Of a stretch of 64,000 bases of DNA, positions 1-64,000 are shown one piece after another. The DNA comes from Prorocentrum cordatum (taxonomy: Eukaryota > Sar > Dinophyceae > Prorocentrales > Prorocentraceae). The stretch is from assembly GCA_963575745.1 (NCBI GenBank), contig CAUYUJ010021051.1, forward strand, positions 79,501 to 143,500. Reading direction: 5' to 3'. Positions within the stretch are counted from its first letter, which is position 1. Every line of letters begins with the position of its first letter. A program made the translations under genes and the position numbers. The notes beneath the pieces were generated by a model, which saw only the letters and a list, made by a program, of their open reading frames with translations, searched no databases and was not told where the DNA came from.

Positions 1-2223
1 AAAGCCACAGCCGTCCTCGAGGCCGCTTCGCAGGCCGCTGCAGTCGCCGAGCCTGGTGCCGCTGCCGCGGCGGATGCTGACGCCGCACGCCCTGCCGGCG
101 GCGCCGCCGCCGTCGGCGACCTGTCGCCATCCGAGACGGCCGCTGGCGAGGCTGGCGATGATGCCCCCGCTGACGGTGCGCCCCACCCTCGCGTGGCGCT
201 CAGCGCGGACATGCTGGCGCAGATTCAACTTAACCGAGATGCCGCTCGTGCACGACGCGCGGCGCGCGCTGCACAGGCGCCTCCCGGTGACGCCGTGCCA
301 CTAGCAGGCGCGGCACCCGCGCTCACAGGACCGCCCCTGCCACCACCTGCCGCCGCCGCCCCAGGTGCTGCATCGACCGACGCAGGCGCCGACGCACCTC
401 CGCCGTCATGTCAGCCCGTGCCAGTGCCAGCACCTCCCGCCGACGCCGCGGAGGCTTCAGGCCCACCGTCGCGCCATGACGCCGACGCGGACACTGCCCC
501 CGTGCTCACCCCGACATGCGCGCCTCCTGCGCCTGACGCTACCACAGCGTCTGCTCCGCCATGCCCGCAGGCCACCCCGCCCGCGCGCGCGTCGGGCGGC
601 GAACCGCTGGATGTACCACCAGAGCCAGTACCATCAGCGGTAGCTGTGCCACCGTCGCCACATCCACAGGACGGGCTGCCAGAGTCGGCTGCAGCGGCGC
701 CGTCCCCTCCCCTGCCGTCGACGGAGCCCGTGGCGCTGACAGCCGCGTCAGCGCCGCCCACGCCATCGCAGCGACCTGCAGTGCCGTCGCCGCGGGGCTC
801 GCCTGCACCAGCGTCGCCATGCGATCAGGCGCCGCACCTTCAGCCAGCACCGCCAGGCTCGCCCGCCCCCGCCACTGGCACGCTCAAGGACGGCGCCCCC
901 CCGTCGCCACGCGCGCAGTCACCAGACTACTCTGCGCTGGCGGCGCTGGAGTTATCGCCATCTGCGCGCAGTGTCCGCATGCCGTCGCCGGATTCGCCTG
1001 GTGCGGCCTCGCCCCAGGCCGCGTCGCCCGCCCGTGACGGCGGCGGCGTGCCCGCCGCGGTCGCGGCGTCGGCACTGCCACTCATGGCGGTGAAAGAAGA
1101 ACCCACCGACGCAGAGGGGAACCTTCAGAACATGCCCTTGGTGCGTGCACTTGCGCCTGGCTTGAGCGCCGACGATGCTGCTCTCTACGGCGAGCTGTTC
1201 GAGGGTCACGCTGACGCAGGTGATGACGGTGCAGATGCTGGCGCCGCACCCATCGGCAGGAGCGACTCCCAGTCCACAGTGGTGTCGGCTGTCTGGACGC
1301 CCGCTGATCAATGCGCAGTGCCCGTCCCCCCGACGCCGCCACTGTCAGCCAGAGCCCCCCTGCAGCTACACGATGGAGCGTGGGTCAAGCCCGTCGTCAG
1401 GGATATCGATGACATGTTCAGCTGGCCAGTCGACGCCATCCGGGCGCTGGCGGTGAAGTGTGGCGATGGCGCGTTGGCCGACCTCGCTCGAGCGTTCGCG
1501 TCTACCACCTACACCACTGCATTCTCTGGTATCGATGCCCCGGGGACATCAATAGCTGTGCTCGCGGTTGCACTGGGCGAGTTCCTTGGTAAACATATTC
1601 CGCCAATGCGCCACCTCACAGCGACAGAGATATCAGCAGACGCTGTCGCTGAGCTCATGTCATCACCGTGTCATCGGCCTGAGCACATGTACGGCGACAT
1701 CATGACCTTCTGGTTGCCCGACGTTGCCGCGTCCATCAACGCCCTGCTCGCCAAGGGACATGCCGTGACGCTGGATCATCTTCGGCCGCTTCTGAATCGC
1801 CATGCTGCTGTCCGTGAGTATGCGTCATGCTCGCGGTGTCGGGCGCACTGTGCGCACCCCCGCGGGAAGGTCCACTGGGCTGGGACGCCGTGTCCAGATT
1901 GGGCACCGATCGGCACCAACGAGCGTGACGCAGGTCAGTCGTCCTGCTTGCTCATGGTATGGGCACTATTGCGGCGACGCATGCAAGAGGCCATCATCGC
2001 GCATGAAAACTCACACCGTTTTGATGTGAACGTGCTGCAAGAACTCCTCGGTGACATGTACGCCGTGACCAGCGTGATCATCGAGCCGTGCGAGCTCGGC
2101 TGGCCTGTGCGGCGCATGCGCCGCTTCACAGTCCTCCTGCACAAATCTTTCGTGATGGAGGTGTTGCTCTCGATGCCCGATCGATCGAATCGATATCCGA
2201 TCGGCCACCTTAGGGTTTCCTGA
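1..2223 (+). CDS. C5 cytosine DNA methyltransferase-like protein, N-terminal part (open at window start)
   Basis: The frame is open from base 1, so the true start lies outside the window. The first ~1.07 kb encodes a Pro/Ala/Ser-rich, probably disordered segment that includes an LSADMLAQIQLNRDAARARR-like basic helix near 205-270. From about 1380 the protein becomes globular and shows cytosine-C5 methyltransferase motifs in order: GIDAPGTS (motif I, ~1530-1553), GTPCPDWAP with the PC catalytic pair (motif IV, ~1881-1907), HEN (motif VI, ~2002-2010) and RRMRRF (motif VIII, ~2110-2130). The family transfers methyl from S-adenosylmethionine to C5 of cytosine in DNA. The frame stops at 2221-2223 before motifs IX-X, which appear downstream in another frame (2357-3019). 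Similar enzymes are known as host genes and as retrotransposon cargo in dinoflagellates; no retroelement domain is fused here. Family call is from motifs; activity is inferred. Confidence 0.75.
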   Translation, partial: KATAVLEAASQAAAVAEPGAAAAADADAARPAGGAAAVGDLSPSETAAGEAGDDAPADGAPHPRVALSADMLAQIQLNRDAARARRAARAAQAPPGDAVPLAGAAPALTGPPLPPPAAAAPGAASTDAGADAPPPSCQPVPVPAPPADAAEASGPPSRHDADADTAPVLTPTCAPPAPDATTASAPPCPQATPPARASGGEPLDVPPEPVPSAVAVPPSPHPQDGLPESAAAAPSPPLPSTEPVALTAASAPPTPSQRPAVPSPRGSPAPASPCDQAPHLQPAPPGSPAPATGTLKDGAPPSPRAQSPDYSALAALELSPSARSVRMPSPDSPGAASPQAASPARDGGGVPAAVAASALPLMAVKEEPTDAEGNLQNMPLVRALAPGLSADDAALYGELFEGHADAGDDGADAGAAPIGRSDSQSTVVSAVWTPADQCAVPVPPTPPLSARAPLQLHDGAWVKPVVRDIDDMFSWPVDAIRALAVKCGDGALADLARAFASTTYTTAFSGIDAPGTSIAVLAVALGEFLGKHIPPMRHLTATEISADAVAELMSSPCHRPEHMYGDIMTFWLPDVAASINALLAKGHAVTLDHLRPLLNRHAAVREYASCSRCRAHCAHPRGKVHWAGTPCPDWAPIGTNERDAGQSSCLLMVWALLRRRMQEAIIAHENSHRFDVNVLQELLGDMYAVTSVIIEPCELGWPVRRMRRFTVLLHKSFVMEVLLSMPDRSNRYPIGHLRVS

Positions 2224-2280
2224 GCCATTCCGATCTGATCCCTCGGTCGTGTGTCGATGATTTCGGTCTGATTGTAAGTG

Positions 2281-2386
2281 TGTGATGTGAGCGTCGCTGT
2301 ACGATCAGCTCTTCTCTGCCAGAGAAGAGCTGATCGTACAACGACGCTCACATCACATGCACCAGAGAAGTTCTCTGGTGCATGTG
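2281..2386. repeat. Two abutting near-perfect palindromes in the methyltransferase gene
   Basis: The first palindrome has 38-nt arms at 2281-2318 and 2320-2357 with a single-base loop and one mismatch. The second has perfect 16-nt arms at 2354-2369 and 2371-2386 with a one-base loop. They share the four bases CACA at 2354-2357. The block lies between methyltransferase motif VIII and the target-recognition region, where the reading frame also changes, so it is probably intronic. GTAAGT at 2274 is a good donor-like site just upstream, but it lies after the in-frame stop. Confidence 0.9.
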
Positions 2387-3019
2387 GTTGCGATCGTTCG
2401 GTGTGGTCTCGCAAAGGTGCGTTGCAGCTGTGCCAACATTGCCCCGATCTTCCACCGGACCCTGCGGAGCACGATGGCTGCGTTCTGCATCGCCACCCCG
2501 GCCGAGCTCATGGAAGAGCTCACGTGGGCTCATAGTCGGCCTGGCAGCCGAAACCACAAAAAAATTGTCACGCTGGCAGACGTCGCACCTGGCAGCTCCG
2601 CCTTCGTCGAGAGCCTCACCGAGTGGGAACTCAGGCAGTTGCGCGGGTATCAGAAGGACGCCACCCCAGGGGCGTGCTGTCACAACCTGGGGCAGAGTCA
2701 CGAGGACGGTCGTGGCTGGTCTAGTACACAACATTTCCTTAGCGCCGTAATCCGCAACCCCCAGCTGATCTTCTACGACGCGATCAACCGCTGGTTCACG
2801 CCGCGGGAGCTCTTGATCACACAGGGCTTTCCTGTAGAAGAGCGCCTCGCACTGCCGCGGCGAGGAGGGCATCGCCTGTGCTCGTTCACCGCCGCTCGCC
2901 AGGGGCGCACGCGCGTGAGCACCATGATGCAGGCTGGGAATGCTATGCACTTGCACGTGTGTGGAGCACATTGGTTGTATGCGCTCACGCAAGTGGTTAG
3001 GGCGGACCAGCTGATTTAG
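2357..3019 (+). CDS. C5 cytosine methyltransferase-like protein, C-terminal part
   Basis: This stretch carries the C-terminal half missing from the upstream frame. RWFTPRELLITQGFP (~2793-2835) matches the motif IX region, and MMQAGNAMHLHV (~2923-2958) matches motif X, which closes the SAM pocket. Between them and the break lies a ~130-residue target-recognition-like segment. The reading frame differs from 1-2223, so the two parts need splicing or one of them has shifted. AG acceptors are available at about 2416 and 2427, after the palindromes; the start at 2357 is only the open-frame limit. The gene ends at the TAG at 3017-3019. If spliced, the whole C5 methyltransferase domain is complete in this window. 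Confidence 0.7.
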   Translation: MHQRSSLVHVVAIVRCGLAKVRCSCANIAPIFHRTLRSTMAAFCIATPAELMEELTWAHSRPGSRNHKKIVTLADVAPGSSAFVESLTEWELRQLRGYQKDATPGACCHNLGQSHEDGRGWSSTQHFLSAVIRNPQLIFYDAINRWFTPRELLITQGFPVEERLALPRRGGHRLCSFTAARQGRTRVSTMMQAGNAMHLHVCGAHWLYALTQVVRADQLI

Positions 3020-5669
3020 CTCAGCTTAGCTCGATCACCTACTACTAGTAGGACATACTACCTCGGTGTCGGTGTAGGGCACCGTAGTTGCAAGCGGCAC
3101 TGCCGTTCTTAGCTTTAGCAGAAGGGAGGGATGAGGGTGAGGAGAATGGCGACGGACGCTATGATGATGAGGTGATTATGCCGATCAGGGGGAGACGAGC
3201 AAGGATGATGAGGAGGACCCATGCTGTTGGCATGTGGGCGAGCCGACTGCTGTCACACGCGTGTCGGGTGCGAATGTGTGTTGTGAATTCAAGAATTCCG
3301 TGCCCGTGCCCTGCCAATCTGTACATGGGTAATTATGTTGCTCTCATTGTGTCGCTAACCCCGCGACTGCATACGCCAGTGTGAAAGACACTCGGCACTC
3401 AACGCGTTCGGGGCGCTGTGCTGACATGTGCTTCGATGCGATCGGCGATCGTGTGGGCCGTGTTTGCGTGTTCCTCGCATTGCCATCATGTCAGACACTG
3501 TTGTCTGCTACCCGACCTATTCACCCACTCCCGTCCGTCATAGGGTCTGCGCCTGCGCTTATTATGTGGCCTTCTCGGAGCCCCCCTTCCCAGCCCCCCA
3601 CACACTGCCATTGCGCGGGCCATGTGCGGGGGGGTCGGCGCCGCTTCAGGCGTCCTTGGGATTTCATTTCTTGGAGCAGGCGCTGCCTCGTACCCCTCAC
3701 GCGGATCGTGACCATGTCTGTCTGCGTGGTGTGGCTTCTTCAATGTCGTCGAGTCGTCTCGTCTCGTCACGGTCTCTCCAGGGCCACAGGGTGCCACCCT
3801 TCGTTTCATCATATCTATGACCTACAAGCGGTTGTTTCTGGCCTCAAACAGATACGATGCAGTGAGGTGTCGTGTTATGATGCTGACGCTCACCGGATGC
3901 AGGGGGTGGCACAGCATACATATGAGGCCTGCGGTGGTACGCTTTCATCCCAACAAGCCCCGAACCCTGGACCAAGTTTTACAGCCATAAGGCTCGGCGA
4001 GACCATAAGTTCGGTTTCCGTCAGAAACAAAACTCCAGAGTACCTGTATGCCTTCTGGACTGACCATCGTGGCCATCACATGTAGATAGCTCGCTGAGTC
4101 ACATGCTATCATATTGCTGGCATGTCGTCCGAAATCCTGTTGCCCTGGTGCCTACGCCGTCTACGCCCTTAATCGTCCGTCCTCCTCAGCATCAGCCCCA
4201 TCCCATCTTCCATGTGTTCTCTCGCTCCTCCTCGTCTTCCTCCTTGGCATCCTCCTCCTCGCCATCCCATGGGCTATCTAACCACTGACTCACTGACTTT
4301 GTTCTGATGTGGTCAGCCACCGCCGGGATGGCGTGGCGTCGTACCAGTATCCAGTGGGAGTTGGGCCTAAACTCGCGTGGGTTTCCTCCTCCCCAACTCC
4401 CTCTTGAACTCCTCATCCTCCTCCTCCTCCTCCTCTTCCCCCCCCCTCCCCTCCTCCTCATCCAACCTCCTCCCCCCCCCCCCCTTCCCCCCCCTCCGCC
4501 CGACCTTTGTCGCCATCATCTCCCACCACCTCCTCCTCCTGCTCCATCCTCGTTGCTGTCCTCGCGCGGGCGGGGCGCCCTCGAGCGGCGGCGGGGGGGG
4601 GGCCTGCCGCCAGGACGTCGGCTGGGACGTCTGCGGCATCGCCGACCTGTCCGCGCCGGGAGCGGGCGCGGTCGCGCGTTGCACGCTGCATCTAGGCCAG
4701 CCCAGCTCCTTGCCCCGCGCGATTGGGCGGCCGCTGGCGCGTCGACGGCACGGCGGCTGCGACGACGACGGCGGCGACGGCGGTCGAGGAGATGATGAGA
4801 CTGGGGATGAGTAAGATGATGAGGCGGTGGCCGAGGAAGGACGATGAGGAGGAGACTGAGGATGTGTTTCTGAGTTTCTGGAGGAGGAGGAGGGTCGACG
4901 ATGCTGAGGAGTACGGCTTGCTAAATGTCTAGACAGTACAGTACTCGCTTCGTGTTCCAATATGCTGTCACCCCGCTCCCTTCCCTACCCTGGTGAAGCT
5001 CCCTGTGCTGGGACCCATGATCCACATTCTCACGATCGACTTAAGTTGATCACCTCCAGAGGCCTTTCTGAGTTGAGTTTGACTGTGGCGCGTTACCCCC
5101 TCACACCCTTTGAGGTTCTCTATGTCTCCAGGGGCCGCCGCTCAGAGCCTTCGTGCCCACTCGCGTCGTTTACGCGGTCGCGCCGGGGCCCATGGCCGGG
5201 TCCAAGATTGACCCGCGACTGCCAGACTGCCCTCAACATCCCAACAACAAACGTAGTGCACAAACACAAGAGGACTCCAAACTGTCTTGCATGTATGCGT
5301 GTTGTTTTCTAGCGGGGAGGGAAACTCAGGGCACCGTCTTCAGACCTGATATGGAGGATAGAGGACTGATGATGCGGGCTGGTGCAGTGTAGGCGGGATG
5401 TGGGAGGAAATGAGAGGTGATGTATTGCGGGCCCGCGACCGAAGATCTCGCACAGCCCTGTGAGGACATCCGACAGACCTCCCGCATCCCTCGTGTTTCT
5501 GTGGGAACACTGCCGCCGCGCATGTATCGCGTGGCCAACTGATCGCGTGTCGTCGGTGTCGCCGACAGCCATTTTCTGCTCGGACGCGCTAGCACAGGTG
5601 CTGTGCTGCGCCTGCGCGACATCACTTCTGCTCAGCCCAGCTCGTGCTAACTTCACCACTGACCCCGCC
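3020..5669. other. Intergenic or intronic stretch without a supported gene
   Basis: No frame here has sustained protein-like composition or a recognisable motif. It holds a purine-rich GATGAGG-type tract at 3118-3230, a long CT tract around 4380-4560, a GC-rich patch at 4560-4720 and GA-rich sequence at 4780-4890. The purine-rich tract resembles the one that opens the 8776-9365 intron, so part of this region could be intronic. Confidence 0.5.
4377..4560. repeat. Polypyrimidine (CCT)n-type low-complexity tract
   Basis: An almost pure C/T strand with CTCCTC units and C runs. Open frames over it on both strands are low-complexity artefacts. Confidence 0.85.
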
Positions 5670-8600
5670 ATGGCGATGTCAGACTCGGCGTCCTCTGCTG
5701 ATGAGTCCGCAGCCTCCAACGCCTCGCGAGCCTCGCGAGCCGTGCCCAAGCCCATGCCGAAGGCGGTCCGCTCCTCCGGCTCCGGGTCATCTGGTGCTGG
5801 CACTGCTGCGCATCCGCCCGCCAAGCGTGCGCGTCGAGATCGGGATCAGGCTCAGGATCCTCGCAGATATCCCGAAGGTGGCTGCTTCGGTCGGAGTGAC
5901 CTAGCCGACCAGAAGAAGAGCACAGGCAAGGCAGGCCGCGAGGCTCGCAAGCAGGAGAAGGCGGCGAAGACGGCAGCTTCCTCTGCCTCTGCTGCCGTTG
6001 CGAGCAAGAGCAAGAAGGCGAAGCTTGCGAAGCCGAAGACGTCGAAGCATGATGATGATGACTTTCGTTTCGATTCCGACGACGAGAAGTCTAACGACAC
6101 CGGCTCATATTCTTCGAGCGCCGGCGGCGAGGACGACACTGATGCCAAGTACCAGCCGTGCTCGTCCGTCCACGAGCGGTGCCCTGGCCTCACGGGGGCC
6201 AAGCTGGTCGATCGGCGGATGGACATGCATGCTGTGTCGGGCCATCGCAACATCACGGTCAAGTTCTTCACCGAGAGCGGCCAGAAGTCCATGGTGCCCC
6301 ACCCGCTCAACGAGAGGAAGCAGGACACCGTCCTCGAGGAAACACTGAGTCCATCAAGGAGCATGGTAATGTCTCGGGTATCCGCGGTGATCCGTGGGCG
6401 GTGTTCTCGCCAGGAGGTGTCGGACCGTATTTAATGATCACGTACGGTACTTTGAGTCGCGCTGTGTACAAGGCCTCTGAAGAGGATCCCAAAAACAAGA
6501 TGGTAAGATACACACTTAAGCAGGGGCTTCGCAACATGACAGTCTTGGATCATCGTACGCCGAAAGATGTGATAATGTTGTTGCTGAACTTCCACAACGC
6601 GTGGCACGGTGGATCCGCTTTCACGTTGCTGCAGTACTTCGACCTCACCAGGGAGTGCATGGCGGGCCACAAGACCGGGCGCACCAGCAGCGGGGAGACC
6701 TACGCCTCCACGTGGGACTGGGTGTGTGCCACGTACCCCGAGAAGGACAGGCGTATCAAGAGCGGCAACGAGATGCAATCTGCGACGGTCCACTTGTTCA
6801 AATTCAGCTTCGCTTATCCGCCGCACCCCACCGTGTGACGCACGTCATAGACGCCAGTCTGGCACGATAAGTCCAGGAGTCCAGGAGTCCAGGAGCCCGG
6901 AGCCCAGGAGATGTCATCCGACACGTCGTCTATATCTGAGGTTCCGCGTGGGGGTTGTCTTGGATGGTTCGGCGATCCGCCATGGCCCTTGTTGGGCCGA
7001 GTGAGTCGCAGCCCAAGCGCCCTGAGGACTGCGTTGTATCCCCCCATCGTCGGGCCCCATCGCATGTACGATTACGGTTCCCCAGGCACTCGTTAACTTG
7101 ATGAAGCGGTTCAAGATAACCGAGGAGACACGCAATTATCTCGGTGCCAATTGCCTCTTCCGCGACAAGCGCATGGACAATACTGTTGCGTGCTTCACCC
7201 TGCACCAGATCGCTGTGTCAATATTCCATGACACAGTCCGCTCGGTCGTCGATCTCGACATCTTGAAGCTCGTATGGTTCAGCGTCCTCCCGATGTGCGT
7301 TCCTGTGAAGATGCCCGCTGCTGGCGGACGCGCGCCGCCCATGGTCTTCGACCGCATCCAGCAGGACAAGTGCAAATGGTTGGTTCAGGCGATGTCGGAC
7401 AGCATTGTCGTCAAGCGCGGCATCGAGGCTGCGCGGAAACTGAAGGAGAAGGCTGCGCGGCCGCCGACAGCACCATCTGATCCCAATGCCAGGACCTCAG
7501 GCCGCTCGGGAGCGGGGAAGAGCTCCTCGAAGGGCGCGCCGAAGGAGGATTTCACCGGTGCCAACTTTGAGCAACACCAGGTGTGGCTGCTGGGCGCCCT
7601 TCATGCTATTCGGTCAGCAATGGCCGACTGTCAGCTTACCCGAGCGATGAACACGCGATTATCATGCAGTTGCTCGGCCCAGCCCTTGAGTTTTGCTTCG
7701 AGACCAAGGTGCGCCTGGGATACGTCACGTACGAGAAGTGGTCAGATCTGCGTCCAAAGCTTCGTGACCTTGCAGCTGCTACAGCCATGAGCCGCGTCGG
7801 TGCTATCGGTGCTGATGGCGACATCGACAGAGTCGAGATGACCGTTCCCGATATCATCGTGGCCAGCCTCGAGAACGCCACGCCTGCTGCCAGCGCGCCC
7901 GCCATCCGACCGACAGAGCAGTCGAGGCTCCTGGACGCGCTGCAGACTGCTGCGGGGTCCGAGTGTGGCGAGCGGCTCAGTGATTTCACCTCTACCAACA
8001 AGATTAAGACCACGCAGCCGAAGCGCCATCCTTCCTGCCGCGGCATCATCGATGCGCTGGCCGACCACCTTGGAGCCAACAACGGCGAGATTGGTCGTTC
8101 GCTGGCCGAGGCCGCATCTGGCAGTGGCGACGCGGAGGTTGTACTGGCTACCTTCCTGCAGCATCTTCTCTCACCGGTGTACGATAAGCTATCGGATGTG
8201 TTCGACTCCTCCATGATGGAGATGTGCCAGCTGACATGCCAGTACGTGCAGTTAACGGCCCAGATGCCTGCCTGCATGCTGAAGTACTTCAAGAACGTGT
8301 CGGAGCTCATCGACTTCATGCGCCTGAGGCCTGTCTACGCGCACCTGGCCATCAGCGACATCCTTTCCACTAGCGATGATTTCGTGAACCTCTCCGGGTC
8401 TCACGGCCGCCTCGACTTGGCGAAGTTGACATCGTCCGCCAGGGATGCTAGTACCCACTTGCGCGACGTGGATCGTCGCCTGAAGTTCGACCAGTGGGTG
8501 CCAGCCTACACTGCGTTTGTGACGGGCGCGTACGCCGGCGCCACCTCGCACGACTCGCTCCGCGAGACCATCTTGACCAAGTACACGCTCCCAGAGGCTC

Positions 8601-10593
8601 ATGCGCCCTCTCCAGCGACCAGTGCGACTGCGTCGCCGTCGGCTGCGACCGACGGTGCACCTCCTGCTGCTGACTCGCAGGCCGCCCTGACCAACTTCGA
8701 CGGCGCGCTGGTGGAGGCCGAGCAGTGCGGGTACGCCTGGCCGCCGCAGGCGATACCCTTCGTGGACATCTACGGGTTCACTCGGCATCGTACATGCATG
8801 TAGCTGAGTAGCAGGAAGGAGGGATGAGTGGACGGTGAGCGATGATGGTCAATGATGGACGTGGTGAGGATGAGGAGGAGGACGTGGATGATGAGGTAGG
8901 ATGCGAGGATGAGATGAGGAGGACGCGGATGAGGCAGTGGCGGAGGAGGAGGGGGAGGACGAGGATGAGGATGGTGATGCGGACTGGAGGGGAGAGGAGG
9001 ATGACACTGAGGATTGCTGCTTCTGCTGCTGCGCCTCCTCTTCTCCTCCTTCTCCGCCTCTTCCTCCTCCTCCTCCTCCTCCCCTCCGTCTCTTCCTCCT
9101 CCGTCTCTGCCTCCTCTCCTCTTCTTCCTCCTCCTCCTCCTCCTCTTCTCCCCCCTCCTCTTCGTGCTCCCCCCCCCCTCTACCACGCCCCCGAGCTCCC
9201 AGCACTTCCTCCTCCTTTGCAACCTCCTCCTCGCTCTCCCCTTGCCCGCCCGTGCATTTCCTTTGCACGTGTCTCCTGCAAATCTGAATCCAGCATTTCT
9301 TCACAACATCACCAACCCCTGCCAACTCCCTGACCCCCTCCCCATCCATCCCCGCGCCTCCGCAGGTTCAAGAACTCGGAGGCGATCGCCCTGGCAGCCG
9401 GCTCGCACATCAACCTGGCGGGTGAGTTGTGCGGCGACGGCTCGAAGCCCCCTCCCGAGTGCGCGTATGAGATGCCGACGGGAGAATTTCCTACAGCGTA
9501 CTGGCTTCGCATGTTTATGAATTTTATTGGGCCCATGCTGGATCGCATTGCATATGGCCTGCCGAACTCCGAGCAGCTGGACCGCATCGCAATCGAGTGG
9601 GTTCCAGCAGATGACGCTGCGGCTGGTGGTAGTAGGCCGAAACCGCCCCAGCATAAGGTCGTCGCTAGCAGCCTGGACGACTTGAAGGAGCTCGTCTTCA
9701 CTGGTGAGGTCAGTCTCTCGCGCGGGAGCCGCTCGCACTTGCTGTGTGCGATCAAGGTACCGGCCACGGACCCCAGGGACTCGCTTCTCATGGGGATCTA
9801 CGTGGTCCCCGACAAGTCAGATGCGGCCACCTCCAAGTGCCCCGTGCCAGCGTGGATGGTGCGAGTGGCTACCGACGCGAAGGAGGCCAACCTGATTGGT
9901 CAGAAGCGCATCGTGCGGCTTGATCTGCCAGGCTACCTGGTGAAGAATGCGGACGCGACGACGGCTATCAATATCCAGGTGACCCTTCTCACCCTCGCCT
10001 CACTCCTGAAAATGATCATGATGGATGAGATGTGGGAGGGACGATATGAAGGTGGTGGATGGTGGAGGCGGAGGAGGGTGGATGCGACTGCGATGGGGGC
10101 AGGACGATGTGGGATATAAGGGAGTGAGGACGATGATGCTTATGATGCGGAGGCTTATACGCTCGAGACTCGTGATGGGACATATGCCTGTGGGCGGGGT
10201 GAGTACGTGGCACTTGGTGCCACTACCCCCTCGCCGACGCGCATCCGTCCCACCGCGCGTGCGCAGGTGACGTACCTCTCGGCACAGTCGGCAGATTCGA
10301 CAGGAGCTCCGCGTGCGCCTGATGCGTGTGAGGCAGGGCCAGTCGAGCTGGTGCGCGCGGTGCTGCCTGGCGAGTGCATGCCGAAGCAGAGGAAGTCTCG
10401 GTGCGCGAACCAGCCGCCGGCCGACGTTTCCGCGCTCTTCGGGCCCACCGCGGCGTCGGTGCATATGGCCAAGCTCGCCGCTATCGAGGCTGGCGCGGAG
10501 ACAGGCCAGACGGGCGTGACGGGCGGGGCTCAGGCTCAGCCTCAGCAGGGTCAGAGGAAGAAGAAGTGCTCGTGCCAGCACTTGCTGAGTTGA
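5670..10593 (+). CDS. Multi-exon protein of unknown function, basic N-terminus
   Basis: I do not recognise the family. The chosen ATG at 5670 sits in CCGCCATGG. Coding blocks in order: 5670-~6340 (Ser/Ala-rich, with basic stretches such as KRARRDRD and an acidic HDDDDFRFDSDDEK segment, suggesting nuclear location); ~6340-~6811; ~7086-~7620; ~7620-8775; 9366-9978; 10267-10593, ending in QRKKKCSCQHLLS and TGA. The last two introns are well defined: joining 8775 to 9366 gives DIYG-FKNSEAIAL and joining 9978 to 10267 gives AINIQ-VTYLSAQ, both in frame. Between ~6811 and 7085 an intron is likely, with acceptor CCCCAG before ALVNLMKRF; its donor is uncertain. Two one-base frame changes near 6340 and 7620 have no intron-sized gap, so the copy may be decaying or contain sequence errors. 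Protein-like composition is strong throughout. Confidence 0.6.
8776..9365 (+). other. Intron (GT-AG) flanked by a short direct repeat
   Basis: Exon ...ATC TAC GG joins G TTC AAG to give an in-frame Gly codon. Both junctions carry GGTTCA (8775-8780 and 9365-9370), so the splice sites lie inside a direct repeat. The interior starts with a purine-rich GGAAGGAGGGATGAG tract and ends in a CT-rich tract, with a CTCCTC microsatellite at about 9030-9180. Confidence 0.75.
9979..10266 (+). other. Intron (GT-AG, 288 nt) flanked by CAGGTGAC direct repeats
   Basis: CAG|GTGAC occurs at both ends (9976-9983 and 10264-10271). The donor GT is the first dinucleotide of the repeat after CAG. The length is a multiple of three, but the interior carries an in-frame TAA, so it must be removed. 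It includes a GATGAGATG purine-rich stretch like the 8776 intron. Confidence 0.75.
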
Positions 10594-12194
10594 GGAGTTG
10601 AATTAGTGCAGTAATTCTGTATCTGGTCAGCTTGGCTCGCATGCGAACTGGTGTTGGGCAGTGCGCTGGTTCCTGTGTAGCCTGTGTCCGCACGGTTGGC
10701 TGGTGATTGAGGGCGCGGCTACCCCGCGTTGGACGGCGCAACTTCACCGCCGCCGTCGTTCCCTCTCACTGCCCCCTGCCTCCGCGACCAGTGACCAGAT
10801 GGTCTCGGCTCGCGCCTGTCGTAGTCTATGCGGGGCGCAACATTGGCATGGCAGTGCGACTGCCGGCTCATGTCTTACATGTGAGTATCACCGTTGGGTT
10901 TGATGATGCGAACGGTGATGCGAGGATGGCGATGAGGAGGAGGAGAGGAGACGAATCGAGGAGACGAGGTGGCCACTCGCATTACTCACATCTGTGCTGC
11001 CGCACGGTCCTGCGCTGGGGTGCGCGCGCTCTTCGATCGGAAACGTGCCTCACGTCCCTTGTCCTGCGTCTATCCTACCATATCTTCTGCTGTATCTTCG
11101 CGCCTTCGTCTCCGACTCAACGAGTACCCCTCGCCTCGCCATCCATCACCCTTCACCTGTTACATCTTACCCCTCTTACCTTATACCCATCCCAACCCCC
11201 TCCCTCACCCCGCTTGATCTCCTCTCTCATCGCATTCCCCATGCCCCCTCCTTTCCACCTCTCCACTACATCATCGATCTCACCTCCCCTCACTCGCATT
11301 CGTATCCTTCCTCCGCCCGCCCCCTCCCTCGCTCTGTCTTGCTGACCTCTTGCCCGCCGCCCCCGGTCCCCGGGTGCTTGCGCGCGGCGCCGCCTGGACT
11401 GGGCTGCGCGCGGTGGCGCGCAGCGGCCCCGCGAAAACGCTGCCGCGCGGCGTGCAGCGCTGGCGTCGCCGCTGTCGTCGCCGTCGCCGTGGCCGCCGCC
11501 GTCGACGCCGTGTCGCCGCGACTCGTCGACTCGTCGACCGTCGAGTCGCCGTCGTCGGCACAGAGTCGACGTCGTCCTCGGCGCCTCCGTCGACGCCGTC
11601 GTCGCACTGGCAGTAGCTGTCGGTCGCCGTCGGGTGCCGTCGATCGCCGTTGTTCGTCTTCGCCATCGGTCGGCCTGTCTCAGGCCATCACCGTCGGACT
11701 CAGCTCTCGACGCCGGTCGCCAAACGTCGTCGGTAGCCTTTCGTCGTCATCCGTAGTCGTCGCCATCGTGGTCATCGTTGCCGTCGTCGCAGCCAGCCGC
11801 CGCCGCGGCAAGATGAGATAGGGATGGTAGGGAGGGTGATGACGAGGATGCCGACGGGCAGGACGGTGATGAGAATGATGAGGTGGATGTCGAGAATGTT
11901 TGCGATGTTGGGTGCAATGTAGGCTGACGTTGCTGGCGGTGGTGTAGTGGTGTGTGTGATGATGTGCGCCATTTGCAACGCTAGCACGTGAGACGTGTGG
12001 TAAAAGGCCTTCGCTGTCACCCTGTGTGCTCTCATTTAAACTTGAAGCATGCGAGTGTGACCGCTTGGGGTCTATGCATTGTAGTTGCATGCGGTATCAT
12101 TTGCATTGCGCGAGTGTCGTTATGCTTTTGCAACGTCGCTTGCATCGAACACATTCCAGGAAGCACGTTTAGGTTGCTTCCTGGATTAGTGGGG
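10594..12194. other. No supported gene; low-complexity sequence
   Basis: Contents seen: a GATGAGG purine tract (~10915-10965), a CT-rich stretch (~11150-11345), a GTC/GCC-rich block (~11440-11780), and ordinary-composition DNA at 11820-12194 bordering the Ty3 element. Open frames here are short and shift with the base-triplet bias. Confidence 0.5.
11440..11780. repeat. CGTCGT-rich low-complexity block
   Basis: A run dominated by GTC/GCC trinucleotides with variants, which gives artefactual Arg/Ser/Val-rich frames on both strands. Confidence 0.7.
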
Positions 12195-15100
12195 TCAGGT
12201 GCTCTGCATAGTTGGAGGTACCCAGACATCAATCTCACTGAATTGTCCCAAGATTTTCGCCGCCACCGCGTAGTAATCTTCCAAAAACCAGCGGACCCAG
12301 TTCGTGCACCCGAGGAACTGTCGCACATGGTTATGTTCCTTCAGCGGGTCAAACTTCATGATCGCTTCAGTCTTCTCAGGGTCCGCAGTATATCCGAAAC
12401 GGCCGACAAGATTCCCTAACAACGTCGCCTTCGTCCGGAGCAGAAGGGCTTTCTCTACGCCTAACGGGAATCCTGCCAAAATCGAGTTGTCGAAGAAGGC
12501 TTCCAGGGCTTGGAGGTGGCTAATGACGCGCTTATTCGCTCTAGGATGCCTGCGAACCATGTCTTTTTCGAGCTCCACGTTATACGCCTCTGGAGGGACT
12601 TGGCAATCAACCATGTGTCGGATCCCATCCAGCTCCTCGATGATGTGACCCACGTGGTTCGGCGCAGGTGCCCACCTCGTCGACGCGCTCTTCATTTCGT
12701 CGACGTAGAAGCAGGGGTTCTCTTTCCGGTCCTGACGACCGGCTGTTTGCTCCAGAAAGGCCACCTCTTTCGCCGATCCTTCGCTGATCGGTTGAACCAG
12801 TCCTCTGCAGCTCTCGCAACCCGCATAGAGCTGAGTCCGGATGCAGTCGATCCCCGCGCCACACCCGGCGCAAGGGTTCGGGCCTTTGGCCACCAAGGTC
12901 CCGCAGGCGTCGCACATCACGACGTCCGAAACGAAGCCGTCGGTGTCCACCATCCCGCACTCCGTACATGTTCTGGTCTGGACCGCGGCCGGCATCACCG
13001 CGGCGACTCGGCCTCCGTCGAATAGCGGCAGGTCGTCTCCGTCTGGGTTCACTACTACTACCATCCATTTGTCCGAGTCCACAGGCCATATACCCGTAAC
13101 GACTTCCGGTCCACCGAGCAGCGGAACGGCGATCTCCGACGAGGCAATCGGGGACGGCTGGCGCTCGTCCTGTCTCGCCGGATCGTAGTCTTCGGCTCGA
13201 AACTGCGGCTGTGCGCCCTCCCCGTGATCGGACAATCGCCGACGGCGAACTGGGATCCACACTCCGCCCCCAGTCGGCACGACTACTTCTTCCGCGTCCA
13301 GCACCAGCTCATCTAACACGTCGCAATCGTAGCTCCTGGCCTGGCGATCGAACTCGGGAGTCCGGTCGAATCGGACAGCACTTCCGGTAGCGGCCAGGCC
13401 TGCTACGGTCTCATACTGCCACGGCTCCTCGTCCTGGTCAGACTCCGGTCCGTCTGAGTCGAAGTCGGAATCGAACGCGGAGATGACGACTTCCGACAGG
13501 CTGGCAAAGACCAGTTCCTCCAACTTCTGTGTGTCCGTAGGGCGTCCGTAACGACCCCTCGTGGAGCGTTCACTCATAGAAATGCTCATCCCTAAGGCTG
13601 ACACGTAGAAGCTATTCTTCTGGGGCTGTGTCCCGAGGCCTCCGCGCTCGACGCTGTTGATAGCCATGCCGCCCAGGATGATCGGCACCCAGTCAGTCGC
13701 ACCAGAAGCCAGGATCTTGAACCTCGCGCTGACAGTCTGAGCCCTGCCGGTATTGCGGTCGATGAACGTCATCGCCAGGATGACGGCGCCGATCAGCGGA
13801 ACTGCGACTCCTCCTGCCGCTCCTTTGCAGGTCTCCTCCATCGCCCAAGGCTGCAGCTCGACGACCGGGTGCCTCGGATTCGACATCCTGATCCCGGCCG
13901 CCTCGCACGCGTTGATGATAGCGACAAGGGCCTCATCGGGGATGGTGTTCAGCCCGGCGCCGAATTCGAACATCACTTCCAGCGTGAGGACTCCGAACTG
14001 AATCTTCGCGCAGTGCTGGCACCCTCGGCTTTCATTCCTGCTCTTGGTCCAGCATTTCTTCGGCAAATCCATCAGTTTCTGCAGCACCGTCGTCTTGTTC
14101 TTTAATCCAGCCGAATCTCGCTGCTCTAGTGCGTGCTGTAGACCCTGCTCTCCTGCGCCGCTCCAGCCAATCAGGTCGTTCTCTTTGACGTAGGGCTGCA
14201 CGCCGTCTGAGAGCTGGCGCCTATCGTCTTCCGAGTCCGACGCGACACACTCCATCATCGCTCCGCCATAGCTACGCCCTGGGGCAACTTGTCCTCCATC
14301 CTGGTCAGACTTCGCATAACCGTCGCGGCCCGCTGCCTGTACTGCTCGGTCAGCGCCCGGCCCTCGAGGAGCATCCCAGCCGTTCGTGCTGGAAGTTTCT
14401 CCATTGTCAGCCGCTCTGAGGGCCCCAGCTCCCAGAAGCCCTCTGACGTCAGGCCGTTCTGGTCGCGACTCTCGTTTGCTCCCTGGTGCCCGAGACGCTC
14501 GCTCATCTTCACGACTCGGTCGTCGGTCACGGTTAGAATTCCGCTCTTGGCTGCGTCGATCCCGATCACGTCGCTCATCTTCACGACTCAGTCGCCTGTC
14601 TCGGCTGGAATTCCGCTCCCGGTCTCGTCGGTCTCCCCGATTTCCAGACGGGGTCCTCCGATCCGTTCGTGGCCCAGGGCTTCGGCGGCTCCTCTCTGGT
14701 GTCTGACGCCTTCCGCCTGTCCCTGGCCCGGGGTTCCTGGTGTTCGGAAAGATCTGCTTCCGAATGAAGGCTGCCGCTAGCTCACAGTGCGACTTCCCGC
14801 AGTCTCTTGGATTCGGACAGCAGCCTCCGTATGTCGTCGGGCCCACCACGTGCCTGCGGACCGCCCAACGGGACAGGTCAGCCGATCCCTGGTCCGCGAC
14901 TCCCACGTGCGGGCCAGTCTCCGCCAGGTCGTTGACATGCTTCCACGGGCAGTTCGGCCTGTCGCAGCAGCCAGGGGGCTTGCTTTCACGAGCCATCAGG
15001 TCCCGTTCTCTCCAGCACGTATGATCTCCAGCACGGTTGCTAGCGTACGTCCTCCCTGAGCCTGGCCCATTCGTTCTGGACGAAACAGGCCGCCCTTTCT

Positions 15101-15865
15101 CAGCGCCTTTGCCTCCGGGGACGGCCCCCGCTCGCGCACCACGGTCTCCTGTCCAGTCAGCTGAACTCGGACGCGTCTGAGGACTGTTGCGGAAAGAGAC
15201 TCGTTCCCGATTATTCCTCAACGCCGCGTAGACTGCGTGGCAGACCTGGCAATCATCGCAGTGGTCCAGGATCGTACGGAAAGAGTGCCCGCAATCGAGC
15301 TCCGACGGGAAATTCATCTCGAAGTCGGGGTCGTAGTAAGGCGCAGGCGGAGGGGGCACTTCACCCGCTGCTCCCAGCAGCCCTGGGACCATGAGGTTCC
15401 CTTGGGGGTGACCGTTCTCCCCTTCCGCGAGCCCGCCCGACATCGACATCGCTCCTTGGCGGGAGCTTCCCGTATCCCTTCGAATCGCATCCGAGTCCCG
15501 GCTATGCTTCTCGATCTCGAACGCGATATTGTGTGTTTCCTCCCAGGACTCGGGATGTCGAGGCCCTCGTCCATCGGAGTACTCGCGCCGGTCGTACCTG
15601 ATCAGCTTGCTGTAATTTTCTCCGACCTTATTCAGGTAATCGATCAGCATATCGTCCTTCGTCCGTTCCAAGCCGGCGCGTGTCATCTTCTCAAACTGGT
15701 CATCCCACCTGGCTTCGAACTCGAGGAGGGACTCATTCGTATACCGCCCCAGTTCGACCCACTCATTCCGGACTCGTAGTTGCTTCTCCCTAAGAGTCTC
15801 GGTATGCTGGAGAACTTTCCTTTGATCTTCTGGTAGATCGACCAGGGTTCCGTCTGGAGGGTCCC
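12195..15865 (-). CDS. Ty3-element gag-pol: gag remainder, protease-like region, RT thumb
   Basis: The frame is open from about 15865; an ATG lies at 15686. Order: gag remainder (DDMLIDYLNKVGENYSKLIR, RHPESWEETHNIAFEIEKH); a Cys-rich stretch (SKPPGCCDRPNCPWKHVND and GGCCPNPRDCGKSHC) that could bind zinc or nucleic acid; an Arg/Asp/Ser repeat segment; a retropepsin-like region (AVPLIGAVILAMTFIDRNTG, then WVPIILGGMAI); four CxxC pairs around 12760-12970 (CTECGM, CDACGT, CAGCGAG, CESCRG); and a Ty3-type RT thumb/connection (YTADPEKTEAIM, HNHVRQFLGCTNWVRWFLED). The RT palm is absent between the CxxC segment and the thumb, so no polymerase activity is expected. It ends at 12195. Confidence 0.65.
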
Positions 15866-16080
15866 ATCGTCATGACCATGTCGGACGGCATCATTCCTCG
15901 GCCGTTGTTCGCCAGGCGACACATCGACTCGAAGCTGCGGATGAAGTCTTCCGCCTCCTCGGGCTTGCCGGTATCGGTGCCAAGCTCGGGCCACGCCAGC
16001 CGGCGTTCGACTTTAATCGTCGAGTTCATACGCTCTCCATTCTGGCCACCGCTGCCTCCGCCGCCTCCGCCTCGTCCCAT
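15790..16080 (-). CDS. Retroelement gag core (retrotrans_gag-like), first part
   Basis: Starts MGRGGGGGGSGGQNGERMN and then shows the gag core signature RLAWPELGTDTGKPEEAEDF...FESMCRLANNGRGMMPSDM, a typical 'W..LG..F..FE..C.LAN' capsid-like domain. The correct frame is lost near 15870. The continuation (PPDGTLVDLPEDQRKVLQH, then RNEWVELGRYTNESLLEFEA) is read in the frame of the long downstream ORF. The last ~25 codons of this frame are therefore off-frame. Confidence 0.6.
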   Translation of the reverse strand: MGRGGGGGGSGGQNGERMNSTIKVERRLAWPELGTDTGKPEEAEDFIRSFESMCRLANNGRGMMPSDMVMTMGPSRRNPGRSTRRSKESSPAYRDS

Positions 16081-16434
16081 CTAACCGACGGCGTCGCGCA
16101 GGGCCTCGGAGAACAATGCGCTCGACTTCTCAAAGCTATCCTTCAGCACGCGTGCCAGATCGACGGCCGGATCTCCCGTCCCGGAAGCTCCGGTCCCGCT
16201 GTGCCCGCCGTTGGCTGCGCTTCCTGTGGCCGAACTCCTCGGCCTCGCTCCGGCCGGTCCTGGACTCGGCTCCGCCCACGGGCCTGGTTGCTCAGGCCCG
16301 TGCCCGCTGTCGGCTTTCAGGAAGCACCACACCGACAGCGGGAAATCCTCCGGCTTCGGTTCTTCCGCGAGCGACCCTTCTTCCTCGCCCCAGGGGTAGC
16401 TCGCCATCCCCGTCGTGTTCTCGCACACCGCCAT
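16081..16434 (-). CDS. Ty3-element gag-like frame ending in TAG directly before an ATG
   Basis: It continues the preceding gag-like protein after a frame change (AVCENTTGMASYPWGEEEG, then EDFPLSVWCFLKADSGHG). It ends VLKDSFEKSSALFSEALRDAVG with TAG at 16083-16081. The next codon in the same frame is ATG, opening the gag-core frame. The arrangement is either two adjoining proteins or a single stop inside one protein. Confidence 0.5.
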   Translation of the reverse strand: MAVCENTTGMASYPWGEEEGSLAEEPKPEDFPLSVWCFLKADSGHGPEQPGPWAEPSPGPAGARPRSSATGSAANGGHSGTGASGTGDPAVDLARVLKDSFEKSSALFSEALRDAVG

Positions 16435-18085
16435 GGCACGGTATCCCCTCGGGTCGTGGACAGCGCACTTCAGGGAAGCTTGCCAACTCGGATCGCCGCG
16501 TAGCCGAATAGTTGATCTTACCCGCCAGGAAAGGCGCGCCTTCTCGTCCGATCTCGTACGGGGCCCTCAGCTCCGTCAAGTCGAACCGAGCCCATGTTCC
16601 GATACTGTGGTCCGACTCCCGGAGGTCGCTATTTTTCGCTGTACCACGTCCCATACGGTGGTCATCCTCGTAGTTCTTCAGCGCCTTCCTCAGCTGGTCG
16701 TCAAGAGGCCGTTCCGCCGAAAGGGCTTGATCAACGGCGCTCGGAGGTTTCCTGTAGTGAGCATCAGCAGCTTCGTCGTGGTCCGGGCGAAACTGCTTGG
16801 GGAGCCCTTGCGGGGTAGGCATGTCGCTCTCCAGCCGCCTCCTCGGCTCGGGAGTGACCGTGCCCACGGCTTCGGCTCGAGGGACGGGCCCGTCCCCCAA
16901 TCCGCGCCCCCCTTGCGGGCCATGGGCTACGCGCTCTCCCCGCGGGCCATGGGCTCCGCGCTCCATCTGCTGTGGGCCACGGGCCCCAGGCTCCAACGCA
17001 AGCGAACTCAGGGTCGGCCTAAACTGCGGCCAGTCGCCATTCCCTTCTCCGTCTCCGCTCGACCTACCCTTTCCACCGTGCGGGCCTCGGGCTCCGCCGC
17101 CCGACTGCCTCCCATGCGCAGTTACGCGGCCCGCAGCGCCCCGGCCATCCGCACCGGCTCTCCAGGGATCGTCCGTACTCCAAGGATCCTCCTCCGAAAA
17201 GTTACTAAAATTTTCAGGTCCCGAGGCTCGCTCGGGCGCTCTGCCTAGTGCAGCAGCGCCTCTGCCGCTCTGAGCGGGAGCATCACTAACGCCTTCGGGT
17301 TCCACGGCCTGGCTCGACACTCGGCCTACCGCCGGAGCGTCGGACCTGCCGTCTCCTGAATAGGGCTCCGAGGACCTCATAGGGCCCCTGGAGTCAGAGG
17401 GTGCAGCGGCCGCCTTTTTGTCCACTGCCCGATGTGGCCCAACACCATACGCCGCATGGAAACTCGGCTGACGTCGGGTCTCTGGCAGATCGCGCTCGCG
17501 AGCCTTCGTGGACGCATCCCGGTTCCACTGCAAGAGAGTGTTCCCACTCGGCTTGTCGTAGACGGCTAGGAGCTCGTCGTAAGCCTCGAAGATTCCTCGA
17601 ACACCTGGGCTGAAGAACTCGGGCTCCGTATCCTGCTCGAACCGCGAGAAAAACAACTCCACGAGCGTGTTGCCTACGTCTGGGTGATCACGCCCAGCGG
17701 GGATCTCATCGTCGCCATTCGCGATGGTGTCGTAGGCGTTCCGCAAGAGGTTGACCTTCACCCTGGCCACCTGGACCACCAACGGGGTGAAGGTCTCGGG
17801 GTACAGCCTCTGCCCGATCTCGCAGATACGTACGATACGGTCATGGTGACTGTCGTACGAGTCAAGGTCCAAGAGCAGCGTGTTGGCTCGCTTGGTCAAG
17901 CTCGAGGACTTGGGAGCGGTCGCAGGCCCGCTGCCCACAGAGGTGCAGCGAACGTCTGGGAAAAGATCTCGGGCTTCCTGCCCGAGGGCGAGCCCTTCGG
18001 CTGCCACGGTCGACTTGCCTGTCCTCAGAACCTCCCACCAGTCCTCGCCATGATACTTCTTCATAGCCGCTCGCCACAGCTTCAC
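16292..18085 (-). CDS. Ty3-element gag-like frame
   Basis: 597 codons. The first ~220 residues are globular and helical (WRAAMKKYHGEDWW at the start, then LVVQVARVKVNLLRNAYD and TLVELFFSRFEQDTEPEFF). The next ~250 are Gly/Pro/Arg-rich with repeated ARGPQ/AHGPR units. A second ordered piece around 16500-16600 (GTWARFDLTELRAPYEIGREGAPF) follows. The correct reading then leaves this frame near 16460 and continues as 16434-16081. There is no zinc knuckle. Assigned to the retroelement by position and by continuity with the gag core. Confidence 0.5.
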   Translation of the reverse strand: MKLWRAAMKKYHGEDWWEVLRTGKSTVAAEGLALGQEARDLFPDVRCTSVGSGPATAPKSSSLTKRANTLLLDLDSYDSHHDRIVRICEIGQRLYPETFTPLVVQVARVKVNLLRNAYDTIANGDDEIPAGRDHPDVGNTLVELFFSRFEQDTEPEFFSPGVRGIFEAYDELLAVYDKPSGNTLLQWNRDASTKARERDLPETRRQPSFHAAYGVGPHRAVDKKAAAAPSDSRGPMRSSEPYSGDGRSDAPAVGRVSSQAVEPEGVSDAPAQSGRGAAALGRAPERASGPENFSNFSEEDPWSTDDPWRAGADGRGAAGRVTAHGRQSGGGARGPHGGKGRSSGDGEGNGDWPQFRPTLSSLALEPGARGPQQMERGAHGPRGERVAHGPQGGRGLGDGPVPRAEAVGTVTPEPRRRLESDMPTPQGLPKQFRPDHDEAADAHYRKPPSAVDQALSAERPLDDQLRKALKNYEDDHRMGRGTAKNSDLRESDHSIGTWARFDLTELRAPYEIGREGAPFLAGKINYSATRRSELASFPEVRCPRPEGIPCHGGVREHDGDGELPLGRGRRVARGRTEAGGFPAVGVVLPESRQRARA

Positions 18086-18086
18086 T

Positions 18087-18662
18087 TCACGCTGTTGCTC
18101 CGTCCTTCCCCGGACACCTTTTTGGCCCCTTGCCTTCGGTCGACCTCCATCCTTGCCAACGGTTCCACGCCAACAACTTAGGCTTCGGGATAACTTCAGC
18201 CGCCACTGCGTCCCAAAAACTTTCAGAAAATCTTACAACTGAACCTTCACCTGCAAAGTCATCATCTCCCTGGTCTTCCCCGTCTGGATCTCCAGCTGCC
18301 GGCGCAGGGGCGCGGCTCTCCTCCCTTCCGCCCCCGATGGGCTGCCCAGCGGTCTCGCCGTCCGGCGCCTCCGCGCGATTCTCGAGTCCTTCCCTTTCCT
18401 CGGGTCGTGGTTCCACAGATCCGTCATGGCGTCCACCTCGGCTTCCATCGCCTCGGTCTCCAAGTCCGCCTCGGCTGGGGTCCACCCGGTCCGTTCGAAT
18501 CCGTTCCGCCAACATCCCTTGGTTCAGGTCCATCACTCTTGCCTCGCGCTCCTGAGTCGCCATCCCGCTGCCCCCTCGCAGCATCACCAGGGCCTCCAGG
18601 TGGTAGGCCCGCTCCTTTACCTGCTCTGCTAGAGCGTCCACGGGTGGGTCCAGGGACTCCAC
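18087..18662 (-). CDS. Ty3-element leader/gag N-terminal frame
   Basis: A 191-residue frame that begins MESLDPPVDALAEQVKERA and is acidic and Glu/Gly/Asp-rich. It ends with KLLAWNRWQGWR and a Lys/Gly-rich tail just before the next frame (KLWRAAMKKYHGEDWW). The two belong together and are separated by a one-base frame change near 18100. Function is probably structural (gag-like), inferred from its position before the gag core. Confidence 0.5.
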   Translation of the reverse strand: MESLDPPVDALAEQVKERAYHLEALVMLRGGSGMATQEREARVMDLNQGMLAERIRTDRVDPSRGGLGDRGDGSRGGRHDGSVEPRPEEREGLENRAEAPDGETAGQPIGGGREESRAPAPAAGDPDGEDQGDDDFAGEGSVVRFSESFWDAVAAEVIPKPKLLAWNRWQGWRSTEGKGPKRCPGKDGATA

Positions 18663-18956
18663 TAACTGGTCCAGTCATAGCCCCATCCTGAGACAGATTT
18701 CTTGCCGTAGGTCCTTTAGTCGAAAGATTTCCCGGAGCAGACCCCAGCTGAAACCCGGGTAAGTAATGCCAACCTAGTTTCACACGTTTGCAGCAGCGTG
18801 GGGTCGACCACGCCCTGTCAAGCTTTCGGGTCGAGGTATTGATTTAAACCTCTCAATCGACTCTGGTGACGGTAATGAATCAGGATGATCTTCTTCTGCG
18901 CACCGCAATCTAGGTGCGCTCCACTTCCATGCACAAAAGACTCACGCCACAAATGG

Positions 18957-18967
18957 CTTGAGCCAAA
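18957..18967 (-). other. Relic of the dinoflagellate spliced leader (3' end)
   Basis: On the minus strand the sequence is CCATATGTTTGGCTCAAG. The known dinoflagellate spliced leader ends CCATTTTGGCTCAAG, so 11 bases match exactly at the end, and the match resumes as CCAT after a 3-base insertion. It lies about 295 bases upstream of the first Ty3 frame on the same strand. Such relics mark sequences that passed through trans-spliced RNA. Eleven bases alone could occur by chance. Confidence 0.4.
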
Positions 18968-19084
18968 CATATGGTCACGCGTGCAATGATGCATGACCAT
19001 CTGGGCTGCTTGTCTACTTATACTGCTTGTCTAGAATGAGGGTAGCTATCGAGTGCGCACATGGGCTGCACCCCTAGTGACTCT

Positions 19085-19475
19085 CTCACCCAGAGGCACC
19101 CAAGACCGCTCCAAGACGGCCGAAGAGGTCCCCAAGAGGACCCCAAGACGGCCCAAGAGGGCCCCAAGACGGCCCAAGAGCCGCCCAAGACGGCCCAGGA
19201 GGCCCCCAAGACGGGCCCAAGAGCGGCCCAAGGGAGGGACCGCGAATTGAACAAATCGAGCCTTCCGCCCCAAGAGGCCCCCAGGAGGCCCCAAGAGGCC
19301 CCAAAGAGGCTCCAAGAAGCCCCAAAGAGGCCCCAAGAGGCCCCCAAGACGCCCCAAGAGGCCCTCAAGAGGCCCAAAAGAGGCCTCAAGAGGCTTCGAA
19401 ACTGCCCCCAAGAGGCCCCAAAACAGCCTCCCAGAGGCGCCCGGGAGCCCTCCACGAAATTCCCACGGACGGCAC
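19085..19475. repeat. Degenerate minisatellite of AAGAGGCCCC / AAGACGGCCC units
   Basis: About 390 bases of alternating CCCAAGAGG and CCCAAGACGG units of roughly 10-20 bases. The same family appears in the opposite orientation at 38230-40060 and 47215-47530 and in this orientation at 49440-49935. Long open frames here have no coding meaning. Confidence 0.85.
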
Positions 19476-19589
19476 CAGGCAAAAGCTAGCAGCAGCTCCG
19501 AGCTGCAGCAAGCAACAGCCCGCACGTCATCATGAATGCCTTCTGGCCATATCTCCGCCCAGCCCCCGCTTGCCACATCGAGCAGATGT

Positions 19590-20480
19590 CGTGGACGGAA
19601 TCCACGGGTCAGCCCTAGTCAGTTACAACAGATGTAGCCTTGGCGGAGCCCACGGTAGCCTCCAGGGAGCCCCCATAGGGTCCCAGAGAGCCCCAGGAAA
19701 CGCAAAAACGGCATCAGAGGGACCCGATACACTTCCACAGGCTTCCCAGGCCACCTCCAAGAGAGCCGCGAGGACACGAAACTATCGATATTATCTAGGT
19801 TTCTGGGATGTTCTTCTTGTGCTCCTTTCTCTCCCCCATCTAGCCCAATACGGCACGAGAGGCCTCCGACATTGGCCCGACGCGGATCGGGCAGCCTCCC
19901 ACGAGAGGCTCCCAGATAGCTTTAGAAACGATCCCAAGAGCCTCCCAGAAGTGCCCAAGGGGCCTCCGCAGGAGCCTCTAAGAAGCCCTCCCCCCAGAGG
20001 CCCAGGACATTGGTACTTCCGGGAAGCGCCGCCAGAGTGGAAACAACCATACCCCACACCTCTTGGGACAGCTCTCGCGCGGGAGGGCTTGCAACAAATA
20101 GCGTCTGGACCCAACCGCAAACGCCCAGGAACGCTTTTTTTTTCTGGATCCCTCTCGCACAGCGCGTGTCCCAGGAGGTGTGGGGTACGTCTTTTTCCAT
20201 ACAGATGGCTTTCTCCTCCTCGACCTCCTCCTCCACGTTGCCCACGACTTCCTCTGCACAGTGGCTGCCGTCGTTTGCCGGTCACGTCGCTCCGCCTCCT
20301 TCTCGGGCCACTGCCGATGCTGCCATATCCGCTGCTGCTGCAAAACCTGCTCTGGGCGCCGACAGAATCATCAAGTACCCAGCTCGCCCGGAAGCAGTAC
20401 GCAGCAGCAAGCGCACTCTGAATACTCTGGCACTCGTGGACGGTAGTCCACAGGCAAGCCCTAGTCAGTTACAACGCTGG
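19590..20480. repeat. Direct repeats bracketing an 850-bp insertion-like segment
   Basis: GCCCTAGTCAGTTACAAC follows GTGGACGG...TCCAC in both 19590-19631 and 20436-20475. Both copies would encode the ALVSYN start of a PPR motif. The segment between them contains an inverted repeat (20047-20075 with 20163-20190). It looks like an insertion into, or a duplication within, a PPR gene. Confidence 0.6.
20047..20190. repeat. Inverted repeat with ~24-base arms
   Basis: ATACCCCACACCTCTTGGGA (20050-20069) is mirrored by TCCCAGGAGGTGTGGGGTA around 20168-20187 with one mismatch. The arms enclose about 95 bases that include a T9 run. It may be a small non-autonomous inverted-repeat element. Confidence 0.6.
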
Positions 20481-20880
20481 GATCAGCGCGTGCGAGAACG
20501 GCGAGCAGTGGCAGCGAGCGCTGTTGGTGCTCGAAAATATGCGGCAGGCGAGTGTTGAGCCAAATGACGCTAGCTACAACGCTGGAGTCCATGCGTGCGA
20601 GAAAGGTGCGCAGTGGCAGCAGGCGTTGTCGTTGCTCAGGCAGGCGCGGGGGCTAAAATTGGAGCTAGCAGTCATTAGCTACGGTGCTGGAGTTCGCATG
20701 TGCGAGCAGGAGGGGGAGAGGAGGCAAGCGCTGTCGCTGCTTGGGGAGGTGCTGACAGCACAATCGAGCATGGATGTCATCATCCAATCGTAGGTCACTG
20801 ATGCCGTAGTACGGTAATCAACCCTCGTCAGCTACAGTGTTGCGGGCCAGGCGTGCGAGAAATGTGGACACTAGCAGTAG
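20450..20880 (+). pseudogene. PPR (pentatricopeptide) repeat protein fragment
   Basis: The frame starting near 20461 reads LVSYNAGISACENGEQWQRA, then ASYNAGVHACEKGAQWQQAL, then VISYGAGVRMCEQEGERRQAL. These are three consecutive ~35-residue PPR motifs, normally helical hairpins that bind organellar RNA. A stop occurs at 20791-20793. Beyond it a fourth degenerate motif (SYSVAGQACEKCGH) is in another frame and stops again. There is no start codon or targeting sequence, so this is a fragment. Related fragments are very common in dinoflagellate genomes. Confidence 0.75.
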
Positions 20881-21570
20881 GCGCTGTCGCTGATCAGTGG
20901 ACTTGCAGGGGGCGAGTTTTCACAATTATACCCATGTGAGAATGCTCTTCCTGGGTCCGGCGGGCCAGAAGTGCGTCCGTCGGGTCCGCGCACCATTTGC
21001 ACAGGCCCGATGTTGGACAGGTGCGAGGGGCAACGAAGAGCAACCAAACACCTCGCGTCTCTTGAGAGGCAATCGTGCGCTCCGCTGCGAATTGGTCCGA
21101 GCACCGTGCCGGCAACACTTTCATCTCACCTGACGCGACCCATCCGCGTCTGCAACAAAGAACGCTCCTGAGCGATGCTCAGTATTCGCCCTCTCCAGGC
21201 ATTTACACATTGTTCGGTGTGACATCGCACGCTGTGGGTTGCGCATGGCTTGATGCTTGTTTGTGTCACACGTGCTGCCATGCTGATTGAGCGGGAGGCG
21301 GGGGGAAGGGAAAGGTGGCGGGATGGGAACGATAGGGGAGGGGAGGGGGAGGGAAGAGGGAGAGGGAGGGAGAGGGGAGAGAACGTAGGGACACGCTAAC
21401 TGCACCCGCGCCACATCTGACATCATACCCCTCTCACCCATCCCTTCTCATTGCATTGAATACTCTTCTATCCGCCGAGTTGGTTGTCCTAGCCTAGAAA
21501 GCCTCGAGCCGCAAAATCACAGTCGCAGCACGCGGCCCACCGTTTGCCGTACAATCGGCGACGGAGGTTT
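20881..21570. other. No gene seen
   Basis: Mixed-composition DNA with a G/A-rich patch at about 21290-21380. No motif, repeat array or sustained frame was found. Confidence 0.4.
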
Positions 21571-21628
21571 TTTTCCCCAACCCTCCTCTGTGTTGGGTCC
21601 TCGTTTTGAATTCGCATTGCCGCGCGTC
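21571..21628 (+). repeat. Conserved core 1 of a composite repeat
   Basis: Contains GTGTTGGGTCCTCGTTTTGA at 21590-21609. The same 20-mer with one change occurs at 24255-24274 and, inverted, at 29795-29814. Each core is followed by a microsatellite and then by GAGCTCCACCG-containing monomers. Confidence 0.8.
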
Positions 21629-21842
21629 CTCCTCCTCCTCCTCCTCCTCCTCCTCCTCCTCCTCCTCCTCCTCCTCCTCCTCCTTCTCCTCCTCCCTCCC
21701 GCTCCCCCTCCCCCTCCTCCTCCTCCTCCTCCTCCTCTTCCTCCTCTTCCCCCTCCTCATCCTCCTCTTCTGCTCCTCCTCTTCTTCCTCCTCCTCCTCC
21801 TCCTCCTCCTCTTACTCTTCCTTCTCCTCTCCCTTCCCTGGC
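21629..21842 (+). repeat. (CCT)n microsatellite
   Basis: About 210 bases of CTC/CCT units with few interruptions, between core 1 and the 89-bp array. Confidence 0.95.
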
Positions 21843-21844
21843 CC

Positions 21845-24005
21845 GTTTCGGCGCACACCACTCGCGTTTCGTGGCCCCCAAGGAGCTCCACCGATGGCCC
21901 CAGTGGGTGCGTTCGCATGGCGCCGCCGCGCCCATTTCGGCACACACCACACACGTTTCCTGCCGCCCAGGGAGCTCCACCGATGCTCCCAGTGGGTGCG
22001 TTGGCACAGCGTCCCCGACCCCATTTCGGCACACCCCTCACGCGTTTCCTGCCCCCCAGGGAGCTCCACCGATGGCCACAGTGGGTGCGTCGGCATGGCG
22101 TCCCCGACCAAATTTCGGCACACCCCTCACACGTTTCCTGCCCCCCAGGGAGCTCCACCGATGGCCTCAGTAGGTGCGTCGGCATGGCGTCCCCGACACC
22201 ATTTCGGCGCACCCCTCACACGTCTCCTGCCCTCCAGGGAGCTCCACCGATGGCCCCAGTGGGTGCGCCGGCATGGCGTCCCCGACCCCGTCTCGGGACA
22301 CCCCTCGCACGTTTGCTGCCCCCCAGGGAGCTCCACCGATGTCCCCAGTGGGTGCGTCGGCATGGCGTTTTGACCCAATTTCGGCACACCCCTCACACGT
22401 TTCCTGCCCCCCAGGGAGCTCCACCGATGGCCCCAGTGGGTGCGTCGGCATGGCGTCCCCGACCCCATTTCGGCACACCCCTCACACGTTTCCTGCCCCC
22501 CAGGGAGCTCCACCGATGGCCCCAGTGGGTGCGTCGGCATGGGGTCCCCGATTCCATTTCGGCACACCCCTCACACGTTTCCTGCCCCCCAGGGAGCTCC
22601 ACCGATGGCCTCAGTAGGTGCGTCGGCATGGGTCCCCGACACCATTTCGGCACACCCCTCACACGTCTCCTGCCCTCCAGGGAGCTCCACCGATGGCCCC
22701 TGTGGGTGCGTCGGCATGGCGTCCCCGACCCCATTTCGGCACACCCCTCACGCGTTTCCTGCCCCCCAGGGAGCTCCACCGATGGCCACAGTGGGTGCGT
22801 CAGCATGGGGTCCCCGACCCCATTTCGGCACACCCCTCACACGTTTCCTGCCCCCCAGGGAGCTCCACCGATGGCCCCTGTGGGTGCGTCGGCATCGCGT
22901 CCCCGACCCCATTTCGGCACACCCCTCACACGTTTCCTGTCCCCCCCCCCAGGGAGCTCCACCGATGGCCCCAGTGGGTGCGTCGGCATGGCGTCCCCGA
23001 CCCCATTTCGGCACACCCCTCACACGTTTCCTGCCCCCCAGGGAGCTCCACCGATGGCCCTCGTGGGTGCGTCGGCATGGCGTCCCCGACCTCATTTCGG
23101 CACACCCCTCACACGTTTCCTGCCCCCCAGGGAGCTCCACCGATGGCCCCAGTGGGTGCGTCGGCATGGCGTCCCCGACCAAATTTCGGCACACCCCTCA
23201 CACGTTTCCTGCCCCCCAGGGAGCTGGACCGATGGCCCAAGCGGGTGCGTCGGCATAGCGTCCCCGACCAAATTTCGGCACACCCCTCACACGTTTCCTG
23301 CCTTCCAGTGAGCTCCACCGATTGCCCAAGTGGGTGCGTCGGCATGGCGTCCCCGACCACATTTCGGCACACCCCTCACACGTTTCCTGCCCCCCAGAGA
23401 GCTCCACCGATGGCCCCAGTGGGTGCGTCGGCATGGCGTCCCCGACCCCATTTCGGCACGCCCCTCGCACGTTTCTTGCCCCCCAGGGAGCTCCACCGAT
23501 GGCCCCAGTGGGTGCGTCGGCATCGCGTCCCCGACCCCATTTCGGCACACCCCTCACACGTTTCCTGCCCCCCAGGGAGCTCCACCGATTGCCAAAGTGG
23601 GTGCGTCGGCATAGCGTCCCCGACCCCATGTCGGCACATCCCTCACATGTTTCTTGCCTCCCAGGGAGCTCCACCGATGGCCCCAGTGGGTGCGTCGGCA
23701 TGGCGTCCCCGACCACATTTCGGCACACCCCTCACACGTTTCCTGCCCCCCAGTGAGCTCCACCGATGGCATCAGTGGGTGCGTCGGCATGGCGTCCCCG
23801 ACCACATTTCGGCACACCCCTCACACGTTTCCTGCCCCCCAGGGAGCTCCACCGATGGCCCCAGTGGGTGCGTCGGCATGGCGTCCCCGACCCCATTTCG
23901 GCACGCCCCTCGCACGTTTCTTGCCCCCCAGGGAGCTCCACCGATGGCCCCAGTGGGTGCGTCGGCATGGCGTCCCCGACCCCAATCTCGGCACACCCCT
24001 CATCG
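21845..24005 (+). repeat. 89-bp tandem array, about 24 copies
   Basis: GGGAGCTCC anchors recur at 22414, 22503 and 22592, giving a period of 89. Each monomer contains ACCCCTCACACGTTTCCTGC, GAGCTCCACCGATGGCCC and GTGCGTCGGCATGGCGTCCC. As 89 is not a multiple of three, the frame rotates between copies, so the 573- and 477-codon open frames across it are artefacts of stop-poor monomers. Confidence 0.95.
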
Positions 24006-24199
24006 GGTCCATCCTGGCCAGTTTGCAAACGTGTTTCCCTACAGCCTCTGATGTGTAGCAGGTTCTCAGGTCGCCTAGATAATGGCTGTCTCCCAACGAG
24101 CGTTTGCCACGGCGTCTGCATTCAGATGTGGTGCCGATTCTCTGGTCGCTCAGAGAATGGGCGTCTCCCAGTGGGCGTTGGTCTTTTCAAGCTTGCTGG

Positions 24200-24299
24200 T
24201 GGTGTCAGAAACTATTCCGTTGTCTCTGGGTCGTTTTCTCCAAACCATCCTGTGGTGTTGGGTCTTCGTTTTGAAGGGACGGTGCCCCGCGTTCCTCCT
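24200..24299 (+). repeat. Conserved core 2 of the composite repeat
   Basis: GTGTTGGGTCTTCGTTTTGA lies at 24255-24274, preceded by CCAAACCATCCTGTG and followed by GAAGGGACGGTGCCCC. It matches core 3 (29795-29814, minus strand) on both sides over roughly 70 bases. Confidence 0.8.
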
Positions 24300-24395
24300 C
24301 ACTCCTCCTCCCCCTCCTCCCATCGTCGTCATCATCATAATCGTCAGCATCATCGTCACCATCATAATCATCAACCATCGACGTCATCATGTGGC
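24300..24395 (+). repeat. CTC/CAT trinucleotide microsatellite
   Basis: CCTCCTCCC units pass into imperfect (CAT)n, between core 2 and the 77-bp array. Confidence 0.85.
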
Positions 24396-24399
24396 CACA

Positions 24400-25735
24400 T
24401 AGAGAGCTCCACCGAAGGCCCCAGTGGGGGTGCCCGCATGAGGTTCCCCCACCCAGGGCGGCGCTTCGTGGCCCCATAGGGAGCTCCGCCGAAGGCCCCA
24501 GTGGGGGTGCCCGCATGCGGTTCCCCTACCCAGGGCAGCGTTTCGTGGCCCCATAGAGAGCTCCGCCGAAGGCCCCAGTGGGAGTGCCCGCATGCGGTTC
24601 CCCCACCCAGGGCGGCGCTTCGTGGCTCCATAGGGAGCTCCGCCGAAGGCCCCAGTGGGGGTGCCCGCATGCGGTTCCCCCACCCAGGGCAGCGTTGCGT
24701 GGCCCAATAGGGCGCTCCGCCGAAGGCCCCAGTGGGGGTGCCCGCATGCGGTTCCCCCACACAGGGCAGCGTTTCGTGGCCCCATACGGAGCTCCGCCGA
24801 AGGCCCCAGTGGGGGTGCCCGCATGCGGTCCCCCCACCCAGGGCAGCGTTTCGTGGAGCGTTTCGTGGCCCCATAGGGAGCTCCGCGGAAGGCCCCAGTG
24901 GGAGTGCCCGCATGCGGTTCCCCCACCCAGGACAGCGCTTCGTGGCCCCATAGGGAGCTCCGCCCCCCCATAGGGAGCTCCACCGAAGGCCCGAGTGGGG
25001 GTGCCCGCATGCGGTTCCCCCACCCAGGGCAGTGTTTCGTGGCTTCATAGAGAGCTCCACCGAAGGCCCCAGTGGGGGTGCCCGCAAGAGGTTCCTCCAC
25101 CCAGGGCGGCGCTTCGTGGCCCCATAGGGAGCTCCACCGAAAGCCCCAGTGGGGGTGCCCGCATGCGGTTCCCCCACCCAGGGCAGCGTCGCGTGGCCCC
25201 ATAGGGAGCTCCGCGGAAGGCGCCAGTGGGGGTGCCCGCATGCGGTTCCACCACCCAGGGCAGCGCTTCGTGGCTTCATAGGGAGCTCCGCCGAAGGCCC
25301 CAGTGGGGGTGCCCGCATGCGGTTCCCCCTACCCAGGGCAGCGTTTCGTGGCCCCATAGGGAGCTCCGCCGAAGGCCTCAGTGGGGGTGCCCACATGCGG
25401 TTCCCCCACCCAGGGCAGCGCTTCGTGGCCCCATAGGGAGCTCCGCCGAAGGCCCCAGTGGGGGTGCCCGCATGCGGTTCCCCCACACAGGGCAGCGTTT
25501 CGTGGCCCCATAGGGAGCTCCGCGGAAGGCCCCAGTGGGGGTGCCCGCATGCGGTTCCCCCACCCAGGGCAGCGCTTCGTGGCCCCATAGGGAGCTCCGC
25601 CCCCCCATAGGGAGCTCCACCGAAGGCCCGAGTGGGGGTGCCCGCATGCGGTTCCCCCACCCAGGGCAGCGTTTCGTGGCCCCATAGGGAGCTCCGCCGA
25701 AGGCCCCGGTGGGGGTGCCCGCACGCGACCGAGCC
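24400..25735 (+). repeat. 77-bp tandem array, about 17 copies
   Basis: GAGCTCCGCC anchors at 24481, 24558 and 24635 give a period of 77. The monomer carries CGAAGGCCCCAGTGGGGGTG, CCCGCATGCGGTTCCCCC and CGTTTCGTGGCCCCATAG. It shares GGGAGCTCC and GGCCCCAGTGGG with the 89-bp monomer. Two copies have an extra short CCCCCCATAGGGAGCTCC insert (24960 and 25600), a sign of higher-order duplication. Confidence 0.95.
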
Positions 25736-25854
25736 CAAGAGCGCCCAAAAGTGCCCGGGAAAATTGGAAATCTGGAACCCCAGCCCTTATGTTTTTTTAG
25801 GCCCTGCTTAAACTTGGGTATTCCCCGCGGTAGGTCTCTCCCCTTCTTCTTCCC

Positions 25855-28800
25855 TTGCCCTGCAGCTGTTTAGCTCGAGCTGCGCTTTTACGGAGGGACC
25901 ATGTCCCTGAACTCATGATCTTTGCTGGCCTTGCTATACCAGGAAGTGGTCTGCTTCTCGCTTCGGTCGTCGCTGTGCTCGGCGGGGCCGGATATCCCGC
26001 CTATGGAGCTCCCAGGCCGCATGGGGGCGATCCCCATAGGAGGGAGGATTGGCGCCCCCTCTGGATCCAATGGGACGTCCACCGCTACGGCTTGGACGAC
26101 GGGCCATCCATGCCAGTCGAGGCCGTCACCATGCCGATGACCATGGGCAGAACACCCGGGATGGATGGCTCGAGGGCCCCCGGCCGAAGTGGTCAACTCG
26201 AGGGAATCCCCGCTGCGGGTGTTGCGGACGATCCCCTCCGGAATTCGGCGGCTCCCAATCAGGCAGACAAGGGACGCGCCAGATCCCCCGAGGCCCGGGG
26301 GGGCGGGGGACCTGGTGCCGGGGGCATCTCTCCTACTACGTCCAGCTCTCATACATCCCTCCTTTTCCCCATGCCTCCAACTTTGTCAAGGGAGGGGGAC
26401 GCCCAGCCCTCGGGAGGGACCCCCCTGCCCACCTTCCAGGCCGTCTGGGGGGGGGGCCCCGGGGAGTACCCCCACACCACTCCGGTGGAGGGACCGGGCA
26501 GCCGCGGCGACTTCCCTCGCGGGGCCCCCGGAGGAAGTCAGCCAAGGAGCGGAAGCCGGGGGCCCGGGGCGGTCAGGCGGGCGGGGAGCCACCCCTTACC
26601 GCGGGCAGGGGCACCCTGGGGGAAACCCCACTCGCGCCCCCGCCCCCTGGACCCCGGCCAAGCTGGAGGGCCCGGATCACGGGAAGGAGACGGCCGTGGA
26701 TCCCCTTCCGCTGGGGGGAGCCGACTCGACGTCTCACCCTCCGCATCTCTACATTCTCTCGCTCCTCCTCCTCGCGGGGCAGGGCTCCCGGAGGAAGTTG
26801 GCTAAGGAACGGCGGCCGGGGGCCCAGGGCAGGCAGGCGGGCAGAGAAGAGCCACCCCCCACAGCGGGCAGGGGCACCCTGGCCGGTAAGGCTCCCGAGG
26901 ACGGCAGCTCCAGGCTAGTGATGGCTGGCAGGCGGGTATCCTTCGCCCCGCTCCCCGACGTCGTCGATTCGGAGGCGGGGGCCTGGGGAGGCCCGCTCGG
27001 CGTGTCTGGGATCCTTCCGTGGGCGGACCCCGCGTGGACGAGCCAGGCGAAGGCCGTCGACCTGATGCACCGCTGCGAGTGTGGGAAGCTCGGCGTCCCC
27101 GTGCGGCCGCGTCGGCGACCCACCCGGGGGGTGCGGTTCGCCGATGAGCCTTGGCCAGTGGAGGCCCTGCAGCCTGGGATGTCCGCGGAGAGGGACCACA
27201 CTCGCGCCCCCGCCCCCGGGACCCCAGCCAAGCTTGAAGGCTGGGACCACGAGGTCTGGCCCACTCGACTTTGGGGGGTACCTGCGCCCAACGGGGCCCC
27301 GCGCCACACGCATGAGGGAGCTGCTTGGGGAAGCAGGCACCCCGGAGGGAGGCCAGTGCATGCTCCTCGGCATGGCGGGGTCGTTGCTGTGGAGGTGGCG
27401 CGGCGCTCCACCGCGGGCGGAGGACGTCCACGCGCTCGCCACCACCTACCGCGTAGAGCTGTTGGACGCAGCTGGACGCGCCCCGCCCGATGGTCCAAAC
27501 CTGGTGCCGAGCGCCGGATACAACCTGGTCCACGACGTGTCGCTGCGCAAGATGATCACTACCCCGCACTCGGGCCGGGACTATCGGGAGTTACCCCTTC
27601 TTCGGAGGCCCCGCCCTCAAGAGCATGACCCTTCATGTCGTCACGCACATGGGCTGCGACCTCCTCGACACGAAGGTGCCCGGTTGCCCGGGGGAGTCAC
27701 CACCCGAGGCCTGGATCTGCCTGCAAGAAGGGCACGCGATCGCCATGGGCCCGACTCCGGACGTTTTCACTTGGATCCGCCACCACCGCGTGTGGCTCCC
27801 GACCCGGACGGAAGCGGCCCCGCAGCTAGCGCCGCCGGGGGGCCCGGGCGAGCAGGCGTGCATGGAGGAGGCTCCCCCCCCTCCTCCCACACCCCACCCC
27901 ACCCCCACACACCGCGGGCAAGGGCACCCTGAGGAGGAGCCCCGCTCCAAGGGAGGGAGACGCCCTCGGGCAACCCTCGGTAGGGCAGCCCGCGGGCAAC
28001 CCTCGGAAGGGCGACCCTCGGGAGGGCGACCCTCGGGAGGGCAACCCTCGGGAGGGACAACCCTCGGAAGGGCTACCCCATCGGGAGGGCGACCCTCGGG
28101 CAACCCTCGGAAGGCACGGGGCAGGGCCAGGGCAACCCGCGGGGGAGCATCAAGCATACACAAGGGGCCAACGCGGTCAGCCCGGCCACCGAGGACGGCA
28201 CCCGCTGCGGAGGAGACCCCGGCGCCGCCAGCCGCCCTAGTGCCTTCCCTACAGAGGTCTAGGCCTGTGGAGGCGGCACCCCCCGCCGAGGCGTGTCAGC
28301 GGCAGGAGCGACCCGCAGAGAATGGCGCCGACTTGGGAGGACCCGCCTCCTCCCCCGCTGGAGCCTCTGGCCCCCTTCACCTCCGTGATGGAGCCGGACG
28401 TCGGGGCCGGATGGGGCCCCCCAAAAACTCCGCGGATGCCTCAGCGGACACCCAGAAGCACTCTTCACTCGGCGCTAACCCTTGGGCCAACGCACGCGGA
28501 AGCACCCAAGCCCGCGCACCAAGAGGCGACGGGAAACCCCTCGGAACACCACCCGCCCACCCTTCACCGGGGGGGCGGAGCTTACAGCTGAACTCAGTTG
28601 AGACGAAGAAGGAAAGTGTGGGGAAACCCCGGTGCGGCTCCGCGGGGAGCGCTCTCTCGGGAGGGGCGGCAGCGCGCTGGGACTACGAGGAGGTCTTCGA
28701 CCTCATCGCCCCGGATCGTCCAAGCGGCTCTGGGGGATGGGAGGCGGGCGAGACGGCGGGCCACGCTGCGCGGCCAGGCGGCTTCCTTGAGGGCTCGCCC

Positions 28801-29460
28801 GGCAGCACGCCTAAAGTCGGAAACCCCGACGGTGGATGAGGCCAGGACACGGCAGCGGATCGCCACCGGACCCGCGGGGGCTGGCGACCCAGCGGCATAC
28901 CCGGAGGACCACCCGAGGATCCATCCGACGGCGTGCTCAGCGGCCCACCCGGAGACCGAACGAACGGCGGAGGCGCGGCGGACCGCCGGTCGGGCGACAG
29001 GGAGCAGGTGACCGATACTGGCTACGCCGGCACAGACGATGACGCCAGCGCCGACGCCGACGGGGCGGACCAGTGGGGGAACGCCCATGGTAGGATGAAG
29101 GACGCGGAGGAGGCCGTGGAGGATGAGGGCGGGGAGCAGGAGGGCGAGGAGCAGGAGGGCTGGAGGCTGTGCCGGGGCGCGCCGCCCACGCCAGCGCCAC
29201 CAATCCCGGCGCCCCCTCGGACGCCAGCGCCGCCCCCGGTGCCCCCTCCGACGCCAGCGCCGCCTTCGACGCCCGCCCCACCGCCGACGCCCACACCTAC
29301 GTGTGGGGCAAAGGGCCCTGGCGACACCCCCTGGGAAACGCGCGGCAGCGAGCACATCGTGGGGGGCCAGACGCTGGTTGTCCAGCAGCTGTGCGACGAG
29401 GTCGCAGCGCTGCGCCTGCGCTCCAAGGACCAGGCTGGCGCCGACGCCTCGCGCAAGGAG
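25855..29460 (+). other. Very GC-rich low-complexity coding-like region
   Basis: Several overlapping Pro/Gly/Arg-rich frames run through here (for example 26165-27628, 27625-28839 and 28933-29540). Protein-like pieces appear in different frames: GRRVSFAPLPDVVDSEAGAW (~26928-26987); LLWRWRGAPPRAEDVHALAT, then VPSAGYNLVHDVSLRKM (~27380-27560); and THMGCDLLDTKVPG, then HAIAMGPTPDVFTWIRHHR (~27640-27790). I do not recognise a family. Segments such as CGCGCCCCCGCCCC...CCAAGCT recur at 26630-26670 and 27200-27235, so it has grown by duplication. It may be a decayed gene or a gene with unresolved introns. Confidence 0.35.
27950..28115 (+). repeat. 15-bp minisatellite
   Basis: Imperfect copies of GCGACCCTCGGGAGG and variants with CAACCC or GGAAGG. 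Confidence 0.8.
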
Positions 29461-29604
29461 CACTCCCTATGGGGCCACGAAACGTGTGAGGGGTGTGCCG
29501 AATTGAGTGTGGCTGACGCATGCGGGCGGTCCCATTGGGGCCTTCGGTGGAGCTCCCTACGGGGACACGAAACGTGTGAGGGGTGTGCCGAAATGGGCGT
29601 GGGT
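29460..29604 (-). repeat. Two monomers of the GAGCTCC/CACACG repeat family, inverted
   Basis: CACGAAACGTGTGAGGGGTG occurs at about 29477 and 29566, 89 bases apart. The rest matches the 77/89-bp families in reverse complement, including GGGGCCTTCGGTGGAGCTCC. Confidence 0.85.
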
Positions 29605-29636
<32 letters not shown>

Positions 29637-29659
29637 CGATGATGATGATGATGATGATG

Positions 29660-29713
<54 letters not shown>

Positions 29714-29752
29714 CGATGATGATGACGATGATGACGATGATGACGACGAGGG
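29605..29752. repeat. (GAT)n microsatellite
   Basis: About 145 bases of GAC/GAT triplets, nearly pure (GAT)n at 29635-29710. It sits between the two inverted monomers and core 3. Confidence 0.95.
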
Positions 29753-29834
29753 AGGGCGCAGCGGGAGGAGGAGTGGACGTGGGGCGCTGTCTCTTCAAAA
29801 CGAAGACCCAACACCACAGGATGGTTTGGGGGAG
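29753..29834 (-). repeat. Conserved core 3 of the composite repeat, inverted
   Basis: The reverse complement of 29795-29814 is GTGTTGGGTCTTCGTTTTGA. On the minus strand the order is core, microsatellite, monomers, as in the two plus-strand copies. Confidence 0.85.
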
Positions 29835-29839
29835 GGGGG

Positions 29840-29932
29840 GAAAACGCAACGCAACGCAACATAGGTCGCGTTGCGTTGCGTTGCGTTGCGTTGCCGAGGG
29901 GGGGGGGGGCAACGCAACACAACAACAGCACT
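29840..29932. repeat. GCAAC pentamer runs forming an inverted repeat
   Basis: About three CGCAA units (29844-29861) are followed after a short spacer by four TTGCG units (29870-29893), which can pair as a hairpin. A G10 run and more CAACG units follow. Confidence 0.8.
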
Positions 29933-30059
29933 CTCTACTGCAATCTCCAGAGTCCCTGCGGTTTACTTGCAGGACTCCATGGACGCCTGCTCTCTATGTT
30001 GCATGTGCGCGCCGACAAGGCGACCACTTGCACGTATAGTTCGGACTCCCAACGGTGTG

Positions 30060-32395
30060 ACAAAGTAGAGACTCCCTACTATGAGTCATAGTATGGGCTC
30101 CCTACTCGAAGACATAGTAGGGACTCCCTACGAAAAGTCATAGTAGAGACTCCCTACTATGGGTCATAGTAGGAGCTCCCTTCTATGACTCATATTAGAG
30201 ACTCCCTCCTATGAGTCACAGTAGGGACTTCCTACTGTGAGTCATATTAGGAGATCCCTACTACGACTCATAGTAGGGACTCATTACTATGAGTGGTAGT
30301 AGGAGCTCCCTGCTATGAGTCATACTAGAGACCCCCATACTATGAGTCACAGTAGGAGCTCCTTGTTATGAGTCATAGTAGAGACCCCTACTACGACTCG
30401 AAGTGGGAGCTCCGTATTACGACTCATAGTAGGAGTTCCCTACTACGACTCATAATAGGAGCCCCCTACTATGAGTCATAGTAGACATGCCCTACTACGA
30501 CTCATAATATGAGCTCCCTACTATGAGTAATAGTAAGGAGTCCTTCCTATGAGCCATAGTAAGGAGTCCGTACTATGAGTCATACTAGAGATTCCCTGCT
30601 ACGATTCATCGTGGGGGCTCCCTACTATGAGTCAGAGTAGAGAATCCCGACTACGTCTCATAGTGGGAGCTCCCTGCTATGAGTCATGATACAAACGCCC
30701 TACTATTAGTATTGGTAGGAGCTCCCTACTATGCGTCGTAGTAAGGACTCCTTACTATGATTCATCGTAAAGACCCTACTTTGAGTCATAGTAGGCTCCC
30801 TACCACGACTCGTAGTAGGAATTCCTTACTACGACTCATAGTCGAGACTCCCGACTACGACTCATCGTAGAAGCTTCCTACGATGAGTCATAGTAGAGAA
30901 TCCCTACTACGACTCATAGTAGGAGCTCCCTATTATGAGTTAGAGTAGGGAGTCCCTACTATGAGTCATAGTAAGGGCTCCCTACTATGAGTACATACTA
31001 GGAGCTCCCTACAGCGAGTCGTAGTAGGGATGCCCTACGATGACTCGTAGTAGAGACTCCCTTCTACGAGTAATAGTAGAGACTCCCTACTGCGACTCAT
31101 AGTAGGGAACCCCTACTACGACTCATAGTAGGACCTCCCTACTGTGAGTCATACTAGGTACTCCTGGCTACTTCTCATAGCAGGGACTCCCTACTACGAG
31201 ACAGAGTAGGAGCTCCCTACTATGAGTCGCAGTAGGACCTCCCTACTATCAGCTATAGTAGATAATCCCTGCTATGAGTCATAGTAGAGACTTCCTGCTA
31301 CGACTCATAGTAAAGACCCCCTACTATGATTCATAGTAGGAGCTCCCTACTACGACTGATAGTAGGAGCTTCGACTATGAGTCATAGTGGGAGCCCCCCC
31401 TACTATGTGTCATAGCAAGGGGTCACTACTATGAGCCATAGTAGAGGCTCCCCACTATCAGTCGTAGTGGGGGCTCCCTACCATCAGTAATAATAGAGAC
31501 TCCCTGCGAAGACTCATCGTAGGACCTCGCTACTATGAGTCGTAGTAGGGGCTCCCTACTATGAGTCATAGTAGAGACCCCCCTACTATGAGTCATAGTA
31601 CTACGACTCGTAATAGGGACTCCCTATTATGAGTTCAATTAGGGAACTCCGTGCTACGACTCATAATAGGAGCTCCCGACTATGAGTCATTTTAGAACCC
31701 CCCGGTTACGACTCATAGAAATAGCTCCCTACTACGACCCATAGGGGGACTCCTACTACGAGTCAGTGAGTCAAAGAAGGGACTCCCGACTACGACTCAT
31801 AGTAGCGACCCCCTACTATGAGTCATAGTAGAGACTCCCGATTATGCCTCACAGTATGGGGGGCCCTACTATGAGTGGTAATAAGGAGCTCCCTATTATG
31901 AGTCATGGTAATGACTCCCGACTAAGAGTCATAGCAGAGACTCCCTATTAGGCCTCCTAATAAGAACCCTCTTACTATGAGTCATAGTATGGGGCTCCCT
32001 ACTATGAGTCAAAGTATGAGCTCCCTACTGCGAGTCATAGAGGGGACTCACCACTATGACACATCGTAGAAACTCCTTGCTCTGAGTCAGAATGGGAACT
32101 CCTTACTATGAGTCATACTAAGAGGCCCCTTCTACGACTCATACTAGAGACTCCCTACTCTGAGTCATAGTACGAGCGCCCTGCTACGACTCATACTAGA
32201 GACTTCCTCCGATGAGTCCCAGTAAGGGGCTCCCTATCATGAGTCATAATAGAGACCCCCTACAATGAGTCATAGCGGGAGCTCCCTACTGCGACTCATA
32301 GGAGAGGATCCCTACTATGAGTCACTGTAGGCCTCCTACTATGAGTCATAGTAGGGGCTCCCTGCTACGACTCAGAGTAGGGACTCCCTACGAGG
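30060..32395. repeat. 26-bp palindromic satellite, about 89 copies
   Basis: CTCCCT anchors at 30073, 30098, 30124, 30150, 30176 and 30202 show a 26-base period. The consensus unit joins two palindromes: TACTATGASTCATAGTA (17 bases) and GGAGCTCCC. Many copies alternate TATGAGTCATA with TACGACTCATA. The array has no long open frame. The palindrome centre ATGASTCAT is identical to the Gcn4/AP-1 (bZIP) site known from other eukaryotes. GGAGCTCCC is shared with the 77/89-bp arrays. Confidence 0.95.
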
Positions 32396-32675
32396 GTTGT
32401 GCCGAACTGGGCCCAAAACTTTCGGCGAAGCCCCCTGTGGGGCCACGAACCGTGCGAGGGGTGTGCCAAGATTTGACCCGAAGCCTTCGGTCGAGTCTTT
32501 TGCGGGGCCACGAACCGTGCGAGGGGTACGCCAAGATTGGACCCGAAGCCTTCGGTTGAATTTTTTGTGGGACCACGAGCCGCGTAAGGGGTGCGCCGAC
32601 ATGGACCCGAACCCTTCGGTTGCGCCCCTTATGGGGCCACGAACCGTGTGAGGGGTGCGCCGAAATTGTGCAGAA
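32396..32675 (-). repeat. 65-bp tandem monomers of the GGGGCCACGAACCGTG family
   Basis: GGCCACGAAC-type anchors at 32441, 32506, 32571 and 32635 give a period of 64-65. It is a divergent inverted relative of the 77/89-bp monomers (CGAGGGGTGTGCCGAAAT part). Another short group lies at 33470-33640. Confidence 0.85.
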
Positions 32676-32815
32676 AGGAAAGATAGTGGCACACCGTTTG
32701 GCCAACCTCCGTTGCCATGGGGAACACTCCGAAAGTGGACTGCCTCGTCTGCCTCGTCATCGCCTTCGTTCTTACTCGTACACAGATTTCAAAAGCATCG
32801 TCTTTGGATGAGCTG

Positions 32816-33105
32816 GCGGGGTTACTTTTTTTTACAGCCGCAGGCGGAAGCGCCAGCGGCGGAAGGTCGCGAACGGGCCGCGGACGCGACTAAATTACCT
32901 AACGCGCGCAGGGCCGCGGATCGGGCGGCTCACGGCAGCGTCCAGGGGGCCGAAGCCGGTGCACTGGTGGGGATACTTTTTTTTACAGCCGCAGGCGGAA
33001 GCGCCAGCGGCGGAAGGTCGCGAACGGGCCGCGGACGCGACTAAATTACCTAGCGCGCGCAGGGCCGCGGATCAGGCGGCTCACGACAGCGTCCAGGGAA
33101 GACGA
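32816..33105. repeat. 151-bp tandem duplication
   Basis: ACAGCCGCAGGCGGAAGCGC starts at 32834 and again at 32985. The two copies are nearly identical through GCGTCCAGGG and include a T8-9 run. Confidence 0.9.
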
Positions 33106-33464
33106 TGCAGTCCAGGTGCCATGACAGCCCCTGTACGGGCATGCAGGTGCGTCCAACAGGCCTGAGGTAGGCACCGAGACCACCAAGCGCAGCCAAAATG
33201 GCGCGAGAACGAGCTGGCGGGGTTACGCGAAGCGTCAAGAAGTGTTCGAACCAACCTCCGAAACAATTATACCAGCTGACCGCGTTATACCAGCAGACCG
33301 CCGAGGAAAAAAAAAGGAAAGCGGCAGCGGGAGTGGGAGTCGGAGCGGGAATGGGAGTGGGAAGAGAGGTGCAGGGATGGAAGAAGGAACAACAGGGAAG
33401 GATGAGGGAGGACTGGGGAGGGGGGGGAAGGAAGGAGCAGGGAGGACGAAATAGATCCGATGAC

Positions 33465-33645
33465 TTCGCTGGAACCCCCTGTGGGGCCACGAACCTTGCG
33501 AAGGGTGTGCAGAAATGGACCCGAGGCCTTCGGTGGAGCCCCCCGTGGGGCAACGAACCGTGGACCCGAAGCCTTCGGTCGTGCCCCCCGTGGGCCCGCG
33601 AACCGCGTGAGGGGTGTGTCGAAATAGAGAGTCGTCTCGGAGAAG
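33465..33645 (-). repeat. Further GGGGCCACGAACC-family monomers
   Basis: CCCTGTGGGGCCACGAACCT, then CCCCGTGGGGCAACGAACCG, each with AAGCCTTCGGT or GAGGCCTTCGGT spacers. Confidence 0.8.
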
Positions 33646-33999
33646 GGCGAGTTGAGACACCGACAGCTCGAGATCGGCACAAGGTCGGCCCCTGGACCCC
33701 TCCCGGGGTCCAAACGCACCAGTTTTCCGAAATGTGTCCGGCCGCGCAGCCTCCCCGAACGCGGTGGCAGGTATGCGTGGCATCGCAGCTCCATACTTGA
33801 AAACTTGACCGAGCAAAAAATTGCACGAAGCCAGCTGCCATAAATTGATCATGCTGGGCAAACGCTTCGCGGGAGGATTTCCAGCAAACCCTCCTCAAAA
33901 CGGCCCGGGTCTCCGTGGCAGGCAAAGAGGCGTGCGGTATCGCTGGGTTGGACATGTTTGTTTAGCAGAGCAGTCCTCATACAAGACAGATCTCCGGCT

Positions 34000-35172
34000 A
34001 TGGCATCAAACAACTCACTCGTAGTCAGCATCCTTCTCTGCCTTGAGCGACCATGCCCAAGATCGCCCCAAGAAGCCCAAGAGGCGATTTTGATGGCCCG
34101 TGTTCTTGGTGGCAGTCTTAATGAAGTACTCCGCCCTGTTTTATCCGCACCAGGCTCCGACACGGAGGACGAGGCCTGGCCACGCGAAGCCCCCAGCCAT
34201 AGGGATCGGCTGGGGCCGCAAGACGGGGCCGATCCGCGCCTTTCCCCCACTTCACCGGCGGGGCCGCAAGTTGACGAAGTGCTTCCACGTACACAGGAGG
34301 AACGCGGCCCTGACGCCTCATATGTGGCTCGCGCACCATCTCTTCGGGTCGAGCAGGAGGTCAATTTTCGCGGGATCACGCCGCCCGAACACAGCGTGGG
34401 CGACTGGTTCAAAGTGGAGAATCTCGGCCGGAAGTTCCATTGTAGGGTCTACGACCACCCTCCCCCGCGCGGCAGGCTCATTCTCAAGAAGTTCGAGCCG
34501 GGTGAGCGTTTCGGACCTGCGCTGGCTTACCGCCACACCCAGGCAGAGTACTACGGCATACCGTACGCCTACGTTACTGCCCGCATCAGCCTCGAGGGCC
34601 TGGAAGAGTGGGTCAACGTATTGTGCAATCGGAACAAGGATGGGCTGTTACGTTTTACGCATTTTGCGACCGCGCGCCCTGCTTCCAGAACGCACCGACG
34701 GTTCGACCATGCGGCGGCTACGGCTACAGCAGAGATGGAGAAGGAGGCTCCACAGGCAGCTGGCCCACCCCGAGAGGCGGACTGCAAGCCCTGGGCCCCA
34801 TGGGCCCAGGTCGCGCGAGCTGCAGGTCTCCAGAGCGAGGCTCGCGGTGTACAGGAGGAATGTGGTGGCCCCATGCAGGGCGGCACAGGGGGGGGGGGGG
34901 GGGGGGGGATTTGTCCCAAGTGCGGGCAGAATGTGCAGGATGGAGTACCCAGCGACGCGGGCACCACATGGGAAGGGACGGGCGACAAGCCAGTACCCCG
35001 TGGCGCCGAGGGGGGACGGCGCGAGGAGGCCACACCTAAGATGCAGGACAAGGCTGGCTCCAGCGCAGTCGCCGCGAAAGAAGAGGGTGAGGAGCCTCAA
35101 GATGGCCCAAGCAGGGCGTCGTGGACGTTGACTGGAGCGAGGACCAGGCCACCTGGACCGCGGGGCACGTAG
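34000..35172 (+). CDS. Hypothetical protein
   Basis: The frame is open from 33958; the ATG at 34000 (MASNNSLVVSILLCLE) is my preferred start. The part from ~34330 to ~34680 has ordinary globular composition: VNFRGITPPEHSVGDWFKVE, then GRLILKKFEPGERFGPALAY and ISLEGLEEWVNVLCNRNKDG. No family was recognised. The second half is low complexity and includes a poly-Gly run from a ~19-base G tract near 34891-34909 and one CPKCGQ pair. That G tract is a likely length-variable or error-prone site. The frame stops at 35170-35172, but related coding continues downstream in other frames. Confidence 0.4.
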   Translation: MASNNSLVVSILLCLERPCPRSPQEAQEAILMARVLGGSLNEVLRPVLSAPGSDTEDEAWPREAPSHRDRLGPQDGADPRLSPTSPAGPQVDEVLPRTQEERGPDASYVARAPSLRVEQEVNFRGITPPEHSVGDWFKVENLGRKFHCRVYDHPPPRGRLILKKFEPGERFGPALAYRHTQAEYYGIPYAYVTARISLEGLEEWVNVLCNRNKDGLLRFTHFATARPASRTHRRFDHAAATATAEMEKEAPQAAGPPREADCKPWAPWAQVARAAGLQSEARGVQEECGGPMQGGTGGGGGGGICPKCGQNVQDGVPSDAGTTWEGTGDKPVPRGAEGGRREEATPKMQDKAGSSAVAAKEEGEEPQDGPSRASWTLTGARTRPPGPRGT

Positions 35173-35867
35173 GTGAGGAGGTGTTCGATGAAGCCCAGCA
35201 ATCAGCGGAAAGGATCGATGTGGTGGATGTGTCCATGGTCCTGGAGCCCGCGCGGGACCGGCGCCACAGTCACGGCCTGGACGCCCTCCTTCTCTTCAGC
35301 ATGCTACAGTCCCCGAGATGTTTGGATCTCTGATGGCCCCGTCTCGCCTCGACTGCCCTGATGCCGCCATCGCCACCGTGGTGACCGAAGTCGTGAACCG
35401 GGATGGGGAATTACGAGGCTGGGAGACGGACAACGTTGTGCTGTGGGCGGTGGACAAGTTCGGGGGCTCGCAGCTGCTTTGGGACGTTCGGGCCGATCGG
35501 GCCACTTTCCACATACAAGCAGGCCGCGCCCATGCCTTCTGCACGCCTGCTTGCGGGCCCCCTGCACACAGCATCATCCACTCCCTGCTTCCCGACCTTG
35601 GCAGCCAGCCGGAGCATGCCCAGCGAAGAGTTTCCACGCTTACCGCAACATCCTCGCAGCGGCGCGGAAGCAAGGGGTTGCAGGCCTGGCCGTGCCCATC
35701 ATCGGAGGAGATGAGGTGCGGGGAGGACTTCCCTCGCGCTGTTCGCACGGGCCGCGCTGGCCGCCGTGTCCGAATACGGCTACGACGACTTGAAGGAGGT
35801 ATACTTATGTCCGCACTCCGAGGAGACCTTGACCGCCGTGAAGAACGTGGTCCTGGACATCCTTTAG
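35121..35867 (+). pseudogene. Macro-domain-like remnant with frame breaks
   Basis: Coding hops through frames. GHVGEEVFDEAQQSAERIDV is read at about 35178; LRGWETDNVVLWAVDKFGGSQ at ~35412; AYRNILAAARKQGVAGLAVP, then GGDEVRGGLP at ~35640-35730; and LFARAALAAVSEYGYDDLKE, then EETLTAVKNVVLDIL with TAG at 35865-35867. The 'Y..IL..A...G+..+A+P.+..G' piece plus the C-terminal helix-strand pattern resembles macro domains, which bind ADP-ribose. At least two one-base frame changes (between 35560 and 35730) break it. Function is doubtful and the family call is tentative. Confidence 0.4.
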
Positions 35868-36348
35868 TCCAGGCGGGACGACGACGGCAGGAGGCGGGAG
35901 ATGGTGGAGCGTGCCCACCGGGCCTTTGACATTCCCATGCCCCAGGGTCCGGACGTGCCTGCGGCGGGCGCGTCTGCCGCACAGGATTACAAAAGGAATT
36001 CCTCCGCAGCACGCCCGAGGACCCCCGCCCTCTCATACTTGCCTCCCCGATCCAGTGCGGGCGGCGCGAGAGCACGGGGTGACCGCACAGACTCCTGGCG
36101 CATGGTGGGCGATGCCCCCGCGCAAACCTTCGCCGTCCATACTGGCGAACGGGCTAGAGTTTCGGCGGACGTCGCACGCTGACCTCTCCCGGCTGGTCCA
36201 CCACACATGCCGGCTCGGGCCGAAGGCCAACCGCCTCTGGGTCCAGGATACGCAGCTGCGCAATAAGGCCGGCGCCCCTGTGCACTTCCACAGCCGCGAC
36301 GCCATGGCCACCTTCCTGAAGAACACGTACTGCGGTCTGCGATGGTGA
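35868..36348 (+). CDS. Hypothetical coding remnant
   Basis: Protein-like text appears in two frames: REMVERAHRAFDIPMPQGPD near 35898 and, in the other frame, DLSRLVHHTCRLGPKANRLW with FHSRDAMATFLKNTYCGLRW ending at TGA 36348. It is probably the tail of the preceding broken gene. Nothing recognisable. Confidence 0.3.
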
Positions 36349-36567
36349 GAGGAGACGCACCTCAACATGGCCCTCGACTTCGACGGCTACCAGCACGAGC
36401 TAGCGGAGCTTGTCAAGCACGTGCTGCATGCGTCGCTGCCCGCGAGTGACCTCAGTGACAACTGGGGCGCCCATCTCGTCGAGTGGGGTGTGCAGGGACA
36501 AGGGCGCGATCCTGGCTCGAGGGTCTGGCTCAATCGCCCCCTGCTCAACAGCGCACGCGGGACAGCG

Positions 36568-37272
36568 ATGCGCGCCCCGGCGGCGATTGCGCTCGTGGCC
36601 CTGGCCGCCTCCGCGCTCGCGGCCCCGTCGCGGAGCAGCGAGGGCGCGTGCCCCAGGGGCGAATCCGGCCGGTGCGCCGCGGAGGACCTCGAGGAGGCCG
36701 GGTCGTTGCAGGCCGCGCATTCGATCCACGGCGGGGCAGACAGGATTGGAGGAAGGAGGAGCGACGCCACCACCACCAGGGGGGCCACCTCCAGCGAGGA
36801 GGTCCACGATGCCTCCCAGAGTTGGGGATGGGGAGCGACTTGCGCGAGAGGGGTGGGGGCGCACCACCAGGGGGACCCCCCCCCCGGCTCCTCGCGCCAG
36901 CGGTCCCTGGCGGTGGTGGTGTCGCTTTTCCTTATCCCTAACAGGAAGGGCGCCGGGGCGGGGCAGCCGACCCAGGCGGGCACCATGGGCGCCCCCAGGG
37001 CTAAGGCTCCAGAGAATGGTGTGTCAGAGCCCTACGACTGCGGCGAGGGGCTGTGGGACTGGGAGGAGGGCTGGACCGCCGCTAAAAAGGAGTGGTGCTG
37101 CACGAACCAGCTCCTCTGGTGCCCGGAGTGGGCGTCCCGCGGCCCGGCGGACGTGGACACCTCGTACCTCGAGGAAAAACAACATGCCGTAAACATAACT
37201 TTCGGAGGTCCGCGCGGATCTCTTGGATCGGTGCTGGACCCTCCGGAGACCGAAACACTCAACGAAAAATAG
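36568..37272 (+). CDS. Secreted Trp/Cys-rich protein with one introner-like intron
   Basis: The ATG at 36568 opens a signal peptide (MRAPAAIALVALAASALAAP). Exon 1 runs to 36743 and exon 2 from 36945. Removing 36744-36944 joins ...GGAD-R-KGAGAGQPTQ in frame. The intron is 201 nt, so the frame also stays open across it. Exon 2 encodes EPYDCGEGLWDWEEGWTAAK followed by KEWCCTNQLLWCPEW, a Trp/Cys pattern that I recall from many dinoflagellate secreted or surface proteins (not verified here). It ends at TAG 37270-37272; the tail after CPEWASRG is not clearly protein-like, so another intron may follow. Likely secreted; function unknown. Confidence 0.5.
   Translation: MRAPAAIALVALAASALAAPSRSSEGACPRGESGRCAAEDLEEAGSLQAAHSIHGGADRIGGRRSDATTTRGATSSEEVHDASQSWGWGATCARGVGAHHQGDPPPGSSRQRSLAVVVSLFLIPNRKGAGAGQPTQAGTMGAPRAKAPENGVSEPYDCGEGLWDWEEGWTAAKKEWCCTNQLLWCPEWASRGPADVDTSYLEEKQHAVNITFGGPRGSLGSVLDPPETETLNEK
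36744..36944 (+). mobile_element. Introner-like element, copy 1 (GA-AG intron)
   Basis: CAGGA occurs at both ends (36741-36745 and 36942-36946). Imperfect terminal inverted repeats of about 45 bases (36753-36800 and 36886-36934) start AAGGAGGAGCGACGCCACCA and end GTGGTGTCGCTTTTCCTTA. It ends CCCTAACAG. It aligns from donor to acceptor with copy 2 at 40972-41165, while the exons around the two copies are unrelated. The donor dinucleotide would be GA, known in dinoflagellates but rare elsewhere. Confidence 0.7.
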
Positions 37273-37680
37273 ACGAAAAAATGAAAATATCCTGGGACCT
37301 CCGGGTGCCTACCCAGAGGGTAATCGATGCAGATAATCTGCGCTAATGATCTTGGTGTCTTTTATGGTAACGTAAAACAACGCAATTTCCAAACATGTTT
37401 CGCCGCAGTTTTTATAATAAAGCGACGCAGTTCTATAGCAAAAACGACGCAGTTTTGTTGTTAGCATGTCATCGTAACAAACGTCACAGTTTCTTCGACA
37501 TAAAACACCGTGGTTATTGTGTGTCATGGTGCATTTATAATGATATCATCTCGCGTTCGGGCACAGCGTCCGTTATAGCACACGCGCGTTATCATGATCG
37601 CGCTCTCCCCGCGCTCTGGATAAATTTGCTATATAGCATATCTACGTATAGACAACACTGTGTATATACGCACTTATCGA
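37273..37680. other. AT-richer island, no gene
   Basis: A clear drop in GC with ACGACGCAGTTTT-like repeated words (37405-37500). No sustained frame. Confidence 0.5.
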
Positions 37681-37764
37681 GTGCGGGTCCCGACTCTCGA
37701 AGGATTATTCTTCGAGTTCGAAATTTCCCCGAGGTTCCCGCTGGGATTTGGATCTGGAGCATGT

Positions 37765-38065
37765 AGGTCCTGAGAACCGACGTCCGGAGACTTTGGGTCC
37801 GGAGACTTTGGGTCCGGAGAGTTTAAGCCCAGAGGATGTAGGTCCGGAGACTCCAGATCCAGGCAAAAATCCATCGGCTCCCTTTATACAGCTCCCAGAA
37901 TTCCCGCTGGGTTCCCGCTAAGTTCCCGCCAGGTTCCCGCTAACTTCCCGCTAGGTTCCCGCTAAGTTCCCGCTAGGTTCCTGCTAAGTTCCCTCGATCA
38001 AGGGTCCCGCTAGGTTCCCGCTGGGTTCCCGTTGGGTGCCCGCTGGGTCCCCGCTGGGGCCCCTG
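37765..38065. repeat. Two adjoining minisatellites (15 bp and 11 bp)
   Basis: GGGTCCGGAGACTTT-type units at 37780-37862, then TTCCCGCTAGG/TTCCCGCTAAG 11-base units at 37910-38055. Confidence 0.85.
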
Positions 38066-38101
38066 GGATATTCATTATTTCTTTATGGGTTCCTGGTGTA
38101 C

Positions 38102-40196
38102 GAAGACGCCTACGGCGAATCACCGCCGCCCCCTGCCTTTGTGGAAGCGCCCATGTGGCCGAACGTTGAGGCCAGACCTGCCAAGCCATCGGACCATGTG
38201 TTCCCCGAATCGGTTTGGAAAGCCTTCGGGGAACACGTGGGCGTCTTGATGGTCATCGTCGCCGTCTTGGAGGCCTCTTGGGCGATCTTTCGGCGATCTT
38301 TGGGGGCTCTTGGGCCGTCTCGGGCCGTCGGAAGGCCGAAAAAAGGGAAATGCCCAAATCCATCAAAAACCTTGGGAAAATCAGTGATTTTGGCATCTTT
38401 TGGCCTTCCTGGAGGCCCTCTTGGGGGCCTCTTGGGCCCTTTTGGGCCAGCTTCGAGCCAACTTCGGCCATCTTGGTGGGTTCCTGGCACGTCTGACGCC
38501 GTCGGGAGCCGTTTTGGGGGCCTTTCTGGGCCAACGGGGGACCCTCTTGGGGCGCTCCAGGGCCGTCTTGGAGGCCATCTTGGGCGTCTTGGAGGCCATC
38601 TTGGGCGTGTTGGAGGCCTCTTGGGCCCTCTTGGGGCCCTCTAGGGGCCATCTTGGAGGCCACTTGGGCCATCATGGGGCTCTCTTGGGGGCCTCTTGGG
38701 CGATCTTGGGGGCTTCTTGGGCCGTCTCGAGCCGTCGGAGAGCCGAAAAGGCGCAAATGCCAGAATCCTTCAAAAACCAAGGAAAAATCAATGATTTTGG
38801 CCTCTTCGGACTCTCCTGGAGGACCTCTTGGAGGCCTCTTGGGCCGTCTGGGAGGCCTCTGGGGGGCCTCTTGGGCCGTCTTGGGCCGTCTTGGACTCTC
38901 TTGGGCCGTTTTGGAGGCCGTCTTGGACCATCTCGGGCGGACTTGGAGGCCATCTTGGGCCATCTTCGCGATTTTTTGAGGATGTCCCGAGCGAAACGGC
39001 CGTTCTTGGAGGATTTTTTGCGGTCGTTGAGCACGTTTGGGGAAATTCCGGGTGGCCGGCGGGTTCTGCCGGAGCCCACTAGGAAGTTCTTTTGGAAAAA
39101 GAACCAAAACCAAAACCTGAAACGTCCAGCACGCCGTGCACCCCTGCAAGCAGGGGGCGGCGGATATCGAAGACGCCTACGGCGAATCACCGCCGCCCCC
39201 TGCCTTTGTGGAAGCGCCTATGTGGCCGAACGTTGAGGCCAGACCTGCCAAGCCATCGGACCATGTGTTCCCCGAATCGGTTTGGAAAGCCTTCGGGGAA
39301 CACGTGGGCGTCTTGATGGTCATCGTCGTCGTCTTGGAGGCCTCTTGGGCGATCTTTCGGCGATCTTTGGGGGCTCTTGGGCCGTCTCGGGCCGTCGGAA
39401 GGCCGAAAGAAGGGAAATGCCCAAATCCATCAAAAACCTTGGAAAATCAGTGATTTTGGCATCTTTTGGCCTTCCTGGAGGCCCTCTTGGGGGCCTCTTG
39501 GGCCCTTTTGGGCCAGCTTCGAGCCAACTTCGGCCATCTTGGTGGGTTCCTGGCACGTCTGACGCCGTCGGGAGCCGTTTTGGGGGCCTGTCTGGGCCAA
39601 CGGGGGACCCTCTTGGGGCGCTCCAGGGCCGTCTTGGAGGCCATCTTGGGCGTCTTGGAGGCCATCTTGGGCGTGTTGGAGGCCTCTTGGGCCGTCTTGG
39701 GGCCCTCTAGGGGCCATCTTGGAGGCCACTTGGGCCATCAGGGGGCTCTCTTGGGGGCCTCTTGGGCGATCTTGGGGGCTTCTTGGGCCGTCTTGAGCCG
39801 TCGGAGAGCCGAAAAGGCGCAAATGCCAGAATCCTTCAAAAACCAATGAAAAATCAATGATTTTGGCCTCTTCGGACTCTCCTGGAGGACCTCTTGGAGG
39901 CCTCTTGGGCCGTCTGGGAGGCCTCTGGGGGGCCTCTTGGGCCGTCTTGGGCCGTCTTGGACTCTCTTGGGCCGTTTTGGAGGCCGTCTTGGACCATCTC
40001 GGGCGGACTTGGAGGCCATCTTGGGCCATCTTCGCGATTTTTTTAGGATGTCCCGAGCGAAACGGCCGTTTTTGCGCACGGTGGCGGGTTCTGCCGGAGC
40101 CCACTGGGGAGTTCTTTTGGAAAAAGAACCAAAACCAAAACCTAACAGCTCGTCCAGCACGCCGTGCACCCCTGCAAGCAGGGGGCGGCGGATAAT
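38102..40196. repeat. Tandem duplication of a ~1.07-kb unit
   Basis: Unit 1 (38102-39168) and unit 2 (39169-40196) both begin GAAGACGCCTACGGCGAATC and both end GTGCACCCCTGCAAGCAGGG with a GGCGGCGGAT tail. Identity is near complete. Unit 2 lacks about 45 bases present at 39003-39055 and has scattered changes. The interior is mostly the GGGCCGTCTTGGAGGCC minisatellite family. Many open frames on both strands are artefacts. Confidence 0.95.
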
Positions 40197-40409
40197 GGCC
40201 TTCGGCTCATCCCGCCACCGTGCCTGGGTTGTGGGTCAGAGGGCTCTCGAGTGTTCGCTGGAATCTCGTGGTAGTTCTTTCTGGGGCCTTTTGGAGGCAT
40301 CAGGAGGCGAGGGGGGGCCCCGGGGACGGAGGACTCGAAAGAGGTGATGTGGAGCAGCAGGGGTCGCAATGAAAGACGAGGAAAGAAAAATATGATATAA
40401 TCTCCTCGG

Positions 40410-40745
40410 CACTCCTCCCGCCTCCTCCGTCCTCCCAACTCCTCCCCACTCCATCGCGCTCCTCAGCCCTCCTTCTCATTCTCCCTCCATCGCACTCCTC
40501 GGCACTCTTCCCCACGCCGTCGCAATCCTCGGCGCTCCTCCCCACTCCACCCGCATCCCGACTCCTCCCCGCTCCATCGCGCTCCTCGGCACTCCACCTC
40601 GTTTGCACTCCATGGCACTCCTCGGCTTTCCTTGGCACTCCCCCCCGCGCCATCGCAATCCTCGGCGCTCATCCCCAATCCTCCGGACTCCTTGGCGCTC
40701 CTCGGCACTGCTCCCCACTCCATCGCGCTCCCGCCCGCCCCCTCA
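40410..40745. repeat. CT-rich minisatellite (CTCCTCGGCACTCC units)
   Basis: Imperfect units combining CTCCCCACTCCATCGC and GCTCCTCGGCACTC, repeated about ten times just upstream of the 40801 start codon. Confidence 0.8.
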
Positions 40746-40800
40746 CTCTTATCGGCAATGTATCCAGCGATTTTGCATCGGGCGCTCAGTAGAGTGAGCA

Positions 40801-43800
40801 ATGGTGCGCGGTCGTGCCGCATGGCTTGTCGCGGTGCTTGCGTGTGTGACACTGTCCGACCGCGCGGCCGCAGACAGCGACGCCGTCGCTGCGCAGGCCG
40901 TCCATTGCGATGATGCCAGCGTCGACTGCACCGCGGACGCGCCGGAAGAAGGTAGCCTGCTCCAGCACAAGGCTCGGGGGAAGGAGAAGCGACACCAACG
41001 CCACCAGGGAGGCCACCTCCAGCGAGGGGGCCACGATGCCTCCTCGAGCTGGGGATTGGGGATGTCTCAAGCGAAAGGGGGACCAGACCACCAGGGGGAC
41101 CCTTTCCGGCTCCTCGCGCTGGTGGTCCCTGGTGGTGTTGGAGTCGTTTTCCCTTGGTTCTAAAGGCCACGGCCCTCAGCAATTCCTCCGCGGCCCAGAC
41201 TCCCTGGAAAAAAATCTATGTCATACGGCACGCCGAACGTTGGGGGGAAACAAGTTGTTTGAACGAGTGCGGGTGGAACAGGGCCTTTCAGTACGCCGAG
41301 AAGTTCAAGAATTGGGATATATTCAAGATTTATTCCTTCAATTATCCAGCTGCCTGTGGCAAGTTCCGCCACCGTGCCAGCCCAGTCCCGTAGGTGGCGG
41401 CTGTTCGCATGATAGTGATTATGATGATGCTGATGACAATGTTGCTGGTGATGATGACGATTTTTCATCAGCATGAGGGGCTATGATGTTACGAACGGTG
41501 ACTGCGTGCATGCACACAACTCGGGGTTCGAGGTAGTTTACAGCATGAAAACATGTGGAACCCGCAAAATAAAAGTCCTTACTGCGTGTGGCGTGCTGGC
41601 ACGGTGCTCTTTCTAGCGCGTGCTACAGGGCCTAGCGTGCCCCACGGCGACATAGTTTTGCGAAACAAAAACTCGGCAGCCTTCAGATCGGTTTCCTCGT
41701 CGTCTGGGAGACTTCCTCGGGCCTCCTGGGTCGGTCCCGTTTCGGGGTCGTCGGGGTCGGAACTCGAGAGAGGGGGAGGCTCGGGAGGAGGAGCGGGGAT
41801 CGTGCTGGCCAGAATTTCCCCTGGCACGAACCGAATCACTCGCTGGCTAACGTGTCTAGCCACAGGCTCAGCTCCTCCTCCAGCCACCCAGGCGGGGTGA
41901 TCCCCAGGTGGCTTTTGATATTCCCCTCGGCTGTGATTGAGGTGATGAGGTCGGTGCGGAGGGTCCAGCGCGGCGTCACGACCAGCAGCTTCGTCATTTC
42001 GTCGTTGCACTTCTCGATCTTGATCATCGTGACCTGTTCCTCTAGCATTTTTTTCTTGACCTCGGTGGCCTTGTCTTCGCTCGGCTGGGCCTTGTCCAGG
42101 TAGTCGTGGAACATGTTCTTGTCGCCGCCGCCGATTTCGAGCGAGCACATCGTCTCGACGAGGCGTAGCGCCAGGCTGGCGGTCGGGCTGTCCACGGTCT
42201 TCAACTGCAGCTTCTGATCTGGGGTTCCGTGGCACAGCTTCTCGATGTGGGTCTTGAGTTCGGCGGTCGCCGAGGTGATCAGCTGGTGGTCGCGGCTGGT
42301 CCAGGTCTTCTGTGTGGGCTGTCCGCGTTGGCGTCCAACTCCGTGGCATACTTTGCGTCTGCGGTCTCCCTGGTCCTGTTCCTCGGAGTCGTCCACGATC
42401 TGCCCGTCCTTGTCCTCGTCCTTCGGGACTGCGGCCCCTGCGGCCCCCTTCTGCTTGGCTTGCGGCCTGTTGTCTCCGTTGGCGCCGCTTCCAGAGTTCC
42501 CAGACGCCTGGGAGGATACCACAGGGAGGCGCCAATTGGCTCGTGTCGTCGCTGGCTTCTGCGCGCCCGTGGGCACCATCTCGTTGTCGAAGAGGGACGG
42601 GTACGACTGGAGTAGTAATCACCAGCTGAGGGGCGTTGGCCAAGGATGAAGCAACAGTACTCGCTGTGGTAGCTGTCGGTCGTGGTCGGGCTGTCCGTGT
42701 CGAGGTACTTGTCGAAATGGACGTACGTGTAGGCCGGCTGCAATAAGCGGCTCGAAGCTGATCTCGTAGTTCAGCAGTGTCTTCAGGTTCCCACGCCGCT
42801 CGTTTCTCAGAGGAGTGGTTAGAGATATGCGTAGGGGCTTAGTGCCAGACGGAGTCAGCGGAATGTGATCGGCAAGGTGCTTTCAAAATTCGCGAGGATC
42901 GTGATAAATTTCGTGACGCTCGGGCTTGTCGCTGATATTCGCTAACTGGCATCGAGTCGCACCCGACGGCTTCCATTCGTACAGGTGATGCGTTGGTTCG
43001 GGGATGCATCTATTCGCTTTCCCGGACCTTTTGAAGATGATGTTGGCAGTGATCGACGCATGAGAATACTGTAGAGCAGTTGAGACACATATTGTCTATG
43101 GTGATGGCATTGATAATGGTAGTACGCCCGTGACCAGGCGCAGACGAGTGGGTCTGATGAGTAGCAAGACGATGGACGGTAGGGAACCTCGCTTTACATT
43201 TTCCGACCGTGCATCGAAACAGGGCTAACAGCTCGATCTCGCTGTCCGTATCGCCCATCTCCTGATCAACGGAGGGCACATCGTTAGCCATCTGGCCACT
43301 TGGGGCCCACTGGCTGCTCACGTACGTGCTGCGGAACACGTGCATATCACATGCTAAAAAAGCCTGGCGTACATGCTCGTCACGGAATAGTGCTTCCATA
43401 GTCGGAGGGCCCCATTCCTCCTGAAAAGTGGCTCCCGCGGGGTGGTCCCGTAGTTGATGTAGGTCATGATGCAGTTGGGCCGCCCATGGATGTACACCTG
43501 CATCGGCTGGTAGTCGGTCGTGTCGCAGTGGTGGCGACGAGGCTGGGCGACCGTCGGCTCTGGCATTGATCTCAAAGGTGTAGTCGCCGAAAAAAGCCGC
43601 CAAGAATGGAGCGTGATTGTCCGGGTCATTGAAGATAATTTTCCACCAGTTAAGCCGCCTGATCATTAGCTCCGCTGCGGTCGGTGCGAGTTACCATTCG
43701 CGAAATACTTGAGCCGTCTTCCAGCTGCGATGTGTTCCGTCGTCTCTTTATTGATGAGCTCTTCCCAACAGCATAGCACGCATTTTTTTTGGGGGGTTAG

Positions 43801-46800
43801 CACGTACGATTCGAGAGCAGACCAGGCGCGCCCAGCCACGTTGGTGATGGAGGTGCTGCGCTTGTACTTCCATGGCCCAGGGCACAGCCAGTAGTTCCCA
43901 AGCCGCGTCCACCCCACTGCGTCTGACTGTATACGTGCACGAACATCAGCATAGTTGGAGCCCGCGGCAGAGATGAGGCCGCCGAGGTGGATCAGATTGT
44001 AGACTTTGGCGCCTGCGATGCGGTGCTCGATGTCGCGAGTAACACGGGCATTGGCGGTGTAGACGAGGGTGTCTTGCTTGTCGATGTTCTGGCGATGGCC
44101 AGTCATATGAATGCACTTTTTATTAAGCGTAATGTTATCCAGGTCGTCGACGGCAAGCGCCCATCGCGCGTGTGGTAGGCCTTCGGGTAGCGCGTATATG
44201 CGAATGAGGTCGTCGATGAAGGCACCCATGGAGATCTGCTGGGTCGTGTGCGTGATGGGGCACTCCGCCGTCAGGTCATTATTGGTCAGCTCCGTGGTCT
44301 CGTCCAGCCATGCTTCGACACCTCGATAGAACGCCGCCATGAAAAGTTCGGGCTCGCTGCTATCGCCCATTCGCCCCCTGGTGTTGGCCGTGCTGAAACG
44401 TGGGCGTCGCTGGCTTCGATCGCGAGAACTGCACGGTCTCGATGTTGGGTGAGGAGGTCGTCGAAGTACTCGTCGTCCGTGCGATCATAGTGGGCCTGGA
44501 ACAACATGGAGTGGTCCCCCGTGGCGAAGGCGTTGCGCATGTCTTAGGATTTGACAATGAAGTTGCGATGCGCCGCACGCAATCGCCACATATAACTATT
44601 TTGACCAGGAGCATGAGTTCTTCTCGTCGTCGTTGTCGAATGCCTCCGTAGCCCCAGGCTGGGGCAGCGAAATGCCCCCCGTAGTCGCAGGGGCCAACGC
44701 GGAGGTAGATGCGCCACCAGTGGCAGAAACAGTGCAGGAGCCGGAGGCAGTGGTTAATGTCGTAGATCTCGTCGCCGCTAGGTTCTTTGTTCTTCTTCCC
44801 AATGGCTACGACCTGGCTCGTCACCGCTTGTGAAGGCAGTGTTTGCGTAGTGCGAACGCGAGCCAGGAGCGACGTGAAGAGAAGATGGTCGACGTGGGCT
44901 TCCTCGAGCGGGATGCGGCGGCGGGGGCGTCGGGCAGGGGCTCCGGCTTGTGCGAGTTTCGAACTTGCAGGTAATGTTGGTCCTCGTGTCCAAGGCCGAT
45001 AGTCTCTGTCGTAGGCTTAGTTAAATACCGTGGATGGGGGGGGAAACAAGTATCTGCGTTATTTCACCCGGCCATGACCACCCAGGATTGTACCGTCTGT
45101 GCTTGTTGGCCCAGGTGCGTTTCTTCATGTACCCGAGATCTTCCGTGGCGTTGTCCAAGTCGGTCTGGGTGGCGCCGCACTGTCTGGGTGGCGCCGCACT
45201 GAACGGGGCCGAATTGGGCGATGTCCTCCACTGGTGTGAGCAAAAGCTTATCGATGTAGGCGTCCTCGAGGTAGATACTGGCGGGGTGCTGCGTGGCGCT
45301 CATGCCTCCTTCTGTAGCTGGTTTGGCGAGTGCGGTCAAGAAGGCTTCGCCTCGCGGTCGGACAGCGGCTACTGACATATAACTTCGTCTCTTGATTCCC
45401 GCGCGCGTTCCAGCGCGTAGGCGAGCAAGGTGTCCGACGCGAGCGAGGTCGCGGACAGCCCACGCTTCTCGTAGTTGATCGCCCACCGAAGTGCGCCACC
45501 AATAGTTGTACCAGCGTCGGAATAATTTAAGCTGTTGTGAAACTCGGCGGAGATCCGTTCGCACCGTGGTAGCTGGTCTTTGGGGGCGTCTTGTAGCACC
45601 AGACCCATTCCATGCTGCACATCGTTGTGCTCGTTGTCGGAGAAGTTGGGCGCGTTCGGCCTTGGCTTCTGTCACCCATGTAGGTGCGTGGCTTTCTCGT
45701 GCGAAGTACTTTTTGGCAGTATGCTTGATGATATATCCCACTACTGCTGCATGTCGCGTCGGTTTCGCATCTGCAGTAAGGCGAGTGAGGCGAGCTCGAT
45801 GATGATCATATTGTTCGCGTCGGTCTTGAAAGAATTCTCGTCGCTGATGTTCTTGCTGTAAACAAGCTGCGAGCATGCCCCAATCCCATCGTGGTTGGTT
45901 AGGATCGCGATACTGCTCTGGTGCCGAAATGCGCACTTCCATAATCATCGGTACGTGGCCGATGACGGGGAGGGTCCGTAGTCGCCGTGACGCGTGCCAG
46001 CCCATAACCATTCGATTAGTAGCATGCATGAGGCTGGTAGGGGCAACGAAATAGTCGATGCGGCTGTTAGATCCTTTTGCACCGTAGTAGCTGGGCCCAA
46101 GGTTCCAATAATTGTTGACCGCGCACAACTCGTGGGCAAGCATATCTGTTTGAAGGCGCTGGGCGAGGTCGTCTTCTGGGCCGGCCTGGCACGGGCCGAT
46201 GCTAGCATCGGCGCAAGATTGAGACCCATGTATACCAAAACGGAGGTTCATATCACTGAACATGATCGGCACAGTGCGTTCGGGAGTCGTCTTAAACTGA
46301 TGTAGTATCCATCGCCACAGTTGAAGGCATTGTTTTCTTCCAGAAGTGTTGGTCCTTGGCGAGGTGCGGGCGCGGTGGGAAATACGTGACGACGTAGCGC
46401 ACTCAGTGTGGCCCACGATAAACGTCGAGGCTGCCTGCTCGTCCCTGGAGATGTGGCGGGGCCGACACGACGCGAAGGATGTTCCGCTCTCGGTAGAGAC
46501 GTCGTGACAATCCAATGCTGCAACCTGCGCTAGCATTTGTCCCCGCAGCTCCCGTCCATCCAAAGTGAACCATATGCGATGCTGAGTCCGTTCCTTATGA
46601 TGTCGTGTCCCTGCCCTGCTTCTGATTTTCGTGCCTGGGGTGAGGATCACGTCCATGTTGCGGAACTCCGTACTGATGGCCTCCAGGCGTCCCTCGTGGC
46701 TGAGAAGGCTGAAAAGGGGTTCCAGCCGACCACCGAGGTGCTGCGCATGGGCTTAGAGTGGTAGCCGCCGTCGGCGACGTCGAACGCGGGGTATGCCATG

Positions 46801-48571
46801 CCAAGGTGCAGCGCGAGGAGCACTCGTGGCCGCACCGCCATGCTAGGCCATCTCCTGGGGCGAGCGTGCTGAGCGGAGGAAGGCGAAGAATGGGCGGAGG
46901 CCACTGCGCCTGAACGGATCTGAGCAGTCCGTGGCCTTATGATGACGACGATGACGATGACGACGACGACCATGAGGAGGAGGAGGAGGAGGAGGAGGAG
47001 GAGGAGGAGGAGGAGGAGGCTGGGCTGGCGCTCGGCCAGCGTTGGGACTGGCTGCAACTTGCCGACTTTGTCTTGGACGTCGCACAGGTGGACTGGGGAT
47101 ATGGAGGACGAAATGGAAGGCTGTGACATGAGACGCCTTTTCGTTTCCATTTCTTGAGGATCTTTTATAGATCTAGCTCATATTGGGCGGTTTGAGAACC
47201 GTCCGGGGCTCCTGTGGGGCAGTCATGGGAGCCCTTTTGGGGCCTTCTTGGGCAGTGGTTAGGCCTCTTGGGCCGTCTTGGGGCTCTCTTGGGCCGTCTT
47301 GGGGCCGTCTTCGCCGTCCGGAGGGTCTCTTGGGACGTTTTGGGGCTGTCGAGAGGCCGTCTTGGGTGTCTCCGGGCGCCATCGTGGGCCAGTTTGAAGC
47401 TCTCTTGGGGTGTTATGGCCCGTATATGAGCCTTCTTGGGCTTTTTCTGAAGCAATGTTGGACGCCTCCTAGTTCATCTTAGAGCTCGATTGGGCCCTCT
47501 TGGGGCGATCCCGGAAGCCTCTTGGGCCGTCTTGACCTAACGGAAGTCCGGAAACGTGAGGATCCAAAAACCAATGAAAAACGTTAGGAAATCCATTGTT
47601 TCTTGCTCGGAGGCTCCTCGTAGAGCCCTGTGAAACCGTCGTGGGGGGTTTTCTCGGCCCTCTTGAGGCAGTTTTGGGCCGTCATGGGGCAATTTTGGGT
47701 TCTCTTGGAACCATTTTCGGCCGTTTTTGAGGCATGTTGGACCATGCTGGCGGCTTGGATGGCCATCCTGGGCCGTTTTGGAGCCTTTGGAGAGCCCCAG
47801 GGAAATGCAATGGCCGCCCAGGGACCCCCAAAAGTAGGGCCGATTCAGTCGACGAAGCGCGACGAGCGGGGGGGGGGTCCCTTAGAAGATTACAAAAACC
47901 CTATCAGGACAGCACTTGGCATTCTTCCACGCCTCAACATGCCAAGGGGCACGGTTGCGGACCAGTATTACCGGTTGCCCGGGCAACCATGCCAACGCAC
48001 CGCCCAAACAGCTTCTTGGATTGCGGCGTACAAACATTTAAAGATCGAGTACATTGTATGCGGGTTGCCGCCGGCCTCCATGAACAAGGGTAATCGGGAC
48101 AGGACGATGGAGTATTATCAGGACAAACAGATGGCGAGCCGATTGCGATGGGATGTGAAGAACGACGCCTCTGGCATGAAGTCAGGGCAAATAATTTTGG
48201 TTTTCTGGGAGCACGAGAACATTATGAACTTGATCCCTGCCCTGTGCAATCAAAAAGTCGCTTGGCCGGGTGATTCATACGACGCTTACGTCGAGGTCCT
48301 CTACGGGCAGCAGGGGGGGGCGTGGCATCATCAGTATGCCACACTGAAGAGCTGGGGTCTCCAAACCCTCAGCATCTCCGGACAAGACGCAAACGCTGAG
48401 ATGTGCTACCAATGCTCCGAGACCAACAACCCCCCCATTGCCGGCGCTCCTGCAACCAACCCCGATCGTGTGAGCCGCCGCCGTTATGGCTGCCCGTTCT
48501 ATACGATGACTGATCAGAAGTACGCCTATGCCCAGGACGTTACGAAAGATCTCGGAGTGTGTCCTCGCTGA
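40801..48571 (+). CDS. Secreted histidine-phosphatase-like protein, split by a LINE-filled intron
   Basis: Exon 1 (40801-40971) encodes a signal peptide (MVRGRAAWLVAVLACVTL) and ends GSLLQHK. Exon 2 (41166-41358) reads on in frame as ATALSNSSAAQTPWKK, then IYVIRHAERWGETS, where RHAER is the phosphate-binding His-Arg signature of the histidine phosphatase superfamily. It ends IYSFNYPAAC at a GCAAGT donor. Exon 3 (about 47913-48571) holds LPGQPCQRTAQTASWIA, equivalent to the second Arg region, and ILVFWEHENIMNLI, which carries the second catalytic-type His, then a C-terminal YGCPFYTM tail and TGA. The acceptor at 47911-47912 fits the phase, but others are possible. These enzymes remove phosphate through a phospho-His intermediate; the substrate is unknown. 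The middle intron is about 6.5 kb and contains a minus-strand LINE. Confidence 0.65.
40972..41165 (+). mobile_element. Introner-like element, copy 2 (GC-AG intron)
   Basis: 194 nt. AAGGC lies at both ends (40969-40973 and 41163-41167, AAAGGC at the 3' side). Terminal inverted repeats: 40981-41025 (AAGGAGAAGCGACACCAACG...) against 41108-41150 (...GGTGGTGTTGGAGTCG). In both copies GCGAC starts exactly 17 bases after the donor, and the acceptor follows GTCG by about 23 bases. Excision gives a perfect in-frame join between the signal-peptide exon and the RHAER exon. Confidence 0.8.
41579..42646 (-). CDS. Unknown protein, possibly retroelement-derived
   Basis: Minus-strand frames 42579-41836 and 42643-41579 overlap. 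The first reads as a globular acidic/basic protein (TSATAELKTHIEKLCHGTPD, LRLVETMCSLEIGGGDKNMF, ITPPGWLEEELSLWLDTLASE) after a Gln/Lys/Asp-rich N-terminus. It continues in the other frame as VIRFVPGEILASTIPAPPPE. It lies directly downstream of the LINE in the same orientation. No domain recognised. Confidence 0.35.
   Translation of the reverse strand, partial: SLANAPQLVITTPVVPVPLRQRDGAHGRAEASDDTSQLAPPCGILPGVWELWKRRQRRQQAASQAEGGRRGRSPEGRGQGRADRGRLRGTGPGRPQTQSMPRSWTPTRTAHTEDLDQPRPPADHLGDRRTQDPHREAVPRNPRSEAAVEDRGQPDRQPGATPRRDDVLARNRRRRQEHVPRLPGQGPAERRQGHRGQEKNARGTGHDDQDREVQRRNDEAAGRDAALDPPHRPHHLNHSRGEYQKPPGDHPAWVAGGGAEPVARHVSQRVIRFVPGEILASTIPAPPPEPPPLSSSDPDDPETGPTQEARGSLPDDEETDLKAAEFLFRKTMSPWGTLGPVARARKSTVPARHTQ
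43010..43666 (-). CDS. LINE C-terminal segment with C2H2/CCHC-like fingers
   Basis: 218 codons following the RT. The end holds CTVGKCKARFPTVHRLATHQ with a further His eight residues on, and MCLNCSTVFSCVDHCQHHLQ. These two Cys/His groups look like zinc fingers; LINE C-termini often carry such nucleic-acid-binding modules. Part of the middle is off-frame. Confidence 0.55.
   Translation of the reverse strand: MIRRLNWWKIIFNDPDNHAPFLAAFFGDYTFEINARADGRPASSPPLRHDRLPADAGVHPWAAQLHHDLHQLRDHPAGATFQEEWGPPTMEALFRDEHVRQAFLACDMHVFRSTYVSSQWAPSGQMANDVPSVDQEMGDTDSEIELLALFRCTVGKCKARFPTVHRLATHQTHSSAPGHGRTTIINAITIDNMCLNCSTVFSCVDHCQHHLQKVRESE
43666..44824 (-). pseudogene. LINE reverse transcriptase, broken frames
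   Basis: RT finger region (VVAIGKKNKEPSGDEIYDIN, then FAAPAWGYGGIRQRRREE) is read at 44824-44600. The motif A equivalent RNAFATGDHSMLFQ is at 44540-44490 in a second frame. GDSSEPELFMAAFYRGVEAW and the catalytic FIDDL box (motif C) are in 44370-43666, followed by a thumb-like region (VYNLIHLGGLISAAGSNYAD). Motifs are complete but spread over at least three frames, so no active polymerase is expected from this copy. Confidence 0.7.
45064..46656 (-). CDS. LINE ORF: apurinic-type endonuclease domain and linker
   Basis: 530 codons. Endonuclease/exonuclease/phosphatase-fold motifs in order: VPIMFSDMNLRFG (metal-binding Asp-Asn of the 'GDFN' type), NSRIDYFVAP (the 'SRIDY' motif) and LPVIGHVPMIMEV (terminal His region). 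The N-terminal Glu motif is less clear. This enzyme nicks target DNA to prime reverse transcription. After residue ~300 comes a basic helical linker (WVTEAKAERAQLLRQRAQRC) leading to the RT. The frame ends off-course near 45150, where the RT leader continues in another frame. Confidence 0.7.
   Translation of the reverse strand: MDVILTPGTKIRSRAGTRHHKERTQHRIWFTLDGRELRGQMLAQVAALDCHDVSTESGTSFASCRPRHISRDEQAASTFIVGHTECATSSRISHRARTSPRTNTSGRKQCLQLWRWILHQFKTTPERTVPIMFSDMNLRFGIHGSQSCADASIGPCQAGPEDDLAQRLQTDMLAHELCAVNNYWNLGPSYYGAKGSNSRIDYFVAPTSLMHATNRMVMGWHASRRLRTLPVIGHVPMIMEVRISAPEQYRDPNQPRWDWGMLAACLQQEHQRREFFQDRREQYDHHRARLTRLTADAKPTRHAAVVGYIIKHTAKKYFARESHAPTWVTEAKAERAQLLRQRAQRCAAWNGSGATRRPQRPATTVRTDLRRVSQQLKLFRRWYNYWWRTSVGDQLREAWAVRDLARVGHLARLRAGTRAGIKRRSYMSVAAVRPRGEAFLTALAKPATEGGMSATQHPASIYLEDAYIDKLLLTPVEDIAQFGPVQCGATQTVRRHPDRLGQRHGRSRVHEETHLGQQAQTVQSWVVMAG
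46935..47022. repeat. GAC then GAG microsatellite
   Basis: GATGACGACGATGACG passes into (GGA)n, giving short Arg- or Pro-rich frames. Confidence 0.9.
47200..47780. repeat. GGGCCGTCTTGGGGC minisatellite family
   Basis: Degenerate 15-20-base units of CTTGGGCCGTCTTGGGG, ending in a looser stretch up to about 47780. Same family as 19085-19475 (opposite strand) and 38230-40060. Confidence 0.8.
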
Positions 48572-49420
48572 GAGGTGAGGGGGGGGGCGGCAGATTTTTA
48601 CATGTGGGAAGGGTCCCGCAAGCACGACGTTCCTTCTCAGTGCGCAGATCATCCTACGCGTTCTCGTCCTCGTCGCCTACATCCTCCTCGTCCTCCCATT
48701 ATTTTGTGTTACGATGCAACTCCTGGGAGGTTAGATTCAGTTTTCGCACTAGTCCGAAATCCCGCCTGATCCGGCTTAACCCCGCTGAATCCGACATCCC
48801 GCTCGATCTGCGGCCGAATGCGGCCCAACAGCCCCGCATCGGGGCTTAATCCTCCTTAATCCCTCCGGCGAAAACCTCCCAGCACTTGCCTCCTAACTTA
48901 TCCTCGTCCTCGTGTCCGCTCCCCCGGCCCCTCCCCCCGCTCCTCTCCCCGGCAGTCCGCCAACGGAGCCTCCGGGCCCTCCGCGCGCGCCCCGCGCGCG
49001 GGCCGGGCGGGCGGCCCGAGCGCCACCGTGCTCGGCCGCTGCCCGCCGGCAGCTGCAGCAGTTCCCCCCAGTGCGGCGGCGTCGACTGCGGCTCGGGAGG
49101 CGCAGGCTCGCAGCCCATTTCTTCGCGCGGCTGCCTGGTCAGCGCAGGCAAAAACGGCAGGAAGGGCGGGCCTTTTTCGCAAGGGCACCCTTGCGCGTCC
49201 TTCGGTTGTGGCCTTCCTTCGCACGCTTCCTGATTCCTCGGTCCAGGGGTACCCTTGTGGGCGCGCGCGTCTAAGGGTCTTGCATCCTCAAACTCAATCC
49301 TTATGACTGATTTAGATTGTAAAATCTCTCATGTACCGGAAACCTGGCCCCGGGGCCCCCGGGGCCGCAGCACACCACGGGCCACAACTGCCTAGAAAGT
49401 GCCCCCTCCCTCCCCGGAGC
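48572..49420. other. No gene supported
   Basis: Downstream of the phosphatase stop. GC-rich DNA with no sustained protein-like frame or recognisable motif. Confidence 0.4.
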
Positions 49421-49429
49421 CTCCCCGGG

Positions 49430-49940
49430 GCCTGCCGGAGGCCTCCCCGGTCAGACAAGACGGCCCAACAAGCGCCCAAGACGCCCCAAGATATTCCCAA
49501 GAGGCGTCCAAGAGGCCACAAGGTCGGGCTCCACACCGCCCAAGACAGCCCGCGAGCGTTCCAAGACGCGCCAAGATGGTTTCAAGAAGAGCCAAGAGGC
49601 CACCAACACGCCCCAAGCGGCCTCTAAGAGGCCTCCCAAGAGGGCCCGATGATGCGAAAATCGTTGATTTCCATTGGTTTTTCCGATGTTTTTTGCCTTC
49701 TCGCTTTTTCGGCTGTCCGACGCTCCAAGAAGGCCCAGGAGGCCCCCAAGAGAGCCCCAAGACGGCCCAAGAGGCCGGGCCCCATGACGGCCCAAGAGGT
49801 CCCCAAGACGGCCCAAGAGGTACCCAAGGGGGCCCCATGACGGCCCAAGAGAGCCCCAAGACGGCCCAGGAGGCCCCCAAGGGTGCCCCAAGACGGCCGA
49901 AGAGCCGCCCACGACGGCCCAAGAGGCCCCCAAGACGGGG
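49430..49940. repeat. CCCAAGACGGCCCAAGAGG minisatellite block
   Basis: Degenerate units of the same family as 19085-19475, interrupted at 49650-49730 by a unique stretch containing AAAATCGTTGATTTCCATTG; similar 'AAAATC...TGATTT' words interrupt the 38-40 kb copies. Confidence 0.85.
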
Positions 49941-50176
49941 GATCCGAATTGACGTTTCGGGCCCTCGGCCCAAATAAGCCCCCAGGATGCGGGTTCGTCA
50001 GTAATGTTGACAACCTCTTTCGCGTATGAGAATGCGCAGAGTTTCTTTCAATAGCGCATTAGGTCTTGTAGAATAGGTCCGTGGGTTTGATGATGATGTA
50101 GATCTCCTTTTATACGTCCAGCACAAACAGGCCTCGTTGCCGTCCCTGCCCTGCGCTAGGAACTAGCAGTGCGCGT

Positions 50177-50253
50177 CTCCAGAGAGCTATGGCTTCTGAA
50201 TAAACGGGGGATTTACTCTGGTAAATTTTGGTGTTGCAGTAAGCTCTCTGGAG
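50177..50253. repeat. 12-bp inverted repeat beyond the copia 3' end
   Basis: CTCCAGAGAGCT (about 50176-50187) pairs with AGCTCTCTGGAG (about 50241-50252). It brackets the stop of the last copia frame and may form a hairpin. Confidence 0.6.
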
Positions 50254-51428
50254 CGTACAATCAGGTAAAATGTCCGCCCACAAGGCGGCTCAAGGGGCCC
50301 TTCGAGCCAAACGGTTGCGGTGCAGCAGGCAACTTCACAGATGGGTTTACACCCCCAGCAATGTTTCTTGTCTCTGCTACCGCCACCGCTCCTGTCGAGG
50401 GTCCGCGCATTAGTCCAACCGTGCGTTTGACGGTACTGGAAAACCACACAGTGCCGTCTGCGGCATCTGGCACCATGCATCTGAAAAAGAACGAGGCTCT
50501 CTGGCCGCTCAGGGGGTTCACCGCAAACCTGATCCCTGTTGTCTTCCTCACCACCATTCCCTTCCTCTGGTAGTGAAATGTCTGCGTTCATAAATGCTTT
50601 TCTGATGAGGCCGGCAAAGTCTTTCTTATTAGCTTCGAATATTGCGAGGCCTCTTTCCTTCCGTTTCTTCGCGCTAAGCTGCTCCTCGTCATGGACAAGG
50701 ACCCAGCATCCCGTACGCATGTAGAGTTCAATCGGTCCGTAGGCCGTTGCCTTCGTCAAGCTGTCACTCAGGTTAGCCTCCGAATGGCACCACCGCGCGA
50801 TTAGCCCGGTCTCCTCGATGCAACGCTCGAAGGCCATAAGCTCCAATGCGGTCCGCTTCTCGGCGAGGCTCTGCATTTGCACCTGCTTGGCGAGGCAATC
50901 GTAGATACTCTTTGCGTCCACGCAGAGACAGGCCCGTACTTCTCGAACTCCTTCGATCATCGGCTTGAGTTCTCGTCCGGCGCTAGCTGTCCCGGAGACG
51001 ACATCAGACACGAACCCATTCAGTTCTGCCCACAGCATTCGTACCATGAACAGCTCGTCTTCTGCGACTGTCAGTGCTTGCACCTCAGCTGCCAGCGAAC
51101 TTTTTGCCACACGTTGTAGCTCACCGCTTCGGTGAGATATCCACCCAACAGGTGTACGTTTCCCGTCCAGAATATCTTCAGGTGCGATTCCGATGACATA
51201 CCCTCCAGTCGATAGTCCATCTGGTCGATTTGCCCAACCAGCATCGCTCCATCCCACTACAACAGCCTTCCCTTCAAATGGTTCAAAGGTCAGTTTGAAG
51301 TTCGGGTCGAGCTTTATTTGCCTGATGAGCTTGTTGATCCCAAAGAGCGGTTCCACCGTAGCTGTTGGTCCGCAACTCTGGAAAATCGAGCATTGGGCTT
51401 GATAGCGCGGTAGGGTTCGAGTCGCTAC
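50187..51428 (-). CDS. Copia RNase H, downstream of the internal stop
   Basis: Same frame as the RT after the TGA. RNase H motifs: VVGWSDAGWANRPDGLSTGG, KSSLAAEVQAL, LCVDAKSIYDCL and WCHSEANLSDSLTK supply the D-E-D-D set. This activity removes the RNA strand during reverse transcription. The C-terminal tail from ~50580 leftwards is not recognisable. An ATG at 51356 exists, but a separate start is unlikely in this element type. Confidence 0.8.
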   Translation of the reverse strand, partial: VATRTLPRYQAQCSIFQSCGPTATVEPLFGINKLIRQIKLDPNFKLTFEPFEGKAVVVGWSDAGWANRPDGLSTGGYVIGIAPEDILDGKRTPVGWISHRSGELQRVAKSSLAAEVQALTVAEDELFMVRMLWAELNGFVSDVVSGTASAGRELKPMIEGVREVRACLCVDAKSIYDCLAKQVQMQSLAEKRTALELMAFERCIEETGLIARWCHSEANLSDSLTKATAYGPIELYMRTGCWVLVHDEEQLSAKKRKERGLAIFEANKKDFAGLIRKAFMNADISLPEEGNGGEEDNRDQVCGEPPERPESLVLFQMHGARCRRRHCVVFQYRQTHGWTNARTLDRSGGGSRDKKHCWGCKPICEVACCTATVWLEGPLEPPCGRTFYLIVRSRELTATPKFTRVNPPFIQKP

Positions 51429-54400
51429 TCATTGGATTTCCCCAAGAGCTCCTCGTAGGTGAGTCATCTTGCTCTCCGTAAGCTTCTCGTTTCGCTGCTT
51501 CCGCCATTCGCTGGCAATGGGAATGTCCTTGATGTTGTCGATGAACTCCTTCTGGTGGATCGTAATTCGTCCAGACGTGTCCTGATAGACCCAGAGTCCG
51601 GTCTGCTTGAACTCTCCTTCCTCCCAGGGTGTCCATCTGAATGCTTTCTGAAGCTTCGTTTCGATCTCTATCCAGCGCTTGCTGCTGTCACCCGTGATCA
51701 GGAAGTCGTCCACATGCGTTCCTACGATCCCAAAGATTCCATCTTTGTCGCTAAATACCCATACACAGGGGTCAGATACGCATCGTTGTCCTCCGAGCTG
51801 CTCCATTAGTGCGTCCACACTATCGTACCAAGACTTTGGTGCTTGACATAGGCCATATACTGCTTTTCGCAATCTTACCAGAGCACCCATAGGTAATCCG
51901 AGTTCCTTTGCGAGCTCCTCGTTGGCTGCGATGAATACCGGCTTGTCTTCTGGTAGCCCCTTGCCTTGTAGGAAAGTTGCCTTGACGTCGCCCTTCTTGA
52001 GCCTCCAGGCCTTCATGGCGGCGAGCTGGAAGATCATGTTCCTTGCCCGTCTCGTCATCGTGGGGGATGCCACCGGCTCCTCACCCAGTCTGGGATCTTG
52101 GTATCCTAGAACAACGAGTCTGGCCTTGGCTCGGCTGCTTCCAGTCGCTTCATCCTTCTTCCAGGTGAGCACCCATCTGGTCTTCAGCACGCCCTCGGGC
52201 TTAGGCTTGAGATGTGGCGGAAGTCTCTCCAGTACGTCGTTCGCGATCCAGTCGCGCACCTCGACTAGCTTTGCCGCCTTCATCAGAACCTTCTGCTCGC
52301 TCGTCACGTGCTTGACGCTGGCCTTTGTTCTGCCTTTCTTTAGGGCCTTGCTCACGCATCGTTCGGGCTGCCTACAGAGTTTCCCGAGAGCTGCTCCGTC
52401 AGCTGCTTCAAAGGCCACTTCGATAAACTCCGTTCCGACGGGTATCGAGATGTCCTCTGCCAGCTCTGTCGCTGCGCACGCGCTCAGGTCGAAACTATTC
52501 CAGTCCAGCTGGTCCCAGCCCGCAGCCTTTTCATCGCAGAACGTGCCGCGCGCTCTGAGTGACGGTCCGAATGGTGTCTGCATGCGTATTCGTCTTTTTG
52601 TCTTTTCGAACAGGTCGGCCTGCTTCTTTCTTTTCCCAGATTCGGCCTGCCGGCTCATGTTTAGCAACTTCCCCTGATTCGTGACGAGAGGCGGGTCCAT
52701 CTCGGTGTCCACCATGAGGTCCGGATCATCTCGGTTTCCCACTGCCACTCGAACAGCTTCGGTCGTGTCCCCGTCATGGACAGGTCCTGGAGAATCGGAA
52801 CGGTTCAGAGGCATGGCCCCCGAGCCCGTTGCTCCACCTGATGGTGTAAACGTATCGAGGGGGTTTTCTCCTCCGGCCGCTACCGGCGCATCTTTCCCCT
52901 CACTTGTGTCTCGTTGCCTAAGGAAGAAATACGTTTTCCCAGTCCAGCGCCCCTTCAAGGATCTCTGCGTTTGTCGGTGTGCCTTCCAGTTTTCGTCCCT
53001 GACGGTTTCCATCGACTCGTCCTCGAACTTAGCTACCGTGACCCCTTCCATCGTCGCCCCTTCGATCGAGGCCTTGTATCCCTCCGGGGCAAACAGCGTG
53101 GTCCGGTTCCGAAGATGCACGCGAACATACGCTCTTCGGCCTTCGAATTCTTCTTCAGTCCAGTAGTCCTTGAGATCGCTGTCGTCTGGGGCCCTCGCTG
53201 TCGCCTCGGGAGTGTAAGTCTCCTCGTGCATCGGTGCGTCCTCCTTGTCCACGCCGATCACTTCTCCCTTATTGAGGTGATTGAGCGCCTCCACGAACGA
53301 CCAGGGTGTTCCGTTTTCCTCGGTGAAGATCTCCTCTTCTTGTGGGCTGGCGGCGCGTAGTTGTTCAGGGGCACATCGCCACAATCTGGTTCCCATAACA
53401 ACCCACACTTTTCGAGCTGGTTGGGGACTCTCCCCATTAGCCCGCACAGTCTGCACACCTAGCACGGCGCCAGGTCCGAACCGTCGTCCACGATCAACTC
53501 CGCGTTTCTTCTCCAGGGCGTGGTGGTTCGCCATCTTACCGCACCTCCAGACACATACCAGCATGCCTGGAACGAACTTTTGAATTCGTTGTTCCCGCGA
53601 TGCGGCCGCTCTCGCCTGCTGTTGCTTGAGGATCCTGTCACCGATGATCTTCGTTGCGAGAACACGCTTGGATAGATTGTCCATGTAGCTCTGATTGGAG
53701 CATTTCACGATATCCAAATTGTCATCTTTGGTGAGTGTCCCAGACCAGTTCTTGTCTCTGCCGAATGCCCACTGCGTTGGGCAATAGCCGTCCACCCGTT
53801 CCACCGTGTTGTGAGCTTCCACTGCTTGGTGCACAGCCGCCTCCAAGTCTGTGTCGTGATCCTTGTGTAGAGATCTCGCGCAGTCGTTGATGGTCTTGAT
53901 GGCTCTCTCGGCTATCCCGTTCTGCCAGTGTGCTTGTGTCGCGCATGGATCCAGCATCACTCCTTCACCGGAGACGCTTTCGAAGAGTTCGTGTGACACA
54001 AACGCTCCTTCTGGATCCTGACGTAGCACGGCAGGCATACCGCATCTGTCTGACCAATGCGCCCGAAAGGCTTCCAACGGCTCTTTTGTGGCACAGTTCC
54101 TCGACTCGGTACTTGGACAGCTCAGGATTTTCACCGCGAGGGTGAACTTGCTTGCTTCGTCGACAATCACCAGGTACTTCCGTTTGATGTCGTCGTTGCC
54201 CACAATCTCCTTCACGTCCACTCCGACTACTCGCCAGAGGTCCCGAGCTGGTTCCAGTACAGCGGTTGGTCTCGGCTTTGTCGCTTGGCTTGCGATACAG
54301 GCGCTGCATTTGATCTGCTTCACCGCTGCGACGGTTGCAGCTGTCGCTCCACGTCGCCGTAGAATTCGGACCATCACCCTTGGAGGTCGATGTCCGGTAT

Positions 54401-54899
54401 TGCGATGTAGGCGCATGGCTGCCTTCATCAGCTCGTTCTGCTTCAGCGGCTCCAGCTTGTTCCACTCACTCTGTTCTTCGGCCGTGAGCTCCAGCTTCTT
54501 TTCAGTGTCGCACATTTCCGCCTTGGCCCCTGCGAGCGCCGTTTCCTCCGTCCGGAGCTCCCCAATGAAGCCCGTGAGATTCGGCGGGTCCACTATATTA
54601 CTATATTCTTCCAGATCAGCTTCGCCAGCTGTTTCGGATCGCGCCCTGATTCCGTAGCGTCTCTTCCACAGCATTCTCAGTGTCCGTGACCTTCGGGATC
54701 TGAAAATCTTTTGCCTCGCAGAACCGTGACTAACTTCTTCCTGCTGGTCCATGCGGTCCAAGGCTTGTAGAGAGGCGCCCCGCTGCGGTTGACCGACCCA
54801 ACCTGGCAGCCGTCGAAGTTGGCCTTTTCCATTCCCACCTCGCCGAAGAACATCATCAGCTGAGGGAACATCTTCCAGCCGTGACAGTTCCGGGGCCAT
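51429..54899 (-). CDS. Copia integrase and reverse transcriptase
   Basis: The first ~100 codons (to about 54600) are off-frame. Then, in order: an H2C2 zinc-binding segment (RLHRNTGHRPPRVMVRIL, CSACIAS); the integrase core with DVKEIV, VLRQDPEGAFVSHELF and HWQNGIAERAIKTIND (D-D-E-type); a long linker; and RT with LKTRWVLTWKKDE, KARLVVLGYQDPR, YGLCQAPKSWYDS and the catalytic box GTHVDDFLITGD (VDD). It stops at TGA 51431-51429 after ALGEIQ, where TGG (Trp) would be expected. The same frame continues as VATRTLPRYQAQCSIFQS. Confidence 0.85.
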   Translation of the reverse strand: MAPELSRLEDVPSADDVLRRGGNGKGQLRRLPGWVGQPQRGASLQALDRMDQQEEVSHGSARQKIFRSRRSRTLRMLWKRRYGIRARSETAGEADLEEYSNIVDPPNLTGFIGELRTEETALAGAKAEMCDTEKKLELTAEEQSEWNKLEPLKQNELMKAAMRLHRNTGHRPPRVMVRILRRRGATAATVAAVKQIKCSACIASQATKPRPTAVLEPARDLWRVVGVDVKEIVGNDDIKRKYLVIVDEASKFTLAVKILSCPSTESRNCATKEPLEAFRAHWSDRCGMPAVLRQDPEGAFVSHELFESVSGEGVMLDPCATQAHWQNGIAERAIKTINDCARSLHKDHDTDLEAAVHQAVEAHNTVERVDGYCPTQWAFGRDKNWSGTLTKDDNLDIVKCSNQSYMDNLSKRVLATKIIGDRILKQQQARAAASREQRIQKFVPGMLVCVWRCGKMANHHALEKKRGVDRGRRFGPGAVLGVQTVRANGESPQPARKVWVVMGTRLWRCAPEQLRAASPQEEEIFTEENGTPWSFVEALNHLNKGEVIGVDKEDAPMHEETYTPEATARAPDDSDLKDYWTEEEFEGRRAYVRVHLRNRTTLFAPEGYKASIEGATMEGVTVAKFEDESMETVRDENWKAHRQTQRSLKGRWTGKTYFFLRQRDTSEGKDAPVAAGGENPLDTFTPSGGATGSGAMPLNRSDSPGPVHDGDTTEAVRVAVGNRDDPDLMVDTEMDPPLVTNQGKLLNMSRQAESGKRKKQADLFEKTKRRIRMQTPFGPSLRARGTFCDEKAAGWDQLDWNSFDLSACAATELAEDISIPVGTEFIEVAFEAADGAALGKLCRQPERCVSKALKKGRTKASVKHVTSEQKVLMKAAKLVEVRDWIANDVLERLPPHLKPKPEGVLKTRWVLTWKKDEATGSSRAKARLVVLGYQDPRLGEEPVASPTMTRRARNMIFQLAAMKAWRLKKGDVKATFLQGKGLPEDKPVFIAANEELAKELGLPMGALVRLRKAVYGLCQAPKSWYDSVDALMEQLGGQRCVSDPCVWVFSDKDGIFGIVGTHVDDFLITGDSSKRWIEIETKLQKAFRWTPWEEGEFKQTGLWVYQDTSGRITIHQKEFIDNIKDIPIASEWRKQRNEKLTESKMTHLRGALGEIQ

Positions 54900-55930
54900 T
54901 CAGAATGAATGTCTCCACCATTCGCCTTCACCCTTCGACCAAGCAGGATGTAGTTCTCCATTAGCTTATTGAGATTCCTTCGCTTGCCGTCGAGCTTGGC
55001 CCAGTGTTGTGCTCCTGCTCGTCCGACATAGCCTTTCTGTAGAGCACTGACCGCTGTGCACGGTAGACTTCCCCACAAGTCTGCTCCTGGATTATCATCG
55101 GCGATCTTGAGGCCATAGTCCAATCCGGTCTTCTTCCTCAGGTCTGCGCCCTTTCGAGTAATGCGGATGTTCCTCGCATCTGGGCGCTCGTCCGCAACCT
55201 GGCCGAGTTGGCTATCCTCCTCCGTGCAATACTCGATCATGTTCTTCTCGCACAGCTCTCTGTCGACACGAATGTTTTTCACCTGGCCAATGACCCAGGT
55301 GTAGTCCATCATGGTAATTTCCTCCATGGGGTACTCGACGTCAATCCCAAAAGTGACGACGCCGTCCTCGGCCCTCTCGGGGCCGGATGAGTCTTTCTTT
55401 AGACATCTTCCGGACCCCCGCCCTGAGGTGAGGTCTTTGGAGTCCTCCTTCGACTTGGCGTCGCTGCCGGTCTCTTCGCGCTGTCCCGCATGAGGTCTTT
55501 CTCCCCTTCCGGCACCCCAGGAGCATTGCTCCCGGCGGCGCTCTGCGATGAGGTCCCTGGTATCCGGAAGGAGCCCACTTCCTCCAGCAGCGGTCTCGTC
55601 GCACGTTTCTTCCCCGTGTCGATCCAAGGGGTCTCCTCGTCCGAGGCCCCTTCCTTCTCGAACGAGTCCTCCGACTCGGACCATTCCGGTACTGGCGGTG
55701 GCTGCGAGTGCTCCTTCGGCGATGCCTTCCGACGGTTCTCCTTCGTGATCTCCTCGATGTCGATCTGGCTCACCGTCTTTCCGAGCGGCCCGTTCGAGCG
55801 ATACTTGCCCGACGCCCCGTGCTTCGGGATGTAGAGCATCACCAGCTCGCAGTTCACGCACTTGTAGCTCACCTTGTACTGGTTCGCAAGGGGTGCCAGG
55901 GGATTCAGCGCGTCGTGATTTCCCCAGCAC
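54677..55930 (-). CDS. Copia leader polyprotein with a methyltransferase-like 'PCT' domain
   Basis: Two frames contribute. The frame 55872-55399 gives SYKCVNCELVMLYIPKHGAS (a Cys-x2-Cys segment), then an acidic linker. After a frameshift near 55400, this frame gives VVTFGIDVEYPMEEITMMDY and the domain GADLWGSLPCTAVSALQKGY, GGDIHSEWPRNCHGWKMFP, KANFDGCQVGSVN and APLYKPWTAWTS. The LPCT...EWP...FDGC...KPW pattern is one I associate with dinoflagellate copia polyproteins. It resembles the core of a SAM methyltransferase fold, but no activity can be claimed. The frame stops at TGA 54677-54679 after DPEGHGH, yet same-frame coding resumes after the stop (ECCGRDATESGRDPKQLAKL). Confidence 0.55.
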   Translation of the reverse strand: MLGKSRRAESPGTPCEPVQGELQVRELRAGDALHPEARGVGQVSLERAARKDGEPDRHRGDHEGEPSEGIAEGALAATASTGMVRVGGLVREGRGLGRGDPLDRHGEETCDETAAGGSGLLPDTRDLIAERRREQCSWGAGRGERPHAGQREETGSDAKSKEDSKDLTSGRGSGRCLKKDSSGPERAEDGVVTFGIDVEYPMEEITMMDYTWVIGQVKNIRVDRELCEKNMIEYCTEEDSQLGQVADERPDARNIRITRKGADLRKKTGLDYGLKIADDNPGADLWGSLPCTAVSALQKGYVGRAGAQHWAKLDGKRRNLNKLMENYILLGRRVKANGGDIHSEWPRNCHGWKMFPQLMMFFGEVGMEKANFDGCQVGSVNRSGAPLYKPWTAWTSRKKLVTVLRGKRFSDPEGHGH

Positions 55931-56339
55931 GGCGCCCCTAGATATTTAAAGGCTGCCGCCTCTGCCGCCGACCCCAGAGAACTTCAGGGAGGCTCATTTG
56001 CTTAGTGCGTTTGGTTGACCGCGTTTTGCTTTTCCGTATACGTGTTTCCGATAAGTCTGACGGCCATCCTGGAGGTTCGCGTTGCGATCCTCCTCGTCGT
56101 CCTTCCCCGCAGATTTTCTTTGGTTTGTATTCGTTGTCCGTTTAAAGACAATGCGAAAGCCGTTCCCCCGATGGGGTTTGATTCGAAAATAGGGTTTTTT
56201 TGTTTCTGATTTTTTTTATAAAAATGAACATCTCCCTGAGCTGGGATTTGCCAGGTTTTCTTTCGTTTGTTTTATTAGTTTGTCGTTAGAAACCAATACG
56301 ACAGCAGTTTCCCTTAGGGGTATGATTAGACAATGACAG
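55931..56339. other. Flank between the copia element and the zinc-finger gene
   Basis: Contains TTTAAATA-type AT-rich sequence at about 55943 (minus strand), close to the copia leader, and T runs at 56197-56220. No gene and no recognisable LTR. Confidence 0.4.
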
Positions 56340-57075
56340 TTTTGGATTGGTGGAGTATGCGAGGAGCGGAAGTACGAAGAGGCGTTCGTGGAGTATCAAT
56401 GGGAGAAGGCAGGGAACGCCCGATGCAAAGGAGGAATGTGCCTCGAGTGCGAGGATCTGAAGACGCACCTAAAGTGCTCGCACTGTGGCCAGGAGAAGTT
56501 GCTGTTGCAAGAGTATGCCAAAGCGGATCAGTGCAATGACGCACCCACGTGCAAGTCGTGTAAGAAGTTGCTGAAAAAGGAGGAAATAGCGCGCGCCGAA
56601 GAAGCGAAGCGGGTGGTATGCTCAAAATGTGGAGAGGCGAAGGGTAAGATTGAATTTGCCATTCATATGTTGGTCAACGCGTCGAAAGCGTCGATTGCGC
56701 GTACCAAGTGCGTGGGCGCTGCGGCGGCCCAACGGAACAAGGCGGCGAGCAAAAACGTGAAGCCCTGTGTTATGTGCGAGGTGCCGCAGCGGCGTGAATG
56801 CTTTTCACAGAGGATGTTGGAGGGCGTGGCAGATCAGCGGCGGAAGTGCAAGCGCTGCTTGGATAGCGCAAAGCTGGAGCGGGGGAAGTGGAAATGTGTA
56901 GAATGCAAGAGTGCTTTCGGGAGAAACACTACAGCAACTGGTTGGCTGGACGAACGACGCAGAAGGCGGATGGGAAGCAGAGATGCAACGTGCGCTGTTT
57001 TGGCCAAGAGCGCAAACGGAAGGACATGGCTGAGAAGAGCTGCGCGTCGGTGACGAAAATCCGTAAGGCGGGATA
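56340..57075 (+). CDS. Cys-rich zinc-finger-like protein with one frame break
   Basis: The frame is readable from 56340 (FWIGGVCEERKYEEAFVEYQ), right after a TGACAG acceptor-like site, so this may be an internal exon. Repeated C-x2-C pairs: GGMCLECEDL, LKCSHCGQEK, PTCKSCKKLL, VVCSKCGEAKGK, KPCVMCEVPQRR, RKCKRCLDSAKL and WKCVECKSAFGR. This spacing of CxxC pairs with 'K..F' between them recalls Stc1-like zinc domains (tentative). Near 56930 the frame changes: the continuation HYSNWLAGRTTQKADGKQRC, then CFGQERKRKDMAEK, is one frame over and ends at TAG 57073-57075. A single-base change would restore continuity, so this copy is either recently broken or carries an error. Confidence 0.6.
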
Positions 57076-57116
57076 GCTGTCGCCAGAGCCGGTCGGTTTA
57101 GGGAGAGAAATCGAGG

Positions 57117-59285
57117 AGTGGGGTGCCCCAAGAACAAAAGCTCCATGAGTGGGGGATGTCGGGGCGAGGAGGGGGGCGCTGGTCGTTTTTGGACGAGAAC
57201 TCCTGGGTTGGGGGGCCTCAAGAACAGAAGCTCCATGAGTGGGGGATGCCGGGTCGAGGAGGGGAACGTGGGTCGTTTTTGGGTGAGAAATCGTGGGGTA
57301 AGGAGCCCAACGAACAGAGGCTCCATGAGTGAGGGATGCTGCGGCGAGGATGGGGGCGTTGGTCGTTTTTGGGCGGGAAATCGTGGGCTGGAGGGCCCCA
57401 AGACCAGAGGCTGCATGAGTGGGGGATGCCGGGGCGAGGAGGGGGGCGCTGGTCGTTTTTGGGCGAGAAATCGTGGGGTGGGGGGGCCCAAGAACAGAGG
57501 CTCCATGAGTGCGGGATGTCTGGGCGAGGAGGGGGGCGGTGGTCGTGTTTGGGCAAGACATCGTGGGGTGGGGTGCCCGAAGAACAAAGGCTCCATGAGT
57601 GGGGCATGTCGGGGCGAGGAGGAGGGCGTCGGTCGTTTTGAAGTGAGCAATCGTGAGGTGGGGGGCCTGAAGAACAGAGGCTCCTGGAGTGGAGGATGCT
57701 GGAGCGAGGAGAGCGGCGTCGGTTGTTTGTCGGCGAGAAATCGCGCGGTGGGGGGGCCTCAAGAACAGAGGCTCCATGAGGGGGGGATGCCGGGGCGAGG
57801 AGGGGGGCGCTGGTCGTTTGTGAGCGAGACATCGTGGGGCGGAGGGGCCCAATAACAGAGGCTCCATGAGCGGTTGATGCCGGAACGAGGAGGGGTGCGC
57901 TGGTCGCTTCCGAGCTGGAAATCGTGGGATGAGGGGCCCGAAGAACAGAGGCCCCATGAGTGGGGGATGCCGGGGCAAGGAGGGGGGCGGTGGTCAATTT
58001 TGGGCGAGAAATTGCGGGGGGAAGGCCCAAGAGCAGAGGTTCCATGAGCGAGGGATGCCAGGGCGAGGAGGGGGGCGTCGGTTGTTTTTGGGCGAGAAAT
58101 TGTGGGGTGGGGGGCCTGAAGAACAGAGGCTCCATGATGTGGGGATGCCGGGGCGAGGAGGGGGGCGTTGGTCGTTCTGGGGGGAGAAGTCGCGGGGTGG
58201 GGGGCCCCAAGAACAGAGGCTCCAAGAGTGGGGGAGGTCGGGGCGAGGAGGGGAGCGCTGGTTGTTTTCGGCGAGAAATCGCGGGGTGGGGGAGCCCAAG
58301 AAGCACAGAGGCTTTATGAGTGGGGGATGCCGGGGAGAGGAGGGGAGCGCCGGTCGTTTGAGGGCGAGAAATCGCGGGGGGGGGGCCCACGAACCAGAGG
58401 CTTCATGAGTGGGGGATGCCGGGCGAGGGGGGGGCGTTTTTTTTTTTCGAGAAGTCGTGGTGTGGGAAGCCCGAAGGACAGAGTCTCCATCAGTGTGGGA
58501 TGCCGGGGCGAGGAGGGGGGCGCTGGTCGTTTGTGGGCGAGAAATCGCGGGGTGGGAAACCCCAAGAGCAGAGGCTCCATGAGTGGGGGATGCCGGGGCG
58601 AGGAGGGGGGCGCTGGTGGTTGTTGGACGAGAAATCGTGGGGTGGGGGGCCTCAAGAACCGAGGCTCCCTGAGTGGGAGATGCCGGGGCGAGGAGGGGGG
58701 CGCTGGTCGTTGTGGGAGGAGAAATCCTGGGGTGGGGAGCCCCAAGAACAGAGGCTGCATGAGTGGGGGATGCCGGGGCGAGGAGGGAGGCGGCGGTCGC
58801 TTTGGGGCGAGAAATCTGGGGGTGGGGGGGCCCAAGAACAAAAGCTCCATGAGTGGGGGATGCCCGGGCGAGGAGGGGGCCGCCGGTCGTTTGAGGGCGA
58901 GAAAGCGTGGGCCAGGGGGCACCATAAAGGCTCCATGAGTGGGGGATGCCGGGGCGAGGAGGGGGGCGTTGGTCGTTTTTGGGCGAGAAATCTTGGGGCG
59001 GGGGGCCCGAAGAACAGAGGGCCCATGAGTGGGGGATGCCGGGGCGAGGAGGGGGGCGTCGGTCGTTTCTGGGCGACACATCGCGGGGTGATGCCCCCCA
59101 AGAACAGAGGCTCCATGGGTGGGGGATGCCGGGGTGAGGAGGAAGGCGTTGGTCGTTTTTGGGCGAGAAATCGTCGGGTGGGGGCTCGAAGGACAGAGGC
59201 TCCATGAGTGGGGGATGCCGGGGCGAGGAAGTGGGCGTGGGTCGTTTGTGGGCGAGGAATCGTGGGGTGGGGGGCCTCAAGAATG
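57117..59285. repeat. 90-bp tandem array, about 24 copies
   Basis: CTCCATGAGT anchors at 57141, 57231 and 57321 give a period of 90. Units contain GGGGGATGCCGGGGCGAGGA, GGTCGTTTTTGGGCGAGAAA and GGGGGGCCCAAGAACAGAGG. Because 90 is a multiple of three, stop-free monomers give long open frames on both strands (30-residue repeats such as MSGGCRGEEGG or PRHPPLMEPLFLG). Small indels shift the frame several times, which argues against real coding. Confidence 0.95.
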
Positions 59286-59289
59286 ATGT

Positions 59290-59450
59290 TAGGCTGATTC
59301 CCGATCTGTTTCAGACTCGATCGTGATCTAGTCCGTTCGAGGTGAACCCACTTCGCCTGATTCACGATTTCGTTTAGACTAGATCGTGATCTGGTCCAGC
59401 AGACCTCTTCCTCGTCACAATGGTCTAGATCGGGATCTGGTCCAATCCCT
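59290..59450. repeat. Short repeats of AGATCGTGATCTGGTCC
   Basis: Three to four imperfect copies, each with the palindromic GATCGTGATC or GATCGGGATC core. Confidence 0.7.
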
Positions 59451-59970
59451 TAGGGCCTCGCCAGGGTTGGGGAATCCTCTAGGGCCGCGCCAGGGCTGGG
59501 GAATCCTCTAGGGCCGCGCCAGGGGGGCCGCGCCTGGGGAATCCTCTAGGGCCGCGCCAGGGCTGGGGAATCCTCCACGGCCGCGCCAGGGCTGGGGAAT
59601 CCTCCAGGGCAGCGCCAGGGCTGGGGAATCCTCTAGGGCCGCGCCAGGGCTGGGGAATAATCCTCTAGGGCCGCGCCAGGGCTGGGGAATCCTTTACGGC
59701 AGCGCCAGGGCTGGGGAATCCGTTCGGGGAATCCTCTAGGGCGGCAGGGCTGGGGAATCCTTTAGGGCCGCGCCAGGGCTGGGGAATCCGTTTGGGGAAT
59801 CTTCTAGGGCCGCGCCAGGTCTGGGAATCCTTTTGGGCCGCGCCAGGGCTGGGGAATCCGTTTGGGGGATCCTCTTTGGGCCGCGCCAGGGCTGGGGAAT
59901 CCGTTTGGGGAATCCTTTTTAGGCCGTGGCACGGCTGGAGACTCCTCCAGGGCATCGCCGCGGTTGGGGA
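59450..59970. repeat. ~29-bp minisatellite (GGGCCGCGCCAGGGCTGGGG)
   Basis: About 16 copies of GGGAATCCTCTAGGGCCGCG followed by CCAGGGCTG, with length variants carrying GTTTGGGGAATCC. Confidence 0.9.
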
Positions 59971-59984
59971 ACCTTCCGTCAAAA

Positions 59985-60400
59985 TCCTCCCAAACCCGCC
60001 CAACCCCTCCCAAACCCGCCCAATCCTGCCAAACCCACCCAAATCCTTCCAAATCTTCCCAAATCCATCAGAATCCCCCCAAAACCGAACCCACCCGAAT
60101 CCTCCCCAACCCACCCAACATCTTCCCAAATTTTCCCCGATCCTCCCCAACCCACCCACATCCTCCCAAGTCTGCCCAAAGTCTACCCAATCCTCCCAAA
60201 TCCTTCCAAATCCGCCCCCTTCTCCCAAATCCGCACAAATCCTTCCAAATCCTTCCAAATCCTCCAGTACACACTCGAATCCTCCCAAACCCACACAAAT
60301 CTTCCCCAATTCACCCAAACCCATCCAAATCCACCCGGATCCCCCCAAATCCTTCCAAACCCACCCACATCCTCCCAAATCCATTGAGCATATTTTCAGA
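59985..60400. repeat. CCCAAATCCTT-type ~10-bp minisatellite
   Basis: Degenerate CCCACCCAAATCCTTCCAAA units. The composition is telomere-like, but the unit is not TTTAGGG. Confidence 0.85.
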
Positions 60401-60599
60401 TCCACCCAAAAGGACGCGCGACTGGACACAGAAACGGTACCTGCTATGGGCCGTCTAGGAGGGGGAAACCACTTCGACTGTCTTGAAGCTGTCCTCTCCA
60501 CTGCTCGTGCAAACATCCCACCCTCCCACCCGCAACTTGGTCGCACGACATCTTCAGACAAGACCGTGACGGTAGGTACTGCGTGGCACTTGGCCACGA

Positions 60600-60815
60600 C
60601 ACCGATGCCGACGACGACAGCGACATCGACGACGACGGCGCCGCCGACAGCGACTGCAACGACACCGACGACGTCTCCAATGTTTTCGACGACGACAACG
60701 ACGACGACGACACCGACGACGACGACAACGACGCCGACGACGACGACGACGAAGACGACGACGAAGACGACGACGACGTCGCCAACGGAGACGACGACGA
60801 GGGAGGAGAATTATA
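60600..60815. repeat. (GAC)n/(CGA)n microsatellite
   Basis: About 210 bases of GACGACGACGACAACGAC-like triplets. Confidence 0.95.
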
Positions 60816-60917
60816 GCCAGAGTGTAGTATCCCCAAACAGGGTTCTTACACCCACTGCGGTTTCCAAGGTCGATTGCGTGCCCGTCCAGTGCGGGCTGGC
60901 ATGGCATGTTAGAACAT

Positions 60918-60990
60918 GCCTCCTCCTTCTCCGCCTCCTCCTCCTCCTCCTCCTCCTCCTCCTCCTCCTCCTCCTCCTCCTCCTCTTCAT
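60918..60990. repeat. (CTC)n microsatellite
   Basis: About 70 bases of nearly pure CTC, between a unique spacer (60820-60915) and the first 64-bp monomers. Confidence 0.95.
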
Positions 60991-60999
60991 CCCGAACGG

Positions 61000-61180
61000 C
61001 ATCTCGGAGCCCAGAGTTGCGAGGATGTCTCCAGCGTAACAGGCTGGACCACCTCGCGAGCGGCATCTAGAACCCCAGAGTTGCGGCGATGTCTCGGGCG
61101 AAACGTGCTGCGAGGAAGTCTCAGGCGAAACAGGCCGGACCACCTCGAGCGCGGCGTCTCAGAGCTCCGAGTTGCAGGGG
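61000..61180 (+). repeat. Outlying copies of the 64-bp repeat
   Basis: Monomers with GAGTTGCGAGGATGTCTC, CAGGCTGGACCACCTCGC and GGCGAAACGTGCTGCGAGGA, including truncated units. Confidence 0.85.
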
Positions 61181-61189
61181 CCTCCTGGG

Positions 61190-61885
61190 GCCTCTTGGGG
61201 ACAGCACGGGCGCCAGCACGGAGGCTGGAAGAAGAAGTGAGCTGCTTCTTTTCGCGATGTAAGCCCGTCCAGCTCGGCCTCAGACTCTGCCCATTTTGAT
61301 GGCGGGTCTGGCGCATTTGAAGAATGCGCCCAGGGCAACCGCAATTTGATCGGTCAAACTGGCGCGCGCGAGTTTCTCTGCGAATAACCCGCGAATCCAG
61401 GCGTAGCTGGAGTGAGGGATTGTGTGCATAGTTTTCTGCAGAGTTCTGTGCTCTGCGGCTTGGGTCCGCTTGATCATTTCGAGTGGGCTCTGGGGTTGCC
61501 GTCGTGTGAAGGCCCCCTGGCAGTTCCTGACTCGGTGTCCTCTCATCCTGTGGCCTCCTGGACCCTACCTGGGGCTTCCTGAAGCCTCTTGGGGTTCCCA
61601 GGGTGGGATATCTAACATGTGGCCGTCGGGGCCCCCCAAAATGGGGGGGCCACAAGAGCAGGAAAAATCAACGAATCGGCACCGGATGTGTATTAACTTG
61701 ACACGTTCTGATAAGGGGCCTCCTGGGGCCTCCTGGGAGCCTCCTGGGAATCTCCTGGGGACCCCTGAGGCCTGTCCTGGGCGTCCTGCGGCCTCCTGAA
61801 GCTTTCTGGGGTCTCCTGGTGCTCCCAGGGTCCCAGGGGGAATATGTAACATGTAACATGTGGTCTTCTGGGCCCCCAGGCTGGA
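61190..61885. other. Spacer with two related GGCCTCCTGGGG-rich segments, no gene
   Basis: 61555-61640 and 61715-61880 share GGCCTCCTG, CCCAGGGTGGGATAT/CCCAGGGGGAATATG and TAACATGTGG, so one derives from the other. The remaining part has no protein-like frame. Confidence 0.6.
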
Positions 61886-62715
61886 CCACCTCTTGGGCGG
61901 CATCTGGGAGCTCAGAGTTGCGAGAATGTCTTGTACGAAACGGGCCAGACCACCTCGCGCACGGCATCTCGGAGCCCAGAGTTGCGAGGAAGTCTCTGGC
62001 GAAATGGGCTGGACCACCTCTTGCGCGGCATCTCAGAACTCAGAGTTGCGAGGATGTCTCAGGCGAAACGGGCTGGACCACCTCTTGCGCGGCATCTCAG
62101 AGCTCAGAGTTTCGAGGATGTCTCAGGCGAAATGGGCTGGACCACCTCTTGCGCGGCATCTCAGAGCTCAGAGTTTCGAGGATGTCTCAAGCGAAACGGG
62201 CCGGACCACCTCGCGCACGGCATCGGGGAGATCAGAGTTTCGAGGATGTCTCAGGCGAAACGGGCCGGACCACCTCTCGCGCGGCATCTTGGAGCTCAGA
62301 GTTTCGAGGATGTCTCAGGCGAAATGGGCTGGACCACCTCTCGCGCGGCATCTCAGAGCTCAGAGTTTCGAGGATGTCTCAAGCGAAACGGGCCGGACCA
62401 CCTCGCGCACGGCATCGGGGAGATCAGAGTTTCGAGGATGTCTCAGGCGAAACGGGCCGGAGCACCTCGCGCGCGGCATCTTGGAGCTCAGAGTTGCGAG
62501 GATGTCTCAGGCGAAATGGCCCGGACCACCTCTCGCGCGGCATCTGGGAGCTCAGAGTTTGGAGGATGTTTCAAGCGAAACGGGCCGGACCACCTCTCGC
62601 GCGGCCTCTCAGAGCTCAGATTTAGGAGGATGTCTCAGGCGAAACGCTCAATCCCGGACAACTCAGAAACGAGAGTTTCGAGGATGTCTCAGGCGAAACG
62701 GGCCGGACCACCACA
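61886..62715 (+). repeat. 64-bp tandem array with 192-bp higher-order units
   Basis: GTTGCGAGG/GTTTCGAGG anchors at 61981, 62045, 62109, 62173 and 62237 give a period of 64. A variant monomer with CGGCATCGGGGAGATCAGAG recurs 192 bases apart (about 62217 and 62409), so three monomers were copied together. 64 is not a multiple of three, and the open frames are artefacts. Confidence 0.95.
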
Positions 62716-62804
62716 TTTGTTTGAGGATGTCTCTGCTTAGCTTTCCCTCGGCCGGAGTTAGCTTCTATCACAACAGCACCCCGTTCAGCAAGCTGTTTGG
62801 GGAA

Positions 62805-63200
62805 AAAACGACGACGGCGACAACGACGACAACGACGATGGAGGAGGGAAGACGGCGACGACGCCAACGACGAAGAAGGAGGAAGGACGGCGACGCCGAC
62901 GACGACAACGACGAGGGAGGAGGGAAGACGACGACGATGACAACGACGACGAAGACGACGACGACGGCGACGAAATAGGAGGGACGACGACGAGACGCCG
63001 ACGACGGACGACGACGACGAGGGAGGAGGATAACGACGAGGGAGGAGTGAAGACCACGACGACGACGACGACGACGACGGCGACGAAATAGGAGTGACAA
63101 CGACGAGACGCCGACGAAGACAACGAGGGAGGAAGGACGACCACGGCGACAACGACGACGGAAACGACGACGACGCCAAAGACGACGAGGAAAGACAGAA

Positions 63201-63232
<32 letters not shown>

Positions 63233-63275
63233 GGGAGGAGGGAGGACGACGACGACGACGACGACGCAAGAGCGC
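62805..63275. repeat. (GAC)n/GAGGGAGGA microsatellite
   Basis: About 470 bases of ACGACGACG with GGGAGGAGGGAAGAC interspersions. A unique spacer at 62735-62804 contains TGTTTGGGGAAAAAACG. Confidence 0.95.
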
Positions 63276-63279
63276 GCGC

Positions 63280-63745
63280 GCGCACAATTTTGTTGAAAAC
63301 CCGTGTTGCGAAACCTTGTGTTTTTGTAGGTTTTTTGGACGCACGATTTCGAAATTCTTCCGAAACCGAAGGTTTTTGAAGGATTTCGGCATACGCCCGC
63401 GACGACGCGCGCGTCTGCACTTCGTCCCATTTTTTGCAGAGGATTCTCGCGACGGCACACGCGCAAGAGCGTTCGACAGATTTCGACATGCGCGCGCGCG
63501 AAGCCCGTTTGGTAGCATGTTGTGAAAATCTTGGAAAACCTATGGTTTTCTTAAGATTTCGCAAGAGCTCGCGCGTAAGTTTTTTTGAATCAGTGTTGCG
63601 AAGCCATGAGTTTTTATATGTTTTTTGGGAGATTCAATTTTGAAATCTCTCCGGAACCGAAGGTTTTTTTAAGATTTCGGCATGCGCGCGCCACGACGCG
63701 CGCGTGTGCACTTCGTCAATTTTTTTGCAAGGGATTCGTGAAAAA
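63280..63745. repeat. Diverged tandem duplication, 291-bp offset
   Basis: GTGTTGCGAA, AACCGAAGGTTTTT, GATTTCGGCAT and CACTTCGTC occur in the same order in 63303-63440 and 63592-63730. AT-richer than the rest of the window. Confidence 0.75.
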
Positions 63746-64000
63746 GTGATATGTTAGAACGAAACATGTCACCGCATAGTGTTTTTTACAAGGGAACCGC
63801 AGGGGGGGGGGGAACCCGGCTTGGCTGGGATGGTATGAATTCATATTTAGGATGGACATGTGGTCAGAATCATATGTAATTTGCAGCACGCGCGGGGGAC
63901 CCGATAAGTCCGGGGGGGGGGGGTAGAATCTATTAGTCTTTTAGAAAGGAGAATCTATGGCTGTTTTTTCTCATTTTTCGGGTTCCGATTTTTTTTTTGT
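63746..64000. other. No gene seen
   Basis: Mixed DNA with G runs (63806-63815 and 63913-63923) and a terminal T run; nothing recognisable. Confidence 0.4.

Follow-up and report, generated by a model that had tools for sequence, protein, structure and literature searches.

The window analysed here, a stretch of 64 kb of DNA, contains two proposed genes whose signal-peptide-like first exons are each followed by a short element, i1 in gene 1 and i2 in gene 2 (Table 1). The two elements are homologous (78.5% over 186 nt, E 5e-38 by blastn in the window), and lie at non-homologous positions in unrelated genes, where we infer them to be introns. The original prediction had placed two introns at these coordinates and described them as alignable along their length, both of which were confirmed, as were the motif GCGAC 17 bases past each donor and the shared ending CTAA(C)AG; i1 starts CAG|GATTGG and finishes CTAACAG|G, and i2 starts AAG|GCTCGG and finishes CTAAAG|G. 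Exon 2 of gene 1 shares 40 of 65 residues with the metagenome protein P0002. No protein relatives of gene 2 were found at E≤0.001 or at E≤1, and in Pfam it gave only a Fam20C match below the cut-off (16.4 bits against 26.8). Gene 2 also contains IYVIRHAERWGE, which is suggestive of a histidine phosphatase motif; assignment to the histidine phosphatases is not proposed, as sequence searches of Pfam, NCBIfam and PDB gave no such match. Downstream, gene 2 may have a further exon in an open frame at 47624-48571, part of which is P0005.

Table 1. Positions in the window of the two proposed genes, the elements within them and the repeats of each element
Feature	Position	Strand	Basis
Gene 1 exon 1: ATG, signal-peptide-like start (by eye), ends ...CAG, phase-2 junction	36568..36743	+	translation; P0001
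i1 left direct repeat CAGGA, putative target-site duplication, with GA donor	36741..36745	+	
i1, proposed GA-AG intron, 201 nt	36744..36944	+	alignment, shuffles, TIR scan, direct repeats
i1 element proper, 196 nt	36746-36941	+	
i1 terminal inverted repeat, left arm	36753..36781	+	
i1 terminal inverted repeat, right arm	36905..36933	+	
i1 right direct repeat CAGGA, with AG acceptor	36942..36946	+	
Gene 1 exon 2, to stop; Cys-rich YDCGEGLWDWEEGWTAAKKEWCC stretch	36945..37272	+	P0002 identity
Gene 2 exon 1: ATG, signal-peptide-like start (by eye), 57 codons, phase-0 junction	40801..40971	+	translation
i2 left direct repeat AAGGC, with GC donor	40969..40973	+	
i2, proposed GC-AG intron, 194 nt	40972..41165	+	alignment, shuffles, TIR scan, direct repeats
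i2 element proper, 189 nt	40974-41162	+	
i2 terminal inverted repeat, left arm	40981..41010	+	
i2 terminal inverted repeat, right arm	41126..41155	+	
i2 right direct repeat AAGGC, with AG acceptor	41163..41167	+	
Gene 2 exon 2 frame (...KKIYVIRHAERWGE...), open to TAG at 41391; exon 3' end provisional	41166..41390	+	

Both elements carry imperfect terminal inverted repeats (TIRs), which without gaps span 29 nt at 86% in i1 and 30 nt at 83% in i2; the length of about 45 bases originally predicted holds for i2 when gaps are allowed (about 47 columns) but not for the ungapped repeats of about 30 nt. The TIR score of each element was reached by none of its 1000 shuffles. In a scan of 10,716 AGG-AGG pairs with a spacing of 90-400 nt, tandem repeats excluded (4,562 on the plus and 6,154 on the minus strand), with full scoring for pairs sharing a 7-mer between their ends, i1 and i2 were the top two TIR candidates at 38 each, and the sole other pair scoring at least 30 scored 30. 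Each element is also predicted to fold as a hairpin, with whole-element z values of -6.0 and -4.7 that become -3.5 and -3.4 when 20 nt of flank are included on each side. Between the copies, 3 of the 62 predicted hairpin pairs are changed on both sides; a comparison of just two sequences does not suffice to make a case for selection acting on an RNA hairpin.

Each element lies between 5-bp direct repeats with the pattern NAGGN, which hold both of its splice sites; CAGGA at i1 and AAGGC at i2 are placed equally relative to these sites. On their own the direct repeats are weak evidence: among the 1,582 AGG pairs in the window lying 150-250 nt apart, at least 5 bases are shared in 20% and at least 6 in 8.7%.

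Blastn recovered two copies of the element in the window and no third, all other matches there being at most 38 nt, the elements' own arms aside. No transposase family appeared in 22 window-derived Pfam queries, covering 18 of the 131 ORFs of at least 150 aa. A 20-nt core, GGATGTCYCRRGCGAAACGG, is present in i2 with one mismatch and also in a 64-nt satellite and a duplicated 1-kb repeat, with 18 matches in the window when as many as 3 mismatches are allowed, against 0.09 expected. The score of i2 against the satellite stretch was 51, compared with a maximum of 40 in 500 whole-sequence shuffles; when shuffling was restricted to the flanks of the core, 29 of 500 reached it, and the score of i1 against the satellite was shuffle-like (reached by 288 of 500). 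We thus rejected a derivation of the satellite from the element, as clear sharing is limited to the short core and neither the flank shuffles nor the i1 score support a common origin of the whole unit. Element patterns were located at 0, 4 and 2 loci in viral contigs and at none in genome contigs. The six viral loci had been picked for holding the best-match pattern, and blastn of i1 and i2 against them gave no match above 33 nt (best E 5e-5 over 23 nt), so that we count them as chance rather than as relatives; the core motif was absent from the viral contigs, and phage records gave no match. The dinoflagellate spliced-leader sequence was not found in the window when as many as 3 mismatches were allowed, and a shorter part of it had one match with one mismatch, equalled in 20 of 100 shuffles. 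By its G+C content, donor types and AGG acceptors, the host is probably a dinoflagellate.

The likeness of i1 and i2 could in principle be fortuitous in a G+C-rich window that is full of tandem and G+C-rich repeats (125 rows), but their local score is 172, whereas none of 1000 dinucleotide shuffles of i2 exceeded 37, and they are collinear over their full length; the shuffle test refutes chance or low complexity, which we consider practically negligible as an explanation. Their similarity ends at the proposed splice sites, and this also bears on gene duplication or exon shuffling, by which a second gene would have received a copy of a signal-peptide exon together with its intron, followed by divergence of the exons. 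As expected from such a copy, each intron comes after a signal-peptide-like exon, the two have the same orientation with 4.0 kb between them, and a similar EE-GS(L)LQ stretch can be recognised by eye ahead of each. However, the intron would need to have outlasted both exons. Homology extending into the exons was looked for and not seen: for the four pairs of exon flanks the observed scores were reached by 251, 402, 186 and 227 of 500 shuffles, and the proposed products of gene 1 and gene 2 gave no BLASTP alignment at E≤100, bearing out the claim that the surrounding exons are unrelated. The intron phases also differ (2 for i1, 0 for i2), which favours independent insertions. Duplication with exon divergence was rejected on these grounds and appears very improbable.

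A less remote alternative is that i1 and i2 represent ordinary MITE-like insertions that escape splicing always or some of the time; i1 would be an in-frame coding insert of gene 1, whereas i2 would break gene 2 and make that gene a decayed copy. At 201 nt, i1 is a multiple of three and open in the frame of gene 1, which thus offers no reading-frame evidence for an intron; by a rough estimate, nevertheless, some 10% of G+C-rich sequences of this kind would combine an open run of 67 codons with a length divisible by three. The sole near-identical database protein, P0001, has the same start as gene 1 (94/95 identity) and continues 36 residues into i1, indicating that i1 is unspliced in P0001, although P0001 may derive from DNA, from pre-mRNA or from a transcript that retained the intron. 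When the spliced products served as queries, among proteins of 0.55 to 1.75 times the query length with shared short words, no spliced relative was found, nor any orthologue that crosses either junction and lacks the intron. In gene 2, the removal of i2 is required to join the signal peptide with the exon-2 frame, which has an upstream stop at 40953 and no ATG between 40953 and 41166; that this frame itself ends in a TAG at 41391 and gave no relative in the searches is compatible with a broken gene. Against unspliced insertions, both elements have GA or GC donors, a pyrimidine-rich stretch ahead of the acceptor and the ending AG|G, like the dinoflagellate introns described in PMC10666404. On balance we regard unspliced or partly spliced MITE-like insertions as unlikely.

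We consider it likely that both i1 and i2 are old copies derived from a single introner, a MITE-like element whose insertion creates an intron. The original prediction of an introner pair is partly supported: TIRs, direct repeats, differing phases, unrelated exons and a homology confined to the interval between the splice sites all agree with it, whereas the unspliced P0001 at i1, the weakness of the direct repeats on their own, the failure to find a third copy of the element, a relative of gene 2 in the searches above or the spliced leader in the window count against it. The introner would be a short, non-autonomous, DNA-transposon-like element of about 190-196 nt, with imperfect TIRs of 30-47 nt and a foldback along most of its length, which may have entered NAGGN sites in independent events, in two genes that are unrelated but both have signal-peptide-like starts and are probably those of a dinoflagellate. 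Insertion would have duplicated 5 bp, CAGGA in one case and AAGGC in the other; because the duplicated target contains AGG, its left copy would supply the donor (AG|GA, AG|GC) and its right copy the acceptor (AG|G), leaving only the pyrimidine-rich stretch ahead of the acceptor as the element's own contribution. Splicing at both G|G positions would then remove the element and exactly one target copy, restoring the original frame. With only two copies, about 21% diverged, there is no sign of recent activity.

A further proposal, which we put forward as doubtful, is that the introner family functions in either orientation and that i1, being open in frame and read into in P0001, may be a facultative intron doubling as coding sequence. 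A purine-rich TIR would provide a pyrimidine-rich stretch at whichever end is 3' (pyrimidines make up 68-77% of the last 22 bases when either TIR end is read as the 3' end), and with the NAGGN target yielding both splice sites, any insertion at AGG could become an intron. The introner phenomenon has already been reported in dinoflagellates, and the pair described here would be one more example. If the family proves multi-copy, the GC and GA donors and AGG acceptors of dinoflagellates could be tied to one cause, namely the insertion of elements at AGG, with the duplicated target furnishing the donor as well as the acceptor.

Introner families are described as ranging from 5 to >2,000 copies per family and genome (PMC9860276), and those from five dinoflagellate genomes are attributed to Roy et al. 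2023, Curr Biol, in a review (PMC11453091). As described, family 1 of the dinoflagellate Symbiodinium microadriaticum resembles i1 and i2 in its TIRs and in short target-site duplications that supply the donor, but has 4-bp duplications and a 3' splice site on the element (Gozashti et al. 2022, PMC9860276), whereas the 5-bp repeats here hold both splice sites. The bookkeeping proposed for i1 and i2 is that of the Florenciella introners, another organism, in which both splice sites come from the insertion site according to the legend of Fig. 2E (PMC9860276). The introner elements of Amoebophrya, reported as mostly among non-canonical introns, share with i1 and i2 inverted repeats, direct repeats of 3-5 nt over the exon-intron borders and a hairpin fold (PMC7789003); the present pair differs in its dinoflagellate-type GA and GC donors and in inverted repeats that are imperfect and longer than the 8-20 nt given for Amoebophrya. 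In Prorocentrum cordatum, introner elements with inverted and direct repeats at both intron ends were found by a pattern search that looked, within 30 bases of the intron ends, for direct repeats of 3-5 nt together with inverted repeats of 8-20 nt (PMC10666404). The direct repeats of i1 and i2 fit this pattern; with longest unbroken inverted runs of 8 nt in i1 and 10 nt in i2, about 24-40 nt from the ends, the fit as described there hangs on the mismatches tolerated. The same source gives for this dinoflagellate a genome G+C content of 59.7%, 51.4% GC and 23.8% GA donors, and 79.7% AGG acceptors; donors and acceptors like those proposed for i1 and i2 are thus common there, which speaks for the introner reading. 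By this description i1 and i2 resemble the P. cordatum elements in having inverted and direct repeats at both ends, and the G+C content and donor use are alike.

The two stretches for which the original prediction proposed an introner pair (transposon-like elements that create introns on insertion) are present in the window as it described them, one in each of two genes with signal-peptide-like starts (i1 in gene 1 and i2 in gene 2). They are alignable from donor to acceptor (78.5% across 186 nt), with a local score of 172 against a maximum of 37 among 1000 dinucleotide shuffles. This similarity vanishes outside the proposed splice sites: in the four pairs of flanks the observed score was reached by 251, 402, 186 and 227 of 500 shuffles. 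Homology extending into the flanking exons was thus looked for with shuffle-level scores only, and the proposed products gave no BLASTP alignment at E ≤ 100, in keeping with the exon unrelatedness claimed from the start. A third copy was not found in the window by blastn or nhmmer with both elements as queries; apart from the elements' own arms, remaining blastn matches span at most 38 nt, and the next-best nhmmer match (E 0.008) falls in the satellite near 62 kb. Pattern scans of viral_contigs and prokaryote genomes (six loci retrieved) yielded no relatives, as expected because these collections are not made of dinoflagellates.

Coordinates of the paired elements and of other features in the window
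Feature	Position	Strand	Length	Remark
i1	36744-36944		201 nt	proposed intron of gene 1
i1 element proper	36746-36941		196 nt	CAGGA taken as target duplication
i2	40972-41165		194 nt	proposed intron of gene 2
i2 element proper	40974-41162		189 nt	AAGGC taken as target duplication
Tandem repeat, two copies	38101-40143		~1 kb each	
Open frame	47624-48571	plus		possible later gene 2 exon; contains QIILVFWEHENIMNLIPAL in second half
Open frame	51429-54899	minus	1156 aa	Pfam RVT_2 reverse transcriptase domain, E 4.7e-22
Satellite array, 12 copies	61879-62646		64 nt each	contains core GGATGTCYCRRGCGAAACGG
Core GGATGTCYCRRGCGAAACGG matches	38980, 40046, 41060, 61023-61133, 61988-62701			

Terminal inverted repeats (TIRs) of about 45 bases had been predicted for both elements; ungapped repeats measure only 29 nt in i1 (86%) and 30 nt in i2 (83%), but that of i2 reaches about 47 columns when gaps are allowed. 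The TIR score of each element was reached by none of 1000 of its own shuffles. As a selection control, 4,562 plus-strand and 6,154 minus-strand AGG-AGG pairs spaced 90–400 nt were scanned with tandem repeats excluded; those with a 7-mer common to both ends were fully scored, and near-duplicates were merged. The top two were i2 and i1, at 38 each, and the sole further candidate at or above 30 scored 30. The pair output for i1 was 36752-36948, a few bases off the proposed borders, so that its exact borders rest on the alignment with i2 and the direct repeats. Owing to the TIRs, each element is predicted to fold into a single long hairpin (z -6.0 and -4.7; -3.5 and -3.4 when the adjoining 20 nt at either end are included); between the copies, 3 of 62 consensus pairs are altered on both sides, a count too small to judge.

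Direct repeats lie at equal offset around i1 (CAGGA) and i2 (AAGGC), and these putative target duplications contain both splice sites in each case; the elements proper begin with T and end with A. By themselves the direct repeats are weak evidence: among 1,582 AGG pairs forming the window background, at least five bases are common in 20% and at least six in 8.7%, the i1 repeat having six (ACAGGA). Pyrimidines make up 68–77% of the last 22 bases in either copy and either orientation.

The gene 2 reading frame favours predicted removal of i2, because the unspliced frame has a stop near the i2 end and the exon-2 frame, which has an upstream stop at 40953, lacks an ATG between 40953 and 41166; removal would link the signal peptide with that frame. 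Gene 2 has no relatives at E ≤ 0.001 among 31 candidates or at E ≤ 1 among 1,124 candidates, and no Pfam family above the cut-off. The plus-strand open frame is possibly a later exon of this gene past an intron of about 6.5 kb; its best PDB sequence match has E 0.28 or worse, and searches of Pfam and NCBIfam to E 1 gave no family. The gene 1 frame is neutral on intron status, since i1 is open in frame over its 201 nt, with zero stops. With the spliced gene 1 product as query, a database search at E ≤ 10 gave four proteins (P0001–P0004). A metagenome protein, P0002, is identical to exon 2 at 40 of 65 residues, which supports the exon-2 frame. The best match, P0001 (EukProt, named Pyramimonas sp.), shares 94 of 95 residues with gene 1 read without splicing, a stretch that includes 36 residues within i1; if its source molecule was RNA, i1 would have been retained there. 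Pyramimonas is a green alga, and to meet its name on so close a match suggests that the EukProt data set and the window's organism are cross-contaminated.

The gene 1 junction is in phase 2 and that of gene 2, after a 57-codon exon 1, in phase 0. These differing phases and the unrelated exons argue for two separate insertions of i1 and i2 rather than one inherited intron, and as the copies are about 21% apart, the insertions are probably not recent.

The 20-nt core GGATGTCYCRRGCGAAACGG was found in at least three kinds of repeat, i2 among them, with 18 window matches at up to three mismatches against 0.09 expected. Copies of the ~1-kb repeat share three aligned blocks at 97–99% identity and a fourth, gapless, at 82%; by eye, its ends resemble short inverted repeats (GCCGCCCCCTGC / GCAGGGGGCGGC), and a search for inverted repeats of at least 60 nt found none. 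The RVT_2 domain is of the kind seen in Copia-type retroelements; no direct repeats of at least 60 nt were found around its open frame between 48500 and 57000.

G+C by 2-kb bin ranges from 0.48 to 0.71, with the majority near 0.6, and together with the proposed GC and GA donors and AGG acceptors this agrees with the values given for Prorocentrum cordatum, the putative host (PMC10666404). The dinoflagellate spliced-leader sequence was not found in the window. Passages of PMC10522408 and PMC11782384 contain nothing on the i1/i2 family. For Polarella glacialis, a review gives a figure of 12,253 introner introns (PMC11453091). Symbiodinium introners have TIRs and target duplications (PMC9860276), Amoebophrya introner elements have inverted and direct repeats (PMC7789003), and P. 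cordatum elements with both repeat types were found by pattern (PMC10666404). Introners bearing such repeats are already in print, and i1 and i2, compared by description, would belong to this known kind.
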